From Lacinutrix sp. 5H-3-7-4 (lineage in GTDB: Bacteria > Bacteroidota > Bacteroidia > Flavobacteriales > Flavobacteriaceae): 64,000 nt of DNA. Below the pieces are notes generated by a model. The model was given only the letters and a program-made list of their open reading frames with translations, made no database searches and was not told where the DNA came from. Shown in pieces: positions 1 through 64,000 of the stretch; within the stretch, counting starts at the first letter, position 1; every line of letters starts with the position of its first letter. The DNA lies in contig NC_015638.1 in NCBI RefSeq assembly GCF_000211855.2, positions 3,135,001 through 3,199,000 of the forward strand. Reading direction: 5' to 3'. The position numbers and the translations under genes are program-made.

Positions 1-2
1 AC

Positions 3-707
3 TACATTAAAATATTTGCAATTTCAATTTTATTATTTAGCTGTTCAGAAAATAAAAATACTACAACTGACCTAGAAAAAATTGGATTGACTGGACAAGT
101 GAAAAGCCTAAAGTTTGAACACACAAAAAATGAAAAAGAAGATGAAAATAGCTTTTACATTGATAATGAATTTTACTTCAATGAAAATGGAATGATATCC
201 GAACAGAATCAGTATTCGTCCGAAGGTTTATTACATTTTCATTCTTTTAATTATGATGAAAAGAACCTTTTGATTTCGAAAACATATTTCAATGGTTCAA
301 GGGAATTTGTAAGTAAATCCAAAATTGAAAACGTACTAAATAAAAAAAGAAAATTAATTATGCAATCTGAATACAGAGCTTTAGGAAACTCTTTAACAGA
401 TTCAATAAATTTAAAATACAGTGTGTTTCCTTACCAAATAACAGAGTTTTTATATGATTCAAATTGGAATTTGATTAAGTTTAATGTTTACGATAGATTT
501 TCCTCAAATATCAAAGATGTTACTGAATTGAATAACGGAAAAATAGTAAAAAACTCAATCGTTGTTATTGAAGATGGAGAAATTTTTAGCGAAAGTATTT
601 ATGATTGTGTTAAGTATGATTCTAAAAAAAACTGCATCAGATATAAAGCTACGGGAATTGATTCAACAGAATCTTTTATAAATGCAAGAATTGAATATTA
701 TAAATAA
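3..707 (+). CDS. Cassette-borne lipoprotein of unknown function (5' end outside window)
   Basis: The reading frame is open to the left edge of the window. A TTG at 87 could be taken as a start, but the frame upstream of it encodes a hydrophobic stretch ending LLFSCSENKNT, a typical Bacteroidota lipoprotein signal with the lipid-accepting Cys at codon 42-44. The true start therefore lies just outside the window. The mature part, about 215 residues, is hydrophilic and rich in Asn, Lys, Tyr and Glu. It has weak YD-type repeats such as FNYDEKNLLISK and FLYDSNWNLIKF, which suggest a beta-rich surface protein; I recognise no family. The stop codon lies 5 bases before an attC-like site, so the gene fills a cassette. 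Reading frame is certain, function unknown. Confidence 0.8.
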   Translation, partial: YIKIFAISILLFSCSENKNTTTDLEKIGLTGQVKSLKFEHTKNEKEDENSFYIDNEFYFNENGMISEQNQYSSEGLLHFHSFNYDEKNLLISKTYFNGSREFVSKSKIENVLNKKRKLIMQSEYRALGNSLTDSINLKYSVFPYQITEFLYDSNWNLIKFNVYDRFSSNIKDVTELNNGKIVKNSIVVIEDGEIFSESIYDCVKYDSKKNCIRYKATGIDSTESFINARIEYYK

Positions 708-711
708 CGTT

Positions 712-836
712 GCCTAACAACGTATATAATCCATTGCTAGTACTAGCCTACTTACGAAAATCCTCGCGGATTTTCTATCTGGTTTTTATTTGCTAAATTA
801 CGTGCTAAACTACGCAACGTATCATATACAAAACCG
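712..836 (+). other. attC-like recombination site closing the first cassette
   Basis: An R''-type box GCCTAAC (712-718) is followed by L'' GTATAT, a central perfect hairpin GAAAATCC-TCGC-GGATTTTC, L' ATATAC and the GTT of the next junction at 836-838. Its partner R' would be at the 5' end of this cassette, left of the window. The same body (tagcctacttacgaaa...ttttatttgcta) recurs at 1884-2011 and 53415-53543, each time between a cassette stop codon and the next cassette. Known integron attC sites have this R''-L''-hairpin-L'-R' order. Confidence 0.75.
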
Positions 837-920
837 TTCTAATTAATTTAACAAATAATACGGAATCGTTCGTGATTTAGAAGGAATATAGACGGGATGT
901 ATACAAGTTAATTTACTTGC

Positions 921-1200
921 AAGTCTTTAACGATTGGCATCGTAGAAATGCATTTCTAAACGTTGTTAACGTATTAAAGACTTAAGTTAAGATAGCAAAA
1001 AAAAATGAGAAAGTCAAATGCTATCTTATATACAGAGCTCTTATGCCTTATAAATCATCACGTGTGCAACTACCCTTATACAAGGTATAAAGGTAATAAC
1101 ACACGATCTCACGAGTGCTTCTATAGCATATCTGGTACTGGATTTGTTAAACTACGTTTTTTTGGTTACAGCTTAAAAGCTGAATGTGCTGTAAAAAACT
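921..1200 (+). ncRNA. Candidate structured RNA inside the 484-bp cassette
   Basis: AAGTCTTTAA (921-930) pairs perfectly with TTAAAGACTT (974-983). The enclosed bases are almost entirely three hairpins placed end to end: CGAT-TGGC-ATCG (931-942), the 16-base palindrome TAGAAATGCATTTCTA (943-958) and CGTT-GTT-AACG (961-971). That makes a compact four-way junction. Further stems follow: GATAGCA/TGCTATC across 991-1025, CGTGTG/CACACG across 1061-1105 with an inner CCTTATAC/GTATAAAGG hairpin, and CAGCTT-AA-AAGCTG at 1169-1182, or alternatively TTACAGC/GCTGTAA. The same structures occur in the other three copies at offsets +51229, +53367 and +54784. Because the copies do not differ there is no covariation, so an RNA role is an inference from fold density alone. 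The exact ends are not known. Confidence 0.4.
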
Positions 1201-1279
1201 TATCAGAACGCCGTATACAAGTCATACCTTACATGTCTTTTTATTTTAGATAGTCTAATTTATTTATTTAAACTATCTT

Positions 1280-1287
1280 TAGTTTTG
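1280..1287 (+). promoter_or_regulatory. Outward-facing -7 box (TAGTTTTG) at the end of the repeated cassette
   Basis: TAGTTTTG matches the Bacteroidota TAnnTTTG -7 element. It points into the downstream cassette gene and sits about 33 bases before the junction. No TTG -33 element is found 19-21 bases upstream, so the promoter is only weakly supported. The same box is at 52509-52516, 54647-54654 and 56064-56071, each time just upstream of a cassette gene. Confidence 0.3.
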
Positions 1288-1349
1288 GATATGAGTCGGT
1301 ACGACTCGTATACATAAACGTTGTAACACATTTGACCAAACTACCGCAA

Positions 1350-1877
1350 ATGAATGAAATTAAGATACCTTTAAGCAAAACGAAAATCATATTAATTATG
1401 ATTGGCGCATTAGCATTTGTTATTGGTGGAGCTTGGGGAGTTTTAGAACCTGAAAGATTTGCATCTATTCGTTATCCGAAAAACATTGTTTTTATAAGTG
1501 GACTAGCAGGAGTTTTATTCTTTGGACTTTGTTTCGTTTTTATAGCTAAAAAAGTCTTTAGCAGAAAAGCAGGTTTAACTATAAATGATGACGGAATTAT
1601 TGACAACTCAAACGCTACAAGTGTTGGACTTATAGAATGGAAAGATATAACTGGAATAAAATCTTGGGGAACAGGTTCAGCAAAAGTTATTGTCGTTTTG
1701 ACTTCTGAGCCAGAAAAATATATTGAACGTTCAAAGAACTTTATTTCAAAAAAAGCAATGAAAGCGAATAATAGAATCTATGGTTCACCATTGTCAATTA
1801 TTTCGAACTCATTGAGAATAAATTTCTCGGAATTAGAAAAACTGATTTCGGAACAAATTGAGAAACGGAAAAAATAA
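1350..1877 (+). CDS. STM3941-family membrane protein (cassette gene)
   Basis: The protein has two hydrophobic segments near its N-terminus (about residues 10-30 and 45-70). A basic soluble domain follows with SVGLIEWKDITGI, KYIERSKNF and the strongly recognisable run AMKANNRIYGSPLSI. These match what I remember of the STM3941 family, whose biochemical role is unknown; the shape recalls PH-like domains on a membrane anchor. I chose the ATG at 1350 (MNEIKIPL...). A TTG at 1332, only 12 bases after the cassette junction, is in frame and possible. It is the sole gene of its cassette (1321-2011), ends 7 bases before the R'' box, and directly follows the 484-bp repeat, which may supply its leader. 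Confidence 0.85.
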   Translation: MNEIKIPLSKTKIILIMIGALAFVIGGAWGVLEPERFASIRYPKNIVFISGLAGVLFFGLCFVFIAKKVFSRKAGLTINDDGIIDNSNATSVGLIEWKDITGIKSWGTGSAKVIVVLTSEPEKYIERSKNFISKKAMKANNRIYGSPLSIISNSLRINFSELEKLISEQIEKRKK

Positions 1878-1883
1878 AAAAAC

Positions 1884-2011
1884 GTGTTACAACACCGTAT
1901 ATAATTTATTGCTAGTTATAGCCTACTTACGAAAGTCCTCGCGGACTTTCTATTCGGTTTTTATTTGCTAAATTAGTTGCTTATACACGTAACAAACCAT
2001 ATACAACAACG
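1884..2011 (+). other. attC-like site of the STM3941 cassette
   Basis: R'' GTGTTACAAC (1884-1893) is the exact reverse complement of the first ten bases of this cassette, GTTGTAACAC (1320-1329). L'' GTATAT and L' ATATAC sit inside, and the central hairpin is GAAAGTCC-TCGC-GGACTTTC. The site ends at the GTT (2011-2013) that opens the next cassette. This perfect 10/10 R'/R'' pairing is one of the strongest pieces of evidence for the integron-like organisation. Confidence 0.85.
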
Positions 2012-2063
2012 TTGGCATTCATTATGACCCGTCCTGAATAAAGGCTACATAATTTTAAACATT

Positions 2064-2429
2064 ATGTACAAAAACGACAAAGTAATTAGACGGTATTCAG
2101 AACCTTTTAAATTAAAAATTTTAGCCGAACTTACAACCGGAAAACACACAAAAAGCGAACTTTGTAAACTCTACTCTATTGCACCTACAACTGTAAACGA
2201 GTGGATTAAAAAATACAATCGTAAAGACTTAATGAACACCAGAGTAAAAGTGGAAACTAAAGACGAAATATCTAGAATTAAAGCGCTACAAAAAGAGAAT
2301 GAAAAACTTAAAAAGCTACTGCTTAAAAAGGATCTCGATGCTATGGTAGAAGAATCTTACCTGGAAGTAGCTGCTGAAAAATTAGGATATAAAAATGTTC
2401 AGCAACTTAAAAAAAAACTCAATATCTAG
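2064..2429 (+). CDS. IS3-family transposase OrfA (HTH protein)
   Basis: This 121-residue protein begins with an HTH_Tnp/InsE-like domain (RRYSEPFKLKILAEL...SELCKLYSIAPTTVNEWIKK, residues 10-52). A leucine-zipper-like coiled coil follows (EISRIKALQKENEKLKKLLLKK, about 70-92). OrfA binds the IS ends and regulates transposition in this family. Near its end a run of nine A residues (2409-2417) can move ribosomes into the -1 frame to make the OrfAB transposase. It starts at an ATG 39 bases inside the left inverted repeat. Confidence 0.92.
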   Translation: MYKNDKVIRRYSEPFKLKILAELTTGKHTKSELCKLYSIAPTTVNEWIKKYNRKDLMNTRVKVETKDEISRIKALQKENEKLKKLLLKKDLDAMVEESYLEVAAEKLGYKNVQQLKKKLNI

Positions 2430-3286
2430 CCTTTATTAAAACTAGAAATAGAGCTAAGGGATTTGCTTCTTTATCAACTATAGTTAATTGTTTTGGACTT
2501 AAACGTGATGCGTATTATAAATACAAATCTAGAGCTGATAAACGTTTAAAAATAGAACAACAAATTATAGAAATTGTAAGTAAAAGACGTAAATCCCTTC
2601 CTAGAGAAGGCGTGCGTAAACTCGAAAAATCACTAAAAGACGATTTTATCAAAGCTAACTTAAAAGTTGGTAGAGATGCTTTGTTTAACGTGCTTAGAAA
2701 ACACCAAATGCTGACTCTTAGAAAGAAAACTAGTGCCAGAACAACGAATTCTTATCATCGCTTTTACAAATATAATAACCTGATAAAAGATATGGAAATT
2801 ACAAGGCCAAATCAAGTGTGGGTAAGTGATATAACATACATAAGAACTATTAAAGGTTTTTGTTATCTCGCTTTAATAACAGATATGCACTCTCGCAAAA
2901 TTGTTGGCTATGATCTTAGTGATAGCTTGGAACTAAAAGGATGTGTAAGAGCGTTAAATAAAGCTATTTATCAAGCTAAAAACATTAAACAACTTATTCA
3001 TCATTCCGATAGAGGAATACAGTATTGTAGCAATCAATACACCCAAATACTTAAAAGTAAAAAGATAGATATTAGTATGACTGAAGAAAATCATTGTTAT
3101 GAAAATGCCTTGGCTGAACGCGTAAACGGCATATTAAAAGATGAATTTTATCTCGACCAAACCTTTGATAACGTGGCTCACGCTAAAAGAGCTGCAAAAA
3201 ATGCAATTAATATATACAATGAAGTAAGATTACATTTATCTTTAGATTATAAAACACCTAATATGGTATATAAATTATCAGCTTAA
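2411..3286 (+). CDS. IS3-family transposase OrfB (DDE integrase), expressed by -1 frameshift
   Basis: The frame is open from 2411, right after a stop at 2408-2410, and continues unbroken through the GTG at 2612 that could be mistaken for a start. The N-terminal part contains the HTH_21 region (KGFASLSTIVNCFGLKRDAYYKYK...LPREGVRKLEK). The rve integrase core has all three acidic residues: D in WVSDITYIR, D in HHSDRGIQYCS and E in NALAERVNGILKDEF. Production of OrfAB by slippage on the A9 run at 2409-2417 is the usual IS3 mechanism. All catalytic residues are present and no internal stops are seen, so the element may still be active. Confidence 0.9.
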   Translation, partial: KKTQYLAFIKTRNRAKGFASLSTIVNCFGLKRDAYYKYKSRADKRLKIEQQIIEIVSKRRKSLPREGVRKLEKSLKDDFIKANLKVGRDALFNVLRKHQMLTLRKKTSARTTNSYHRFYKYNNLIKDMEITRPNQVWVSDITYIRTIKGFCYLALITDMHSRKIVGYDLSDSLELKGCVRALNKAIYQAKNIKQLIHHSDRGIQYCSNQYTQILKSKKIDISMTEENHCYENALAERVNGILKDEFYLDQTFDNVAHAKRAAKNAINIYNEVRLHLSLDYKTPNMVYKLSA

Positions 3287-3336
3287 TTCAATTTTAACCT
3301 GTAGCCATATTTCAGGACAAGACATTTAACAAACCT

Positions 3337-4311
3337 ATGAAATACATTACAATATTTGCTTTTTTATTATTATTTACGAATTGTGATGCCCAAGAAAAAA
3401 AACTTCTTCTTCGTCAAAAATTAATATCTGATTTATCAGAAACACCAATTTATCCGAGATTAACAGAAGACATAAATGGACAAACTAAATGGAAAGAAAA
3501 TTTTAAATATTTAGACAGTATTGACATTTATTCAATCACATATTTAAGTGATGGTTTGAAAATTAACGGACTTTTGGTTAAGCCCAAGAAAAAAGGGAAT
3601 TATCCTTGTGTAATATACAATCGAGGTGGAAATAGAGATTTTGGCTCACTTAAAATTGTTCACGGAGCAATTACACTTGGTCAGATTGCAAAAGAAGGTT
3701 ATGTGGTAATTGCAAGTCAATATAGAGGAAATGGAGGAAGCGAAGGAAAAGAAGAATTTGGTGGCAAAGATGTTAATGATATAACTATTCTAACAGAAGT
3801 CTTAAATGAAATTGAAGTTGCTGACACGAATAGAATAGGAATGTACGGCTGGAGTCGTGGCGGAATGATGACATATATAGCATTGACAAAAACCGATAAG
3901 ATTAAAGCAGCTGTAGTTGGTGGAGCAGTTTCTGATAATTTTAGTTCTATTAAAGATAGACCTGAAATGGAAACAGGTGTTTTATCAGAACTGATTCCAA
4001 ATTATGCTGAAAATAAAGATGTAGAATTAGAAAAAAGGTCTGCAATAAAATGGGCTGATAAATTCCCGAAAGATGTTCCGATATTAATGCTACACGGAAA
4101 TTCTGATTGGAGAGTAAAACCAGAACAAAGTCTAAACCTTGCCTTGGAATTTGAAAAAAATAGAATTCCGTACAGACTTATAATGTTTGAAGGAGGCGAC
4201 CACGGAATTTCTGAACACAAAGATGAAGTTAATGAGCAAGTTTTAAAATGGTTTGACAAGTATTTAAAGAACGCTGAACAATTGCCGAATATGGAATATC
4301 ACGGAAGATAA
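3337..4311 (+). CDS. Secreted alpha/beta hydrolase, prolyl-oligopeptidase (S9) type
   Basis: A short signal peptide (MKYITIFAFLLLFTNC-DAQ) could be a lipoprotein signal (Cys at residue 16) or be cut after the AQ. The catalytic domain has the nucleophile elbow GMYGWSRGGMM, an Asp in MLHGNSDWRVKPEQ and a His in EGGDHGISEHKD, in the order of the S9/dienelactone-hydrolase group. YRGNGGSEGKEEFGGKDVND is the expected loop before the nucleophile. The likely role is hydrolysis of peptides or esters outside the cytoplasm; the substrate cannot be read from sequence. It is cassette cargo: the stop is followed 4 bases later by an R''-like box, but the 5' half of its cassette was replaced or displaced by the IS3 element. 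Confidence 0.87.
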   Translation: MKYITIFAFLLLFTNCDAQEKKLLLRQKLISDLSETPIYPRLTEDINGQTKWKENFKYLDSIDIYSITYLSDGLKINGLLVKPKKKGNYPCVIYNRGGNRDFGSLKIVHGAITLGQIAKEGYVVIASQYRGNGGSEGKEEFGGKDVNDITILTEVLNEIEVADTNRIGMYGWSRGGMMTYIALTKTDKIKAAVVGGAVSDNFSSIKDRPEMETGVLSELIPNYAENKDVELEKRSAIKWADKFPKDVPILMLHGNSDWRVKPEQSLNLALEFEKNRIPYRLIMFEGGDHGISEHKDEVNEQVLKWFDKYLKNAEQLPNMEYHGR

Positions 4312-4315
4312 AAAC

Positions 4316-4345
4316 GGTGTACAACAAAGAACTGAGTTAAAAAAC
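4316..4345 (+). other. Truncated attC-like R'' box after the hydrolase gene
   Basis: GGTGTACAAC (4316-4325) stands where an R'' box is expected. It would pair with a cassette starting GTTGTACACC, not with GTTGGCATTC, which is the start of the cassette at 2011. No attC body follows: within about 30 bases the sequence becomes an IS110 transposase remnant. This is the right edge of the first array. Confidence 0.5.
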
Positions 4346-4353
4346 AAGCAATT

Positions 4354-4612
4354 TTAAGCTAATTTTGAAACAAAGTTTTCATCATAAGGCAACCCACTTT
4401 TTTCAATAGCAAAAGCTTGTTTTAATAGTTTATTTGCCACAGCAATTAATGCTAGTTTTTTACTCTTTCCTTTGGCTACTATTCTGTCAAATGATGCTTT
4501 ACAAGATTTGTTGTATTAATAGGCTGAAAAGGCTGCTAAAAACAACAAATTTCTAAGTTTTTTATTACCCACTTTACTTATGCGACTTCGTCCTCGCACA
4601 CTACTTCCCAAT
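4354..4612 (-). pseudogene. IS110-family transposase, C-terminal remnant
   Basis: Read on the minus strand this encodes GSSVRGRSRISKVGNKKLRN, then LLFLAAFSAY, a stop (TAA), then YNKSCKASFDRIVAKGKSKK and LALIAVANKLLKQAFAIEKS, ending ENFVSKLA. This is the conserved C-terminal part of IS110/IS116/IS902 transposases (Transposase_20 end), about 85 codons. The N-terminal catalytic half is missing, and one in-frame nonsense codon shows decay. Its first codons overlap the last codons and stop of mnmE (TTGGGAAGTAGT), so the breakpoint lies exactly at the mnmE 3' end. Confidence 0.85.
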
Positions 4613-5995
4613 ACAGAAGTTTGCAAATATATTACCTAATAAATCGTCATTTGTAATAGCTCCAGTTATCTCTCCAAAGTGATATAAAGCTTGCCTAACA
4701 TCTATAGCCATTAGGTCGCCAGATAATCCAGACTCCAAACCTGCTTTTACTTTATTTATTTCTTCAAAAGCTTTTAATAGCGAATCGTAATGACGTGTGT
4801 TTGTTACAATGGTTTCATTATTTCTTAGCGCTCCAGTGTTTACAAAACCTATTAATTTTTCTTTTAATGCCTCTACTCCTATTCCAGATTTAGCTGATAG
4901 CAAATGAATATTATCAATTTTAGATTTTAATTCTTCGGTTTCAGATGCGTTTAAAGTATCTATTTTATTTGCAATAATAACTAATGGCTTAAGCGGAAAA
5001 CGATTTTTTATCTTTTCAATTTCTAAAATTAATCGTTGACTTTCAGTTTGAAACTCTTCAGCAGAAAAAAGCAAAATCACTACTTGTGCTTGCTCCATTT
5101 TTTCAAAGGTTTTTTTAATGCCTATGCTTTCTACTACATCTTTAGTTTCTCTAATTCCTGCAGTATCTATAAACCTAAAACCTATTCCTTCAATTACTAA
5201 TTCATCTTCAATAGTATCGCGAGTGGTTCCTGCAATGTCACTTACAATGGCACGTTCTTCATTTAAAAGGGCATTTAACAATGTAGATTTTCCAACATTT
5301 GGTTCTCCTACAATGGCAACTGGTATACCGTTTTTAATTACGTTTCCTACTGCAAAAGAATCTATTAAACGTTTTAATACAAAGGTTATTCGGTTAATTA
5401 ATTCTTTAAACTGTGTTCTATCTGCGAATTCAACATCTTCTTCTGCAAAATCTAATTCCAATTCTAATAAGCTGGCAAAATTTAAAAGCTCTTCACGAAG
5501 TTTTGCAATTTCTGAAGAAAAACCTCCACGCATTTGCTGCATTGCTATTTGGTGCGAGGCTTCATTATCACTCGCAATTAAATCTGCAACAGCTTCTGCC
5601 TGACTTAAATCCAGTTTTCCATTTAAAAATGCTCTTAGAGTAAATTCTCCTGCATCTGCCATACGGCAACCGTTTCTTAAAAATAATTGAATTATCTCTT
5701 GTTGTATATAAACAGAACCATGACACGAAATCTCTACTACATTTTCTCCTGTATAAGAGTTTGGATTTTTAAAAACCGAAACCAAAACCTCATCTATAAT
5801 TCTATCTCCATCTACAATATGGCCTAAATGTATAGTGTGTGTTTTTTGCTTTAAAAGTGATTTATTTTTTTTTACAGACTTAAAACCGGCATTAGCAATT
5901 GTTATAGCTGCTTCTCCAGAAAGACGAATTATTGCAACTGCGCCAGCGCCAGATGCGGTTGCTAATGCAACTATAGTATCGTTATTAAAACTCAT
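4601..5995 (-). CDS. mnmE: tRNA uridine-5-carboxymethylaminomethyl(34) synthesis GTPase MnmE
   Basis: With MnmG, MnmE installs the carboxymethylaminomethyl group on the wobble uridine of certain tRNAs. The 464 residues match the family length. The N-terminal formyl-THF-binding domain begins MSFNNDTIVALATASGAGAVAIIRLSG. The inserted G domain (about 215-375) has P-loop GEPNVGKS, GTTRDT, DTAGI, NKID and a SAK motif. The essential C-terminal FCIGK with the catalytic Cys is intact. Its stop codon overlaps an IS110 remnant, yet the protein end is normal. The rhomboid gene lies just upstream on the same strand and may be co-transcribed. Confidence 0.97.
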   Translation of the reverse strand: MSFNNDTIVALATASGAGAVAIIRLSGEAAITIANAGFKSVKKNKSLLKQKTHTIHLGHIVDGDRIIDEVLVSVFKNPNSYTGENVVEISCHGSVYIQQEIIQLFLRNGCRMADAGEFTLRAFLNGKLDLSQAEAVADLIASDNEASHQIAMQQMRGGFSSEIAKLREELLNFASLLELELDFAEEDVEFADRTQFKELINRITFVLKRLIDSFAVGNVIKNGIPVAIVGEPNVGKSTLLNALLNEERAIVSDIAGTTRDTIEDELVIEGIGFRFIDTAGIRETKDVVESIGIKKTFEKMEQAQVVILLFSAEEFQTESQRLILEIEKIKNRFPLKPLVIIANKIDTLNASETEELKSKIDNIHLLSAKSGIGVEALKEKLIGFVNTGALRNNETIVTNTRHYDSLLKAFEEINKVKAGLESGLSGDLMAIDVRQALYHFGEITGAITNDDLLGNIFANFCIGK

Positions 5996-5998
5996 AAA

Positions 5999-6646
5999 TT
6001 ATATTTTTCCTAAGCGTTTTAGTATAAATAAAAGTATAATTGGTACAGCTAATAAAACAATCATTAAAATACTGGTTTTAAATAACCACGATGCCAAAAT
6101 TAAGGTTAATACATAGCCTCCAATTGCTCCACCAAAATGAGCGTCATGACCAATATTATCATTTCGGGCTTTCATGCCATAAATAGAATATAACAAATAG
6201 CCAACCCCAAAAACATAAGCAGGAATTGGTATAGGAATAAAAAATAAATACAAACTCATACCTGGCTGCAATAGTATTGCCGAGTAAATAATACCCATAA
6301 CTGCTCCACTTGCTCCAACTGCCGTATAATGATATTCGTTTTTATGAAAATAATATGATAAAACATTACCCAATAATAAACTGCCCAAATAAATTATAAC
6401 AAAATTTATATCGCCTAGCATACCAACAACAACTGGTGCAAAAAAGTACAACGAAAACATATTAAATATTAAATGTTGCAAATTAACATGCAAGAAACCA
6501 GAGCTTAACATTCTAATTTTCTCTCCTCTAATAATTGCGCCAATACTAAACTTGTATTTTTCAAAAAACTCAAAATCGTTGAAACCTTTTAAAGAAGCAA
6601 TAACATTAGCTCCAATAATTACAAGTGTTATAATATTTATGTCCAT
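5999..6646 (-). CDS. Rhomboid-family intramembrane serine protease
   Basis: The 215-residue protein has about six hydrophobic segments. The catalytic Ser lies in GASGAVMG (GxSG motif, TM4) after the HKNEYHYTAVGAS loop, and the catalytic His in HDAHFGGAIGGYVL (TM6). FLHVNLQHLIFNMFSL carries the conserved His and Asn of TM2. Such proteases cut transmembrane substrates within the inner membrane. It starts at an ATG divergent from the acyltransferase gene at 6708, and its stop is only 3 bases from the mnmE start, so the two probably form an operon. The substrate is unknown. Confidence 0.92.
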   Translation of the reverse strand: MDINIITLVIIGANVIASLKGFNDFEFFEKYKFSIGAIIRGEKIRMLSSGFLHVNLQHLIFNMFSLYFFAPVVVGMLGDINFVIIYLGSLLLGNVLSYYFHKNEYHYTAVGASGAVMGIIYSAILLQPGMSLYLFFIPIPIPAYVFGVGYLLYSIYGMKARNDNIGHDAHFGGAIGGYVLTLILASWLFKTSILMIVLLAVPIILLFILKRLGKI

Positions 6647-6707
6647 TAACTACTTAGTTTTATTTTAAATATAGTATATCTTTGTATTGCAAATCTAAAA
6701 CTAATTG

Positions 6708-7598
6708 ATGCAATTTTTAGTCTATATTTTAATTTATCCGTTTTTCTGGATAATTTCTATCCTTCCGTTTAAGCTTTTATATGCTTTTTCCGATTTTCTA
6801 TACCTTTTTATCTATCGTATTTTTGGATACCGAAAGAAAGTTGTAATTAATAATCTACAATTAGTATTTCCTGAAAAGTCTTCAGAAGAAATAAATACAA
6901 TCACAAAAAAATTCTATCACCACTTGTGTGATATGATTGTAGAGTCTATGAAATCTATGACTATTTCTGAAGCCGAAATGAAAAAACGCTACACTTTTAC
7001 TAATGTTGAAGTAATAAAGAAACTTGAAAAGGAAAACAGAGATATTATTATTATGTGTGGTCACTACGCAAGTTGGGAGTGGATTTTTATTTTACAAACT
7101 TACGTAAGTCATAAAGGTTTTGGCGTATATAAAAGATTAGGAAACAAATATTTTGATAGACTTATAAAACGTATTAGAGCTCGTTATAATAGCCATTTAA
7201 TCACCACCAAAGAAACTATACAAACTTTAAAAGATGTAAAAGCTAGTGGTGAGTTAAGTATTACTGGGTTTGTTGCAGACCAATCTCCAAAACCAGATAA
7301 GGCACACCATTGGAACGAGTTTATGGGAGTAATGGCTCCAATACATACAGGTGCCGAAATGCTTGCTAAGCGATTAGATATGGCTGTTGTGTTTTTTGAT
7401 GTTAGAAAAGTTGGACGTGGTTATTACCAAACAACATTTAAAACAATTGCAGAAAACCCAAATACATTTGATAATTATGAAATTACAGACATATTTAAAA
7501 ACTATGTTGAGCAACAGGTAAAAGAAGAACCAGAATATTATTTATGGACTCACAAACGCTGGAAACACCGCGATAAAGTGCCTAAAAAGTTTTTATAA
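6708..7598 (+). CDS. Lysophospholipid / lipid A acyltransferase family protein (LpxL/HtrB-like)
   Basis: The 296-residue protein has an N-terminal membrane segment (MQFLVYILIYPFFWIISILP) and the acyltransferase motif GHYASWEW (H-x4-E) near residue 118. VADQSPKPDKAHHW and GAEMLAKRLDMAVVFFDV are further typical blocks of the LpxL/HtrB family, which adds secondary acyl chains to lipid A or related lipids. It acts at the inner-membrane cytoplasmic face. I start at the ATG at 6708; a TTG three bases earlier is less likely. A TATCTTTG -7 box lies at 6677-6684. Confidence 0.92.
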   Translation: MQFLVYILIYPFFWIISILPFKLLYAFSDFLYLFIYRIFGYRKKVVINNLQLVFPEKSSEEINTITKKFYHHLCDMIVESMKSMTISEAEMKKRYTFTNVEVIKKLEKENRDIIIMCGHYASWEWIFILQTYVSHKGFGVYKRLGNKYFDRLIKRIRARYNSHLITTKETIQTLKDVKASGELSITGFVADQSPKPDKAHHWNEFMGVMAPIHTGAEMLAKRLDMAVVFFDVRKVGRGYYQTTFKTIAENPNTFDNYEITDIFKNYVEQQVKEEPEYYLWTHKRWKHRDKVPKKFL

Positions 7599-7609
7599 AA
7601 AAGGTACTC

Positions 7610-7640
7610 ATTAAAAGCATTACCATTAATACTTTTAATA
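7610..7640. terminator. Weak inverted repeat between convergent genes
   Basis: ATTAAAAGcATTA and TAATaCTTTTAAT can form a stem of about 12 pairs with one mismatch and a short loop. It lies between the ends of the acyltransferase and the PLP-enzyme gene. It is A+T-rich and lacks a clear T tract, so function as a terminator is only plausible. Confidence 0.35.
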
Positions 7641-7655
7641 AATAACCTACTGTTT

Positions 7656-9155
7656 TTAAAGCTTAAACCAATCTTCTACACGAGTATCTTGCTTTGGTAT
7701 AAAAGTTTTATGTATAAACTCGTTGTTTGCTTTATTATACTCGTAGTCTTTAGACCATTCTAAGTGGTTTTTAGCTAATGCTATTAAGCTTTCACAAACA
7801 TAGTCTATCTCATCGCATGTAGTTGTTGGATGTATAGACATACGTATCCAACCTGGTTTATGTGTTAAATCTCCCGAAGTAATTTCACAGGTTAAAGCAT
7901 TAGACTTCTCACGGTCTACATTTAATAAATAATGCCCATAAGTACCTGCACAACTACAACCGCCACGCGTTTGAATTCCAAAGCGATCGTTTAATATTTT
8001 AACTCCTAAATTAAAATGTAAATCTTCAATATAAAATGATACTACACCCAACCTATCTTTTTGGTTTGGAGCTAAAATTTTAATGTTATCTATATCTCCA
8101 AGGTTTTTAAATATTAAATGTAATAGTTCATGCTCACGATCTAACATGTTTTTTACACCCATTTGGTCCTTTAGCTTAATTGCTAATGCCGTTTTTATAG
8201 TTTGTAAAAATCCAGGTGTTCCACCATCTTCTCTATCTTCTATACTATCTATATATTTGTGTTCTCCCCAAGGATTTGTCCATGATACAGTACCGCCACC
8301 TGGACAATCTGGAATCATGTTTTTATATAGTTTTTTATTAAAAACTAAAACACCAGAAGTTCCTGGTCCTCCTAAAAACTTATGAGGAGAAAAGAATATA
8401 GCATCTAATGCTTCGTCTTCATCTTCTGGATGCATATTAATATCTACATAAGGTGCAGAGCAAGCAAAATCTACAAAACAAACACCGCCGTGCTTATGCA
8501 TCATTTTTGCAATTTTATGATGTGGTGTTTGTATTCCTGTAACATTACTACCTGCTATTACAGATGCTATTTTTAATGTACAGTCTTTATATTGCTCTAA
8601 AAGCACTTCTAAATTTTTAATACAAAAATTACCATCTTCTCCAGCAGGAATTACTTCTACTTTAGCCATAGTTTCTAGCCATGATGTATGGTTAGAATGG
8701 TGCTCCATATGTGTTACAAAAACTACTGGTCGTAACTCATCTGGAATAGTAGCATATTTTCTAATATTCTCTGGTATTTTTAAACCTAAAATACGTTGAA
8801 ACTTATTTACTACACTTGTCATCCCGTTTCCTGCTACTATTAAAACATCATCTGCATTAGTGTTTACATGACCTTTAATAATATGTCTTGCTTTATGGTA
8901 AGCATTCGTCATTGCTGTACCAGATACTGTTGTTTCGGTATGCGTGTTAGCTACAAAAGGTCCAAACTGATTTGTAATTTTCTCTTCAATTGGCCTGTAT
9001 AATCTACCTGAAGCAGTCCAATCTGTATAAACCATTTTTTGTTTACCGTATGGCGATTCAAACTCTTGGTCTATACCTATTATATGTTTTCTAAATTGAG
9101 AAAAATAAGCTTCTAATTCAGATTTTTGTTCTCTTGGTGCTTTTGTAGTAATCAT
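7656..9155 (-). CDS. Aminotransferase class V-fold PLP-dependent enzyme
   Basis: The 499-residue fold-type I PLP enzyme resembles cysteine desulfurase/SufS but forms a separate long group. The PLP lysine lies in FFSPHKFLGGPGTSGVLV (about residue 258), the Asp in VCFVDFACSAPYVD, and HMEHHSNHTSWLE is the usual His-rich block. RGGCSCAGTYGHYLL holds Cys residues near where desulfurases carry the catalytic Cys. A desulfurase-like or C-S/C-N lyase reaction is possible, but the substrate is not known. No isc/suf genes are adjacent. The start is an ATG 24 bases from the end of glmM on the same strand, so an operon with glmM is likely. Confidence 0.88.
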   Translation of the reverse strand: MITTKAPREQKSELEAYFSQFRKHIIGIDQEFESPYGKQKMVYTDWTASGRLYRPIEEKITNQFGPFVANTHTETTVSGTAMTNAYHKARHIIKGHVNTNADDVLIVAGNGMTSVVNKFQRILGLKIPENIRKYATIPDELRPVVFVTHMEHHSNHTSWLETMAKVEVIPAGEDGNFCIKNLEVLLEQYKDCTLKIASVIAGSNVTGIQTPHHKIAKMMHKHGGVCFVDFACSAPYVDINMHPEDEDEALDAIFFSPHKFLGGPGTSGVLVFNKKLYKNMIPDCPGGGTVSWTNPWGEHKYIDSIEDREDGGTPGFLQTIKTALAIKLKDQMGVKNMLDREHELLHLIFKNLGDIDNIKILAPNQKDRLGVVSFYIEDLHFNLGVKILNDRFGIQTRGGCSCAGTYGHYLLNVDREKSNALTCEITSGDLTHKPGWIRMSIHPTTTCDEIDYVCESLIALAKNHLEWSKDYEYNKANNEFIHKTFIPKQDTRVEDWFKL

Positions 9156-9179
9156 AATTTTTTTTGTGTTACTAAAATA

Positions 9180-10568
9180 CTAAATATTAGCTATTTGCTT
9201 AATTTCTGCAATAATCTTATCTGCTAATTCATCTGCTTTTTCTTGTGATAATGCTTCAGTATAAATTCTAATAATAGGCTCGGTGTTGCTTTTACGTAAG
9301 TGTACCCAATTATCTGCAAAATCAATTTTCACACCATCAACAGTGTTTAAATTTTCATCTTTATATTTTGCCGCCATTTGCATTAAAATCGCATCAACAT
9401 CTATTTGTGGCGTTAATGCAATTTTCTTTTTACTCATAAAATAACTTGTATAAGTTTTGCGTAACGCACTAACACTCATTTTCTTTTCGGCTAAAAGTGT
9501 TAAAAATAAAGCGACACCAACCAGTGCATCACGGCCATAATGAGATGCTGGATAAATAATTCCTCCATTTCCTTCACCACCAATTACAGCATTATTTTTT
9601 TTCATTAAAGCTACTACATTTACTTCTCCAACTGCACTAGCTTCATACGTTCCGCCATGTTTTTCTGTAACATCTCTTAGTGCTCGAGTTGAGCTCATGT
9701 TACTTACTGTATTTCCTGGATTTTTACTTAAAACATGATCTGCACAAGCTACTAAAGTGTATTCTTCGCCAAACATATCTCCGTTTTCGTCCATAAATGC
9801 TAATCTGTCTACATCTGGATCTACTACAATTCCAAAATCTGCATTATGTTTTTGTACCTCTGCAGATAAATCTGTTAAATGTTCTTTAAGCGGTTCTGGA
9901 TTATGAGGAAAATGTCCGTTAGGTTCACAATATAATTTTACTGCTTCTACACCTAAACGTTCTAAAAGCAAAGGTATTGCAATACCTCCTGTTGAATTAA
10001 CTCCATCTACAACAACTTTAAAATTAGCTGCTTCAATAGCACTTTTATCTACATATTCTAGTTCTAAAACCTCATCTATATGCAAATCTATATAAGCTTG
10101 ATTTTTAGTTATTTTTCCTAAATTATCTACATCTACAAACGCCATGGCATCGCTTTCTGCGATATCTAGAATTTTTGCACCTTCTACTGCATCTAAAAAT
10201 TCTCCTTTTGCATTTAATAATTTTAATGCATTCCATTGTTTTGGGTTATGACTTGCAGTTAAAATTATACCTCCATCAGCATGTTCCATAGGTACTGCAA
10301 TTTCAACTGTTGGCGTAGTAGACAAACCTAAATCTATAACATGAATACCCAATCCTACCAGAGTATTCATTACTAAATTCTGTATCATTTCTCCAGATAT
10401 TCTTGCATCACGCCCAACAACCACACGATAATCTTTTTTATCACGTTGTGATTTTAACCATATACCGTAAGCAGATGCAAACTTTACAGCATCAATTGGT
10501 GTAAGGTTATCGCCAACGTTTCCGCCTATTGTACCTCGAATTCCTGAAATAGATTTTATTAGTGTCAT
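9180..10568 (-). CDS. glmM: Phosphoglucosamine mutase
   Basis: The 462-residue alpha-D-phosphohexomutase has all four landmarks. The phospho-serine loop is TASHNPKQWNALK (about 95-107), the metal loop DPDVDRLAF (about 247), the sugar-specificity loop GEGNGGIIYP (about 332), and the phosphate-binding loop RKSNTEPIIRIY near the C-terminus. The TASHNPxxxNALK and GEGNGG patterns suit GlmM (glucosamine-6-P to glucosamine-1-P for UDP-GlcNAc). Broader phosphoglucomutase/phosphomannomutase activity cannot be excluded. A TATATTTG -7 box lies upstream (minus strand, 10592-10599). Confidence 0.9.
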   Translation of the reverse strand: MTLIKSISGIRGTIGGNVGDNLTPIDAVKFASAYGIWLKSQRDKKDYRVVVGRDARISGEMIQNLVMNTLVGLGIHVIDLGLSTTPTVEIAVPMEHADGGIILTASHNPKQWNALKLLNAKGEFLDAVEGAKILDIAESDAMAFVDVDNLGKITKNQAYIDLHIDEVLELEYVDKSAIEAANFKVVVDGVNSTGGIAIPLLLERLGVEAVKLYCEPNGHFPHNPEPLKEHLTDLSAEVQKHNADFGIVVDPDVDRLAFMDENGDMFGEEYTLVACADHVLSKNPGNTVSNMSSTRALRDVTEKHGGTYEASAVGEVNVVALMKKNNAVIGGEGNGGIIYPASHYGRDALVGVALFLTLLAEKKMSVSALRKTYTSYFMSKKKIALTPQIDVDAILMQMAAKYKDENLNTVDGVKIDFADNWVHLRKSNTEPIIRIYTEALSQEKADELADKIIAEIKQIANI

Positions 10569-10591
10569 AAATTATTTTCTTAATTATTGCA

Positions 10592-10599
10592 CAAATATA
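10592..10599 (-). promoter_or_regulatory. -7 box (TATATTTG) upstream of glmM
   Basis: On the minus strand TATATTTG matches TAnnTTTG exactly and lies 24 bases before the glmM start codon. No clear TTG is seen at the expected -33 distance. Confidence 0.45.
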
Positions 10600-10691
10600 C
10601 TATTTCAAAAGCGTAATTATAAATTATGAATTTGTAAATTGACGATTGTAAATAATCTAACTAAATTATTCCTGCCTCTGCAGGAAAAACT

Positions 10692-11285
10692 ATGAATTTC
10701 CTAGCGCACATTTATCTTTCTGGTAACAATAAACAAATAACTATTGGTAATTTTATTGCTGATGGTATTCGAGGTAAAAAATATCTTAAATACCCAAAAG
10801 ATATACAAACCGGTATTTTATTACATCGCCAGATTGATACGTTTACAGATGCACATAAAACAGTTAGAGTTAGCACAAAAAGGCTTCACAAAAATTACGG
10901 GCATTATTCTGGTGTAATTGTAGATATTTTATATGATCACTTCTTGGCTAAAAACTGGAGCCAATATTCTAATGTGCCTTTAGCAGAATATATTGAAGAT
11001 TTCTACACTAATTTACAAGATAATTTTGAAATACTTCCTTCTAGAATTCAAAAAATGATGCCTTATATGATTTCAGACAACTGGCTTTTAAGCTATGCCT
11101 CAATAGAAGGCATTGCAAAAGTTTTAGATGGTATGAATCGTAGAACACAAAATCGTTCGCAAATGAATTTAGCCATAAACGAACTCCAAGAATTCTATAA
11201 TGATTTTGAAGACGAGTTTACCAAATTTTTTGATGAACTCATCCACTTTTCTGCAAAAAAATTAAAAGAAATAGAAAACCGATAA
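10692..11285 (+). CDS. Acyl carrier protein phosphodiesterase-like protein
   Basis: The 197-residue protein starts MNFLAHIYLSGNNKQITIGNFIADGIRG and continues GILLHRQIDTFTDAH. These are hallmarks of the AcpH family, distant HD-domain proteins, where His and Asp residues bind metal; VDILYDHFLAKNW is the next conserved block. E. coli AcpH removes 4'-phosphopantetheine from ACP, but the activity of Bacteroidota homologues is untested to my knowledge. The ggt gene starts 19 bases downstream on the same strand, so co-transcription is likely. Confidence 0.85.
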   Translation: MNFLAHIYLSGNNKQITIGNFIADGIRGKKYLKYPKDIQTGILLHRQIDTFTDAHKTVRVSTKRLHKNYGHYSGVIVDILYDHFLAKNWSQYSNVPLAEYIEDFYTNLQDNFEILPSRIQKMMPYMISDNWLLSYASIEGIAKVLDGMNRRTQNRSQMNLAINELQEFYNDFEDEFTKFFDELIHFSAKKLKEIENR

Positions 11286-11304
11286 ACTACTTTACTACCG
11301 TAAT

Positions 11305-12993
11305 ATGAAATTACAAAACACGCTAATTTATTTAGCAGTATTAACAGTCTTTTTCTCTTGTAAAAAAGAAGAACCAATACGTGGATTAATTACTAAAAAT
11401 GCTATGGTTGTTTCTGCTAGAACAGAAGCTTCTAATATTGGCAAACAAATTTTAGAGCAAGGCGGAAACGCTTTTGATGCTATGATGGCTACAGATTTAG
11501 CTTTAGCAGTTGCTTATCCTTATGCCGGAAATCTTGGTGGTGGCGGTTTTATGGTTTATAGACTTAACAGTGGTAAAATTGGTGCCATAGATTATAGAGA
11601 AAAAGCGCCTTTAGCTGCAACAAAAAACATGTATTTAGATTCAATAGGCAACGTTATACCACATTTAAGTACTCGCGGTGCAATGGCTGTTGGTGTTCCA
11701 TGTACTGTTGCTGGTGTTTTTGAGGTGCATAAAAAGTTTGGTTCTTTACCAATTACAACCATAATTAAACCTGTAATAGAATTAGCTAAAAAAGGATTTG
11801 TAGTTACAAAAAAACAAGAAGTTAGATTAGCCGAAAAATTAAAAGATTTTAAAATCACCAATAAAGATTCTATTCTTTTTACAAAAGTTTGGAAAAAAAA
11901 CGACACCATAAAACAGCCACATTTAGCTAAAACCTTAACTCGTATTATGAATAATGGCAGCGATGAGTTTTATAAAGGACAAACAGCTAAAATATTAGCT
12001 AGATTTATTCAGGAAAATGGCGGTATAATAACCAAAGAAGATTTAGCTAATTACAAACCAGTATGGAGAGAACCAATTACTTTTAATTATGATGATTTAC
12101 GTATAATTTCTATGTCTCCACCATCAAGCGGTGGTGTGGCAATGGCACAAGTTTTAAAATCTGTAGAAGCTTTTGATTTAGATAAATTTGGACACAACTC
12201 CGTAAAAACTATTCAAGTATTAGCAGAAGCAGAACGTCGTGCCTATGCCGATAGAAGTTACTATTTAGGTGATCCAGATTTTACTAACATACCACAAGAT
12301 AAATTAATAAGTGATGCTTATTTAAAAAACAGAATGGCAAGTTTTTCATTTAAAAAAGCAACACCATCAAGTGAAGTTTCTCATGGCACTATAGATATTG
12401 TTGAAAGTAACGAAACCACGCACTACTCTATTATAGACCAATTTGGAAATGCTATTGCTGTAACCACAACTTTAAATTCTGGTTACGGTTCTAAACTATA
12501 TTGCCAAGAATTAGGTTTCTTTTTAAATAACGAAATGGACGATTTCTCTAGCAAACCTGGCATACCAAATGTTTATGGTTTAATTGGCGCTGAAGCCAAT
12601 GCCATTTTACCAGAAAAACGCATGTTAAGTTCTATGACACCAACTATTGTAGAAAAAGACGGTAAACTTTTAATGAGCGTTGGAACTCCTGGCGGATCTA
12701 CAATTATAACATCAGTATTACAAACTATTTTAAATGTGCATGAATTTAAAATGAGTATGAAAGAAGCTGTTGAAGCACCACGTTTTCATCACCAATGGTT
12801 ACCAGACGAAATTAGAATGGAACCAAACCGTTTTAGTAACGACACCATTTTAGCTTTACAACAAAAAGGGTACACCATAAATGAAGAACGCTCACCTGTT
12901 ATTGGCATTGTTGATGGTATTTTAGTTTTGCCAAATGGTACGCTTGAAGGTGGCGCAGATTCTCGTGGTGACGATGCTGCCGCAGGATTTTAA
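11305..12993 (+). CDS. ggt: Gamma-glutamyltransferase (lipoprotein)
   Basis: The 562-residue Ntn-hydrolase precursor opens with a lipoprotein signal (LAVLTVFFSC-KKEE), so the enzyme is likely tethered in the periplasm or outer membrane. Conserved blocks are EQGGNAFDAMMATDLAL near the N-terminus and the autoprocessing site ETTHYSIID, where the Thr (about residue 370) becomes the nucleophile of the small subunit. LNSGYGSKLYC, MLSSMTPTIV and GTPGGSTIITSV follow. It cleaves or transfers gamma-glutamyl groups, for example from glutathione. Length and motifs are complete. Confidence 0.95.
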   Translation: MKLQNTLIYLAVLTVFFSCKKEEPIRGLITKNAMVVSARTEASNIGKQILEQGGNAFDAMMATDLALAVAYPYAGNLGGGGFMVYRLNSGKIGAIDYREKAPLAATKNMYLDSIGNVIPHLSTRGAMAVGVPCTVAGVFEVHKKFGSLPITTIIKPVIELAKKGFVVTKKQEVRLAEKLKDFKITNKDSILFTKVWKKNDTIKQPHLAKTLTRIMNNGSDEFYKGQTAKILARFIQENGGIITKEDLANYKPVWREPITFNYDDLRIISMSPPSSGGVAMAQVLKSVEAFDLDKFGHNSVKTIQVLAEAERRAYADRSYYLGDPDFTNIPQDKLISDAYLKNRMASFSFKKATPSSEVSHGTIDIVESNETTHYSIIDQFGNAIAVTTTLNSGYGSKLYCQELGFFLNNEMDDFSSKPGIPNVYGLIGAEANAILPEKRMLSSMTPTIVEKDGKLLMSVGTPGGSTIITSVLQTILNVHEFKMSMKEAVEAPRFHHQWLPDEIRMEPNRFSNDTILALQQKGYTINEERSPVIGIVDGILVLPNGTLEGGADSRGDDAAAGF

Positions 12994-13065
12994 AACTTAC
13001 CATATATTTTTCAGTATTTTTGCACAAAAATTAGCCTAGCTTAAAAGTATTTTTATCTATATATA

Positions 13066-13806
13066 ATGAGTAAAAAGAAAAAACTTACAGTAAAAAAAGT
13101 ATTAAAAGTTATTGCAGGAATTATAGTGTTCTTTACCCTACCAACACTACTACTCTATGGTTTTGTTTACTTTAAATATAATGAAGAGTTACCTCAAGGT
13201 GAAAATACACCACAAGCAGATATTTTAGCAAATAAAATGCTAACTGCTTTAAATTTTGAAGCTTACAAAACAACAGATTATATTGAGTGGACTTTTAAAA
13301 AACGTCATCACTATAAATGGAATAAAGCAAAAAACACTTGTGAAGTTTACTGGAAAAACTACAAAGTAAATCTAGATTTAAACAACAAGTTTAATAGTAA
13401 AGTGTTTAAAAACGAAACACCAATTACTAGCCAAGACAAAAATGAACTTATTGAAAAAGCAATCACTTATTTTAATAACGATTCTTTTTGGCTTGTTGCA
13501 CCATACAAAGTGTTTGATAATGGTACAACAAGAAGTATTGTTACAAAAGAAAACAATGAAAAAGCGTTATTAGTAACTTATAATTCTGGTGGTTCAACAC
13601 CTGGAGATTCATACCTTTGGCATCTTGATGAAGAACACAAACCAAAAAGTTTTCAAATGTGGGTAGACATCCTACCTATTGGTGGCTTAAAAGCAACGTG
13701 GAACGACTGGAAAACAACCAAAACCGGAGCTCAATTACCAACATTTCATAAAATGATGGTTTTAGGTATTGAAATTGAAAATATTAAAACCAAACAATCA
13801 TTATAG
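13066..13806 (+). CDS. Conserved membrane-anchored protein of unknown function
   Basis: A basic N-terminus (MSKKKKLTVKKVLK) precedes one hydrophobic segment (VIAGIIVFFTLPTLLLYGFVYF, about 15-36). A 200-residue outer or periplasmic domain follows with many Trp and Tyr residues, for example EWTFKKRHHYKWNKAKNTCEVYW and GGSTPGDSYLWHLDEEHKPKSFQMWVDILPIGG. I recognise no named family. A TATTTTTG box (13015-13022) lies 43 bases before the ATG. It ends just before an unrelated convergent gene. Confidence 0.8.
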   Translation: MSKKKKLTVKKVLKVIAGIIVFFTLPTLLLYGFVYFKYNEELPQGENTPQADILANKMLTALNFEAYKTTDYIEWTFKKRHHYKWNKAKNTCEVYWKNYKVNLDLNNKFNSKVFKNETPITSQDKNELIEKAITYFNNDSFWLVAPYKVFDNGTTRSIVTKENNEKALLVTYNSGGSTPGDSYLWHLDEEHKPKSFQMWVDILPIGGLKATWNDWKTTKTGAQLPTFHKMMVLGIEIENIKTKQSL

Positions 13807-13809
13807 TTA

Positions 13810-14337
13810 CTATTTACTCTTCTGCCCAACAAACTGCTGTGCTTTCACCTTAAAAAGTACATTAAAGGTTGTTAAGCTTCCGTAGCTTCGTGTAATATAT
13901 TGTTGTAAATCTATTTTCTCTTGTTCGTCTAGATTTTTACTTGAATTTATTTTTTGCTCCATAACTCGCAAACGGTCACGAACCATAGTGATTTTATGAA
14001 AAAAATCATCTATTTTAATTTCTTTGCTTTTTAAATTGGTATCTCCTGGCTCTAAAATTAGTTTTCCGCCTTTCCATTTATCACCAATATGCACAACTTC
14101 ACTAACGTCGCTATACTTTTTCAGCAAACGCATAAAGCTTTGTTCTACATCAAAAAAACTAACTGTATCTACTTCATTTTCTGCTGCTTCAATAACCTCT
14201 ATACTTTCATCTAAATCAATAGTTTCTAGTCCGTTTTCAATAAAAGTTACCCAATACTGTTTATTATCAACATTTGTAATAACACCTTTACCAAACTTAG
14301 TGTGATTTATTCTTGAACCTATTCCTAATATTTTCAT
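13810..14337 (-). CDS. Conserved protein with N-terminal Tudor/CarD-like domain
   Basis: The first 50 residues, IGSRINHTKFGKGVITNVDN followed by QYWVTF, resemble the small beta-barrel seen at the end of UvrD/PcrA helicases. The helicase at 37352-39691 in this window ends with a comparable VGNIVSHLRFGKGEVIKI. The remainder is hydrophilic and partly helical (MRLLKKYSDVSEVVHIGDKWKGGKL...), with FHKITMVRDRLRVMEQKINS suggesting a coiled coil. This points to a nucleic-acid or RNA-polymerase-associated role, but that is inference. The start is an ATG. Confidence 0.78.
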   Translation of the reverse strand: MKILGIGSRINHTKFGKGVITNVDNKQYWVTFIENGLETIDLDESIEVIEAAENEVDTVSFFDVEQSFMRLLKKYSDVSEVVHIGDKWKGGKLILEPGDTNLKSKEIKIDDFFHKITMVRDRLRVMEQKINSSKNLDEQEKIDLQQYITRSYGSLTTFNVLFKVKAQQFVGQKSK

Positions 14338-14484
14338 TTTAATTATTTTTCAAAGTTATTTTTACAAGCTAAATGTATCATTTATTTTATTGAATAAAAA
14401 TTTAAAATTTGTTTGTTAACAATTTCTAAAAGCACTTGATAATTCTATTTTTCTATAGTATTTTTAAAATAAAAACAAATTATC

Positions 14485-14856
14485 ATGAAATTACTTACAA
14501 CCATCTGCTTTATAGCCTTAAGCTTATCTTTAAGCGCAAAAAACTCAAATTTAATTTTACAAAATATGCCAGAAGTTGGTGATCAATATATTGTAAATGA
14601 AAATACAAGTGAAACTTACAAGCATATTAATTTTCCAAGACCAAATATTTTAGTTAAACGTGGTGCAGTTGCAAGCTATAATAGTGTAAAAGATGCTATT
14701 ATTACAGTAACTAATGTTGCTAAAAATAAAAATGGCGAAACAATTATTACCGTAGAAAGAAAAGACGGCACAAAGTTTTTTGGCTTTTTAAAGTCGGCAG
14801 AAATTAATTATGAAAAAGCATTAGAAGCTAAAGAAATAGCTAAACTTAAAGCTTAA
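14485..14856 (+). CDS. Small secreted protein of unknown function
   Basis: The 123-residue protein has a cleavable signal peptide (MKLLTTICFIALSLSLSAKN, cut likely after SLSA). The mature part is short and hydrophilic: GDQYIVNENTSETYKHINFP and ITVERKDGTKFFGFLKSAEI. It ends with a charged helix (EKALEAKEIAKLKA). No family recognised. It stands alone between a minus-strand gene and uvrA. Confidence 0.78.
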   Translation: MKLLTTICFIALSLSLSAKNSNLILQNMPEVGDQYIVNENTSETYKHINFPRPNILVKRGAVASYNSVKDAIITVTNVAKNKNGETIITVERKDGTKFFGFLKSAEINYEKALEAKEIAKLKA

Positions 14857-14977
14857 TTAGCACGCTTAAAACATTAAGTATCATCACTATTTCTATAAAC
14901 TAAACTCACAATATTATTACAACAAAAACGCGTATCTTTACACCTTTTCTTAATGTAAAAAGGAAGGACAATAATTT

Positions 14978-17809
14978 ATGACCAATTACGAAGAAAACAT
15001 TGAGGTACAAGGTGCCAGAGTTCACAATTTAAAAAATATAGATGTTACCATACCAAGAGAAAAACTAGTTGTTATTACTGGTTTATCTGGTAGCGGAAAA
15101 TCTTCTCTGGCGTTTGATACTATTTATGCTGAAGGACAACGGCGTTACATTGAAACTTTCTCTGCATATGCAAGACAATTTTTAGGTGGTTTAGAACGTC
15201 CAGATGTTGATAAAATTGATGGCTTATCTCCTGTAATTGCTATAGAACAAAAAACAACCAGTAAATCACCAAGATCTACTGTTGGCACTATTACAGAAAT
15301 TTACGACTTTTTACGTTTACTTTATGCTCGTGCTAGTGATGCGTACAGTTATAATACTGGCGAGAAAATGGTAAGCTATAGCGACGAGCAAATAAAAAAG
15401 TTAATTATAGAAAGTTATAAAGGAAAAAGAATTAACATACTTTCTCCTGTTATACGTTCTAGAAAAGGACATTATCGTGAATTGTTCGAGCAAATTGCAA
15501 AACAAGGTTTTGTAAAAGTTAGAACCGATGGTGAAATTAAAGATTTAGTTAAAGGCATGAAGCTAGATCGTTATAAAAACCACGATATAGAAATTGTTAT
15601 TGATAGACTTAAAGTTGATGATAATATTGCAAATGATAAACGATTAGATGAAACTATAAACACAGCCATGTATCATGGTGACGATGTTTTAATGGTTATA
15701 GATCAAGATACGCAAGAAGCTCGTTATTTTAGTAGAAATTTAATGTGCCCAAGTTCGGGAATATCATATCCAAATCCAGAGCCAAATAATTTTTCATTTA
15801 ACTCACCAAAAGGTGCTTGCCCAAATTGTAACGGAATTGGTGATTTATATCAAGTAAATGAAAGAAAAATTGTTCCAGACAATACGCTTTCTATTAAAAA
15901 CGGCGCATTAGCACCACACGGTCCAGAAAAGAAAAGCTGGATTTTTAAGCAACTACAACTTATTGCAGAGCGGTTTAATTTTAAATTAACAGACCCTTAT
16001 AAAGATATACCAAACGAAGCAAAACAAATTATTTTATACGGTGGTAATGATAAGTTTTCTGTTGAAAGTAAAACGCTAGGTATAACCAGAGATTATAATA
16101 TAGATTTTGAAGGTGTTGCAAATTTTATAGAAAACCAATACAAAACGGCAGAATCTCGATCTTTAAAACGTTGGGCAAAAGATTATATGGACAAGATTAA
16201 ATGTCCCGTTTGCGAAGGCTCAAGACTTAGAAAAGAATCTCTTTATTTTAAAGTAGCCGAAAAAAACATTGCAGAATTAGCAAATAAAGACATTGTTGAT
16301 TTAGCAGAATGGTTTCAAGATTTAGAAAAACATCTTAGCGATAAGCAAATTAAAATTGCTGAAGAAATAATTAAAGAAATAAAAGCCAGACTTCAGTTTT
16401 TACTGGATGTCGGTCTAAATTACCTATCCTTAAACCGAAGCTCTAAATCACTTTCTGGTGGCGAAGCACAACGTATTCGATTAGCAACACAAATTGGTTC
16501 GCAATTGGTTGGTGTTTTATATATTTTAGATGAACCAAGTATTGGTTTACACCAGCGTGATAACGAAAAACTAATAAACTCATTAGTTTCGCTTCGTGAT
16601 ATTGGAAACTCGGTAATTGTTGTTGAGCATGATAAAGATATGATTGAAAGAGCAGATCATGTTATAGACATTGGACCAAGAGCAGGAAAACATGGAGGAG
16701 AAATTATAAGCGAAGGCACACCAAAGCAATTATTAAAAGAAAACACACTTACTGCTGCATACCTAAATGGCAAAAAAGAAATTGAAGTTCCTAAAAAACG
16801 CCGTGAAGGCAATGGTAAGTTTATAGAGCTTAAAGGCTGTACCGGAAATAATTTAAAAAATGTTTCGGTTAAATTTCCTTTAGGAAAAATGATTGGAGTT
16901 ACTGGCGTTTCTGGCAGCGGAAAATCTACACTTATTAACGAAACTTTATACCCTATTCTTAACGCCTACTATTATAACGGTGTAAAAAAACCCATGCCAT
17001 ACAAAAGTATTAAAGGTTTAGAGCATTGCGATAAAGTTATAGATATAAACCAATCTCCAATAGGTAGAACACCAAGAAGTAATCCTGCAACATACACAGG
17101 TACTTTTAGTGAAATAAGAAGTTTATTTGCTAAAATACCAGAAGCCATGATACGTGGTTACAAACCCGGCAGATTTAGCTTTAACGTAAAAGGCGGTCGT
17201 TGTGAAACTTGCAAAGGTGGCGGTTTACGTGTTATAGAAATGAATTTCCTTCCAGATGTTTATGTAGAATGTGAAACATGCCAAGGTAAACGTTTTAACC
17301 GTGAAACCTTAGAAATTAGATACAAAGGAAAAAGTATTAGCGATGTTTTAAACATGACAATTAATGAAGGTGTTGATTTTTTTGAAAACATACCAAAAAT
17401 TCATAAAAAACTTAAAACCATAAAAGATGTTGGTTTAGGCTATATTACTTTAGGCCAACAGAGCACAACGCTTTCTGGTGGAGAAGCCCAACGCATTAAA
17501 TTAGCCACAGAGTTAAGTAAAAGAGATACAGGAAACACGTTTTATATTTTAGATGAACCAACTACCGGACTACACTTTGAAGACATTAGAGTACTTATGC
17601 TAGTACTAAACAAATTAGCAGATAAAGGTAATACCGTTTTAATAATCGAGCATAATCTTGATGTAATTAAAACCGTAGACCATATTATAGATGTTGGTTA
17701 CGAAGGTGGTCAAGGTGGCGGACAAATAATTGTTGAAGGTACTCCAGAAAAAGTTGCTAAACATAAAAAAAGTTATACTGCAAGATTTTTAAAAAAAGAG
17801 CTTAATTAA
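14978..17809 (+). CDS. uvrA: Excinuclease ABC subunit UvrA
   Basis: The 943-residue DNA-damage sensor of nucleotide excision repair is complete. Walker A of the first ATPase is GLSGSGKSSLAFDTIYAEGQ (about residue 34) and of the second GVSGSGKSTLINETLYP (about 643). Two zinc-binding modules are visible, CPNCNGIGD (with the preceding Cys) and CETCKGGG...CETCQGKRF. Two ABC signatures (SLSGGEAQRIRLA and TLSGGEAQRIKLA) are followed by DEPS/DEPT Walker B. The start ATG follows an AAAGGAAGG-rich stretch. Acts with UvrB and UvrC in the cytoplasm. Confidence 0.98.
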   Translation: MTNYEENIEVQGARVHNLKNIDVTIPREKLVVITGLSGSGKSSLAFDTIYAEGQRRYIETFSAYARQFLGGLERPDVDKIDGLSPVIAIEQKTTSKSPRSTVGTITEIYDFLRLLYARASDAYSYNTGEKMVSYSDEQIKKLIIESYKGKRINILSPVIRSRKGHYRELFEQIAKQGFVKVRTDGEIKDLVKGMKLDRYKNHDIEIVIDRLKVDDNIANDKRLDETINTAMYHGDDVLMVIDQDTQEARYFSRNLMCPSSGISYPNPEPNNFSFNSPKGACPNCNGIGDLYQVNERKIVPDNTLSIKNGALAPHGPEKKSWIFKQLQLIAERFNFKLTDPYKDIPNEAKQIILYGGNDKFSVESKTLGITRDYNIDFEGVANFIENQYKTAESRSLKRWAKDYMDKIKCPVCEGSRLRKESLYFKVAEKNIAELANKDIVDLAEWFQDLEKHLSDKQIKIAEEIIKEIKARLQFLLDVGLNYLSLNRSSKSLSGGEAQRIRLATQIGSQLVGVLYILDEPSIGLHQRDNEKLINSLVSLRDIGNSVIVVEHDKDMIERADHVIDIGPRAGKHGGEIISEGTPKQLLKENTLTAAYLNGKKEIEVPKKRREGNGKFIELKGCTGNNLKNVSVKFPLGKMIGVTGVSGSGKSTLINETLYPILNAYYYNGVKKPMPYKSIKGLEHCDKVIDINQSPIGRTPRSNPATYTGTFSEIRSLFAKIPEAMIRGYKPGRFSFNVKGGRCETCKGGGLRVIEMNFLPDVYVECETCQGKRFNRETLEIRYKGKSISDVLNMTINEGVDFFENIPKIHKKLKTIKDVGLGYITLGQQSTTLSGGEAQRIKLATELSKRDTGNTFYILDEPTTGLHFEDIRVLMLVLNKLADKGNTVLIIEHNLDVIKTVDHIIDVGYEGGQGGGQIIVEGTPEKVAKHKKSYTARFLKKELN

Positions 17810-17853
17810 ATTAAAAAATACAATTGTGTGCTTTATCAGTTTGTTAACAGTAA

Positions 17854-18075
<222 letters not shown>

Positions 18076-18097
18076 AAATTTAGTTTAAACATATTAA

Positions 18098-18127
18098 AAA
18101 AGGCAACCAAAATGGTTGCCTTTTTTT
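18098..18127 (+). terminator. Rho-independent terminator after the Lmo0937-family gene
   Basis: AAAGGCAACC-AAAAT-GGTTGCCTTTTTTT: a perfect GGCAACC/GGTTGCC stem with A-tract and T-tract flanks. Confidence 0.9.
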
Positions 18128-18255
18128 ATTTCAATATTTTAAGCTTAAAGTCACTATTTCTGTTAAATTTGTGATGCTGAAAATTATGCAACGTATTATT
18201 AATAAAAAACACTAATTACATCTTTCAAATATAGAAAGTAAATAACATTATATAC

Positions 18256-18945
18256 ATGAGAAAAGAACAACATCACAAAGGTTGGAATGAAAATAAAACA
18301 AACGATTCTTGGGCAATCTTCAAAATTATGGGAGAGTTTGTTAACGGGTTTGAAAAAATGAGTCAAATTGGACCTTGTGTTTCAATTTTTGGTTCAGCAA
18401 GAACAAAACCAGATCATAAATATTATAAACTAGCTGAAAACGTAGCAAAACGTATTTGCGAAGCAGGTTATGGTGTAATTACTGGTGGTGGACCAGGTAT
18501 TATGGAAGCAGGTAACAAAGGTGCACATTTAGCAGGAGGAACATCTGTTGGATTAAACATAGAATTACCTTTCGAGCAACATGACAATCCATATATTGAT
18601 AATGATAAAAGTCTGGATTTCGATTATTTCTTTGTTCGTAAAGTAATGTTTGTAAAATACTCTCAAGGTTTTGTTGTTATGCCAGGTGGTTTTGGTACAC
18701 TAGACGAGCTTTTTGAAGCCATTACACTTATACAAACAAACAAAATCGAAAAATTCCCAATCATACTTGTTGGTACAGACTTTTGGTCTGGATTAATTGA
18801 TTGGGTTAAAGAAACTGTTTTAGATAAATTTACTAACGTAAGTCCTGGAGATTTAGATTTAATTCACCTTGTAGATACAGAAGAAGAAGTAGTAACTATT
18901 TTAGACGCTTTCTATAAAGAATACAACTTAAGTCCAAACTTCTAA
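18256..18945 (+). CDS. TIGR00730-family (LOG) Rossmann protein, cytokinin-riboside-monophosphate phosphoribohydrolase-like
   Basis: The 229-residue protein has CVSIFGSARTKPDHKYY as the nucleotide-binding start and GVITGGGPGIMEAGNKGA as the GGGxGxM loop. The diagnostic catalytic motif is PGGFGTLDELFE (PGGxGTxxE). LOG-family enzymes hydrolyse nucleoside 5'-monophosphates to free base plus ribose 5-phosphate. In non-plant bacteria the physiological substrate is often unclear. Complete, cytoplasmic, single gene. Confidence 0.92.
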   Translation: MRKEQHHKGWNENKTNDSWAIFKIMGEFVNGFEKMSQIGPCVSIFGSARTKPDHKYYKLAENVAKRICEAGYGVITGGGPGIMEAGNKGAHLAGGTSVGLNIELPFEQHDNPYIDNDKSLDFDYFFVRKVMFVKYSQGFVVMPGGFGTLDELFEAITLIQTNKIEKFPIILVGTDFWSGLIDWVKETVLDKFTNVSPGDLDLIHLVDTEEEVVTILDAFYKEYNLSPNF

Positions 18946-19019
18946 AAGTTAAACTGTTAAATTGGCATACGTTTTTAAAAAATTATTACGTTATTAGTAA
19001 AAAAAGCGCTGTATATCCT

Positions 19020-21845
19020 TTGAAAAAGAATTACATATTACTCTCTCTATGCCTTATTTTTAGTAATCTGGTTATTAGCCAAAATACTATTGACATTAAA
19101 GCAAACTTTGATGTTTCAACAAAAAGCATACATATTAATCAAACTATAAAGTATTTAAATACTTCTAACAAAGTATTAGACACTATATACTTAAACGATT
19201 GGAGTAATAGCTATTCATCTAAAACAACGCCTTTAGCAACACGTTTTGCCGAAGAATTTAAAAACACATTTCATTTTGCAAAAGATGAAGATCGTGGTTT
19301 TACACTAATATCTTCTATTAAAGACGAAAATCAAGAACTATATCACTCACGACTAAAACAGCATCCAGATGTTATAAAAGTCGCCTTAAATAAACCACTA
19401 GAGCCTGGAAATACTTATAACATCACACTAAATTATACCGTACAAGTGCAAAACGATAAGTTTACACGTTACGGTATAAGTGATGATAATAATTTTATGC
19501 TACGTTATTGGTACATTACACCAGCAATATTTAATGGAAAATGGCAATATTATAGTAACAAAGATTTAAATGATGCTTATATACCAAAAGCAGAAATTAC
19601 AATTGAAGCTAATTACGATGCAGCTTACACATTAATTTCAGAGTTAAATGAAATAAAGTCTGAAGAAAATCAAGGTAGAAAAATAACTACAATACATGGT
19701 AAAGACCGCATAAATACAAAATTTACATTAAAACAAAGCAACGATTTTAATACCGTTGAAACAGATTATTTTGCGATACAGTCAAATATAGATACAGAAA
19801 ATTTACCAAGAACAGATGTTGCAATTATAACAGATAGAGTTACAAAATATATTACTGAAAATATTGGCGAATACCCTCATGAAAAACTACTCTTAACCTG
19901 GATAGATTATAAAAAAGAACCAATTTATGGTTTAAATTTATTACCAGATTTTATTCGTCCGTTTCAAGATACATTTCAATACGAAATGAAAATATTAAAA
20001 ACAGCGTTAAGAAATTACCTTGAAAATGTTGTTTTAATAAACCCAAGAGAAGACCAATGGGTAATAGATGGTATTCAAACCTATTTTTTAATGAAATATG
20101 TTGAAGAAAACTATCCTCGGGTAAAGCTTACTGGAACATTAGGCAATATATGGGGCATTAGAGCATTTCATGCAGCAGATTTAAAATTTAATGACCAATA
20201 TAATCTTGCCTATTTACATATGGCAAGAACAAATCTAGACCAGCCACTAACAATGGCTAAAGACTCTTTATTAAAATACAATAAAAATATTGGTAATAAA
20301 TATAAAGCAGGATCAGGATTAAGATATTTAAACAGCTATAACAATAGTAAAGTAGCAGAAAATGCAGTAAAACAATTTATAAACGAAAAAAGCTTAAAAT
20401 CTACAACAGGAATAGATTTCTACCACTATTTAAAAATCAATAGCATTAAAAATATAGATTGGTTTTATGAGGATTTTTTAAACACAAATACTAAAATAGA
20501 TTACCGTATAAAAAATATAAATAAAAAAGGAGATTCGTTAGTTGTAACATTACTTAATAAAAAAGAAAACAACGTACCAATTTCTTTATTCTCAATTAAA
20601 AATGATACAGTTGTAAATAAAATCTGGATTAAAGGTTTTAATGGCGAAAAAACAATTACTATTCCGGGAGCAGATTTAGATAGACTAGCTTTAAACTACG
20701 ACAAAATTATTCCAGAAGTTAAAGATAGAAATAACTGGAAAGCTGTAAACAAATTATTAGATAAACCAATTCAGTTTAGACTATTTAAAGATGTTGAAGA
20801 TCCCGATTATAGCCAAATATTTTTTATGCCAGAGTTTGCATATAATCTGTACGATGGTTTTTCGCCAGGACTTAAACTCTATAACAAAACAGTACTTTCA
20901 AAAGATTTTCTTTATAAATTTAGTCCTAAATATGGTATAAAAAGTAATGCTTTAGTTGGAAGCGCATATTTAAGTTATATAAACAGAAAAGAGGACGTTA
21001 GAAACTTTAGCACAAGATACACAGTACGAGTTGAAAACTATAACTACGCAAAAGACCTATCTTATACAACATTTACACCATCAATTTCATTTGCTTTTAG
21101 AGACCCTAAAGATTTAAGAAAAAACAAAAAGCAATATTTAAATTTCAGGTATGTAAGTGTCGATCGCGACGAAGATCCAACAGGAGAATTTGAAATTGAA
21201 GGCGAACCAAAATATGGCGTTTTTAATGCTAATTACACTTCAATAAATAATAATTTAAAAAACTTTGGCTCAATAGCAACAGACCTTCAATTAGCTAAAG
21301 ACTTTGGAAAACTTTCTGCTACTTTAGAATTTAGAAAGTTAACCGAAAAAAATAGACAGTACAATGTAAGAGCATATATTGGTACGTTTTTATACAACAA
21401 CACATTTCAAGACACCAACTTCTTTAGTTTTGCACTAGATAGACCAACAGACTATTTGTTTGATTATGATTATTTGGGTAGAACCGAAGATGAAGGCATA
21501 ACCAGCCAACAACTAATTCTTGCCGAAGGTGGTTTTAAATCTCAATTAAAACCTGCTTTTGCAAACCAATGGATTTCAACTATAAATACAAGTACAACTA
21601 TTTGGCAATACATTATGGCTTATGGCGATGTAGGTTTTGTAAAAAACCATTTTAGCAGTCCAAAATTTGTTTATGATTCAGGCATTCGCTTAAACCTTGT
21701 TCAGGATTATTTTGAATTATATTTACCTGTTTACTCCAATAAAGGTTGGGAGATTGCACAGCCAGAATACGATAAAAGCATTCGTTTTATTGTAACATTA
21801 TCCCCAAATACATTAATAAAATTATTTACTAGACGCTGGTATTAA
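19020..21845 (+). CDS. M1-like peptidase-fold protein lacking the zinc motif (putative pseudoenzyme)
   Basis: The 941-residue protein has a signal peptide (KNYILLSLCLIFSNLVISQN). The N-terminal half follows M1 aminopeptidase layout: a beta-sandwich, then EDQWVIDGIQTYFLMKYVEE in the place of the usual WLNEGFATY helix. The HExxH expected about 20 residues before it is absent; the equivalent stretch reads ALRNYLENVVLINPRE. The C-terminal 350 residues are rich in aromatic beta strands (FFMPEFAYNLYDGFSPGLKL, ...RFIVTLSPNTLIKLFTRRWY), suggesting an outer-membrane beta-barrel-like or surface domain. The start used is TTG at 19020, as no ATG sits at the signal peptide. Likely surface-located and non-catalytic. 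Confidence 0.75.
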   Translation: MKKNYILLSLCLIFSNLVISQNTIDIKANFDVSTKSIHINQTIKYLNTSNKVLDTIYLNDWSNSYSSKTTPLATRFAEEFKNTFHFAKDEDRGFTLISSIKDENQELYHSRLKQHPDVIKVALNKPLEPGNTYNITLNYTVQVQNDKFTRYGISDDNNFMLRYWYITPAIFNGKWQYYSNKDLNDAYIPKAEITIEANYDAAYTLISELNEIKSEENQGRKITTIHGKDRINTKFTLKQSNDFNTVETDYFAIQSNIDTENLPRTDVAIITDRVTKYITENIGEYPHEKLLLTWIDYKKEPIYGLNLLPDFIRPFQDTFQYEMKILKTALRNYLENVVLINPREDQWVIDGIQTYFLMKYVEENYPRVKLTGTLGNIWGIRAFHAADLKFNDQYNLAYLHMARTNLDQPLTMAKDSLLKYNKNIGNKYKAGSGLRYLNSYNNSKVAENAVKQFINEKSLKSTTGIDFYHYLKINSIKNIDWFYEDFLNTNTKIDYRIKNINKKGDSLVVTLLNKKENNVPISLFSIKNDTVVNKIWIKGFNGEKTITIPGADLDRLALNYDKIIPEVKDRNNWKAVNKLLDKPIQFRLFKDVEDPDYSQIFFMPEFAYNLYDGFSPGLKLYNKTVLSKDFLYKFSPKYGIKSNALVGSAYLSYINRKEDVRNFSTRYTVRVENYNYAKDLSYTTFTPSISFAFRDPKDLRKNKKQYLNFRYVSVDRDEDPTGEFEIEGEPKYGVFNANYTSINNNLKNFGSIATDLQLAKDFGKLSATLEFRKLTEKNRQYNVRAYIGTFLYNNTFQDTNFFSFALDRPTDYLFDYDYLGRTEDEGITSQQLILAEGGFKSQLKPAFANQWISTINTSTTIWQYIMAYGDVGFVKNHFSSPKFVYDSGIRLNLVQDYFELYLPVYSNKGWEIAQPEYDKSIRFIVTLSPNTLIKLFTRRWY

Positions 21846-21955
21846 TTAATTGAATTATTTTCAACAGAAATTCATATAATTCAATATTAATAAGTAATTC
21901 GTACCAAAAACCGCGTTTCAATACTAAATTATCATTTTTTTAAGACATTTTAGTG

Positions 21956-21986
21956 TTGCCAAAATCAGTTTTATTCGCTAAATTTG
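21956..21986 (+). promoter_or_regulatory. Bacteroidota promoter of the E1 gene
   Basis: TTG (21956-21958), 20-base spacer, TAAATTTG (21979-21986): a full match to TTG-N19/20-TAnnTTTG. Transcription would start near 21993. A possible upstream TTG start at 21984 falls inside the -7 box, so the ATG at 22008 is the real start. Confidence 0.8.
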
Positions 21987-22007
21987 CTTATCAAAAAAAC
22001 TAAACAT

Positions 22008-24416
22008 ATGAGCACAAATTCCGACTTAAAAAAAGAGCTATCATTTAACGATTTTAAAACTCAGGTTTTAGAAGATTATAAGATTGCTGTAACCAGTCGG
22101 GAATGTAGCCTACTTGGTCGTCGCGAAGTATTAACAGGAAAAGCCAAATTTGGTATTTTTGGTGATGGTAAAGAAGTACCACAATTAGCATGGGCAAAAG
22201 CCTTTGCAAATGGCGATTTTAGATCAGGATATTATAGAGATCAAACTTTCATGATGGCTATTGGCGAATTAACTATACAACAGTTTTTTGCTGGTTTATA
22301 TGCCAATACAGATTTATCTCAAGAACCAATGTCTGGTGGTCGCCAAATGGGCGGACACTTTTCTACGTTTAGTTTAGATGAAAACGGAAATTGGAATAAC
22401 CTTACAAAACAAAAAAATTCTAGTGCAGACATCTCGCCTACTGCAGGACAAATGCCAAGACTTTTAGGTTTAGCACAAGCTTCTAAAGTATATAGAAATG
22501 TAAAAGGAATAGATACAACTAATTTTTCTACAGAAGGAAACGAAATCGCTTGGGGAACAATTGGTAATGCTAGTACAAGTGAAGGTTTATTTTTCGAAAC
22601 CATAAATGCTGCGGGAGTTTTACAAGTACCAATGGTAATTAGTGTTTGGGATGATGAATATGGTATTTCTGTACATGCAAGACACCAAACAACTAAAGAA
22701 AACATTTCTGAAATTTTAAGTGGTTTCCAACGTGATAAAGATGCCAATGGCTACGAAATTTTAAGAGTAAAAGGTTGGGATTATGTTGCTTTAATTGAAA
22801 CTTATCAAGAAGCTGCAAGAATTGCACGAAAAGAACATGTACCTGTTTTAATTCACGTTAACGAACTTACACAACCTCAAGGCCACTCTACATCTGGTTC
22901 TCATGAACGCTATAAAGATGCAGACCGTTTAAAATGGGAAAAGCAAAACGATTGTAACGTTAAACTTAGAGAATGGATGCTTGAAACAGGTATCTCTACA
23001 GACGAAGAATTAACTGCCATTGAAAAAGATATTAAAAAAGCTGTACGCGAAGGTAAAAAAGCCGCTTGGACAGCCTTTTTAAATCCAATTTTAGAAGAAA
23101 GAACAGAAGTCTCTAAAATACTTACTCAAGTAGCAGAAACTAGTGCCAATAAAGTTTTTATAGAAAAAATAATTAACGATTTATCTGCTATCAGTGAGCC
23201 AGGTAGAAAAGATATTCTTTCTACAGCTAGAAAAGTACTACGTTATGTTGTCAACGAAGACTCTTCAGCTAAAACAACATTAATAAACTGGATTGATACT
23301 TATTTCAATAAAATTCAACCAAAATACAGTTCGCATTTACATAACGAAACAAAATCAGCAGCCATAAATATTAAAGAAGTTAAACCTATTTACGATACAG
23401 ATGAAGAAGTTGATGGTCGTGTGGTAATTAGAGATAACTTTGATGCTCTATTTAATAACTATCCAGAATCTTTAATATTTGGTGAAGATGCAGGAAATAT
23501 TGGAGATGTAAACCAAGGATTAGAAGGTTTACAAGAAAAATATGGTGAGTTACGTGTTGCAGATGCTGGAATTCGTGAAGCTACCATTTTAGGTCAAGGT
23601 ATTGGTATGGCAATGCGTGGTTTAAGACCAATTGCCGAAATTCAATATTTAGATTATATTCTATATGCGTTACAAATAATGAGTGACGATTTAGCAACCT
23701 TACATTACAGAACAAAAGGACGCCAAAAAGCACCACTAATTGTTCGTACTCGTGGTCATAGACTAGAAGGTATCTGGCACTCTGGTTCTCAAATGGGTGG
23801 CGTTTTAAATTTAATACGCGGTATACACGTTTTAGTACCAAGAAACATGACCAAAGCAGCTGGTTTCTATAACACATTATTAGAAAGTGACGAACCTGCT
23901 TTAATTGTAGAATGTTTAAATGGTTACCGTTTAAAAGAGAAAAAACCATCTAACTTTGGAGAGTTTAAAACACCTATTGGTGTTGTAGAAACAATAAAAG
24001 AAGGAAACGATATTACGTTACTTTCTTACGGCTCTACTTTACGAATTGTAGAAGAAGTAGCAAAAGAGTTACAACAAGTTGGTATTGATGTAGAAGTTAT
24101 AGATGCACAATCTCTATTACCTTTCGATATTAATCATGATGTAGTAAAAAGCCTTGAAAAAACGAATCGTTTAATGGTTATAGATGAAGATGTTCCTGGA
24201 GGCGCTTCTGCTTACCTATTAGATCAAGTGTTAAATAAACAAAACGGGTATCAGTTTTTAGATAGTGCACCAAAAACATTAACAGCAAAAGCGCACAGAC
24301 CTGCTTATGGTAGTGATGGCGATTATTTCTCTAAACCATCTGCTGAAGATATTTTTGAAGCAATTTACGCTGTAATGCATGAAGCAAATCCTAAGGATTT
24401 TCCTAAATTAAGATAA
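22008..24416 (+). CDS. 2-oxo acid dehydrogenase E1, fused alpha and beta subunits
   Basis: One polypeptide of about 802 residues carries both E1 halves. The alpha part has GGRQMGGHFSTFS and the thiamine-diphosphate region WGTIGNASTSEGLFFETINA with VISVWDDEYGISV. The beta part has FGEDAGNIGDVNQGL, GIREATILGQGIGMAMRG and IVRTRGHRLEGIWHSGSQMG. This fused form resembles branched-chain (2-oxoisovalerate) or generic 2-oxo acid dehydrogenase E1 of Bacteroidota. It decarboxylates 2-oxo acids and passes the acyl group to a lipoyl E2, which is not in this window. I cannot tell which oxo acid is preferred. Start chosen from the promoter position. Confidence 0.93.
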   Translation: MSTNSDLKKELSFNDFKTQVLEDYKIAVTSRECSLLGRREVLTGKAKFGIFGDGKEVPQLAWAKAFANGDFRSGYYRDQTFMMAIGELTIQQFFAGLYANTDLSQEPMSGGRQMGGHFSTFSLDENGNWNNLTKQKNSSADISPTAGQMPRLLGLAQASKVYRNVKGIDTTNFSTEGNEIAWGTIGNASTSEGLFFETINAAGVLQVPMVISVWDDEYGISVHARHQTTKENISEILSGFQRDKDANGYEILRVKGWDYVALIETYQEAARIARKEHVPVLIHVNELTQPQGHSTSGSHERYKDADRLKWEKQNDCNVKLREWMLETGISTDEELTAIEKDIKKAVREGKKAAWTAFLNPILEERTEVSKILTQVAETSANKVFIEKIINDLSAISEPGRKDILSTARKVLRYVVNEDSSAKTTLINWIDTYFNKIQPKYSSHLHNETKSAAINIKEVKPIYDTDEEVDGRVVIRDNFDALFNNYPESLIFGEDAGNIGDVNQGLEGLQEKYGELRVADAGIREATILGQGIGMAMRGLRPIAEIQYLDYILYALQIMSDDLATLHYRTKGRQKAPLIVRTRGHRLEGIWHSGSQMGGVLNLIRGIHVLVPRNMTKAAGFYNTLLESDEPALIVECLNGYRLKEKKPSNFGEFKTPIGVVETIKEGNDITLLSYGSTLRIVEEVAKELQQVGIDVEVIDAQSLLPFDINHDVVKSLEKTNRLMVIDEDVPGGASAYLLDQVLNKQNGYQFLDSAPKTLTAKAHRPAYGSDGDYFSKPSAEDIFEAIYAVMHEANPKDFPKLR

Positions 24417-24503
24417 ACATACAGACTTTATATTTGTTCTGCATCAAAGTTTTTACTTTTTAGTAAAGCTTTTTAACTATTTTTAAATTCTAACTTAAAA
24501 ATT

Positions 24504-26111
24504 ATGCTAACTAAAAAAGACAAAGAACTTTTAAGAGGAAATATTTTTAGACATTTAGACGGTATCGCAATAGCCACAACAACTTATGCACTGCATAAAA
24601 ATGGTGTTTTACAATACTTATTAGATTATAAAATAGTAACGCTTACCAAAATCACCTCTCATTTTAATGCTAACGAGGGTTATTTAAATGTTGCTTTGAG
24701 ATTACTTTGTTCTCAAGGTTGGCTAAACCAAAATGTAGACAATGAAAAAGACATTGTATCTTTCTCTATAAATGAAAAAAGCAAACAAGCATTTTCTTAT
24801 GCACATATTTACAAAGATGCTGTAACCATATTAAATTACGCTGTAAAGTTTCCTGAAGAACGTATTGGTAGCGATGCCTTTTTAGCTCTAGAACGTGTGT
24901 TTAATAAGTATAGAGATAATTTTGGCCTTAAAAACACTAAAAGTAATACTGTAGAATATCAAATATTAAAACACATTGAAGGTTGTATTACAGCTCCTAT
25001 TACTGTATTATTAGGTGTTAACGGTTTGTTCCATAAATATTTTATGGAAGCTTCTTTTACTGCAGAAGAGTACCATAAAGATCCAGAAAGTTTTAAAAAG
25101 ATTTTAGATTTCCTTACAGATTTAGGATGGTTTAAAAAGAAAAATGAAACTTACCAATTTACAGACGAAGGCTTATTTTTTGCAAAACGAGCATCGGCTT
25201 ATGGCGTAACCGTTTCTTATTTACCAACATTTTTAAAATTAGACGAGTTACTATTTGGTAACCCTAAAATTCTTAAAAATGATGATCCAGAAACTACCGA
25301 AAAACATGTACATAGAGAAATGAATGTTTGGGGAAGTGGTGGCGCTCATTCTACATATTTTAAAGTAATAGATCAAGTTATTATAGAGTTATTTAATAAA
25401 CCTATAGATGAGCAACCTAAAGGTATTTTAGATATGGGCTGTGGTAATGGTGCTTTTATACAACATATATTTGATGTTATAGAACACCAAACTTTACGTG
25501 GTAAAATGCTTGAAGAGCATCCATTATTACTTGTAGGTGCAGACTTTAACAAAGCTGCTTTAAAAGTAACTAGAGCGAACCTTATTAAAGCAGATATTTG
25601 GGCAAAAGTTATTTGGGGAGACATTGGTAGACCAGATCTATTAGCTAAAGATTTAAAAGAAGATTATAATATTGAGCTAAGCGATTTATTAAATGTTCGA
25701 ACCTTTTTAGACCATAATCGTATTTGGGAAACACCAAAAAAACCAACAAATCGTGTAAGTAATTCTTGTGGTGCTTTTGCATATCAAGGTCAACGAATAA
25801 GCAATAACCTAGTTGAAGATTCTTTACTAGAACATTTACAAAAATGGAAACCATTTGTAGAAAAATTTGGCTTATTAATTATAGAGTTACACACTATAAA
25901 ACCAACACTAACAGCTAATAATATTGGAAAAACAGCATCTACTGCTTACGATGCTACACATGGTTATAGTGACCAATATATTCTTGAAGTAGATGTGTTT
26001 AATAAAATTGCACAAGAAGCAGGTTTAAATCAAGATCCTAAATATTTTTCAAAATTTCCTAATAACGATTTAGCAACGGTAAGCATAAACTTATTAAAGG
26101 GAAAAAAATGA
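24504..26111 (+). CDS. Class I SAM-dependent methyltransferase with N-terminal winged-helix-like regions
   Basis: The 535-residue protein carries the SAM-binding motif GILDMGCGNGAFIQHIFDV (about residue 308), with VGADFNKAALKVTRANL as motif II and WAKVIWGDIG as motif III. The first 250 residues contain two helical segments that look like winged-helix folds of O-methyltransferase dimerisation domains (KITSHFNANEGYLNVALRLL; TAEEYHKDPESFKKILDFL). Substrate unknown; a secondary-metabolite-type or lipid substrate is possible. Its TGA stop overlaps the ATG of the next gene, so the two are translationally coupled. Confidence 0.85.
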   Translation: MLTKKDKELLRGNIFRHLDGIAIATTTYALHKNGVLQYLLDYKIVTLTKITSHFNANEGYLNVALRLLCSQGWLNQNVDNEKDIVSFSINEKSKQAFSYAHIYKDAVTILNYAVKFPEERIGSDAFLALERVFNKYRDNFGLKNTKSNTVEYQILKHIEGCITAPITVLLGVNGLFHKYFMEASFTAEEYHKDPESFKKILDFLTDLGWFKKKNETYQFTDEGLFFAKRASAYGVTVSYLPTFLKLDELLFGNPKILKNDDPETTEKHVHREMNVWGSGGAHSTYFKVIDQVIIELFNKPIDEQPKGILDMGCGNGAFIQHIFDVIEHQTLRGKMLEEHPLLLVGADFNKAALKVTRANLIKADIWAKVIWGDIGRPDLLAKDLKEDYNIELSDLLNVRTFLDHNRIWETPKKPTNRVSNSCGAFAYQGQRISNNLVEDSLLEHLQKWKPFVEKFGLLIIELHTIKPTLTANNIGKTASTAYDATHGYSDQYILEVDVFNKIAQEAGLNQDPKYFSKFPNNDLATVSINLLKGKK

Positions 26112-26596
26112 TTCATTTAATAGTTGGAAATACTGGTGCAGGAAAAACAACTTACGCTCACAAACTTAAGGAAGAAAATAAAGGCATAATTTTTTCTATA
26201 GATAAATGGAATAACATTTTATTTATGCCAGACAAAACAAAAGAAGATAAACTTGATTGGATGTTAGAAAGAATATCCAGAAGCGAAACACTAATGATGC
26301 TTTATATTTTGCAATTAGAAGATAATAGTGTGGATTCTATTTTAGATTTAGGCTTCTCTAAATTTAAACATCGCGAAAAGTTTAGAAATTTTGCTGCTAA
26401 GCATAATATTAAATATCAATTACACTTTTTAGACAGCTCTAAACAAATTAGAGAAAACCGCATTTTAAAAAGGAATGCAGACAAAGGCATTACTTACGAG
26501 TTTAATGTAAAGCAAGAAGATTTTGAATTTATGGAAACATGGTTTGAGCCGCCTAATTCTAGTGAGTTAAAAAGTGCCATCCATATTAAAGCATAA
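26108..26596 (+). CDS. P-loop kinase-like ATP-binding protein (zeta/AAA_33 type)
   Basis: The 162-residue protein starts MIHLIVGNTGAGKTTYAHKL, a Walker A GNTGAGKTT. FSIDKWNNILF resembles the Asp of small-molecule kinases in the AAA_33/zeta-toxin-like group, and RENRILKRNADKGITYEF is a lid-like Arg segment. It is likely to phosphorylate a small molecule. The start overlaps the methyltransferase stop by four bases (ATGA), so the pair probably works together. A strong terminator follows at 26597-26627. Confidence 0.85.
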   Translation: MIHLIVGNTGAGKTTYAHKLKEENKGIIFSIDKWNNILFMPDKTKEDKLDWMLERISRSETLMMLYILQLEDNSVDSILDLGFSKFKHREKFRNFAAKHNIKYQLHFLDSSKQIRENRILKRNADKGITYEFNVKQEDFEFMETWFEPPNSSELKSAIHIKA

Positions 26597-26627
26597 AAAA
26601 AGCCTGCACTTGCAGGCTTTTTTTATC
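26597..26627. terminator. Rho-independent terminator shared by convergent genes
   Basis: AAAAAAAGCCTGCA-CT-TGCAGGCTTTTTTT: an 8-pair AGCCTGCA stem with A and T runs on both sides, so it can work in both directions. Confidence 0.9.
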
Positions 26628-26642
26628 TAATTTTAAATTTAA

Positions 26643-27479
26643 TTAAGACTTTAAAAAATCCATTAAAATAGAATTTAACTCTTCCTTATGCGTAATATTT
26701 AAACCATGTGGCGCACCTTCTATAATTTTATAAGTAGAATTAGCTATACCTTTTGCTGCTTGCTCTGCAGATGTTCCTATTGGTACTGTATTATCTTCAT
26801 CGCCATGCACAATTAAAGTTGGAACTTTTACATTTTTTAATTCTGGTCTAAAATCTGTATGCATCCAAGCTAAAGCTGCTTGAATTGTACCTCTTGGCGA
26901 AGCATGAGAAGCCACTATAAAATCGTAATCTAAAACAGCTTGACTAATACGTCCTTCTTTTTTAGTTTCATCAAAATTATAAAACCCTTTATGAAAATCT
27001 TTTAAAAAGCCAACGCGATCATTTTCTAAAGCATTTTGTATGTCTTTAAGTGCAGATTCTGGTACACCTGCTTCATTATCCTCCTTTTGTTTTACTAACG
27101 GGACAATAGAAGAAATTAGTGCCGCTTTAGCAATTTTACTATCTCCATATTCTGTTAGGTAACGTACTACTTCGCCGCCACCCATAGAGAAACCAACTAT
27201 AATAGTGTCTTTAAGTTTTAAATCTTCAATAATTGCATTTAAATCACTAGCTAAAGAAGAATAATCATATCCATCCCAAGGTGCAGAAGATATACCAAAA
27301 CCTCTTCTATCGTAAGAGATACAACGGTAACCGGCTTCTACAATTTTCCAAACCTGGTGCTCCCAGGATTTTCTGCTTAGTGGCCAACCATGAATTAATA
27401 TTACAGGTTGTCCTTTACCGTAATCTTCATAAAATATATCTACTTGTTCTGTACTTTTTTTGTTTGAAATAAATGGCAT
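26643..27479 (-). CDS. Alpha/beta hydrolase, non-haem haloperoxidase/esterase type
   Basis: The 278-residue protein has an oxyanion region LIHGWPLSRKSWE, a nucleophile elbow GFSMGGGEV (Ser about 101), Asp in VHGDEDNTVP and His in EGAPHGLNITH. YDRRGFGISS is the typical strand-4 loop of the chloroperoxidase/arylesterase (perhydrolase) group. It is cytoplasmic, with no signal peptide. It probably hydrolyses esters; natural substrate unknown. Monocistronic between two terminators or gaps. Confidence 0.9.
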   Translation of the reverse strand: MPFISNKKSTEQVDIFYEDYGKGQPVILIHGWPLSRKSWEHQVWKIVEAGYRCISYDRRGFGISSAPWDGYDYSSLASDLNAIIEDLKLKDTIIVGFSMGGGEVVRYLTEYGDSKIAKAALISSIVPLVKQKEDNEAGVPESALKDIQNALENDRVGFLKDFHKGFYNFDETKKEGRISQAVLDYDFIVASHASPRGTIQAALAWMHTDFRPELKNVKVPTLIVHGDEDNTVPIGTSAEQAAKGIANSTYKIIEGAPHGLNITHKEELNSILMDFLKS

Positions 27480-27652
27480 CTATTAAATTTTTGGTTAATA
27501 TTTTCTTTAAACTGAACTAAAAAATTCAGCAACCAAAAGGTACTTCAATTCTAAAAAAAATACTGTTAAATAATTTTTAATTGTGATAAATTTAAATGTT
27601 ATATTGAAAGCATAAACTAAAAAACAAACCCTTCTTTTTAAAAAGAAAATAT

Positions 27653-28123
27653 ATGAAAGCTGTTTCTGTAGTTACCATTAGAAAAGAGTTAAAACACAAA
27701 AGCAATCAAGAACTTGCCGAGTTATGCCTGCGTTTATCTCGTTTTAAAAAAGAAAATAAAGAGTTATTAACCTATTTGCTTTTTGAAGCAGATAGTGAAG
27801 CTGGTTACATAGAAACTGTAAAGCAAGAAATAGATGAACAGTTTGATTTAATTAATACTAATAGTTTTTTCTACATAAAGAAAAGTGTGCGTAAAATTCT
27901 ACGAAACACTAAAAAATATATTAGATACTCTCTTAATAAGGAAACTGAAGTTGAACTACTACTCTATTTTTGCAAAAAGCTTAAAGCTATGAAACCTTCT
28001 ATATCAAGGAATACAACACTTACAAATCTTTACGATCGTAATATTGAAGCTATCACTAAAAAGGTTTTAAAACTACATGAAGATTTGCAATATGATTATA
28101 ATCTTGAGTTAGAAAATATGTAA
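27653..28123 (+). CDS. Conserved hypothetical protein, helical
   Basis: The 156-residue cytoplasmic protein starts MKAVSVVTIRKELKHKSNQE, then LAELCLRLSRFKKENKELLT. It is mostly charged helices, with KSVRKILRNTKKYIRYSLNKE in the middle. No enzyme motif and no membrane segment. I recognise it as a type common in Flavobacteriaceae but cannot name a family. It is followed 60 bases later by another unknown gene. Confidence 0.75.
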   Translation: MKAVSVVTIRKELKHKSNQELAELCLRLSRFKKENKELLTYLLFEADSEAGYIETVKQEIDEQFDLINTNSFFYIKKSVRKILRNTKKYIRYSLNKETEVELLLYFCKKLKAMKPSISRNTTLTNLYDRNIEAITKKVLKLHEDLQYDYNLELENM

Positions 28124-28183
28124 TGCAAATATTTAGTACGTTTAAAATTTGTTGATAATAATTCCCAAGCAACTGCAAAAAAA

Positions 28184-28609
28184 ATGAAAAGAATCCACTT
28201 TGCGAATTTGAATAAAAAAGGGCGTTGGATTTTACTACCGCTTATTTTAATTGGATTGTTTCTTATAATAAATGGAGTTTTTGATTTTATTGAATTTAAA
28301 AATCCAAAAACCCATAAATATTTGAATACTTTAGGATACGTAATTGTTTTTGGGTTTAGTACGCAAATGTTTTGGTATAAAAATTATATTCAATGGAACA
28401 ACAGAGGTATGTTAATCAAAATCAAATCGTTTTTGGGAAAAAATATAAAATTTAAAGAAATCATATCATCTGAATTGACAAACAAAAAACTAATTTTAAA
28501 AACGGTTTACGGAAATAAAATTGAATTTGACTTGAGCGAGATTGTAGAATCTGACTCGAAAAAATTACATGAGATAATTAGAAAAAAAATGCTTGCCAAC
28601 AATTTATAA
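28184..28609 (+). CDS. Small membrane protein of unknown function
   Basis: The 141-residue protein has two hydrophobic helices (WILLPLILIGLFLIINGVFDF, about 15-35, and YLNTLGYVIVFGFSTQMFWY, about 46-65). A cytoplasmic tail follows (IKSFLGKNIKFKEIISSELT, LKTVYGNKIEFDLSEIVESD). This resembles the layout of the STM3941-family cassette protein at 1350: two helices followed by a small beta domain. Family not established. Its end (GCCAACAATTTATAA) looks a little like an attC R''-L'' start, but no R' partner exists upstream. Confidence 0.75.
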   Translation: MKRIHFANLNKKGRWILLPLILIGLFLIINGVFDFIEFKNPKTHKYLNTLGYVIVFGFSTQMFWYKNYIQWNNRGMLIKIKSFLGKNIKFKEIISSELTNKKLILKTVYGNKIEFDLSEIVESDSKKLHEIIRKKMLANNL

Positions 28610-28620
28610 AAACGCTTGTT

Positions 28621-29754
28621 TTAAAGGTTTTTCCACCATTTAGTGTAGATGTTAGCAGAATCTTTCACCAAAATTTCTTGTCCAATAGTTGGTGTTATAA
28701 CATCTAGATTTAAAGCTTTGGCTTTTTTTGTAACACGTTCTATTGGGTCTGTCCATTCGTGGAGCGCCAATTTAAAACCAGCCCAATGAATTGGCATAAT
28801 TTTTTTGGCTTTAACATCTACTCCAGCCTGCGCTGTTTCTTCAGGCATCATGTGTATATCTGGCCACATTTTATTGTATTGACCGCATTCCATTAATGCC
28901 AAATCAAAAGGACCATATTTTTCTCCAATAGTTTTAAAGTGAGAAGCATAACCGCTATCTCCACTAAAATAAATGTTTTCAGTTTTAGAGCTTATTACCC
29001 ATGAACTCCAAAGTGTACTTTGACCATTATTAAGTTTTCTTCCAGAAAAATGTTGAGCTGGTGTGCAAACTAATTTCAAGTTATCTAATTGTTTGCTTTG
29101 CCACCAATCTAATTCTGAAATTTTATTATTAGGTATTTTCCATGCTTTTAAATGTTCTCCAACACCAAGTGGTACATAAAAATGTTTTGTTTTATCTTTT
29201 AAACTTAGTATTGTTTTATAATCTAAATGATCGTAATGATCATGAGAAAAAATAACAGCATCTATTTCTGGTAGTTTTTCAACTTCTAAAGGAAATTCTT
29301 TGTTAAAGCGATTTGCTCCTAAAATTTCTAATGGCGCAGCAACTTTACCAAACATTGGATCTAAAAGAATATTTTTATTATCTATTTGCAATAAAAAAGA
29401 CGAATGCCCAAACCAAAGCATCCTAGCTTCTCCTTTGTAATTTGCGATAGATGCAGAGTCTATTCTAGTTGCAATTAAATCTGCCTTTGGTCTTCCATTA
29501 GGTACTTTTTTTGTAAAAAAAGTATAAGTAAGTTTCATGGTTTCTAAAAAACTTAATTCTTTAGGAACAGGATTTGTATTTTTAAACTTTCCGTTTTTAT
29601 ACTGTTTAGATTTTGCATAAACAATTTGCTGCTCTTTACTAATGTCTCCTCCAAAACTAGGATAAAAATTTGTTAATAACAGATATGTTATTACAAGCAG
29701 ACTAATAATTACAAGTGTTATTACCATTACATATTTAAGTGTTTTTTTAAACAT
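28621..29754 (-). CDS. MBL-fold metallo-hydrolase (NAPE-PLD/UlaG-like), membrane anchored
   Basis: The 377-residue protein has an N-terminal membrane anchor (YVMVITLVIISLLVITYLLL). The metal-binding motif is FSHDHYDHLD (HxHxDH, about residue 163), with WFGHSSFLLQIDNKNILLDP at the domain start. Later metal ligands are in CTPAQHFSGR, YFSGDSGYASHF and MPIHWAGFKLALHEW. Such proteins act as phosphodiesterases or lactonases; the NAPE-PLD branch cleaves N-acyl-phosphatidylethanolamines. The substrate here is inferred only loosely. The active domain faces the periplasm. Confidence 0.9.
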   Translation of the reverse strand: MFKKTLKYVMVITLVIISLLVITYLLLTNFYPSFGGDISKEQQIVYAKSKQYKNGKFKNTNPVPKELSFLETMKLTYTFFTKKVPNGRPKADLIATRIDSASIANYKGEARMLWFGHSSFLLQIDNKNILLDPMFGKVAAPLEILGANRFNKEFPLEVEKLPEIDAVIFSHDHYDHLDYKTILSLKDKTKHFYVPLGVGEHLKAWKIPNNKISELDWWQSKQLDNLKLVCTPAQHFSGRKLNNGQSTLWSSWVISSKTENIYFSGDSGYASHFKTIGEKYGPFDLALMECGQYNKMWPDIHMMPEETAQAGVDVKAKKIMPIHWAGFKLALHEWTDPIERVTKKAKALNLDVITPTIGQEILVKDSANIYTKWWKNL

Positions 29755-29945
29755 TCTATTTAAATTGGCTCATTATTATTTTATCAAAAATACAATCTTC
29801 CAACCATTTTTTAATAAGCATTGTAACACCATATACTTTATTACTTTAGTTGTGTAATATATTAAGTATCTGTCAATATGGAAATCACTCTTGTAAATAA
29901 TACTATTTTACTCATAATAATCTACATGTTAAAATTTATTACAAA

Positions 29946-29975
29946 AAAAAGCAACCTAATGGCTGCTTTTTTATT
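29946..29975 (-). terminator. Probable terminator downstream of the DJ-1/PfpI gene
   Basis: AAAAAAAGCAaCC-TAAT-GGcTGCTTTTTTA: a stem AAGCA/TGCTT plus CC/GG with one internal mismatch, flanked by A and T runs. Located just after the stop of the minus-strand gene at 29992. Confidence 0.65.
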
Positions 29976-29991
29976 TCGCTCTTTATATCTA

Positions 29992-30552
29992 TTAAGCTAC
30001 TTGCTCTTCATGTTTACCTTCGTAAACTTCCTCTACTAATTTAGAGTTAAAAGCAGGTAAATCGTTTGGATTTCTACTAGTTACTAAACCGCTATCGCAA
30101 ACTACTTCTTCGTCATACCATTTAGCACCTGCATTTTCAATATCGGTTTTTATAGAGTTGTAAGATGTTACTTTTCTACCTTCAAGTACTCCAGCTTCGG
30201 CTAAAAGCCATGGCGCGTGGCATATTGCTCCTACTGGTTTATGATTTTCGAAAAATGATTTTATAAAATCTATAGCATCATCATTCTGCCTTAAAGTATC
30301 TGGGTTTATTACACCTCCAGGCAACATTAATGCATTATAATCTTTTTGCGAAACTTCGCTTAAAGTTTTATCTACTTTATAATTGTTACTCCAATTGCCA
30401 TTATCCCAAGCTTTAATTTCTCCTTTTTCAAGAGAAACTATATGTACATCTGCTCCTGCATCTTCTAAGGCTTTTTTTGGTTCTCTTAATTCGCTTTCCT
30501 CAAATCCATTAGTTGCTAAAATTGCAACGGTCTTTCTATTTAAATTTTCCAT
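29992..30552 (-). CDS. DJ-1/PfpI-family protein (type 1 glutamine amidotransferase-like)
   Basis: The 186-residue protein has VAILATNGFEESELREPKKA, with the conserved Glu of the family. The nucleophile elbow is GAICHAPWLLAEAG (Cys about 112), with the His directly after it. It fits the PfpI/YhbO/YraA branch, whose members act on glycated proteins and nucleotides or as stress chaperones; the exact reaction is debated. Cytoplasmic and complete. The gene stands alone with its own terminator. Confidence 0.92.
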   Translation of the reverse strand: MENLNRKTVAILATNGFEESELREPKKALEDAGADVHIVSLEKGEIKAWDNGNWSNNYKVDKTLSEVSQKDYNALMLPGGVINPDTLRQNDDAIDFIKSFFENHKPVGAICHAPWLLAEAGVLEGRKVTSYNSIKTDIENAGAKWYDEEVVCDSGLVTSRNPNDLPAFNSKLVEEVYEGKHEEQVA

Positions 30553-30726
30553 TGTTAGTGTTTTAAGATTAATAATTTGTTTACTCGAAGATACTATGAT
30601 TAAAGGCTTTTATAAGAATTTGAAGCTTGCTTTAACTTCAATTTAGCACGAGATGTTAACGAAATAATCTCAAGTGTTAATTTAAAAATAAAACGTTAAT
30701 AAAATTAAGATTAGAAACGAGAAAGG

Positions 30727-31731
30727 TTAATTTAAAATTCTTACCAACAACTCTTTTAATAAATCTTTTTGCGGCACTGCATTGGCATTTACACCTTTGC
30801 TTTTAACATCAAACTCACGTAAAGTAGCAACAATACCACTTACTTTACGCATAGGAAAATTACGTGCAGCATCTAAATATTCGCTTACAAAGTATGGGTT
30901 TACACGCAATGCAGAAGCTACGCTTCGTGGAGACTTATCATTCATACCATGTAATTGCAATAATTGAGAAAAGAAATTATAAAGTAGCGAAACAGTTACA
31001 ACCATTGGGTTGTCTTTTGGGTTATCACCAAAATAGGTTATAATTTTAAATGCTTTTGCATCATTGCGGGCACCAATAGCTTTACGTAGTTCGAAATTAT
31101 TATAATCTTTACTAATACCTATATTTTCTTCTATATGCGATGGTGTAATTTCTGAACCTTCAGGAAGTACTATTTGAAGTTTTTCTAGTTCATTATTAAT
31201 TTTAGCAAGATTAGTACCTAAAAATTCAACAAGCATTTGCGAAGCCTTTGGAGTAATTTTATAACCTTTTGTAGATAAGGTTCTTCTAATCCAATCTGGT
31301 ACTTGATTATCGTAAAGCTTCTTACTCTCGAAAACAATACCCGATTTTTTAATTGCTTTATAAACAGCCTTACGTTTATCTACAGATTTATATTTGTAAC
31401 ACAAAACCAAAACAGTTGATGGCTGTGGATTTTTAGCATAATCTGATAGTTTGTCTATAGTTCTAGATAAATCTTGTGCTTCTTTAACAACAACTACTTG
31501 CTTATCTGCCATCATAGGAAACCGTTTAGCATTACCAACAATATCTTCGACTGTTACATCACGACCGTATAATACCATTTGGTTAAAACCACGTTCTTCT
31601 TCTGCTAAAACATTGCTTTCAATAAATTCTGAAATTTTATCAATATAATATGCTTCTTCACCCATTAATAAATAAATAGGTGCTAGTTTATTGTTTTTTA
31701 TGTCTGTTACCAGTTGTTTTACTTCGTCCAA
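30727..31731 (-). CDS. holA: DNA polymerase III subunit delta
   Basis: The 334-residue protein starts MDEVKQLVTDIKNNKLAPIY, followed by LLMGEEAYYIDKI, the typical HolA opening. KRFPMMADKQVVVVKEAQDL and KKLYDNQVPDWI match the delta family, and the C-terminal collar contains MVVTVSLLYNFFSQLLQLHG. Delta opens the beta clamp within the clamp-loader complex. Divergent from the HsdR-N-like gene. Confidence 0.93.
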   Translation of the reverse strand: MDEVKQLVTDIKNNKLAPIYLLMGEEAYYIDKISEFIESNVLAEEERGFNQMVLYGRDVTVEDIVGNAKRFPMMADKQVVVVKEAQDLSRTIDKLSDYAKNPQPSTVLVLCYKYKSVDKRKAVYKAIKKSGIVFESKKLYDNQVPDWIRRTLSTKGYKITPKASQMLVEFLGTNLAKINNELEKLQIVLPEGSEITPSHIEENIGISKDYNNFELRKAIGARNDAKAFKIITYFGDNPKDNPMVVTVSLLYNFFSQLLQLHGMNDKSPRSVASALRVNPYFVSEYLDAARNFPMRKVSGIVATLREFDVKSKGVNANAVPQKDLLKELLVRILN

Positions 31732-31848
31732 AGTTATAGCAATTCCAAATTAAAAAATAAAAATTCCAAAATAGAAACTAATAAAAAGCGTTTGTTATTT
31801 GGTATTTAATTGTTGAAGTTTAACTTTGAAAAAACTATAAAACACTGT

Positions 31849-32295
31849 ATGCAAGAGCTTAACTTTCCAAAGTTTTCGTTCCGTTTCAAAAATAGCGAAA
31901 ATAAAGTATCTATATTCGATGCAATTCGTAAAAAATTTGTGATTTTACAACCTGAAGAATGGGTTAGGCAACATTGTGTACAGTATTTAATTGATGTAAA
32001 AGGCTACCCTAAATCGTTAATTAATGTAGAAAAAGAACTAAAAATCAATGATTTAAAAAAAAGGTATGATATTGTTGTTTTTAATACAAACGGAAGCATA
32101 CATTTAATTGTAGAGTGTAAAGCACCAAAAATAAAAATTAGCCAGTCTACTTTTGATCAAGTTGCCCGTTATAACTTGGCATTAAACGCAACATATTTAA
32201 TGGTAACAAACGGTTTAAACCATTATTATTGCATGATGGATTTTGAAGCAGAAAAATATAATTTTCTTCAAGATATCCCAGATTTTAAGCATTAA
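31849..32295 (+). CDS. Stand-alone Type I restriction HsdR N-terminal-like nuclease-fold protein
   Basis: The protein begins MQELNFPKFSFRFKNSENKV and contains FDAIRKKFVILQPEEWVRQH, RYDIVVFNTNG and LIVECKAPKIKISQSTFDQV. D in RYDIVVF and E-x-K in VECKAP form a PD-(D/E)xK nuclease-like centre, as in HSDR_N_2 proteins. These short genes are common next to holA in Flavobacteriaceae and are not part of an R-M operon. I chose ATG at 31849; TTG at 31810 gives a 13-residue extension unlike the homologues I remember. Function unknown, perhaps DNA metabolism. Confidence 0.85.
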   Translation: MQELNFPKFSFRFKNSENKVSIFDAIRKKFVILQPEEWVRQHCVQYLIDVKGYPKSLINVEKELKINDLKKRYDIVVFNTNGSIHLIVECKAPKIKISQSTFDQVARYNLALNATYLMVTNGLNHYYCMMDFEAEKYNFLQDIPDFKH

Positions 32296-32319
32296 AATTT
32301 AATACATAACAATAAAAAT

Positions 32320-33309
32320 TTGAAAATAGCAGTCGTTATATTAAACTGGAATGGTAAAAAACTTCTTGAAACCTTTTTACCTTCTATTATAGCATATTCA
32401 AAAGAAGCAACCATTTATGTTGCAGATAACGCATCAAGTGATGATTCTTTAGCATTTGTTGAAAATAATTTTACCACAGTAAAAATTATAAAAAATAAGG
32501 AGAATGGTGGTTATGCTAAAGGTTATAATGACGCACTAAAAGATTTAAAAGAAGACATTTTTTGCCTAATAAATAGCGATATAGAAGTTACGGAGCAGTG
32601 GCTAACTCCAATTATACAAACTTTTAAAAACGAAGAAAACACAGCAATTATCCAGCCCAAAATATTAGATTATAAAAATAAATCTTATTTTGAATACGCT
32701 GGTGCAGCAGGTGGTTTTATAGATAAATTTGGTTATCCATTTTGCCGAGGTCGTATTTTCAATACTATAGAAAAAGATTTAGGGCAATACAATAACAATA
32801 CAAAGATTTTATGGGCAACTGGTGCTTGCTTTTTTATTAGAAGAAACGTGTTTAACAGCTTAAATGGTTTTGATGAATCGTTTTTTGCTCACATGGAAGA
32901 GATAGATTTATGCTGGCGTGCTTATAACCAAGACTTTGAAACTAAATATATTTGGAATTCTACTGTATATCATGTTGGAGGCGCTACTTTAAATGCTGTA
33001 AATCCTAAAAAAACATATTTAAACTTTAGAAATAGTTTAGCAACTTTAACAAAAAATGCTTCAGGTAACTTATTTATACTAATATTAGTACGGTTAACTC
33101 TAGATGGGTTTGCTGCAATTAAATTTTTATTAGAACTAAAACCTGCTCATATCTTAGCTATTTTAAAAGCACATTTTGCCTTTTACTCTAGACTTCCTAA
33201 GCTTTTAAAAGAACGAAAATCACTACAACAAAAAAGACTTTACTTTAAACAAAAATCTATTGTATGGTCTTATTTTATTGATAATAAGAAGTTATTTTCA
33301 GATTTATAA
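32320..33309 (+). CDS. Glycosyltransferase family 2 protein
   Basis: The 329-residue GT-A enzyme opens KIAVVILNWNGKKLLETFLP, followed by VADNASSDDSLAFVENN and a DxD-type metal site in CLINSDIEV. The acceptor-side region WATGACFFIRRNVFNSLNGF, then DESFFAHMEEIDLCWRAY, matches rhamnosyltransferase-like GT2 members. It probably adds a sugar to a cell-surface glycan using a nucleotide sugar. A C-terminal hydrophobic patch (FILILVRLTLDGFAAIKFLL) may attach it to the membrane. The start is TTG at 32320. Confidence 0.9.
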   Translation: MKIAVVILNWNGKKLLETFLPSIIAYSKEATIYVADNASSDDSLAFVENNFTTVKIIKNKENGGYAKGYNDALKDLKEDIFCLINSDIEVTEQWLTPIIQTFKNEENTAIIQPKILDYKNKSYFEYAGAAGGFIDKFGYPFCRGRIFNTIEKDLGQYNNNTKILWATGACFFIRRNVFNSLNGFDESFFAHMEEIDLCWRAYNQDFETKYIWNSTVYHVGGATLNAVNPKKTYLNFRNSLATLTKNASGNLFILILVRLTLDGFAAIKFLLELKPAHILAILKAHFAFYSRLPKLLKERKSLQQKRLYFKQKSIVWSYFIDNKKLFSDL

Positions 33310-33401
33310 TTTTTTAGCAAAAGTTTTGTTAATGCTTCTTTTAACATTTTAAAATTAGCTACTTTTGAAGCGTTATAATTTAATTTTATTACAAAACAAC
33401 T

Positions 33402-34262
33402 ATGAAAAAACTAATGATATTTGGTGCTGCGGCATTATTAACTTTAAGTTCATGTGTGTCTAAAAAAGACTATATGGCACTTGAAGACAAACACAAAGAA
33501 ACACAAGATTTATTAAATACTGCAACCGTTAAACTTAATAAATGTCTAGCAGACGAAGCTGCATCTGCTGCTCGTTTACAAGAATTAAAAGACCGTTTAG
33601 CAGATATGAAATCAAGCAATCAAGCATTGATTGAAACATCTAAAGATTTAACTGTATTAACTACACAAGGTGCTAAAAATGTAGAAAAATCTCTTGAAAG
33701 CTTAAAAGAAAAAGATTTAAAAATTTCAAGACTACAAGATGCTTTAACTAAAAAAGATAGTGTAACTCTAGCTTTAGTAACTAGCTTAAAGAAAGAAGTT
33801 GGTTTAAACGATGAAGACATTGAAATTAATGTAGAAAAAAGTGTTGTATTTATCTCATTATCTGATAAGTTATTATTTAAAAGCGGAAGCTATAACATTA
33901 CAAGCAGAGCTAAAGAAATTTTAGCAAAAGTAGCTACAGTAATTAATGGCAAGCCTAACTTTGAAGCAATGGTAGAAGGTCACACAGATAATGTACCTTA
34001 CAACAGAGGTGGCGTTTTACAAGACAACTGGGATTTAAGTGTAAAAAGAAGTACATCTATTGTAAGAGCTTTACAAGAATTAGGTGTTAAACCAGAACAA
34101 TTAATTGCAGCTGGACGTGGAGATCATTTACCATTAGTATCTAACGATACTGCTGAAAATAGAGCCATTAATAGAAGAACAAAAATTTACATTCTTCCTA
34201 AAATCGATCAATTTTACGAAATGATTGAAACAGAAATGAAAGAACTTTCTAAAGAAGGATAA
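33402..34262 (+). CDS. OmpA-family peptidoglycan-binding lipoprotein
   Basis: A lipoprotein signal (LMIFGAAALLTLSSC-VSKKD) is followed by a long coiled-coil region (about 25-140, ARLQELKDRLADMKSSNQAL...). The OmpA_C domain has VEGHTDNVPYNRGG, NWDLSVKRSTSIVRALQELG and NRAINRRTKIYI, with the Asp and Arg that hold diaminopimelate. It likely links the outer membrane to peptidoglycan. A TACTTTTG -7 box lies at 33360-33367 and a strong terminator follows. Confidence 0.94.
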   Translation: MKKLMIFGAAALLTLSSCVSKKDYMALEDKHKETQDLLNTATVKLNKCLADEAASAARLQELKDRLADMKSSNQALIETSKDLTVLTTQGAKNVEKSLESLKEKDLKISRLQDALTKKDSVTLALVTSLKKEVGLNDEDIEINVEKSVVFISLSDKLLFKSGSYNITSRAKEILAKVATVINGKPNFEAMVEGHTDNVPYNRGGVLQDNWDLSVKRSTSIVRALQELGVKPEQLIAAGRGDHLPLVSNDTAENRAINRRTKIYILPKIDQFYEMIETEMKELSKEG

Positions 34263-34275
34263 TAAACAAATTATC

Positions 34276-34311
34276 TATAAAAAAGCCCAGTCGAAAGATT
34301 GGGCTTTTCTT
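34276..34311 (+). terminator. Rho-independent terminator after the OmpA-family gene
   Basis: AAAAAGCCCA-gtcgaaaga-TTGGGCTTTT followed by CTTTTTT: a strong GC-rich stem with T tract. Confidence 0.9.
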
Positions 34312-34429
34312 TTTTATTAAAATATCTAAAGCTTCAGTATATCCTGAAAAACATTACTTAGTCGAAAAAAAATTAAAAACTTACAAATAATTATTTTTAT
34401 TTATATATTGAAACGCTAATTAACCAACA

Positions 34430-35794
34430 ATGTGTTTTCATAAAAATAAAAAAAGCTACAAAAAACTAAGTTTTCTACTTCTACTATCTATAATATGTTC
34501 TTGTGCAAATGAAACATATTATGAAGATGCATCTAACTTGGATTCAGAATTAATTTCTTTATTGAATATAAATTCCAACAATCAAGGTGCAGATTTTTTT
34601 ATTTTACCAAATTCTAACGATTATTTGAGCATTCCACAAGATCCTAACAATCCTCTAAATACAAGCAAAGTAGAATTAGGAAAAATGTTAGTTCATGAAA
34701 CGGCTACCGGAGGAAATCCTAAAATGGAATTGGCAGGAAATTCATATTCTTGCGCTAGTTGTCATCCAGTAGCAGCAGGTTTTTATTCTGGAAACCTTCA
34801 AGGTATTGGTGAAGGCGGAAGCGGTTTTGGTTTTAATGGAAATAATCGCATTATGGATGGAAACATGCCAATAGACTCTATAGACATTTTACCTATTAAA
34901 GTACCCAGTTTATTAAATGTTGCCTATCAAGACGTTATGCTCTGGAATGGCTCTTTAGGAGGTTCTGGCATTAACGCTCCTTTTGTAGCGCAAAATGCAA
35001 ATGCAATTCCAGAAAATCTTTTAGGTTACCAAGGTTTAGAAACACAAGGTATGGCAGGACAAACTGCACACAGATTAAAAATTGATGAAGCATTTGCTAT
35101 TGAATATGGCTACAAAGATATGTTTGATGCTGCTTTTCCTGACTTTGCAGAAAGTGAACGCTATACTAAAGTTACAGCAGGTTTAGCAATTGCTGCTTTT
35201 AACAGAACTCTATTAGCAAACCAATCGCCTTGGCAAAATTGGCTAAAAGGTGATTATTACGAAATGAGTAATCAAGAGAAAAAAGGCGCTATTTTATTTT
35301 TTGATAAAGCACAATGTGTTAATTGCCACACAGGACCAGCACTAAAATCTAACAATTTTTATGCTCTAGGTATGGGAGACATTAACCACAGCAATGGTAC
35401 TGTAATAGACCAACAAGATTTTGAGTTTAAGCGTTTAGGCCGTGGCGGATTTACAAACAACAGTAACGATAATTACAAATTTAAAGTACCTAATTTATAT
35501 AATTTAAAATCTAACCAGTTTTATGGTCATGGTGGTACTTTTAACTCTATACAAGAAGTAATAACTTATATTGTAAGCGGAGAAAAAGAAAATGAATTAG
35601 TTCCAAATAGTCAATTAGCGCCAGAGTTCACTAATTTAAATTTAACAAGTCAAGAAATTATAGATTTAACTGCTTTTGTCGAAAATGCGTTATTTGACCC
35701 TAATTTAGAACGCTATGTTCCCACAAGTGTGTTTTCTGGCAATTGTATACCTAACAGTGACGAACAATCACAAATAGATTTAGGTTGCAATTAA
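34430..35794 (+). CDS. Cytochrome-c peroxidase/MauG-family dihaem lipoprotein
   Basis: The 454-residue protein has a lipoprotein signal (SFLLLLSIICSC-ANE). Two CxxCH haem sites are present: SCASCHPVAAG (about residue 108) and CVNCHTGPALKS (about 298). The CCP blocks VPSLLNVAYQDVMLWNG and VPNLYNLKSNQFYGHGGTFN are clear. Family members reduce hydrogen peroxide or oxidise protein/small-molecule substrates in the periplasm; which applies here is not evident. Its last four bases overlap the end of the convergent tsaC-like gene. Confidence 0.92.
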   Translation: MCFHKNKKSYKKLSFLLLLSIICSCANETYYEDASNLDSELISLLNINSNNQGADFFILPNSNDYLSIPQDPNNPLNTSKVELGKMLVHETATGGNPKMELAGNSYSCASCHPVAAGFYSGNLQGIGEGGSGFGFNGNNRIMDGNMPIDSIDILPIKVPSLLNVAYQDVMLWNGSLGGSGINAPFVAQNANAIPENLLGYQGLETQGMAGQTAHRLKIDEAFAIEYGYKDMFDAAFPDFAESERYTKVTAGLAIAAFNRTLLANQSPWQNWLKGDYYEMSNQEKKGAILFFDKAQCVNCHTGPALKSNNFYALGMGDINHSNGTVIDQQDFEFKRLGRGGFTNNSNDNYKFKVPNLYNLKSNQFYGHGGTFNSIQEVITYIVSGEKENELVPNSQLAPEFTNLNLTSQEIIDLTAFVENALFDPNLERYVPTSVFSGNCIPNSDEQSQIDLGCN

Positions 35795-36411
35795 AAAATC
35801 TCTAAACTACCTTTTCCTTCTCTAACAACTTCTGGCTCATCGTTAGATAAGTCAATAATTGTAGAACCTTGATTACCGCCATAACCACCATCAATCACTA
35901 AATCTACCAGGTTATCCCATTTTTCTAAAATAAGTTCTGGATCTGTAGTATATTCTAAAACCTCATCTTCATCTCTAATAGATGTTGACACTAATGGATT
36001 GCCTAAGGCCTTTACTATTTCTAATGTTATATTATTGTTTGGAATACGAATTCCTACTTCTTTTTTCTTTTTAAAAACAGAAGGTAAAGACTTAGACCCA
36101 GGAAGTATAAATGTATAAGGTCCAGGCAAAGCACGCTTTAAAATTTTAAAAGTGGCTGTATCTATTTGCTTTACATAGTCACTTAAATTGCTTAAATCTT
36201 CGCATATAAAAGAAAGGTTTGCTTTTTCTAATTTTACACCTTTAATTCTGGCTATACGCTCTAATGCCTTAGTATTATTAATATCGCAACCTAAACCATA
36301 AACAGTATCTGTTGGATATATTACCAATCCGCCATTTTTAAGCACTTCAATAACCTTTTTAATTTCCTTAGGATTAGGGTTTTCTTCGTAAATTCTAATA
36401 AATTGAGCCAT
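35791..36411 (-). CDS. L-threonylcarbamoyladenylate synthase
   Basis: The 206-residue YrdC/Sua5-domain protein has VYPTDTVYGLGCD near the start and KANLSFICEDLSNLSDYV. GPYTFILPGSKSLP, GIRIPNNNITL and NPLVSTSIRDEDEV are the later family blocks. It makes threonylcarbamoyl-AMP for the t6A37 modification of tRNA. The length fits the short TsaC-type form without the extra Sua5 domain. The N-terminus ends close to the start of the divergent esterase gene. Confidence 0.93.
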   Translation of the reverse strand: MAQFIRIYEENPNPKEIKKVIEVLKNGGLVIYPTDTVYGLGCDINNTKALERIARIKGVKLEKANLSFICEDLSNLSDYVKQIDTATFKILKRALPGPYTFILPGSKSLPSVFKKKKEVGIRIPNNNITLEIVKALGNPLVSTSIRDEDEVLEYTTDPELILEKWDNLVDLVIDGGYGGNQGSTIIDLSNDEPEVVREGKGSLEIF

Positions 36412-36459
36412 AATAACTATCTTTCTCTATCGTTTACTAAAGTAAATACTATTTTGATT

Positions 36460-37320
36460 ATGAAAAAAATATCACTTCATTTTTTATTCATCTTATTGAT
36501 TATTACTTGTTCTTTTTCTTGTTCAAGTGATAATAATATTCCTGAGACTGAACAGCAAACTATTATTGAGCCCATAGAAAGTATTGAATTATTTAATATT
36601 TCATACGGTAACAACAGTAATCAAATATATGATATTTACTTACCAGAAAACAGAACTTTAGAAACTAAAATATTAATTTTAGTTCACGGTGGCGGTTGGG
36701 TTGGCGGAGACAAAATAGACATGAATACATATAAAGATATTGCTAAAAATGAACTTTCTGAATATGCAATTGTTAATATTAATTATCGTTTAGCCTCACA
36801 AGGGATATCTCCTTTTCCAATGCAATTAGATGATATTACCAGTGTAATTAACCATTTAAAATTAAAGCAGAATGAATACATTATTTCTCAAGATTATGGT
36901 TTTATTGGTGTAAGTGCTGGTGCTCATTTATCTATGCTTTGGAGCTATAATTACGATACAGATGACAATGTAAATATGGTAGCCAGTATTGTTGGACCTA
37001 CAAATTTTACAGATCCTGAATATTCAGATCTTATTAATCCTGCATTTTTATATTTTGGTGTAGTACCATCTAGTTCTTTTTTAGAACTTTACAGTCCTTT
37101 TCATCAAGCAAATAGCACTTCTCCTCCAACAGTAATGTTTTATGGCGGTGTGGATGAATTGGTGCCAATATCTCAAGGTGTTGATATGGCTGCCAAACTT
37201 AATCAATTAGGTGTTACACATGAGTTTACTTTATACCCAAACGAAGGTCATGGATGGGTTGGAGAAAACTTATTAGATACTTGGACAAAAACAAAAGCCT
37301 TTGTATTAACACATCATTAA
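36460..37320 (+). CDS. Alpha/beta hydrolase lipoprotein (hormone-sensitive-lipase-like esterase)
   Basis: A lipoprotein signal (FLFILLIITCSFSC-SSDNN) starts at the ATG at 36460. An in-frame extension back to 36403 would disrupt the signal and overlap the divergent gene. Oxyanion motif LVHGGGWVGG, nucleophile GVSAGAHLSML, Asp in GGVDELVPIS and His in NEGHGWVG complete the triad of BD-FAE/HSL-type esterases. It likely cleaves acetyl or feruloyl esters outside the cytoplasm. Its last codons are part of a terminator stem. Confidence 0.9.
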   Translation: MKKISLHFLFILLIITCSFSCSSDNNIPETEQQTIIEPIESIELFNISYGNNSNQIYDIYLPENRTLETKILILVHGGGWVGGDKIDMNTYKDIAKNELSEYAIVNINYRLASQGISPFPMQLDDITSVINHLKLKQNEYIISQDYGFIGVSAGAHLSMLWSYNYDTDDNVNMVASIVGPTNFTDPEYSDLINPAFLYFGVVPSSSFLELYSPFHQANSTSPPTVMFYGGVDELVPISQGVDMAAKLNQLGVTHEFTLYPNEGHGWVGENLLDTWTKTKAFVLTHH

Positions 37321-37332
37321 TACAAAGGCTTT
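37294..37332. terminator. Perfect 16-bp stem overlapping the esterase stop codon
   Basis: AAAGCCTTTGTATTAA (37294-37309) pairs perfectly with TTAATACAAAGGCTTT (37317-37332) around a 7-base loop. The stop codon at 37318-37320 is inside the right arm. It lies between two convergent genes and can serve both. Confidence 0.85.
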
Positions 37333-37351
37333 ACTTATTTTAAATAATTGT

Positions 37352-39691
37352 TTAACCAATTATATTAAGTTTAGCGAAGCGTAATAGTAACTTTTTACTT
37401 CCGCCAACATCAAATTTAATTTCAGCTTTAATATCGCTTCCTTTTCCTTCTATTTTAATTACTTCTCCTTTTCCAAATCGTAGGTGACTAACAATATTTC
37501 CTACCGCTAATTCGCTATCAAATAAGTTAGTATTATCTGCAACCATAGCCTTTTCTACTTTTTTAAGCTTTTTTGGGACACTTAATTTAAAGTTTTCTGG
37601 TTCTTTTTTGGCTGTAGTTTTCTTCTTAAATTTTGGCTGTACCGGTTTTTTAAATCTTATTTTATTAGGTTCTACATCTCCAAATATATCTTGAGAAAGC
37701 ATTGGGTTTATTCGTCTTTCTTCAATTGGAGTGGTTATATCTAAAAATTTATCGTCTATTTCTTCAATAAATCTACTAGGTTCAGAATCTATTAATTTTC
37801 CCCAACGGTATCTTGATAGCGCATAGGTTAAATAGGCTTGTTTTTCGGCTCTTGTTAAAGCCACATAAAACAATCTACGTTCTTCTTCAAGTTCGCTACG
37901 TGTATTCATACTCATTGCACTTGGAAACAAATCTTCTTCTAAACCAACTATAAACACATGGTTAAATTCTAGTCCTTTTGCTAAGTGAATTGTCATTAAA
38001 GCGACATGGTTTGGATCACCTTTATCACCGTCTAAATCTGTTGCAAGTGCAACATCTTCTAAAAATTCGGCTAAATTACCTGTAGAATCTGCTACTTCTA
38101 TTTGTCCTTCAACAAAATCTTTAATACCGTTTAAGAGTTCTTCAACATTTTCAAGTCTTAAAACACCTTCTGGAGTACCATCTTTATTAAATTCTCTTAT
38201 TAAACCACTACTTTTTGTAATATGTTCGGCAAGGTCGAAAGCATTTGCCGTTTGATTCATTACTTGATAGCTTTCAATTAGAGTTACGAAATCTTTTAAT
38301 TTGTTTCGTGTTCCTCCATTTATATTAATTTTTATAGAATCTATTTCTTTTAAAACTTCAAAAATAGTTTTACCGGTTGCATTTGCAGCAACTATTAACC
38401 TATCTATTGTTGTTTGTCCAATACCTCTTGCTGGATAATTAATAACACGTTTTAAAGCTTCCTCATCTGATGTATTTAAAACTAAACGCAGGTAAGCCGT
38501 AACATCTTTTATCTCTTTACGTTGGTAAAATGAAAGACCACCGTAAATTCTATATGGTATATCTCTTTTACGTAAGGCATCTTCAATTGCACGAGATTGT
38601 GCATTGGTTCTATATAAAACTGCAAAATCACTGTTTTGCAATTGGTTATTCATTTTTTCTTCCCAAATAGTACTTGCTACAAATCGACCTTCATCTCCAT
38701 CTGTTAGTGAGCGATTTACTTTTACTTTTGGTCCATCATCATTTGCGGTCCAAACAACTTTATCTAATTTTGTTTGGTTGTGATCTATTACTGAGTTTGC
38801 TGCTCCAACAATATTTTTTGTTGATCTATAATTTTGCTCTAAACGGTATAGTTTTACATTGTCGTAATCTTTCTGGAAATTTAATATGTTATTAATATTT
38901 GCTCCACGGAATGCGTATATACTTTGTGCATCATCACCAACTACACATATATTTTGAAAACGATCTGCTAATGCTCTAACTATTAAATATTGTGAATGGT
39001 TTGTATCTTGATACTCATCTACCAATATGTAACGAAACTTATCTTGGTATTTTGCTAAAACAGCTGGAAAACGCGTTAACAACTCGTTAGTTCTTAATAA
39101 TAAATCATCAAAATCCATTGCTCCTGCTTTAAAACAACGGTTTACATATTCTGCATATATTTCTCCCATTTTTGGTCTTCGTGCCATAGCATCTGCCTCC
39201 ATTAACTCTGGGTTTTTAAAATATGCTTTTACAGTTATTAAACTGTTTTTGTATGAAGAAATTCTACTATAAACTTGCTTTGTTTTATAAACGTCTTTTT
39301 CTAGTCCCATTTCTTTTATAATAGAACCTAAAAGCTTTTGAGAGTCTTGTGTGTCGTAAATTGTAAAATTACTTGGAAATCCTAAATGGTGACCTTCGAA
39401 ACGCAAAATTTTAGCAAAAACAGAGTGAAATGTTCCCATCCATAAATTTTTAGCTTCACCATCACCAACAATTTCGGCAATTCTGCCTTTCATTTCCTTT
39501 GCTGCTTTATTAGTAAATGTTAATGCTAAAATATTAAACGAGTCTACACCTTGATTCATTAAATAAGCAATACGATATGTTAATACTCTCGTCTTACCAG
39601 AACCTGCTCCTGCAATAACAATCATAGGGCCATCTTTTTGGATGGTTGGCGCTAATTGCGCTTCGTTTAATTGGCTTAAATACTTTTCCAA
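37352..39691 (-). CDS. UvrD/PcrA-type superfamily 1 DNA helicase
   Basis: The 779-residue 3'-5' helicase has Walker A VIAGAGSGKTRVLTYR, motif Ia LTFTNKAAKEMK, motif II ILVDEYQDTN, motif III VVGDDAQSIYAFRGA, motif IV LEQNYRSTKNI, motif V TIHLAKGLEF and motif VI EEERRLFYVALTRA. The C-terminal 45 residues (VGNIVSHLRFGKGEVIKIEG...) form the Tudor-like domain that binds RNA polymerase in PcrA. Acts in repair, replication and transcription-coupled repair. Confidence 0.95.
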   Translation of the reverse strand: MEKYLSQLNEAQLAPTIQKDGPMIVIAGAGSGKTRVLTYRIAYLMNQGVDSFNILALTFTNKAAKEMKGRIAEIVGDGEAKNLWMGTFHSVFAKILRFEGHHLGFPSNFTIYDTQDSQKLLGSIIKEMGLEKDVYKTKQVYSRISSYKNSLITVKAYFKNPELMEADAMARRPKMGEIYAEYVNRCFKAGAMDFDDLLLRTNELLTRFPAVLAKYQDKFRYILVDEYQDTNHSQYLIVRALADRFQNICVVGDDAQSIYAFRGANINNILNFQKDYDNVKLYRLEQNYRSTKNIVGAANSVIDHNQTKLDKVVWTANDDGPKVKVNRSLTDGDEGRFVASTIWEEKMNNQLQNSDFAVLYRTNAQSRAIEDALRKRDIPYRIYGGLSFYQRKEIKDVTAYLRLVLNTSDEEALKRVINYPARGIGQTTIDRLIVAANATGKTIFEVLKEIDSIKININGGTRNKLKDFVTLIESYQVMNQTANAFDLAEHITKSSGLIREFNKDGTPEGVLRLENVEELLNGIKDFVEGQIEVADSTGNLAEFLEDVALATDLDGDKGDPNHVALMTIHLAKGLEFNHVFIVGLEEDLFPSAMSMNTRSELEEERRLFYVALTRAEKQAYLTYALSRYRWGKLIDSEPSRFIEEIDDKFLDITTPIEERRINPMLSQDIFGDVEPNKIRFKKPVQPKFKKKTTAKKEPENFKLSVPKKLKKVEKAMVADNTNLFDSELAVGNIVSHLRFGKGEVIKIEGKGSDIKAEIKFDVGGSKKLLLRFAKLNIIG

Positions 39692-39844
39692 ATCTCTTTC
39701 TTTTTTTAAGGGTATAAAAATAAGTATTGTTGTGCGGTTTACTTCTTGGTTTTATTAATAATTATAAACAATTAGCAATTATTTTGGCTAACAAATTTTT
39801 AGATATATTTGTAATGCTATTACAAACTTCAAAAAAACCAACTA

Positions 39845-41206
39845 TTGATTTCGCACATAGAAAAACAATTTCTGTTTGCTCTATTTTTTATTACTTCAGT
39901 TTTATTTAATGGACTTTCAGCACAAAACATTTCGTATTATAAAGATTTTAACCAAATACAAACTTTTAAAACAATTAACACTGTAAAGTTTACTACTTAT
40001 ACTAAAACCATTAATGATGGCTTAAACTCCTGTTATTATTGGTTTAAAATCGAAACGCCTTCTAATAAAGACAACTACATACAGTTTAAAAATCAACACC
40101 TTACAAATATTACTGCGTTTCAAAACAATAAACCTTTAAAACCATTAAAATTAGAGCGATTTTATACTTTTAAAACCAATGCTACTGCTCCTATTTTTGT
40201 TAAAGTAGAGTCTAAAAGAGAATCTTTTATTCCTATTAAAATATACAACGACTTTCAATTTCATTTTCACGAAAAAAAACAAATATTGCTAATTGGTCTA
40301 TACAATGGTTTTGCAATTGTAATACTACTACTTAACTTATTTTATTTTTTAAATTTTAAAGATTATACATTTCTTTATTACTTTTTCTTTTTACTTTCTA
40401 TAAGTTTTGGATTATTTATTAGCGATGGTATTTTAAACTTATTTACAATACCTAAGCGCATAATAGATGTTATAGAAACCTTAGATCATTTTTTAGTTGC
40501 CGTTACAGGTGTAATTTTTGCAAGTTCGTTTTTACAAGTTGAAAGTTATTATCCTAAACTTAAATACCTTTCATTAAGCTTAGTTGGTATTATTGGTATT
40601 CTTTCTGTTTGTTACGTTTCTAGTTTTAACTTTTTTTACTATACTATTTTAGAACTCTTAGTATTTATAGTTTGTGCTGTTTATGTTATAAGTGCAGGAT
40701 TTCTTTTTAAGAAAAATAATTTTTCTAAAATATTTTTACTTGCATATTTTTTTATACTCATCTTAGGTTTTTGCTATTATGTTGCTAAGTTAATTGGTAT
40801 ATATACGTTTGGCATCTCCTCTAACATTGTTAAAATTGGTGGTATAATAGAAATGCTCGTACTCTCTTTTGCAGTTGTATACAGAACTAAAATTCTAAAA
40901 AATGAAAATAATGCAATAAGAGCAGATATAGATTTACATATTGAAGAAATAAAAGAACTTACCGCCACGGTACATAAACAAAAGTCTAATAAAAAAGAAA
41001 TAGAAACAACACAATTATTAAGCTTTAGAGAAACTGAAATTTTACAACTTATAAGTTTAGGAAAAACCAATAAAGAGATTGCTTTAGAATTACATATCTC
41101 TGAAAACACCGTTAAATATCATGTTAAAAACATATACACGAAACTAAATATTAAAAGTCGCAAAGAAGTGCCTCTAGTTATTAACAAAAAAGACAAACTG
41201 CAGTAA
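39845..41206 (+). CDS. Membrane-bound LuxR-type regulator with 7TMR-DISM sensor
   Basis: The 453-residue protein has a signal peptide (FLFALFFITSVLFNGLSAQN), a periplasmic domain resembling 7TMR-DISMED2 (about 25-145), and about seven membrane helices from GLYNGFAIVILLLNLFYFLN to GGIIEMLVLSFAVVY. A short coiled coil follows. The C-terminal LuxR HTH is FRETEILQLISLGKTNKEIA, then LELHISENTVKYHVKNIYTK. A transcription factor fused directly to a membrane sensor would act as a one-component regulator at the membrane. Start is TTG at 39845; no ATG suits the signal peptide. Confidence 0.87.
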   Translation: MISHIEKQFLFALFFITSVLFNGLSAQNISYYKDFNQIQTFKTINTVKFTTYTKTINDGLNSCYYWFKIETPSNKDNYIQFKNQHLTNITAFQNNKPLKPLKLERFYTFKTNATAPIFVKVESKRESFIPIKIYNDFQFHFHEKKQILLIGLYNGFAIVILLLNLFYFLNFKDYTFLYYFFFLLSISFGLFISDGILNLFTIPKRIIDVIETLDHFLVAVTGVIFASSFLQVESYYPKLKYLSLSLVGIIGILSVCYVSSFNFFYYTILELLVFIVCAVYVISAGFLFKKNNFSKIFLLAYFFILILGFCYYVAKLIGIYTFGISSNIVKIGGIIEMLVLSFAVVYRTKILKNENNAIRADIDLHIEEIKELTATVHKQKSNKKEIETTQLLSFRETEILQLISLGKTNKEIALELHISENTVKYHVKNIYTKLNIKSRKEVPLVINKKDKLQ

Positions 41207-41314
41207 AACGTGGCTGTTTCACAAGCTCACTACCCAAAAACCACCCATATTAGATTGTTTTAAGACTTAAAATTCCACTAGTTTTACAATGCTATTAATC
41301 ATCTATTATATATA

Positions 41315-41358
41315 AGAAAGCCGTTTTCAATTTTATTGGAATCGGTTTTCTTTTTTTC
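41315..41358 (+). terminator. Probable terminator after the LuxR-type gene
   Basis: GAAAGCCGTTTTCAAT and ATTGGAATCGGTTTTC form an imperfect stem around a 3-base loop, followed by CTTTTTTTC. Three mismatches lower certainty. Confidence 0.6.
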
Positions 41359-41412
41359 ATTTAAAATGTTACAGCTTTAATTCTTATTTTTGAGAAAATT
41401 CTTTCTTTAAAT

Positions 41413-42978
41413 ATGAATACATTTTTAAATTTTATTTCAAACATATCATGGTGGATGTGGATTTTAATTGTTTTAATAATAATTGCTATTCGAGATATTT
41501 TTCAAAAAAAACACACCATAAGTCATAACTTTCCAATTGTTGGACATTTACGCTATTGGTTTGAAAGTATTGGTCCAGAAATTAGACAATATTTTGTTGC
41601 TAATAATAGAGAAGAATTACCATTTAATCGTATAGAGCGTAGTTGGATATATGCATCTTCTAAAAACGAAAATAATTACGAAGGATTTGGTACAGACCGT
41701 GATATTTATGCTCATCAACATATTTTTGTTAATAATGCCATGATACCTTTTAAGGTGAATGATAACCATATTAATGCTACCAATACAGATTTTTTACCTT
41801 GCGCTAAAGTTATTGGAGCCCACAACAAAAGAAGACGACCATATAGGCCTGCATCTATAATTAATGTTTCTGCTATGAGTTTTGGTTCTCTATCTGCAAG
41901 AGCTGTAGACTCTTTAAATAAAGGTTGTAAAATTGCTGGTGCTTATCACAATACTGGTGAAGGTGGCTTATCTCCTTACCACAGCAATGGAAGCGATGTT
42001 GTTTTTCATTTTGGAACTGGTTATTTTGGTGTTCGCGCAGAAGATGGAAATTTTTCTATGGAGAAAATGAAAAAATTAGTTGAAAACAACCCTTTCATTC
42101 GTGCCATAGAGTTAAAACTTTCTCAAGGAGCTAAACCAGGAAAAGGTGGTGTTTTACCTGGTGCAAAAATCACTCAAGAAATTGCAGGTATTCGAGGCGT
42201 GGTTGTAGGTAAAGATGTTTTATCTCCTCCAACACATAAAGCATTTGATACTTTACCAGAAATGGTAGATTTTATTGAAGCAATAGCCAAAGAAACAGGT
42301 TTACCTGTAGGTATTAAAGCTGCCATTGGAAAATTAGAACAATGGGAAGAACTTACAGACATTATGGTAAAAACAGGTAAAGGACCAGATTTTATTACTG
42401 TTGATGGTGGCGAAGGTGGCACTGGTGCTGCACCTCCAAGTTTTGCTGATCATGTTAGTTTACCATGGGTATATGGATTTGGAGACCTTTATAAATTATT
42501 TCAAAGAAAAGGACTAGAAAAACAAGTCGTATTTATTGGTAGTGGTAAATTAGGATTCCCAGGAAAAGCAGCAATGGCTTTTTCTATGGGTGTAGACGTT
42601 ATAAATGTTGCCCGAGAAGCCATGATGAGTATTGGTTGCATACAAGCTCAAGTATGCCATACAAACAAATGTCCTAGCGGTGTTGCGACGCAAAACAAAT
42701 GGTTACAACGTGGTATAGACGTACCTTTAAAATCTGAACGTGCAGGACAGTATTTTAAATCTTTTAGAAAAGAGTTTTTAGAAATTACTCATGCTGCAGG
42801 TTATGAGCATCCATGCCAGTTTAAAATGGATGACATTGAAATGAATATTGACGACCATAATCTATCTGCCCAATTAAGTACTACATATCAATATAATAAA
42901 ACACCTGTACCTTTTAACGGTATGCAGACTTTAAAAGATTGTGAGCATTTAGGTGGTTATAAAAAACCAACACAATAA
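41413..42978 (+). CDS. FMN-binding glutamate synthase family protein
   Basis: The 521-residue protein has one N-terminal membrane helix (WWMWILIVLIIIAIRDIF) and a glutamate-synthase-like TIM barrel. INVSAMSFGSLSARAVDSLN, NTGEGGLSPYH, GAKPGKGGVLPGAKIT, TVDGGEGGTGAAPPSFADH and VIFIGSGK-like FMN-binding blocks are present. The Cys cluster CIQAQVCHTNKCPSG fits the 3Fe-4S site. Without the amidotransferase domain of real GltB, its in vivo reaction is unknown. A TATTTTTG box sits at 41385-41392. Confidence 0.92.
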   Translation: MNTFLNFISNISWWMWILIVLIIIAIRDIFQKKHTISHNFPIVGHLRYWFESIGPEIRQYFVANNREELPFNRIERSWIYASSKNENNYEGFGTDRDIYAHQHIFVNNAMIPFKVNDNHINATNTDFLPCAKVIGAHNKRRRPYRPASIINVSAMSFGSLSARAVDSLNKGCKIAGAYHNTGEGGLSPYHSNGSDVVFHFGTGYFGVRAEDGNFSMEKMKKLVENNPFIRAIELKLSQGAKPGKGGVLPGAKITQEIAGIRGVVVGKDVLSPPTHKAFDTLPEMVDFIEAIAKETGLPVGIKAAIGKLEQWEELTDIMVKTGKGPDFITVDGGEGGTGAAPPSFADHVSLPWVYGFGDLYKLFQRKGLEKQVVFIGSGKLGFPGKAAMAFSMGVDVINVAREAMMSIGCIQAQVCHTNKCPSGVATQNKWLQRGIDVPLKSERAGQYFKSFRKEFLEITHAAGYEHPCQFKMDDIEMNIDDHNLSAQLSTTYQYNKTPVPFNGMQTLKDCEHLGGYKKPTQ

Positions 42979-43003
42979 ACTTTTAAATGTAGTTTCAATT
43001 TAC

Positions 43004-43034
43004 TTGTACAACATTTTTAAACATATTAAGTTTG
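43004..43034 (+). promoter_or_regulatory. Bacteroidota promoter upstream of the membrane protein at 43058
   Basis: TTG (43004-43006), 20-base spacer, TAAGTTTG (43027-43034), with the start codon 23 bases further on. Both elements match the consensus. Confidence 0.75.
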
Positions 43035-43057
43035 TTTAATAACTAAAATACACTTTA

Positions 43058-43576
43058 ATGGAAGACCAATTATTAAACCTTTTAATGTACGCTGTACCTT
43101 CACTTATTGTTGGTTCTGTAGCATTTTTATTTTTTAGAGAACATATACAAAATGAAGATGATAGACGTAAGTTTTTAATTCACAAACAATTACAAAAAGA
43201 ATCTCTACCACAACGTCTACAAGCTTACGAAAGGTTATCTCTATTCTTAGAGCGTATTAATCCTAACCGATTGATTTTACGAGTTCATCCTGTATCTTCA
43301 AATAAAAATGATTACGAAATGTTATTGATAAATAATATAGAACAGGAGTTCGATCACAATTTAGCGCAACAAATATATGTTAGCGATAATTGCTGGAGTG
43401 TTATTAATGCATCAAAAAGTGCTACAATTCAACTTATTAGAAAAATAAGTATGAGCGATAAAATTGATTCGGCCGAAAAACTTAGAGAGGCAATTATTAC
43501 AGAAATGATGGATAAAGCTGCACCAAGTAACGCAGGACTTTCTTATATTAAAAAAGAAGTTAGCGAACTTTGGTAA
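43058..43576 (+). CDS. Conserved small membrane-anchored protein of unknown function
   Basis: The 172-residue protein has one N-terminal hydrophobic helix (LLMYAVPSLIVGSVAFLFF). A cytoplasmic helical domain follows: QLQKESLPQRLQAYERLSLF, LERINPNRLILRVHP, and later CWSVINASKSATIQLIRKIS. The pattern is familiar from Flavobacteriaceae (a DUF7935-like protein), but I cannot verify the family. It has its own promoter and a very strong terminator, so it is a single-gene unit. Confidence 0.8.
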   Translation: MEDQLLNLLMYAVPSLIVGSVAFLFFREHIQNEDDRRKFLIHKQLQKESLPQRLQAYERLSLFLERINPNRLILRVHPVSSNKNDYEMLLINNIEQEFDHNLAQQIYVSDNCWSVINASKSATIQLIRKISMSDKIDSAEKLREAIITEMMDKAAPSNAGLSYIKKEVSELW

Positions 43577-43591
43577 GTTATAATACTTTGT

Positions 43592-43629
43592 AAAAAAAGC
43601 GATATCTAAATTAGATATCGCTTTTTTTT
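43592..43629. terminator. Strong bidirectional terminator
   Basis: AAAAAAAGCGATATCTAA-A-TTAGATATCGCTTTTTTTT: a perfect GCGATATCTAA stem with A and T tracts. It serves the upstream plus-strand gene and the convergent patatin gene. Confidence 0.92.
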
Positions 43630-44560
43630 ATTCATCTTCTATAGGTTTTATAGGTACTGTAGAACTATTAGGGTTATTATCACCATGTTTTTCTTGAGCG
43701 TAAAGAAAACCTTCCATCCACCATTTTTCCATTAATCCTTTATTAAAAATTAACGAGTTCTCTGTCAATTTTGTTGGTGTGTAGTATAAGTTAAGTGTTA
43801 CATTTTTATGCAATGCTGCTAGTTTTCCAATTGTAATATCTCCTCGCTCTACTTGATCAAGCAAATGGCCAAAAAGATTAATCATAAGTGAAAAGGGATT
43901 TTTACCTAATACTTTATTGTATTCTAGGTTTTCACTTTCAAGAATAATAGCGTCAATTTCTGTTGCACCTCTATTAATAGCTTCTCTTATTGGTACAACA
44001 CAACCCAAACCACCATCAGCATACTCAAAACCATTTTTCTTTACTAGAGACATAAATGGAATGTAGTTGCATGAAATCCAAATCCAATCGCAAAACTCTT
44101 CATATTCAAAATCGTTTATAGATTTATATTCTGTTCGGTTTTTAGATAGGTTAGCTACTGTTACAACAACATCTTCTTTAGTTGCTCTAATTTGATTAAA
44201 CTCTGCTTCGGTAAAGTTTTTTTTAATATTTCGTCTTAGCGCTTTACTTTCACCAAATGTTCTTCGTTTTTTTATAAACTGAAGCATGGTATTAAAATAA
44301 TTAATAGACACATATTCTCTACCTTTTTTCTTTTTTACAACAAAAGGGTTGATACTAAAAATAGAATGTTGGTTTACGTGTGTAAAAATATCGTAGAGTT
44401 TACCAAGATTTTCTGTGGCCAAATAAGGAATAAGTAAGCTTCCCGTAGAGGTTCCTAAAAACATGTCGTACTCTTTTCCTTCCTGTTCTATAAGATATTG
44501 AGCTACGCCACCCGCAAATGCGCCTTTACTTCCGCCACCAGAAATTACTAATGCTTTCAA
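43628..44560 (-). CDS. Patatin-like phospholipase
   Basis: The 310-residue protein has the oxyanion loop SGGGSKGAFAGG (residues 7-18), the nucleophile GTSTGSLL (GxSxG, Ser about 40) and the catalytic Asp in YADGGLGCVVPI (DGG). No signal peptide. Patatin enzymes are Ser-Asp dyad lipid acyl hydrolases; the bacterial ones release fatty acids from phospholipids. Begins with ATG shortly downstream of the M1 aminopeptidase region but is not overlapping it. Confidence 0.92.
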   Translation of the reverse strand: MKALVISGGGSKGAFAGGVAQYLIEQEGKEYDMFLGTSTGSLLIPYLATENLGKLYDIFTHVNQHSIFSINPFVVKKKKGREYVSINYFNTMLQFIKKRRTFGESKALRRNIKKNFTEAEFNQIRATKEDVVVTVANLSKNRTEYKSINDFEYEEFCDWIWISCNYIPFMSLVKKNGFEYADGGLGCVVPIREAINRGATEIDAIILESENLEYNKVLGKNPFSLMINLFGHLLDQVERGDITIGKLAALHKNVTLNLYYTPTKLTENSLIFNKGLMEKWWMEGFLYAQEKHGDNNPNSSTVPIKPIEDE

Positions 44561-44606
44561 TATTAGTTGTTGAGTTAGTTATTGTTTAGTTGCAATATTA
44601 GAATAA

Positions 44607-46667
44607 TTACTTTTCTTTTAATTGCTCCTGCAAATTAACAATTATCTCTTTATATTTTTCATCTTCGCTTAATGATTTCAATAAATCTCTAGCAAAACTC
44701 TTAAATCGCCAGTTATGATGCGATGTAGCGTCTATTAAATTTAACAACGAATCAACATTAAATATTTGAAGCTTATTTATATAATTAAATGCATTTTCGC
44801 GAGTTTGGAATCCATATTCTGGCGAAGTATAACCTGTTAATTCATTAATATATATTGTGTTTAACCTTGGGTTATATTCTTTTGTTACAAGCGCTAAAGT
44901 TAACCACAAGCATCTTACATTTTTATTATTGAAACCAATAACATCTTTAGTTGCTTCTAAATATTTAGACCTATCGTAAGGATAGTTGTTCCATAAATTT
45001 ATTAAAGCAAGCTCTTTTGTAAGGTAAGAAGCGTCTTGTAATAACGATTCATTTTCTTTTTTAAATCCTTCAGGCATTCTATTTGCTAATAGTTGTCTTA
45101 CTTTTATTTCGTTAGAGTTAAAAGCCTCTTGAATTAACTCTTTATAAGTAGGATAATCTGGCTTCTTTAGCGCTTCATTTAAAACCGCTATTCTTTCAGT
45201 ATAATACCCTTTTGGTAATTCCATAACTAGACTTGATGGTATGTAACCGTTTTCGTCTGTTCTGTATTTTAAATAATCTGCATCTTCAATAGTTTCTAAA
45301 AAAGCAATACTTTCATTCTTTTTTAGAGTTGTTCTCATTTTAGCAATTGGCAAATCTTTAGACAGTAACCACTCTTTTTTAAAAGCATCTAAATTCTGTC
45401 CAGAAACTTTTTCAACTTCAGTTAAAAAATTATCTGTGTTTACATTTTTAAACGCATATTTATTTAAATAGTTTTTTACAGCGGTTTTAAATGCCTTCTC
45501 TCCTATTTTCTCTTTTAAAATATGCAAAGCCCAAGCGCCTTTTTTATAAAAGGTAACACTACTTGATTTTGGGTCTAATAAAGGTGTGGCTTCATCTTTT
45601 ACTTGTTGGTTTATTAACTCTTTTGCGTATTCATAAAGTGTATTGTAGTAATAGTCATCACCAAAAATATCTCGTTCTGCTAATAAGGCATAATAAGTAG
45701 CAAAACCTTCTTGAAGCCAATGGTGTTTTCCTTCTGTGGCTGTAATATAATCGCCAAACCATTGGTGTGCAAGCTCGTGAGCATTTACGTTTACGTAGTT
45801 TTTATCTACAAACGAAGTTTCATCAATCATAAAATCATCGCTAAAAATAGTAAGTGTTGTGTTTTCCATACCAGAATACAAAAAGTCTTTTACTGGTACT
45901 TGTTTGTAGTTTTGCCAAGGATAAGCTACACCAATTTCTTCTTCCAAGAAATCGAACATTTGCTTTGTGTAGCGGTATGTTGGCTCAACTTTAGCCGAAT
46001 CTTCAGGATAATAATACAGCGCAATCGGCACGCCGCTTTTAGAGGTTATTTCCTTTTTATTGTATTTACCAATAGCTAATGCTACAAGATAACTAGGCAT
46101 AGGTTTTTGCATGTTGTAATGCCAAGTATTAAAACCTTTAGATTTATCAACCTTTAATAATTTTCCATTAGAAATAACTTTATAAGAAGAATCGACTATA
46201 ATTGTCAAATCAAATTCTATTTTATCGTTAGTATCGTCTAAACTAGGCAGCCAGTTACTTGTATATTTCCCTTGACCTTGCGTCCAAACCTGTATACCTT
46301 CATTCTTTTCAATAAAATATAAAGCCTGTTGTGGCTTTACATGATACTTTAATGTAAGGACATTATCCTTTGAAGGTTCAAAATCTCCTCTAATAGTACC
46401 ATCAAACTTTTCTGCATTTGGTAAATTAATTAAATATTCTAAATCATTATAATAAACTATATCAAAATCTATATTATTAGAATCTAAAAAAATAGAATCT
46501 GTTTTTTTTAAAATATCAAAAGTATAAATTATAGTACCAATAACTTCCTTTTTCTCTAAATCTACATACAAAGAAGCCTTAGCAGTCTTGAAATCTACAT
46601 ATTCTGTTTGTTGCGCTTCCGCGGAAAAAAATATTAACGCAATTATTATGTATAGGAACTGTTTCAT
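44607..46667 (-). CDS. M1-family zinc aminopeptidase, secreted
   Basis: The start is the ATG whose first base is 46667 (MKQFLYIIIALIFFSAEAQQ), giving a clean signal peptide; an extension to 46736 lacks one. The catalytic zinc motif HELAHQWFGD is followed by WLQEGFATYYA with the expected spacing. YSGMENTTLTIF is the GxMEN exopeptidase motif. The mature 670-residue enzyme would remove N-terminal amino acids from peptides in the periplasm. The contrast with the zinc-less relative at 19020 is notable. Confidence 0.93.
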   Translation of the reverse strand: MKQFLYIIIALIFFSAEAQQTEYVDFKTAKASLYVDLEKKEVIGTIIYTFDILKKTDSIFLDSNNIDFDIVYYNDLEYLINLPNAEKFDGTIRGDFEPSKDNVLTLKYHVKPQQALYFIEKNEGIQVWTQGQGKYTSNWLPSLDDTNDKIEFDLTIIVDSSYKVISNGKLLKVDKSKGFNTWHYNMQKPMPSYLVALAIGKYNKKEITSKSGVPIALYYYPEDSAKVEPTYRYTKQMFDFLEEEIGVAYPWQNYKQVPVKDFLYSGMENTTLTIFSDDFMIDETSFVDKNYVNVNAHELAHQWFGDYITATEGKHHWLQEGFATYYALLAERDIFGDDYYYNTLYEYAKELINQQVKDEATPLLDPKSSSVTFYKKGAWALHILKEKIGEKAFKTAVKNYLNKYAFKNVNTDNFLTEVEKVSGQNLDAFKKEWLLSKDLPIAKMRTTLKKNESIAFLETIEDADYLKYRTDENGYIPSSLVMELPKGYYTERIAVLNEALKKPDYPTYKELIQEAFNSNEIKVRQLLANRMPEGFKKENESLLQDASYLTKELALINLWNNYPYDRSKYLEATKDVIGFNNKNVRCLWLTLALVTKEYNPRLNTIYINELTGYTSPEYGFQTRENAFNYINKLQIFNVDSLLNLIDATSHHNWRFKSFARDLLKSLSEDEKYKEIIVNLQEQLKEK

Positions 46668-46825
46668 GGATAGTATTTTATAAGGATGCGACCAAAATAC
46701 AATTTTTAGCATTTCTACATAAATTGCAAAACACAATAAAAACTTAAATTTTAAAACATGAGCTTAAATACAGCACATAAATAATACTTTCACTTTAAAT
46801 AGAAATACCTTAATTTCGTTTTCTA

Positions 46826-48928
46826 ATGGCAACTAACCTACAAACTCCTATAGACTACTTAAAAGGTGTTGGACCAAATCGTGCCGATTTGCTTCGCAAA
46901 GAACTTGGCATACACACTTACCAAGATTTAATAAATCTATTTCCAAATCGCTATTTAGACCGTACAAAATACTATAAAATTAACCAGTTAAACCCAAGTA
47001 CGGCCGAAGTACAAATTATAGGAAAAATTACAAGTTTTAAGGAAGTCGCACAAAAAAGAGGCAAACGATTAGTAGCTACTTTTCAAGACGAAACTGGCAC
47101 CATGGAATTGGTTTGGTTTCGAGGTCAAAAATGGATTCGTGAATCGCTAAAAAAAAATGTGCCTTACGTGATTTTTGGCAAAACAAATTTGTTTGGAGGC
47201 AAGTTTAACATGCCACATCCAGACATAGAATTAAAGACAGAACACGAGCAAAATTTACGCTCTACAATGCAACCCATTTATCCTTCGACAGAGAAACTTT
47301 CTAACAAAGGAATCACTAACAGAATGATGATGAAAATCATGCAAAATCTGTTTATAGAAACGGGTGGGAAATTTGTTGAAACGCTCTCGAAAAACATCCT
47401 CGAAAATCTTAAAATAATTTCTAAATCTGAAGCCCTTTTTAACATCCATTTCCCTAAGAGTCCAGAGCTACTTTTTAAGGCACAATTTAGACTAAAATTT
47501 GAAGAATTATTTTACATACAATTACAATTAATTTTAAAAAATTTAATTCATAAATCTAAAATAAAAGGCTTTCCTTTTGAAAACGTTGGAGCACTTTTTA
47601 ATACCTTTTTTAAACACCATTTACCGTTTGAATTAACTGGTGCACAAAAACGAGTACTTAAAGAAATTAGGGCAGATTTAGGTAGTAATGCACAAATGAA
47701 CCGACTTTTACAAGGCGATGTTGGTTCTGGAAAAACAATTGTTGCACTAATGTCAATGTTAATGGCGCTTGACAATGGTTTTCAAGCCTGTTTAATGGCG
47801 CCAACTGAAATTTTGTCAGTCCAGCACTATAACGGTTTGGTTGACTTGTGTAAAGAATTGAATATCAGTATAAAATTACTTACAGGTTCAAGTAAAACTT
47901 TAGAGCGTCGTGAAATACACGACATGCTAGAAAATGGCGAATTAGACATCTTAATTGGCACACATGCTTTACTAGAAGATAAAGTAAAATTTAAAAATTT
48001 AGGACTGGCAATTATAGATGAGCAACATCGATTTGGAGTAAAACAACGTTCTAAATTATGGAAAAAAAACACCTTTCCTCCTCACGTTTTGGTGATGACT
48101 GCAACTCCAATTCCGCGAACATTAGCCATGTCGGTTTATGGCGATTTAGACATCTCAATTATAGACGAATTACCACCCGGAAGAAAGACCATAAAAACGG
48201 TTCATAGATACGACTCAAATAGGCTAAAAGTTTTTCAGTTTTTACGATCTGAAATCAAGAAAAAAAGACAGGTTTATATTGTCTATCCATTGATACAAGA
48301 AAGTGCTCAAATGGACTACAAAGATTTAATGGATGGCTACGAAAGTATTGCTCGAGATTTTCCTGCTCCAGAGTTTCAAATTTCTATTGTTCATGGCAAA
48401 ATGAAACCTGCAGATAAGGAGTTCGAAATGCAAAGATTTATAAAAGGTCAAACACAAATTATGGTAGCAACAACTGTAATTGAAGTTGGCGTAAATGTGC
48501 CAAATGCATCGGTAATGATTATTGAAAGCGCAGAGCGTTTTGGGCTTTCACAATTACACCAATTACGTGGTCGTGTTGGTCGTGGTGCAGAGCAAAGTTA
48601 TTGCATTTTAATGACGAGCCATAAACTCTCAGAAAACAGTAAAAAACGCATTGAAACCATGGTAAGAACTAATGATGGTTTTGAAATTGCCGAAGTAGAT
48701 TTAAAACTTCGTGGTCCTGGAGATATTATGGGAACACAACAAAGCGGTATATTAAATCTTAGAATTGCAGATATTGTAAAAGACAACGACATTTTACAAC
48801 ACGCTAGATATTACGCAAAAAAGGTTTTAGAAAAAGATCCATCGCTTGGCCACCCAGAAAATGCTGTAATTCTAGAAACATACAGGCAAATGAGTAAGTA
48901 CAAGAATATTTGGAATTATATTAGCTAA
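46826..48928 (+). CDS. recG: ATP-dependent DNA helicase RecG
   Basis: The 700-residue protein has the wedge domain at residues 1-200 (OB-type, EVQIIGKITSFKEVAQKRGK...). Walker A is GDVGSGKTIVALMSML, DExH box DEQHRFG and motif III TATPIPRTLAMSVYGD. Motif VI lies in QLHQLRGRVGRGAEQ. ILNLRIADIVKDNDILQHAR is in the C-terminal TRG region. It remodels stalled forks and Holliday junctions. The next gene follows after 30 bases, so an operon is possible. Confidence 0.96.
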   Translation: MATNLQTPIDYLKGVGPNRADLLRKELGIHTYQDLINLFPNRYLDRTKYYKINQLNPSTAEVQIIGKITSFKEVAQKRGKRLVATFQDETGTMELVWFRGQKWIRESLKKNVPYVIFGKTNLFGGKFNMPHPDIELKTEHEQNLRSTMQPIYPSTEKLSNKGITNRMMMKIMQNLFIETGGKFVETLSKNILENLKIISKSEALFNIHFPKSPELLFKAQFRLKFEELFYIQLQLILKNLIHKSKIKGFPFENVGALFNTFFKHHLPFELTGAQKRVLKEIRADLGSNAQMNRLLQGDVGSGKTIVALMSMLMALDNGFQACLMAPTEILSVQHYNGLVDLCKELNISIKLLTGSSKTLERREIHDMLENGELDILIGTHALLEDKVKFKNLGLAIIDEQHRFGVKQRSKLWKKNTFPPHVLVMTATPIPRTLAMSVYGDLDISIIDELPPGRKTIKTVHRYDSNRLKVFQFLRSEIKKKRQVYIVYPLIQESAQMDYKDLMDGYESIARDFPAPEFQISIVHGKMKPADKEFEMQRFIKGQTQIMVATTVIEVGVNVPNASVMIIESAERFGLSQLHQLRGRVGRGAEQSYCILMTSHKLSENSKKRIETMVRTNDGFEIAEVDLKLRGPGDIMGTQQSGILNLRIADIVKDNDILQHARYYAKKVLEKDPSLGHPENAVILETYRQMSKYKNIWNYIS

Positions 48929-48958
48929 TACAATACCTTTGCCAAAAAACAGTACATT

Positions 48959-49546
48959 ATGAGCATGCTTCACTTAAAACTAGAAACCGATCCACGTTGG
49001 GTAACCATTGTAGAAAGTAATATTGAAGAAATTTTAACCGATCATGCTTGGTGCGAACAAAAAGCAGCTACAAACGCTATAACAATAATCACCAACAATA
49101 GTGAACATGAAGAGTTGGTAACAGAGCTTATAAAATTAGCTCAAGAAGAATTGGAGCATTTCCAGATGGTTCACGATATTATTAAAAAACGCGGCTACAC
49201 TTTAGGTCGTGAGCGTAAAGACCATTACGTAAACCAATTGTATAAGTTTATGAATAAAGGCGGAAGCAGACAACAAAGCTTTGTCGATCGCTTATTATTT
49301 TCTGCAATGATAGAAGCACGTAGTTGCGAACGTTTTAAACTTTTATCGAAACGTATAAAAGACAAAGAACTATCTAAATTTTACCACGATTTAATGATTA
49401 GCGAAGCTGGACATTACACTACATTTATAACCTTTGCAAGAAAATATGGCAAAGGCATTGATGTAGATAAACGCTGGAAAGAGCTTGTAGCATTCGAAGG
49501 CGAATTAATTAAAAGCTACGGTAAAAGCGAAACCATTCACGGCTAA
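48959..49546 (+). CDS. tRNA-(ms2io6A37) hydroxylase-like di-iron protein
   Basis: The 195-residue ferritin-like protein has AWCEQKAATNAITIITNN, EEELEHFQMVHDII, IEARSCERFKLL and MISEAGHYTTFITFA. The Glu residues and E-x-x-H pairs (EELEH, SEAGH) are di-iron ligands of the MiaE fold. MiaE hydroxylates the isopentenyl side chain at tRNA position 37. Strong family match; activity in Bacteroidota inferred. Confidence 0.92.
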   Translation: MSMLHLKLETDPRWVTIVESNIEEILTDHAWCEQKAATNAITIITNNSEHEELVTELIKLAQEELEHFQMVHDIIKKRGYTLGRERKDHYVNQLYKFMNKGGSRQQSFVDRLLFSAMIEARSCERFKLLSKRIKDKELSKFYHDLMISEAGHYTTFITFARKYGKGIDVDKRWKELVAFEGELIKSYGKSETIHG

Positions 49547-49630
49547 ACCGCTTTAATTCCTACTAAACCTTTTAACTTTTTTTTGAGATAGAAAAACAAT
49601 CATAACATGTAAATTTGGTAAAAACACGCT

Positions 49631-50161
49631 ATGAAATTATTAGCTACTATTTTAACCTTATTTACAATAATGAGCACTACTCCTATTTTTACATTTTCTA
49701 AAAACGCTAACATTTCTAACTGGCGTATTGTGGACGATATTGTAATGGGCGGAAAATCTAACGGAACCTTTTCATTAAACAATGATGGTTACGGTGAGTT
49801 TAGCGGTAAAATATCTTTAGAAAATAATGGTGGCTTTTCTTCTGTACGCTATAACATGAAAACCATAGCGATTAAAGCAACTTCTAAAATTATAGTAAAA
49901 TTAAAAGGTGATGGCAAAACCTACCAACTTAGAATAAAAGCAAATACTAACGATAGGCATTCGTACATAAAACCATTTACTACCACTGGCGAATGGCAAA
50001 CTATAAGTATCGATTTAAATGCTATGTATCCCACTTTTCGAGGTAAAACGCTAGATATTCCAAATTTTGATAAACCTTCAATAGAAGAACTTGCATTTTT
50101 AATTGGCAATAAAAAAGAAGAACATTTTAAACTACTTATAGAAAGTATTAGTTTACAGTAA
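49631..50161 (+). CDS. CIA30-family protein, secreted
   Basis: The 176-residue protein opens with a signal-like segment (MKLLATILTLFTIMSTTPIF). The CIA30 block is SNWRIVDDIVMGGKSNGTF, then FSGKISLENNGGFSSVRYNM, with YQLRIKANTNDRHSYI later. This is a jelly-roll (CBM11-like) fold named for a complex I assembly factor; bacterial members are not known to act in complex I. Export suggests a surface or carbohydrate role, which is inference. Short gap to the next gene on the same strand. Confidence 0.87.
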   Translation: MKLLATILTLFTIMSTTPIFTFSKNANISNWRIVDDIVMGGKSNGTFSLNNDGYGEFSGKISLENNGGFSSVRYNMKTIAIKATSKIIVKLKGDGKTYQLRIKANTNDRHSYIKPFTTTGEWQTISIDLNAMYPTFRGKTLDIPNFDKPSIEELAFLIGNKKEEHFKLLIESISLQ

Positions 50162-50193
50162 ATCTTTCAGTGTGAAAATTTTAAAAACTAAAA

Positions 50194-51942
50194 ATGAACC
50201 AACCCATACAAACCATTGCTATAATTGGATGTGGACCAAGAGGTCTTTCAGCATTAGAAAATTTAATGATTGCTTTAGCAAAAGCCGAGTTTAAATCACT
50301 TCCAAAGGTTATAATTTTCGAAAAATCGTCGCAATTAGGCTGTGGTTCAATTTACAATTTAAACCAACCAGATACTAACTGGTTAAATATTTCGGAACGT
50401 GCATTAACTATAGACCAAAGACCTGCATTAGATTTTAAGCATTTTAAAATTGAAGGTTTTCAATCTTACCATGATTGGACAGGAAAAAGTAAAGACGACA
50501 TTATAAATAACAAACATGAAGTCTTCCCAAAACGATCGGAAATAGGAAAATATTTAAAAGCACGCTACAACTCTATTGCAAAAACGCTAGAAGAGCACGA
50601 TATTTTATCTGTTTTTAATACTGAAGTTATAGAGGTTGAAAACAACAATCCGTGTTTTACAATTACTGCAAAAAATGGCAATACCTATAATGCAGACGAC
50701 GTTGTGCTAACTATTGGTCACCAAGAAACTAAATGCTCGCAACAGCTTAAAGACTGGTTAAAATATGCCAAAGGAAATAGTGATGTAAACCTCTTTTTAA
50801 AATCGTACCCAATAGAAAATTTACTTGCTATAGATTATAAAACCGAAGCGCATAACGTAGGCCTTAGAGGTTTTGGTCTAGCAACTATAGATGTTATTAG
50901 AGCTTTAACTAAAGCAAATGGCGGCCATTTTGAAGTGGTTAATACAGAAACTCATAAAATGAAATATCATCGAGGAGAAAGCGAATTAAAACTTATTCCT
51001 TTTTCTTTAGATGGTTTACCAATGGCAAGCAAACCTTTAAACTCTAAAATAGACGCATTATTTACACCAAGTGCTTCTAAAATTTTAAGTTTTAAGTCAG
51101 AATTACTTCAAATTAGAGATAATGAATCGTACAGTAATGGTAATACATTTTTAATTGAAGCCATTGCAACGGTTGTTGCACACCAGTATATGCTATTAGG
51201 GAACCACGCTTACCAACATAATTTTACAGAAAACGCTTTAAAATCAATAATTGAAGCGTATTTAAAAGACGATAGTTATACACATGAGCTGCTACTATCG
51301 CATGATAACGCACCAGAAGTAATTATTCAAGCTTATGTAGACATGGCAACCGCCACAAAACCTATAAGTTTAGATTATTGTCTAGGTCAAGTTTGGCGAC
51401 ACTGCGAACCTACTTTATACGCTATGATGTCGCACTCTAAATTAAAAGACCAAGTTATAGACCAAGTTATTGCGCTAGACGAACGCATGAAACGTTACGC
51501 CTTTGGACCGCCAATAGAAAGCTTACAACAACTTTTAGCTTTAACCTATCAAGGCACTCTAAATTTAAACTTTGTAAACAATCCAGAAATTGCTTTAAAA
51601 GAAAACGGTTGGAAACTGCAAAAACACAACCAAGAGATTATAGTAGACACTATGATTAATGCGGTTTTAGACAGCCCTAAAATTGAAAAAGTAATCGCTC
51701 CAATTGTAACAAATTTATTAAGCGACAATTTAATACAAGCTATACATAGTAAATTAGGTGTAGAAACTAAACCTAACGGATTAGTAATTTCTAAAAACAA
51801 AAAACAAACTCTTAATCTAGCCGTTTTAGGTAGGCTTGCAAAAGGTAGTGTTGTTGGTGTAGATGCTATTTTAGAATGTTTTGGACCTAGAATTAAAGAT
51901 TGGGCAAATGGTGTGGTTGAGCGTATTCACGATAAAAATTAA
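50194..51942 (+). CDS. FAD/NAD(P)-binding protein (NAD_binding_9 type)
   Basis: The 582-residue protein starts with a Rossmann dinucleotide motif (IAIIGCGPRGLSALENL). The family patterns IFEKSSQLGCGSIYNLNQPD and NWLNISERALTIDQRP follow, then VVLTIGHQETKC and HNVGLRGFGLATIDVIRAL. Likely an oxidoreductase or N-hydroxylase-like flavoprotein; substrate unknown. It is the last core gene before the second cassette array, whose first junction is 123 bases after the stop. Confidence 0.85.
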   Translation: MNQPIQTIAIIGCGPRGLSALENLMIALAKAEFKSLPKVIIFEKSSQLGCGSIYNLNQPDTNWLNISERALTIDQRPALDFKHFKIEGFQSYHDWTGKSKDDIINNKHEVFPKRSEIGKYLKARYNSIAKTLEEHDILSVFNTEVIEVENNNPCFTITAKNGNTYNADDVVLTIGHQETKCSQQLKDWLKYAKGNSDVNLFLKSYPIENLLAIDYKTEAHNVGLRGFGLATIDVIRALTKANGGHFEVVNTETHKMKYHRGESELKLIPFSLDGLPMASKPLNSKIDALFTPSASKILSFKSELLQIRDNESYSNGNTFLIEAIATVVAHQYMLLGNHAYQHNFTENALKSIIEAYLKDDSYTHELLLSHDNAPEVIIQAYVDMATATKPISLDYCLGQVWRHCEPTLYAMMSHSKLKDQVIDQVIALDERMKRYAFGPPIESLQQLLALTYQGTLNLNFVNNPEIALKENGWKLQKHNQEIIVDTMINAVLDSPKIEKVIAPIVTNLLSDNLIQAIHSKLGVETKPNGLVISKNKKQTLNLAVLGRLAKGSVVGVDAILECFGPRIKDWANGVVERIHDKN

Positions 51943-52065
51943 ACTAAAAAGTTGCGATAACCTGCCAAAAATAAAATATATACAAACTTTAATAAAAGTT
52001 GGTATATACCACCAAATTTGTTTGCTAACCGGTACAAAAATGATTATGTTTGGTATATATAATAG
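51943..52065 (+). other. Left boundary of the second array: hairpin-bearing, not attC-like
   Basis: Between the flavoprotein stop and the first cassette junction (G at 52065) lies TATATACCaccAAA...TTTGGTATATA, an inverted repeat, and ...GTATATATAATAG|TT at the junction. It lacks the tagcctactt...gcggac body seen in the attC sites and has no clear R'' box. It could be an attI-like or secondary recombination site, but no integrase gene is next to it. Confidence 0.4.
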
Positions 52066-52549
52066 TTCTAATTAATTTAACAAATAATACGGAATCGTTC
52101 GTGATTTAGAAGGAATATAGACGGGATGTATACAAGTTAATTTACTTGCAAGTCTTTAACGATTGGCATCGTAGAAATGCATTTCTAAACGTTGTTAACG
52201 TATTAAAGACTTAAGTTAAGATAGCAAAAAAAAATGAGAAAGTCAAATGCTATCTTATATACAGAGCTCTTATGCCTTATAAATCATCACGTGTGCAACT
52301 ACCCTTATACAAGGTATAAAGGTAATAACACACGATCTCACGAGTGCTTCTATAGCATATCTGGTACTGGATTTGTTAAACTACGTTTTTTTGGTTACAG
52401 CTTAAAAGCTGAATGTGCTGTAAAAAACTTATCAGAACGCCGTATACAAGTCATACCTTACATGTCTTTTTATTTTAGATAGTCTAATTTATTTATTTAA
52501 ACTATCTTTAGTTTTGGATATGAGTCGGTACGACTCGTATACATAAACG
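52066..52549 (+). repeat. 484-bp repeated cassette, copy 2 of 4
   Basis: Same length and, by eye, identical sequence to 837-1320. It is the first cassette of the second array and lies directly upstream of the secreted protein gene at 52607. Cloverleaf at 52150-52212, 82-codon frame at 52234-52482, attC-like end from 52431, -7 box at 52509-52516. Confidence 0.9.
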
Positions 52550-52606
52550 TTGTGCGTAAGTTGCTCACTCAAACCTAAAAAAACGAAAATATAAACCGAA
52601 AACAAA

Positions 52607-53410
52607 ATGAAGAAAATTTTACTACTGACAGTTATTCTAATTTCTAACCTTTCATTCGGACAGAATTTCCCAGGAAATGATGTCAATTTATTATTAGATA
52701 AAGAAATTAAAGTTAAAGAAAAAGATGAAAGTTTACAGAAATATGGATATGACCATTTTTACAAAAACGACAAAATGAAAAAGAAATATGACTGTTGTGA
52801 AAGTTATAATTCAAAGTATGCAGGATTAGTCGGAAAAATATTTAAAGTTTTATCTGCTGAACCATATAAAAACATAATCGGAACTGAAAAATATAAACTC
52901 AAAATAGAAAATGCTGAAACTGGAATTATCTATTTTGATTATGACCCAAAATATGAACATTCTTTTCCATTTGAGGTAATTGGAGGTTTGGACTTACCCG
53001 AAGATTTTTATTGTAAAACAATTAAAACTAAAACCGACAAGTTTGACGGAAAAACTACAAGTATGACTGATTATTCGGAGGGAATTTCATTTATGAAAGT
53101 AACCAAAGATGGTTCTTCTAAAATCTATATGTCTGTAAATGAAATTGGTTCGACATTAAACGTTGCTAAAAAAGGTTTAATCTTACTTTTAGAAAACGGA
53201 AAAAAAATTGAACGACCAAATGCAAAATTAGACACTAAAGTAAATAAAAGTGGTAGAGGTTATGTTTATTCAGCATTTATTGAACTAACTCAAGCGGAAA
53301 TTGATTTAATAATTGAAAACAAAATAACAGATAACAGATTATATATTTATGATGGCGAAATTAAAAATGGACAGAAATTGAGCGAATATTTAAAATGCCT
53401 AAATAAATAA
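52607..53410 (+). CDS. Secreted protein of unknown function (cassette gene)
   Basis: The 267-residue protein has a signal peptide (MKKILLLTVILISNLSFGQN). The mature part is lysine-rich, with KYDCCESYNSKYAGLVGKIF and YFDYDPKYEHSFPFEVIGGL. The C-terminal half (KGLILLLENGKKIERPNAKL, then YSAFIELTQAEIDLIIENKI) is reminiscent of small beta-domain proteins with a final regulatory strand. I do not recognise a named family. Sole gene of cassette 52550-53543. ATG lies 58 bases after the junction. Confidence 0.8.
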   Translation: MKKILLLTVILISNLSFGQNFPGNDVNLLLDKEIKVKEKDESLQKYGYDHFYKNDKMKKKYDCCESYNSKYAGLVGKIFKVLSAEPYKNIIGTEKYKLKIENAETGIIYFDYDPKYEHSFPFEVIGGLDLPEDFYCKTIKTKTDKFDGKTTSMTDYSEGISFMKVTKDGSSKIYMSVNEIGSTLNVAKKGLILLLENGKKIERPNAKLDTKVNKSGRGYVYSAFIELTQAEIDLIIENKITDNRLYIYDGEIKNGQKLSEYLKCLNK

Positions 53411-53414
53411 AACC

Positions 53415-53543
53415 TACGCACAACACCGTATAAAATTAATTGCTAGTTATAGCCTATTTACGAAAGTCCTCGCGGACTTTCTATCTGTGATTTATTTGCT
53501 AACTTTAGTGCTTAAACCACGCAACTAATCTTATACAAACACG
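53415..53543 (+). other. attC-like site of the cassette with the 267-residue protein
   Basis: R'' TACGCACAAC (53415-53424) is the exact reverse complement of the cassette's first ten bases GTTGTGCGTA (52549-52558). L'' GTATAA, L' TTATAC, hairpin GAAAGTCC-TCGC-GGACTTTC. The body is nearly the same as at 712-836 and 1884-2011. Confidence 0.87.
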
Positions 53544-53566
53544 TTAGCCACAAGCTAAAACCAACG

Positions 53567-54064
53567 ATGGGAAAAACGAGAAACTTAAATGGAATACCAG
53601 GAAATTTAGCGTTGAGTTACTTGAGTACACTCGGATACTATGATGGTGGATATATGGCTGACTGGTTGAATTTCATAGCTCGTGACAAAAATGTAAAAGA
53701 AATTAAAATTGACATTCTGAATAGCGGAATTGAACCTGTAGAAACGGATATCAGACCATTAAAAGCGGATTTGAAAAAATTGCGTGGAATACTTGAAAAG
53801 GAACTATCGAATAACGGATTTGAAATGGACTTTATTAAAAAGGCTGTTATGAAATTTGAAATACCAATTGACAATCCGAGATTTAAAAATACAGTTTATT
53901 GCTATCCATTTATTGAGGACGAAAATGGGAAAATTTATAAACCAAAAAAGCGAATTATTGAAACCGCTTACGAAGTTGACTTTAATCCGATTAAAAAGTT
54001 GAGAATGAAAACAGAACAAACTAAAAAAAATTGGATTGACAGAATTAAAGAAATATGGAACTGA
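53567..54064 (+). CDS. Cytoplasmic protein of unknown function (cassette gene)
   Basis: The 165-residue protein begins MGKTRNLNGIPGNLALSYLS and continues with TLGYYDGGYMADWLNFIARD. It has no signal peptide or membrane segment. The centre is charged and helical (PLKADLKKLRGILEKELSNN), followed by KFEIPIDNPRFKNTVYCYPF. No family recognised. Sole gene of cassette 53544-54203 and not preceded by the 484-bp repeat, unlike the other complete cassette genes. Confidence 0.78.
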   Translation: MGKTRNLNGIPGNLALSYLSTLGYYDGGYMADWLNFIARDKNVKEIKIDILNSGIEPVETDIRPLKADLKKLRGILEKELSNNGFEMDFIKKAVMKFEIPIDNPRFKNTVYCYPFIEDENGKIYKPKKRIIETAYEVDFNPIKKLRMKTEQTKKNWIDRIKEIWN

Positions 54065-54074
54065 ATAAAAGCCA

Positions 54075-54203
54075 GTGGCTAACAATGTATAACCGCAATT
54101 ACGGCGGATTCGACTACGTCCGAATCCACTCGGAATTGCTAACGCCAGTTCTTAACCGAAAATTAACGCATATTAACCCGTAACTGACGGTTATACGAGA
54201 CCG
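54075..54203 (+). other. attC-like site of the 165-residue-protein cassette
   Basis: R'' GTGGCTAAC (54075-54083) is the exact reverse complement of the cassette start GTTAGCCAC (53543-53551). L'' GTATAACCG pairs with L' CGGTTATAC near the junction. The central hairpin GGATTCG-acta-cgTCCGAATCC differs in sequence from the tagcctactt-type bodies, so attC structure rather than sequence is conserved. Confidence 0.87.
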
Positions 54204-54687
54204 TTCTAATTAATTTAACAAATAATACGGAATCGTTCGTGATTTAGAAGGAATATAGACGGGATGTATACAAGTTAATTTACTTGCAAGTCTTTAACGA
54301 TTGGCATCGTAGAAATGCATTTCTAAACGTTGTTAACGTATTAAAGACTTAAGTTAAGATAGCAAAAAAAAATGAGAAAGTCAAATGCTATCTTATATAC
54401 AGAGCTCTTATGCCTTATAAATCATCACGTGTGCAACTACCCTTATACAAGGTATAAAGGTAATAACACACGATCTCACGAGTGCTTCTATAGCATATCT
54501 GGTACTGGATTTGTTAAACTACGTTTTTTTGGTTACAGCTTAAAAGCTGAATGTGCTGTAAAAAACTTATCAGAACGCCGTATACAAGTCATACCTTACA
54601 TGTCTTTTTATTTTAGATAGTCTAATTTATTTATTTAAACTATCTTTAGTTTTGGATATGAGTCGGTACGACTCGTATACATAAACG
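54204..54687 (+). repeat. 484-bp repeated cassette, copy 3 of 4
   Basis: Identical by eye to the copies at 837, 52066 and 55621. Cloverleaf at 54288-54350, 82-codon frame at 54372-54620, -7 box at 54647-54654. The next gene's start codon is only 12 bases past the junction, so its leader must lie inside this repeat. Confidence 0.9.
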
Positions 54688-54698
54688 TTACCTGCAAT

Positions 54699-55499
54699 TT
54701 GAAAAAAGCAATCTACATATCAATTTTACTGACTTTAGGAATTTGGAACTTTTCATTTTCTCAAAAAACGGAAGTGGAAAAATATTATGTTCGAGTTGAT
54801 ACAGCTTTCGTAACGGAATTGAAAAAAGCGTATGAAACATCGACAGAGGAATTAATGAAAACTTTGGAAGTCAAAAACGAGAGACGCGAAAATTTAGGCT
54901 TTGGCTATCAATTAAAACAAAGTGGAAAAGGTCTTGGGAGTATGACAGTTAATTATCAGATTTTGTATTACAAAAACGAAATTGTTTCTTATCAACTAAC
55001 AACACGCATTCCGAATAAATCAAAGAGACTAAAAAAGCTTTACAAGGAAAAGCTATCTACTCTTTTCAAAGTTAATGACGATTATAAAGTGGAACCAATC
55101 TATTTCGGAATTGACAACTCAACCGAACCGTTAACTGGAATAGAAAAACGGAATAATAACAACCTGAACGAAATAATGAGTCCATTTATTGGAATAACTT
55201 TTGGTGATTACTGTGGTTATGGAATGAGCTTAATGAACAACAGAAAAGTGTTTGATGGATTAATAAAAAGTGAAAATTGTGAGTATTTACTATACAGCAA
55301 AAATCCAGCAACTCGATTAATGGCAATTGAATTTTATTATTGTAATCTGACTGAATTTGGTGATGCTCAAAAGAAATCGATTGAAACTCGAATTGAGGAA
55401 TTAAAAACAAAACCAATGCTGACTGAAACTTGTTCTGGCTGTATTGTTGGTGGAAATAGAACTGAAAAAATAATAACGGAATTAAAAAACTGCAGGTAA
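54699..55499 (+). CDS. Secreted protein of unknown function (cassette gene)
   Basis: The 266-residue protein starts at TTG 54699, 12 bases into the cassette, with a signal peptide (KKAIYISILLTLGIWNFSFSQK). The mature part carries YYVRVDTAFVTELKKAYETS and LKQSGKGLGSMTVNYQILYY. Four Cys residues lie near the end (CNLTEF, ETCSGCIVGG, LKNCR), hinting at disulfides. No family recognised. The stop codon (55497-55499) lies inside the R'' box, so the frame fills the cassette from end to end and has no room for its own promoter. Confidence 0.8.
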   Translation: MKKAIYISILLTLGIWNFSFSQKTEVEKYYVRVDTAFVTELKKAYETSTEELMKTLEVKNERRENLGFGYQLKQSGKGLGSMTVNYQILYYKNEIVSYQLTTRIPNKSKRLKKLYKEKLSTLFKVNDDYKVEPIYFGIDNSTEPLTGIEKRNNNNLNEIMSPFIGITFGDYCGYGMSLMNNRKVFDGLIKSENCEYLLYSKNPATRLMAIEFYYCNLTEFGDAQKKSIETRIEELKTKPMLTETCSGCIVGGNRTEKIITELKNCR

Positions 55500-55620
55500 C
55501 AATGGCTATAATTTATTGCGGTTGAATTCCTAATCGGAATTCAACGCTTATTTGCTATCTTTCGGCTACGGCGGAAAGAATCCTGCGGATTTTTCCGCAA
55601 CGAAATCATAGCCGAGACCG
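55491..55620 (+). other. attC-like site of the 266-residue-protein cassette
   Basis: R'' TGCAGGTAAC (55491-55500) is the exact reverse complement of the cassette start GTTACCTGCA (54687-54696). A long outer stem pairs GGCTATAATTTATTGCGG with CCGCAACGAAATCATAGCC. Inside are hairpins GTTGAATTCC/GGAATTCAAC and GCGGAAA/TTTTCCGC. It ends ...GAGACCG|TT. Confidence 0.87.
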
Positions 55621-56104
55621 TTCTAATTAATTTAACAAATAATACGGAATCGTTCGTGATTTAGAAGGAATATAGACGGGATGTATACAAGTTAATTTAC
55701 TTGCAAGTCTTTAACGATTGGCATCGTAGAAATGCATTTCTAAACGTTGTTAACGTATTAAAGACTTAAGTTAAGATAGCAAAAAAAAATGAGAAAGTCA
55801 AATGCTATCTTATATACAGAGCTCTTATGCCTTATAAATCATCACGTGTGCAACTACCCTTATACAAGGTATAAAGGTAATAACACACGATCTCACGAGT
55901 GCTTCTATAGCATATCTGGTACTGGATTTGTTAAACTACGTTTTTTTGGTTACAGCTTAAAAGCTGAATGTGCTGTAAAAAACTTATCAGAACGCCGTAT
56001 ACAAGTCATACCTTACATGTCTTTTTATTTTAGATAGTCTAATTTATTTATTTAAACTATCTTTAGTTTTGGATATGAGTCGGTACGACTCGTATACATA
56101 AACG
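55621..56104 (+). repeat. 484-bp repeated cassette, copy 4 of 4
   Basis: Identical by eye to the other three copies. Cloverleaf at 55705-55767, 82-codon frame at 55789-56037, -7 box at 56064-56071. Followed directly by the last cassette gene. Confidence 0.9.
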
Positions 56105-56138
56105 TTTGTATGCCATTTAAAAAAACTCTATCTGAAAT

Positions 56139-56840
56139 ATGATAATGCCTTCTGACAAAGACTATAAGTCAACCAAAAAAATAAAACAAAATATCTCGAA
56201 TATTAAAGAGGAATTCGGGCAACTTGCTAAGTGGATTGACATAAAATATAATGTCAAAACATTAAACCTAATTTTCGATTATATAGATAACGACAAATCT
56301 AATCCTCGACTTCAAGTTTGTTTAGAATATGCAAAGGACAAAGGAAAGTTTATGGACAATAAGACCTATAAATTTGACGAAAGAAAACAGAACGAAATTG
56401 CGAAAAAGTTTGTAGAAATAACTTCAGATTATGAACTAAAAAACAAACCGAATTGGATTCAAATACTGCTTGGACTGACTTATAAATCGAATAATTTATT
56501 TGTCTATTTTTCTGACTTTGAAACAATAGCAAAAGATGAGGCAAATGAAAAAATTCCTGACAAAGACATCAAAAAACTGAAATCGGAAATAAATAATCCA
56601 GAAATATGGACGATTGATAGAAGATTTAATTGTGCTACAATTTTTTTTTATACAGATAAGCAATTAACGAAATACCAAGATTCTGAATTACATAAAAAAT
56701 GGAATGAACAATATTTTGACATACTCAAAAAGTATGACGAATTCGGATATTTTAAGAAAGATTTTTATTCAGTTTTTTTAGATAGTAAAGAGAATTTTGA
56801 CACTAATTATGAAAGTAATTGGTACTACTACTATAAATAA
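56139..56840 (+). CDS. Cytoplasmic protein of unknown function (cassette gene)
   Basis: The 233-residue protein has no signal peptide. It begins MIMPSDKDYKSTKKIKQNIS and is rich in Lys, Asp, Asn and aromatic residues, for example WIDIKYNVKTLNLIFDYIDN and FAKKFVEITSDYEL-like helices. It ends YESNWYYYYK. No family recognised. Last cassette of the array (56105 to about 56960). The ATG is 35 bases after the junction. Confidence 0.78.
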   Translation: MIMPSDKDYKSTKKIKQNISNIKEEFGQLAKWIDIKYNVKTLNLIFDYIDNDKSNPRLQVCLEYAKDKGKFMDNKTYKFDERKQNEIAKKFVEITSDYELKNKPNWIQILLGLTYKSNNLFVYFSDFETIAKDEANEKIPDKDIKKLKSEINNPEIWTIDRRFNCATIFFYTDKQLTKYQDSELHKKWNEQYFDILKKYDEFGYFKKDFYSVFLDSKENFDTNYESNWYYYYK

Positions 56841-56845
56841 AAAAC

Positions 56846-56960
56846 GGCATACAACAATGTATTATATTAATTAACTCAATTAATCCTTATAAATAAAGGG
56901 TTTTAGAAGATTAATTAAAAAAGGGTACAACATAGGTATAACATTTTAACCAATAATTAA
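56846..56960 (+). other. Degenerate attC-like end of the second array
   Basis: R'' GGCATACAAC (56846-56855) matches the cassette start GTTTGTATGCC (56104-56114) with one extra T. Inside are AATTAATC/GATTAATT and CCTT/AAGG stems, but no GTT junction follows, so the site looks eroded or truncated where the array meets the accessory region. Confidence 0.6.
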
Positions 56961-56981
56961 AAGTAATCTAAAGGCATAAAA

Positions 56982-57011
56982 AAACCGCTTCTAAATTAAT
57001 AGAAACGGTTT
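56982..57011 (-). terminator. Terminator after the DUF6266-like gene
   Basis: AAACCGcTTCTA-AATTAA-TAGAAaCGGTTT: an imperfect 12-position stem with one mismatch just past the stop of the minus-strand gene, with a T run on the minus-strand side. Confidence 0.7.
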
Positions 57012-57037
57012 ATAAAATGTATTTAAACTTAAAGTTA

Positions 57038-57679
57038 TTAAGCAGCCGTACCAGAGCCTAAATACACACTATTTGATACTTGACTACCATCAGCAGAAAC
57101 AAACGCCATAAATAGCTCTACTGTGTCTCCTGCATAGGTGTTTGGAATTGTTACCGATTGAGAACCTGCTGTTCTGTCTGCACCATCTAAAATATAAACA
57201 GATTCTTTTTTACTTGGATTGTAAACTAACAACATCGCTTTATCAGTTGCATTTGCGTTACCCTCTGCCGAGTTATCACCCCAAGCAAAATCAACTTGTC
57301 CTGGTGTTGTTAAGTCAGTAGTTCCATTTAACACTCCAGATAAAGAACCTCTACTCAACAAAGCTAAAGAATAATCGATTGTGAAGTTAGGTGCAATCCC
57401 TCCTACTGCATTATTTAATACATAAGACATTGCAGCATTAAATTCAGTTTTCTTTGTCGCAAAAGACTTGTAACCGACTTTTAAAAACTCTTTGTTTGGC
57501 TGTAAATATTCCAATGTAACCGTAAATTTATTACGTTGATTTACTTGTCCCTCTGTTCGAGGATTCGCCACACTAGATGGCTTAATTCTGATGTAGTCAA
57601 TACCTTTCCAACTACCACCGATGACATTACCTACTTTTCCAGATAATCCGCCTAAAATTCCTTGAGAAATCTTTCCCAT
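57038..57679 (-). CDS. DUF6266-like protein
   Basis: The 213-residue protein starts MGKISQGILGGLSGKVGNVIGGSWKG, with repeated Gly-rich turns and the motif SSVANPRTEGQVNQRNKF. This is the opening I associate with DUF6266 proteins of Bacteroidota accessory regions. The remainder is a soluble beta-rich domain (VDFAWGDNSAEGNANATDKA...). Function unknown; a link to prophage or conjugative-element structural genes is suspected from context only. Confidence 0.8.
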   Translation of the reverse strand: MGKISQGILGGLSGKVGNVIGGSWKGIDYIRIKPSSVANPRTEGQVNQRNKFTVTLEYLQPNKEFLKVGYKSFATKKTEFNAAMSYVLNNAVGGIAPNFTIDYSLALLSRGSLSGVLNGTTDLTTPGQVDFAWGDNSAEGNANATDKAMLLVYNPSKKESVYILDGADRTAGSQSVTIPNTYAGDTVELFMAFVSADGSQVSNSVYLGSGTAA

Positions 57680-57816
57680 AATATAAAAACAATTTAAAAA
57701 TTACACGTTTGGATTTGGTACGGACTTTATATTGCTTTAAAACCTTTATTTCACTATAAATATAACCAAAATAATGCCATTTTGTTACTGTTTTAAGGCG
57801 GTACGATGCCTTTGCA

Positions 57817-58257
57817 TCAAGCTTCATTTGTTTGCATTAATTTGAAACAATTACGAATGTATGCAACTTTTAAAACTGCCATTTTATCAATGACATTTTG
57901 AAGCTCTTTTTCTTTTTTACTGATAACCTCAACCGCTTTAATATGTTTTTGCATCTGGTCGTTTTGATTTAAAGTAGTTTTTAACCCTTTTTTAAGCGTG
58001 TTTCTGCAATCATCCACAGAAATAAACGGAATAACACTACCCCTTAAATAATAAGCGTAAAAACCGCCTATTTGCAACATCATAGACAAGTGAAAAAGCG
58101 TGTTTTTATCTGTTTCGGTTTTTGTGATTACTACAAAACAGTTAGGACAAGGATTTGAGAGCGGTTTTCCGCTGTTAAGCCCTTTGTTAAGTATAAAAAA
58201 ATGAGGGTTCGAGTAAGTTTTTCCGATTTTGTGTGTTTTCATTTCAAAATAAGGCAT
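57817..58257 (-). CDS. DUF6943-like protein
   Basis: The 146-residue protein contains KTYSNPHFFILNKGLNSGKP followed by LSNPCPNCFVVITK, with a CPNC pair, and SVIPFISVDDCRNTLKKGL. This matches my memory of DUF6943 proteins, found in Bacteroidota mobile regions next to DUF6266 genes. The C-terminal third is a coiled coil (ISKKEKELQNVIDKM). Function unknown. Confidence 0.75.
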   Translation of the reverse strand: MPYFEMKTHKIGKTYSNPHFFILNKGLNSGKPLSNPCPNCFVVITKTETDKNTLFHLSMMLQIGGFYAYYLRGSVIPFISVDDCRNTLKKGLKTTLNQNDQMQKHIKAVEVISKKEKELQNVIDKMAVLKVAYIRNCFKLMQTNEA

Positions 58258-58538
58258 AGCTATCCAATTAAAAGTTCGCTACGCTCACACATATTTTTTT
58301 TGAAAATGAAAAAGAAAAAAATTAAAAAAAGAAAGCCATCCGCTTTGTGGCGTGGGTAAGGCTGTCAAGCTTTTTTTAAAAAAGTTTTTTAGGAATTTTA
58401 ATGAAATAGAAAAAGCTACAAGCAAAACGAAAAGTTGCTTTGAATTAGTAATTAAAAGTTTTTTAAAAAACCGTAGGCTTGAGCTTTATAGACTTAAAGC
58501 GTGGGCTGTAGTAAGCCACATATATTTGCTATCTTTTA
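58258..58538. other. A+T-rich spacer in the accessory region
   Basis: It holds homopolymer-rich DNA (AAAGAAAAAAATT..., TTTTTTTAAAAAAGTTTTTTAG) and an open frame from GTG 58352 to 58576. That frame has poor coding character and overlaps the small minus-strand gene. I see no convincing gene here. Confidence 0.4.
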
Positions 58539-58706
58539 TTAATTTAATGTTATACCTGCCAATATTACTATTATAACAAGCATAATGATTACGAAAAGTT
58601 TAGTACCAAAAGAATCATCACTTTCAGGATTTTCGATTTTATTACCGTTTTCATCAATATCGTGAGGAAAGAATAAATCAAATAAATCTTCAATCATTTG
58701 TTTCAT
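58539..58706 (-). CDS. Small protein with C-terminal membrane helix
   Basis: A 55-codon frame reads MKQMIEDLFDLFFPHDIDEN, then GNKIENPESDDSFGTKLF, and ends VIIMLVIIVILAGITLN. An acidic soluble part precedes one strong hydrophobic helix at the C-terminus. It lies between the DUF6943-like gene and the XRE/ImmA pair. Its ATG is preceded by AAAGTATG, and codon use is like its neighbours. Unknown function; it could be a small toxin-like or anchoring protein, but there is no evidence for either. Confidence 0.65.
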   Translation of the reverse strand: MKQMIEDLFDLFFPHDIDENGNKIENPESDDSFGTKLFVIIMLVIIVILAGITLN

Positions 58707-59054
58707 ACTTTAAATATAACTTTTTTGGGGAATTAACACTTAAAAAAATAGGTTTTAGTACCGTATTGAGCTTTGGATGATGCGTTTGTATGGGTAGCGT
58801 TTTAAATAGTTGTTTGATAAAACAGCATTTAAACAAGCTACTTATACAGGACTTTTAGACAATAGCTTATTGCTTTTTTGAGGTACGATAAAATGTAATG
58901 TGCTATGGCGTATTACTACATTTTATAAACCTATTTTTTTATAACCGCTGACTTGGGTGGTGGGGAAAAGTGGATTTTATAAAAAACTAAAAACATTGTT
59001 TACAACTTTGTTTAGAAATTATATAATTAAAAATACAATTTAATTTAATTTTTA

Positions 59055-59062
59055 TATATTTG
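59055..59062 (+). promoter_or_regulatory. -7 box (TATATTTG) of the ImmA-partner gene
   Basis: Exact TAnnTTTG match 75 bases before the ATG. No TTG at 19-20 bases upstream, so only the -7 half is supported. Confidence 0.5.
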
Positions 59063-59104
59063 CAATATAAAAAATATCTCTGCGCCAACAGAGATACTAA
59101 ATTT

Positions 59105-59119
59105 TCGGTCGTACCGATA
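59105..59119. promoter_or_regulatory. Operator-like site 1 (TCGGTCGTACCGATA)
   Basis: The sequence TCGGTCGTACCGATA lies between the -7 box and the gene at 59137. Its reverse complement is almost repeated at 59771-59786 in front of the XRE gene (TATCGAGTACGACCGA), differing by one inserted base. The site is partly palindromic (CGGT.CG.TACCG). Likely bound by the XRE protein. Confidence 0.55.
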
Positions 59120-59136
59120 ATAAATATTTTTTTTCT

Positions 59137-59760
59137 ATGGTACAAATGTACAAAAATAATTTGAATTTACGCCAAAACAAAAGGCGCATTGCAACGATAA
59201 AGGGTGCAAAATTCGATTTAAAAAGCGAACTTCCTTTAATGTTTAAAGCATTTAAGGAAGCGTATGAACTTTACGAAAGTGAAATCATTAAAACACCTCC
59301 AGAAGCGAGAGCAAGAGGTTATGAAGCATCATTGTTGAACTCAAAAATGATACAATGTATTCAGAAGTATTTCCCCAATCATTGGAAATTTGGAAAATAC
59401 AAAAGATTTACACTGCGAACGAATGGCTATATTATACTATTCAAAAAATTAGATAAATATGATAAGCCTATGAATATTAAAACAAAATCAGTGGAAGCTA
59501 TTTCCAATCAGCTCTCACTACCTTTGTTTAATGGTACTAATTTTGTTGAAGAACCTATATTATTCTTTGGATATAAAAAGAATAGTATAGGAATTATTTC
59601 TGAACCTAAATTAGTTTATGTAGATGAAGAACGAGTGAAGTGGGTTGTAACTGTTGATGATATTAATATTGATAATACAATAGATATGACTACGAAACCA
59701 CAAAAAGCCGCTACCCCTTTAATAAGAGAAGGGAAAAAAGGCAACAAAAAAATTGGCTAA
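59137..59760 (+). CDS. Partner protein of an XRE-ImmA pair (possible toxin-antitoxin component)
   Basis: The 207-residue protein begins MVQMYKNNLNLRQNKRRIAT. It is basic and soluble, with KAFKEAYELYESEIIKTPPE, ARARGYEASLLNSKMIQCIQ, KYFPNHWKFGKYKRFTLRTN and YIILFKKLDKYDKP. The C-terminal half has beta strands (ILFFGYKKNSIGIISEPKLVYV, WVVTVDDINI). No enzymatic motif is recognised. It is 58 bases upstream of an XRE-ImmA/IrrE gene, an arrangement I associate with RosmerTA-type antiphage pairs and related TA systems. That name is an inference from architecture, not a match I could compute. Confidence 0.72.
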   Translation: MVQMYKNNLNLRQNKRRIATIKGAKFDLKSELPLMFKAFKEAYELYESEIIKTPPEARARGYEASLLNSKMIQCIQKYFPNHWKFGKYKRFTLRTNGYIILFKKLDKYDKPMNIKTKSVEAISNQLSLPLFNGTNFVEEPILFFGYKKNSIGIISEPKLVYVDEERVKWVVTVDDINIDNTIDMTTKPQKAATPLIREGKKGNKKIG

Positions 59761-59770
59761 TTATTAATCC

Positions 59771-59786
59771 TATCGAGTACGACCGA
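59771..59786. promoter_or_regulatory. Operator-like site 2 (TATCGAGTACGACCGA)
   Basis: A mirrored copy of the site at 59105-59119, 33 bases before the XRE-ImmA start codon. Confidence 0.55.
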
Positions 59787-59818
59787 TTATTTTTTAAAAG
59801 AACCTATAAAATAAAGAT

Positions 59819-60886
59819 ATGAAAATCAATCACAAACAGTTAACATTTGCGAGAGAATACAGAGGATATTCACAAACAGATTTATCTTCTATGATTGATG
59901 GATTGTCACAACCAAACTTATCAAAGTTTGAAAAAGGATTAAGCACATTATCAGATGAATTATTATTAAAAATAGTTTCCTTTTTAGACTTTCCATTTGA
60001 ATTTTTAAGCAAAAACATATCTAATGAATCAAATACTGCTCATTATAGAAAAAGAACTACCATAACAAAAAAAGATAGAACAGATATTGAGCATAGTTAC
60101 AAATTAATAGGCTATATAATAGACGAAATGGCTGATTCGTTAATGTGGCCTGATTTTGCTTTTAAAACTTTAGATATAGAAGATGGCTATACACCTGAAT
60201 ATATAGCGAATTATACTAGGAAATTTTTAGGGCTAAAACCTAACGAACCTGTAAAAGATATTTGTAATCTTTTAGAGGTTAATGGAATTATTATAGCAGA
60301 ACTTGATGCTTTTGATAAATTTGATGGTGTATCCTTTGAAACAGATAATGGATATCCGGTAATCGTTTTGAATAAAAATTTCAGCAATGACCGAAAAAGA
60401 TTTACACTTGCACACGAGCTTGGACATTTATTAATGCACTCAATAAACAATCCTGCAATACCAAAACATAGGAAAAAAGAATTAGAAAATGAGGCTAATA
60501 CTTTTGCTTCTGAATTTTTAATGCCCAAAGCAGCTATAAAAAACTCACTCTATGATTTAAGGTTATCAGATTTAGCAGAGTACAAAAGATTTTGGCTTAC
60601 ATCTATGGCATCAATAATAAGAAGAGCAAAAGACCTCGACTGTATAACAAAAGAAACATACACATACTTAAACATAGAGTTTAGCAGAAAAGGTTGGAAG
60701 AAGAAAGAACCTTTTGATATTTATATAGACACTCCTGAATTGTACAGAAAAGGATATGCAATGCACAAAACAGATTTGGCTTATTCTGATTTTGAATTGG
60801 CTACTGGTTTCACTTTGCCTATTGATATAATTAAAAGATACTGTGAAACAAATAAACATCAAACTAGGTTAAGAGTATTGCCATAG
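59819..60886 (+). CDS. XRE-family regulator fused to an ImmA/IrrE (M78) metallopeptidase domain
   Basis: The 355-residue protein has an N-terminal HTH_XRE (LTFAREYRGYSQTDLSSMID, GLSQPNLSKFEKGLSTL; about residues 7-60). The M78 peptidase domain has zinc motif FTLAHELGHLLMHS (HExxH, about residue 200) and ENEANTFASEFLMPKAAI as the downstream Glu helix. Such proteins cleave or regulate a partner repressor or antitoxin, as ImmA does with ImmR. Here the partner is likely the gene just upstream, and both have an operator-like sequence in front. Active-site residues are intact. Confidence 0.9.
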   Translation: MKINHKQLTFAREYRGYSQTDLSSMIDGLSQPNLSKFEKGLSTLSDELLLKIVSFLDFPFEFLSKNISNESNTAHYRKRTTITKKDRTDIEHSYKLIGYIIDEMADSLMWPDFAFKTLDIEDGYTPEYIANYTRKFLGLKPNEPVKDICNLLEVNGIIIAELDAFDKFDGVSFETDNGYPVIVLNKNFSNDRKRFTLAHELGHLLMHSINNPAIPKHRKKELENEANTFASEFLMPKAAIKNSLYDLRLSDLAEYKRFWLTSMASIIRRAKDLDCITKETYTYLNIEFSRKGWKKKEPFDIYIDTPELYRKGYAMHKTDLAYSDFELATGFTLPIDIIKRYCETNKHQTRLRVLP

Positions 60887-61397
60887 TTTAATAATAACTA
60901 TTGGTTAACGAAATGAAACAAACAAAGACTTGAGGTAAGGAATACTTGGACTTAACGATGGTTTTGTGCAGCTTGAATGAGATAACGAATATTATTATCA
61001 ATTAACGTAACCCTTAAAATGTTCAGATGTTTAATGTTTGTTCAAAATGTGGTTTAATGTTCGGAATTGTGCGTTGGAATAGCGGATATTTTACATAATA
61101 CCAGTTATAGCTACAATATGCATTAACACTGCGATAGCAAACCTTTAAAAAGTGCCGTTTGCTACTATAACTTGTATTATGTAAATATAGCTTTGGGTAG
61201 TTTTTGGTATGCGCGCAGGCAACAGCTTTTTACTTTTTTATTGTACCGATTTATCAAAATATAATAGTGCATATAAAACAAGTAATGTGCTGTGTGAGGG
61301 TTGGCAACCAAGAACTACAAGCGCGTTGGCGAGCGGAATAAAATAAAAAACAGAGGATTTTGAGGTACGAAAAAACTGGGTTTTATTTTATGAGGAA
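60887..61397. other. Non-coding stretch with a long palindrome
   Basis: About 510 bases with no credible gene. The dominant object is an imperfect palindrome at 61090-61185 (own entry). Also present: TTTAATGTT repeats around 61031-61064, TGTACCGA at 61240-61247 and TTGAGGTACGA at 61360-61370, the latter also seen near 58878. Confidence 0.6.
61090..61185. repeat. 96-bp imperfect palindrome (cruciform candidate)
   Basis: The left arm TTTACATAATAC-c-AGTTATAG (61090-61110) pairs with CTATAACT-t-GTATTATGTAAA (61165-61185), 20 of 21 positions. An inner hairpin AGCAAAC/GTTTGCT (61136-61142 with 61157-61163) sits off-centre, leaving an asymmetric bulge. It resembles the single-strand layout of recombination hairpins or MITE ends more than a terminator, because it has no T tract. 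Confidence 0.7.
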
Positions 61398-61568
61398 TTA
61401 CCTTTGTTTTACTAAATTAGAATCTACCTTAATATCTAGTGAGTTATACTTTTTAGATGATTTAGAAAAACTATCTAAAAAGGCATATAGATTCCTCACT
61501 TCAATTGATGCAACTTCTTTTTTAAGTGCTCTATCTACCCTATTTTTTTTTTCTTTTTTATTTGGCAT
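61398..61568 (-). CDS. Small basic protein at the end of the restriction operon
   Basis: A 56-codon frame reads MPNKKEKKNRVDRALKKEVA, then SIEVRNLYAFLDSFSKSSKK, ending LDIKVDSNLVKQR. It begins 3 bases after the stop of the membrane-protein gene (TAA CAA ATG), so it is almost certainly co-translated with it. The basic N-terminus suggests nucleic-acid or protein binding; no family recognised. A frame on the other strand (61360-61599) covers the same DNA but lacks such context. Confidence 0.7.
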   Translation of the reverse strand: MPNKKEKKNRVDRALKKEVASIEVRNLYAFLDSFSKSSKKYNSLDIKVDSNLVKQR

Positions 61569-61571
61569 TTG

Positions 61572-62300
61572 TTATAAAATAAATTCATCAAATAATTGAC
61601 TTAAATATACTAAATTTCTCTTTAATAAAGCAGTTTTAGGTGCTGATTTATGAATAAGTTCATTCGAATCTAGGCTAATAATATATTTAATTTTCTCTTT
61701 ATCAAAAACAATTGGGGCTGCACAACAAAATTGTACATCACCAATTCTGTTTTTAAGTTCGGATGTTAATTGGTAAGAGTTATCATCATTTGTTATGTTA
61801 TAATCAACGAAAAAAGATTTTTCAACATAAGTACGACCTACGACTCCTTGTACTTCATTATTTTTCACCTCAAAAACTAAATCCTTTTTCCCATTTATAA
61901 TTGTAGTAATATTATCTATATAATAAGAATTTAGCTTTATAGTTTTTGAAAAAAAAGGCTTTGTAACTTTAAATACTCTTAACGAAATAGAATCAGTTCT
62001 TACATCTAAATCTCTACATATTTGTTCTAATATTACATTAACTTGATTTTTTAATAAGTTTGTTTGTTTTTTTAACTTCTTTTCAGTGATAAAAAGTTTT
62101 ACAGGAACAATAAGAGCTGCTGTAAATGTTCCTAACAAAAAGAGCCAAAATTTTACTACTTCTTTGTTTTCTATTGTAATTAAAAAATCTTTATTAATAA
62201 GATAATCTAGTACGTAATCACTTTTTGATACAAAAAGTAAAAGAGCTGGTATTAAACCTATTAAAATAAGTTTTAAAATAAATTTTAATATATCTAGCAA
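61572..62300 (-). CDS. Two-TM membrane protein with C-terminal GAF-like domain, in the restriction operon
   Basis: The 242-residue protein has two hydrophobic helices (FILKLILIGLIPALLLFV, about 7-24, and FWLFLLGTFTAALIVPVKLF, about 51-70) and a coiled coil (KKLKKQTNLLKNQVNVILEQ). A cytoplasmic domain of about 140 residues ends FCCAAPIVFDKEKIKYIISLD with a final helix LVYLSQLFDEFIL. The last part looks GAF-like, but this is inference. It lies 32 bases after the nuclease gene on the same strand, an unusual extra member for a Type II system. Confidence 0.78.
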   Translation of the reverse strand: MLDILKFILKLILIGLIPALLLFVSKSDYVLDYLINKDFLITIENKEVVKFWLFLLGTFTAALIVPVKLFITEKKLKKQTNLLKNQVNVILEQICRDLDVRTDSISLRVFKVTKPFFSKTIKLNSYYIDNITTIINGKKDLVFEVKNNEVQGVVGRTYVEKSFFVDYNITNDDNSYQLTSELKNRIGDVQFCCAAPIVFDKEKIKYIISLDSNELIHKSAPKTALLKRNLVYLSQLFDEFIL

Positions 62301-62332
62301 AATATATGTGAGTAAATATTTAAAAGAAACAA

Positions 62333-63079
62333 CTAATCAATATCTAAAGTATCATTATAAAGTAGGTTTAAATCAGATGGTCTGATTCGGAAACCTGTAC
62401 CGTGATCGTGAGTCTTACCTTTATTACGCCCACTTTTATAAGAACCTATACGAATATCTACCATTAATTTACCTTCATCAATTAATTTTAGTAAGTTTTC
62501 TAAACTAGGGTTTAAATAAATATCAGCTTGAGTATAATGAAATTCTTCTACTCCATTTACTTTACGAGTTTCAGCATTAACATAGAATAATGCTTGTAAT
62601 TTTTTATGTAATGCTTTCGATAGATCTTCATATGACCAATATACAGACTTATCTGTTATTTCACCGGTAACTAAATCTTTCACCTCTAAACGAACTACAG
62701 AATTTTCTTTATCATTAACTATAATAAAGCCTGTTCTTAATTTATAAGTATTAAATTTATTTGAAAAAATTGATGTATGTAACTTTTTTAAGCCAGGATA
62801 TTCCTCATATTCTTCACCATATTTATCTCGTAAATAAGTATTAGCTTTATTAGGACCAGTTGGACTTTTAGTAAAAAGAGTTAGATAAGAACTAGTTAAA
62901 GCTCGTTGACTTTTAACCTCAAAACCATCAAAATCTGGTAGTTTATCATTATTTTCAGTTACACCTAAATAATCTTCAAATGTTTTACCTATACCTGTAT
63001 TATGTTTTCTTCTACTTGGAATAAAACCTAAACTTTTAATCCTATTAAACTCTTTTTCAATTTTTGTTTTATCTATCAT
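62333..63079 (-). CDS. MvaI/BcnI-family Type II restriction endonuclease
   Basis: The 248-residue nuclease has LGFIPSRRKHNTGIGKTFEDYLG near the N-terminus, then catalytic D...ExK in LPDFDGFEVKSQR and the conserved His stretch GKTHDHGTGFRIRP. MvaI and BcnI cut CCWGG and CCSGG as monomers; the site of this enzyme cannot be read from sequence. It overlaps the upstream regulator gene by 11 bases. The divergent methyltransferase at 63451 presumably protects the host DNA. Confidence 0.88.
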   Translation of the reverse strand: MIDKTKIEKEFNRIKSLGFIPSRRKHNTGIGKTFEDYLGVTENNDKLPDFDGFEVKSQRALTSSYLTLFTKSPTGPNKANTYLRDKYGEEYEEYPGLKKLHTSIFSNKFNTYKLRTGFIIVNDKENSVVRLEVKDLVTGEITDKSVYWSYEDLSKALHKKLQALFYVNAETRKVNGVEEFHYTQADIYLNPSLENLLKLIDEGKLMVDIRIGSYKSGRNKGKTHDHGTGFRIRPSDLNLLYNDTLDID

Positions 63080-63359
63080 AAATTTTAATTCTTTCTATTA
63101 GTAAATCAATAACCTCTCTTTTATTTTTGCTAGCCTCGAGTTCCGACATAAACAATCTTTCAAAAGGAAATGAAAAAAATTGTGTAGCTTTTTGAAGTTG
63201 TTCAATTGTATATTTGTGACTAAATTTTGTCGATTCAATATTACCAATCATACCATAACTAACACCTATAATATCTGCAAAACCCGCTTGAGATAAATCA
63301 TTATCATTTCTTAATTCTCTAATAATATTAATTACACTTAATTGTATTTCAGATTTCAT
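63069..63359 (-). CDS. XRE-family controller (C) protein of the restriction-modification system
   Basis: The 96-residue HTH protein has a recognisable XRE helix-turn-helix (NDLSQAGFADIIGVSYGMIGNIES, about 18-41). The rest matches short R-M controller proteins, which activate R transcription and repress their own. It overlaps the nuclease start by 11 bases and is divergent from the methyltransferase. A -7 box TATTTTTG (minus strand 63379-63386) lies upstream, with a repeated TTGTGAGYA motif nearby. Confidence 0.88.
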   Translation of the reverse strand: MKSEIQLSVINIIRELRNDNDLSQAGFADIIGVSYGMIGNIESTKFSHKYTIEQLQKATQFFSFPFERLFMSELEASKNKREVIDLLIERIKIYDR

Positions 63360-63378
63360 TTTACCAACAATTTGTGAG

Positions 63379-63386
63379 CAAAAATA
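63379..63386 (-). promoter_or_regulatory. -7 box (TATTTTTG) of the C-protein gene
   Basis: Exact TAnnTTTG on the minus strand, 19 bases upstream of the C-gene start codon. No clear -33 TTG, as expected for a promoter that needs an activator. Confidence 0.5.
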
Positions 63387-63410
63387 TATTTATGTTAAAA
63401 ATTAAACACC

Positions 63411-63425
63411 CACATATTGTGAGTA
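63411..63425. promoter_or_regulatory. Candidate C-protein operator in the divergent promoter region
   Basis: CACATATTGTG (63411-63421) is an 11-base palindrome overlapping the -33 TTG of the methyltransferase promoter. TTGTGAGTA (63417-63425) is repeated as TTGTGAGCA at 63372-63380, 45 bases away, near the C promoter. One protein binding both could balance the two promoters. Confidence 0.45.
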
Positions 63426-63446
63426 ATGTGTATTTTATTATATTTG
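63417..63446 (+). promoter_or_regulatory. Promoter of the DNA methyltransferase
   Basis: TTG (63417-63419), 19-base spacer, TATATTTG (63439-63446). The start codon is only 5 bases after the -7 box, so the transcript may be leaderless. Confidence 0.65.
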
Positions 63447-63450
63447 TAAA

Positions 63451-64000
63451 ATGAAAATTAAAGAATACAAAAGGACATATACAGACGAATGGGATTTTAG
63501 AACCAGTGATACTAAAGAGTACACGCATTCTTATCATACATATCCTGCTATGATGATACCTCAAATAGCTAGAAAATTAATACAAGATTATAAACCAAAA
63601 GGTAAACTTGAAAATATACTTGACCCTTATATGGGGTCTGGAACCACTTTAGTTGAAGCTAAAATACAAGGGATAAATGCAATTGGAACTGATTTGAATC
63701 CATTAGCAAGATTTATTTCTTCTGTCAAAACAACAAACTTTAACGAGGGTCTTATTGAAAAATACTTTTCAAAAACAATAAACGCAATAGAAAATTACAA
63801 ACGCCCTCAAAATGTAGATTTAGACCATATTACAAATGTAGATTTTTGGTATAGTAAAGAAAAAGCTGAAGAGTTATATTATTTAACTAATATTATAAAC
63901 ACATACCCTGAAACAATTAGAGATTTCTTCTTGTTAGCTCTTTCAGAGTGTGTTAGAGAGGTTTCCTATACAAGGAATGGTGAGTTTAAACGATATAGAA
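63451..64000 (+). CDS. Type II DNA methyltransferase, 3' end outside window
   Basis: At least 183 residues are visible. After MKIKEYKRTYTDEWDFRTSD and HSYHTYPAMMIPQIARKLIQ comes the SAM-binding motif ILDPYMGSGTTLVEAKIQG (about residues 66-84), then AIGTDLNPLARFISSVKT as the acidic motif. The motif I form DPYMGSGTT fits amino-group (N4-cytosine or N6-adenine) methyltransferases. N4-cytosine would agree with MvaI/BcnI systems, where I recall that modification. Divergent from the C-R operon with shared regulatory DNA. Confidence 0.9.
   Translation, partial: MKIKEYKRTYTDEWDFRTSDTKEYTHSYHTYPAMMIPQIARKLIQDYKPKGKLENILDPYMGSGTTLVEAKIQGINAIGTDLNPLARFISSVKTTNFNEGLIEKYFSKTINAIENYKRPQNVDLDHITNVDFWYSKEKAEELYYLTNIINTYPETIRDFFLLALSECVREVSYTRNGEFKRYR

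Follow-up and report, generated by a model that had tools for sequence, protein, structure and literature searches.

What is a 484-bp block without a gene doing in several places of one bacterial genome, letter for letter the same in each? The question was raised by a window of 64,000 nucleotides (the whole stretch of DNA analysed here) from Lacinutrix sp. 5H-3-7-4, in which the original prediction had counted four identical copies. Their coordinates and their identity over 484 bases proved right; the total is five, since a further identical copy lies just left of the window (G000 3134494-3134977). All five copies in this one-contig genome (3,296,168 bp) are 100% identical and share one orientation. 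They occupy two cassette arrays: array B has three, and array A has two, including the copy beyond the edge of the window. Their neighbours differ from copy to copy, and the block is the only repeated cassette of these two arrays. Beyond the block, all five have in common just a single G on the left and TT on the right, so that the expectation that every end would fall on G^TT holds at five of five copies; the same is true of both copies of a relative in another genome, G084. An 82-aa ORF is open in all copies, which are of course identical, and it is not conserved: it is interrupted in a relative in G006, has no counterpart in the G084 cassette and has no Pfam match. We rejected a protein-coding reading on these grounds. 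A phage or plasmid origin was also rejected, because the 484 bp found no match in phage or plasmid collections and the core pattern of the cassette (see below) none in viral contigs.

The surroundings of the copies are those of an integron-like system. In array B, a leader of some 120 bp precedes four cargo cassettes, whose ORFs have no Pfam match above cut-off, and the three copies of the block. Array A opens with this leader too, at a point left of the window, and its last cassette is followed directly by an insertion sequence (HTH_Tnp_1 and rve domains; window 2012-3330). Each of the eight cargo cassettes in the two arrays begins with bases that can pair with the left part of its attC, as integron cassettes do. 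When applied to the other four leaders, this complementarity rule alone chains 10, 3, 2 and 3 cassettes; array B shuffled 30 times gave no chain longer than two. Starting from the leaders of array A and array B, the rule yields 1 and 0 and halts at the 484-bp cassette, the start of which pairs weakly with its own attC (about 4 bp). The genome contains six matches to the leader, of which five are nearly complete and the sixth spans 73 bp, and 5 of 13 Lacinutrix genomes including this one have it (6, 5, 2, 1 and 1 matches). One leader extends into the start of a tyrosine recombinase gene, sharing its first codons, and has cassettes after it; an attI site is usually placed beside the start of the recombinase gene. 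The leaders without a recombinase gene include a decayed piece of that gene's first codons. Taken together, the shared leader, the attC complementarity and the single recombinase identify an integron-like system in which a single recombinase of this type is accompanied by several attI-like sites. Junctions, attC geometry, leader and recombinase also bear out the earlier suggestion that a recombination system has repeatedly reinserted a small non-coding cassette. Tiny cassettes of 180 bp, with no room for more than an attC, were also seen in three different arrays of this genome (L010 19314-19493, L022 5556-5735 and L023 11449-11628).

Table 1. Features of the cassette arrays. Positions refer to the window, except those marked G000, which refer to the genome.
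Feature	Position	Strand	Basis or remark
484-bp gene-less cassette, array A copy	837..1320	+	Identity with other copies; G and TT bounds
484-bp cassette, first of array B, directly 3' of attI-like leader	52066..52549	+	
484-bp cassette, array B	54204..54687	+	
484-bp cassette, array B	55621..56104	+	
attC of the 837 copy	1204..1320 (left limit approximate)	+	Imperfect palindrome, CAGAAC to G^TT end
Possible P1 left arm	873..888	.	Helix finder; right arm 1042-1057; weak in own genome
Core hairpin P3 of the 837 copy	920..983	.	R2 match from 920, fold, covariation
P3 in other copies	52149-52212, 54287-54350, 55704-55767		Same offset
Promoter-like motif TTGACTTT-N15-TATCTT	989..1017	-	Leftward into P3; exact pattern and conservation
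Promoter-like motif, other copies	52218-52246, 54356-54384, 55773-55801	-	
attI-like leader of array B	51948..52065	+	Same sequence beside recombinase gene and at other array starts
Six attI-like leaders	G000 640949, 1770894, 1999059, 3013640, 3133411, 3186942		The last at window 51942
Cargo cassette after the 837 copy, 181-aa ORF	1321..2011	+	No Pfam match
Cargo cassette, 267-aa ORF	52550..53543	+	
Cargo cassette, 165-aa ORF	53544..54203	+	
Cargo cassette, 266-aa ORF	54688..55620	+	
Last cargo cassette of array B, 233-aa ORF	56105..56945 (right limit approximate)	+	

The recombinase (279 aa, G000 3012825-3013661, domain PF00589) is the sole match of its kind in the genome at E 1e-40, and no relative of it lies beside arrays A and B. 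Its best solved relatives are XerC-like, XerA and XerD proteins. Where IntI4 has 65 residues it has 22, with about 43 missing, and the IntI-specific additional domain was not found in it. Against the integron integrase model TIGR02249 (cut-off 265) it scores 178.9 bits and eight of its relatives 188-211, and against NF040815 (cut-off 220) it scores 199.4 while four of the eight relatives pass; the latter model, recomb_XerA_Arch, bears the name 'site-specific tyrosine recombinase/integron integrase'. Relatives at E 1e-40 or better are present in 250 of 397 genomes of the family Flavobacteriaceae, either in a short form of about 280 aa or in a long form of about 350-410 aa. With the long form the attI-like site lies just 3' of the gene, and the first cassette begins about 25-50 bp after the stop codon (G092, G111 and G129). 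IntegronFinder requires both PF00589 and the IntI-specific domain (PMC9668308), so the flavobacterial recombinases are probably missed by it. One relative is located on a mobilizable plasmid of Flagellimonas marinaquae (L185, NZ_CP092416.1), where it adjoins erm(F), a dihydrofolate reductase family gene and a Tn3 family transposase. Four contigs (L030, L032, L033 and L037) stop 46-233 bases before their recombinase match, as would be expected if attI or the first cassette were repeated there.

The gene-less cassette itself has relatives well beyond Lacinutrix. A DNA search of the 397 family genomes matched 13, ten of them over 54 bases or less, and long stretches were confined to the Lacinutrix genome, G006 (in part) and G084. 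The G084 relative is identical at its two places and has a predicted core fold that resembles that of the 484-bp block. The partial relative in G006 (L026 6200-6445) has lost its left part, precedes a cargo cassette and lies some 600 bases beyond an apparent tRNA gene. A covariance model built from the block and the G084 relative (R1) found 16 of the 397 genomes at E 0.01. Its successor R2, built from 16 sequences, found 29 of the 397 at E 1e-3, one in each of 29 genera, with 56 places in all and two or more in 11 genomes; 13 of these 29 genomes had no part in building the model. The family is therefore absent from the other 368 by this measure. R2 also clearly matches two further genomes of the genus Lacinutrix (G002 and G003) and, outside the family, three among 247 genomes of the class (E 2e-9, 2.7e-5 and 7e-4). 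Two hits of R1, L095 and L099, were judged false by eye and excluded from later alignments. A known RNA was rejected as an explanation because Rfam 15 gave no match at gathering score in 15 loci; a looser search gave weak hits in the window stretch (E 0.39 or more) and none in two relatives.

Copies were aligned within six genomes besides Lacinutrix sp. 5H-3-7-4. They mostly agree inside a genome and differ between genomes: two copies of 607 bp are 100% identical in G052, three agree at 99% in G129, six at 94-99% over about 571 bp in G111 and two at 96% in G267. In G092 the eight copies fall into two variants: six, of 473-482 bp, agree at 99.8-100%, and the others differ from these by about 9%. 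In G373 only 221 bp match between copies (97%). In the G111 recombinase array, too, the cassette is the only repeated one; in G092, G129 and G267 other cassettes are repeated as well, so that copying itself is not special to this family. Orientation relative to the cassette is constant in our genome and in G092, G111, G129, G052 and G267. An invertible promoter was not found: inverted repeats are present in most genomes, but a second orientation was not found in the six just named.

What is shared between genomes is a fold. In 30 distinct aligned sequences 88.7% of the core cells pair, the alignment having been fitted to the model, which favours this score. Fourteen of 19 core pairs have changed on both sides, double changes occupy 63 cells against a shuffled mean of 17.0 (none of 500 shuffles was as high), and sliding the partner by 1-3 columns leaves 31-45% paired. 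One of the four core helices is weaker (73.6% paired). Most genomes also have inverted repeats flanking the core, termed P1, the sequences of which differ by genome; they reach 21 bp without a mismatch in G317 and 19 bp in G173. In an alignment-free comparison the flanks of the core pair better within their own genome than across genomes (mean -30.0 vs -22.4 kcal/mol; none of 20,000 permutations did as well), and the own partner ranks first in 11 of 29. The P1 of the Lacinutrix cassette is unremarkable in this respect, at rank 6 of 29 and, over a longer stretch, with 612 of 756 cross pairs as good. A further hairpin left of P3, P2, was found in 26 of 32 genomes (13.4 expected under mononucleotide shuffling). 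A fourth candidate, P4, had a conserved loop and was found in the right-hand stretch in 28 of 32 genomes against 16.8 expected by shuffling; we set it aside because the 32 aligned rows have no gap there and the opposite strand of the stretch reads as a promoter. Pairing of a loop 8-mer with the recombinase gene was also rejected, its complement being present in one of five recombinase regions. Since sequence varies between genomes while pairing is kept, the strong selection on sequence that had been offered to account for the identical copies is unneeded, and we infer that the five are identical through recent spread.

Which strand the fold serves is not clear from its wobble pairs. The core has 22 G.T against 16 A.C cells, or 15 against 8 once three weak pairs are left out, and seven of its G.T cells come from a single pair where we consider the alignment doubtful; P1 has 4 against 11, P2 has 6 against 2, and the stretch beyond P3 on the right has 10 against 4. 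These counts give no clear strand and do not favour a bottom-strand RNA, from which more A.C would be expected than was counted. An RNA read leftwards would moreover not include the right arm of P1.

The stretch right of P3 has the look of a promoter directed leftwards into the hairpin. It is of fixed length, without gaps in 32 rows, and has the bottom-strand consensus TTGACTTTG-N14-TAnCTT. The Bacteroidota promoter has the form TTG-N17..23-TAnnTTTG, which we take the bottom-strand motif of the cassette to resemble. At least 11 of 14 motif positions are present in 29 of 34 genomes, compared with 1, 0 and 0 in three control stretches, with the proviso that the consensus was derived from the sequences on which it was scored and that the stretches of a few genomes are incomplete; the five below threshold are G129, G214 (an incomplete stretch), G268, G319 and G381. 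By a simple pattern, P3 starts about 3-6 bases past the motif in 29 of 34 genomes. When array B was scanned for sigma-70 promoters, the motif was marked on the minus strand in all three copies, but promoter-like sites in the array were not in excess (18 vs 25.2 in shuffles). Rightward matches to TTG-N17..23-TAnnTTTG occur in 3 of 29 cassettes (0.6 expected under mononucleotide shuffling), and a rightward promoter was rejected by this motif scan because the matches have no common place.

A similar motif is dispersed in relatives of our strain. Five other Lacinutrix genomes contain the exact pattern TTGACTTT-N15-TAnCTT 8, 14, 18, 11 and 12 times and its reversal 3, 1, 1, 0 and 0 times; the exact pattern is absent from G006, G092, G111 and G129. 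At 15 of the 21 Lacinutrix motif loci that were printed, an ORF of at least 50 aa begins within 300 bases downstream, usually with a hairpin between, which makes the promoter reading more likely. Together, motif and hairpin form an element of about 83 bp (L188-L202 and L203-L232) that ends at an (A/G)|TT boundary in front of genes; such elements are possibly dispersed insertion sites with a promoter of their own. They match R2 no better than weakly (E 0.006-0.1), which is too little to establish descent in common with the cassette.

In several genomes the cassette lies beside the recombinase. It is the first cassette after the recombinase gene in seven genomes (G317, G268, G092, G074, G111, G129 and G578, the last from another family than Flavobacteriaceae), and one copy in G052 follows a recombinase remnant. 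Elsewhere it comes after an attI-like site, with no recombinase match in the preceding 900 bases; this is so in array B and, judged by eye, in G373 (twice), G356 and G159. Such a place is not a rule: our genome does not have the cassette at the attI of the recombinase, and G168, G319 and G324 have it far from that gene. The recombinase is present in 27 of the 29 genomes with the RNA (the exceptions being G173 and G381) and in 223 of the 368 without it (p = 2.2e-4, a nominal value given that the genomes are related). Any leftward transcript would run antisense to the preceding cassette. With a long-form gene it is predicted to be antisense to the 3' end of the recombinase, and with a short-form gene it would run into the gene if the cassette were first there.

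On balance we favour the view that the block is a mobile non-coding transcription unit, which would fire leftwards against the array into a structured RNA and be spread by a recombinase acting in trans. To judge from the layout, a recombinase encoded elsewhere would excise the 484-bp block at its attC and reinsert it at the attI-like site or at attC junctions, always at the G^TT that is seen at each junction. The bottom-strand motif would then drive leftward transcription into the hairpin, whose pairing is known from comparison, and the product would be a short structured RNA with this hairpin at its 5' end. Least certain is the role; most likely the cassette supplies, in mobile form, a small RNA or a promoter whose target would be the attI site, the recombinase gene or the cassette next to it. 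Judged from sequence and comparison, then, the cassette probably serves a little-known gene-shuffling system as a mobile unit, either a regulatory RNA or a promoter.

The same fold might instead act as single-stranded DNA, either as a hairpin bound by the recombinase in the manner of attI or as an aid to folding out the bottom strand at excision. The bottom strand does fold as well as the top (z -7.2 as DNA and -6.8 as RNA, respectively, attC included in both), P1 has no G.U bias, and the dispersed Lacinutrix motif-plus-hairpin ends at an (A/G)|TT boundary before genes. We consider this unlikely but worth keeping in mind, because a motif at fixed spacing ahead of the hairpin looks like a promoter and P3 is about 110 bp from the cassette end, away from the junction. 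A somewhat smaller chance attaches to a selfish or neutral cassette, frequent through easier movement or retention and with a structure that has no host role. This would sit well with the other repeated cassettes of G092, G129 and G267 and with the absence of the family from most genomes, and less well with pairing and motif kept across about thirty genera or with a cassette that alone is repeated in its own two arrays and in that of G111.

That the cassette drives the genes downstream of it, like the gene-less cassettes of Vibrio, is suggested by its place directly ahead of cargo genes; given that the conserved motif points the opposite way and that rightward motifs are few and scattered, we regard this as improbable. 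We give almost no credence to a small protein gene or to a duplication made in assembly. Every copy has the ORF open, as identical ones must, but the ORF is broken in G006, absent in G084 and without a Pfam match, while differing flanks and an assembly in one contig speak against duplication.

Beyond the mobile transcription unit that we favour, a wider and more tentative picture can be drawn. Flavobacteriaceae may possess a widespread integron-like system that domain-based finders would miss, in which the recombinase has no IntI domain and works several attI-like sites in trans; its mobile companion, a promoter plus structured RNA, would repeatedly take first place after the recombinase and seed arrays with leftward transcripts that control recombinase or cassettes. 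The wide distribution of recombinase relatives points to a large integron-like system in Bacteroidota. A single non-coding family with covarying structure, often in several copies and spread across many genera, also makes the role of a non-coding cassette in its array testable. Bacteroidota are already listed among the phyla with integrons (PMC8618304), but the paper on IntegronFinder 2.0 names a single complete integron within Bacteroidetes proper, that of Salinibacter ruber (PMC9024848). In a literature search that covered mainly open-access journal papers, we found no description of a flavobacterial integron or of the cassette's RNA.

Known systems offer partial parallels for each component. 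An integron-like subgroup of tyrosine recombinases has been described in which the integron insertion is not fully conserved (PMC8138268). The system reported here shares with such systems cassettes, attC, attI and a tyrosine recombinase, and its enzyme, without the insertion and below the integron integrase cut-off, is likened to that subgroup by description. Arrays A and B, with no relative of the recombinase beside them, are reminiscent of CALIN, that is, cassette arrays without a recombinase (PMC8618304), but differ in that they keep an attI-like leader and that the genome does contain a recombinase, beside which that leader recurs. Cassettes that lack a gene and act as promoters are reported from the superintegrons of Vibrio (PMC11014356) and, as ORF-less cassettes of Treponema, from the oral metagenome (PMC6557892). 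The flavobacterial cassette is likewise gene-less, and the promoter activity shown there is proposed here; the promoters described there, however, act mainly on the sense strand, whereas the flavobacterial motif points against the array, and the covarying structure common to about thirty genera sets our cassette apart from those described. Similar in description are the sRNA-Xcc1 cassettes of Xanthomonas, which encode a small RNA directed against the array and are the most widespread cassette in that genus (PMC12444791). Our cassette too has a putative small RNA directed against the array, but it has no second gene where the sRNA-Xcc1 cassette also carries symE. Gene-less cassettes and one integron small RNA were thus already known, and what the flavobacterial genomes add to them is a widespread family of structured non-coding cassettes in a system that is integron-like and not strictly an integron.
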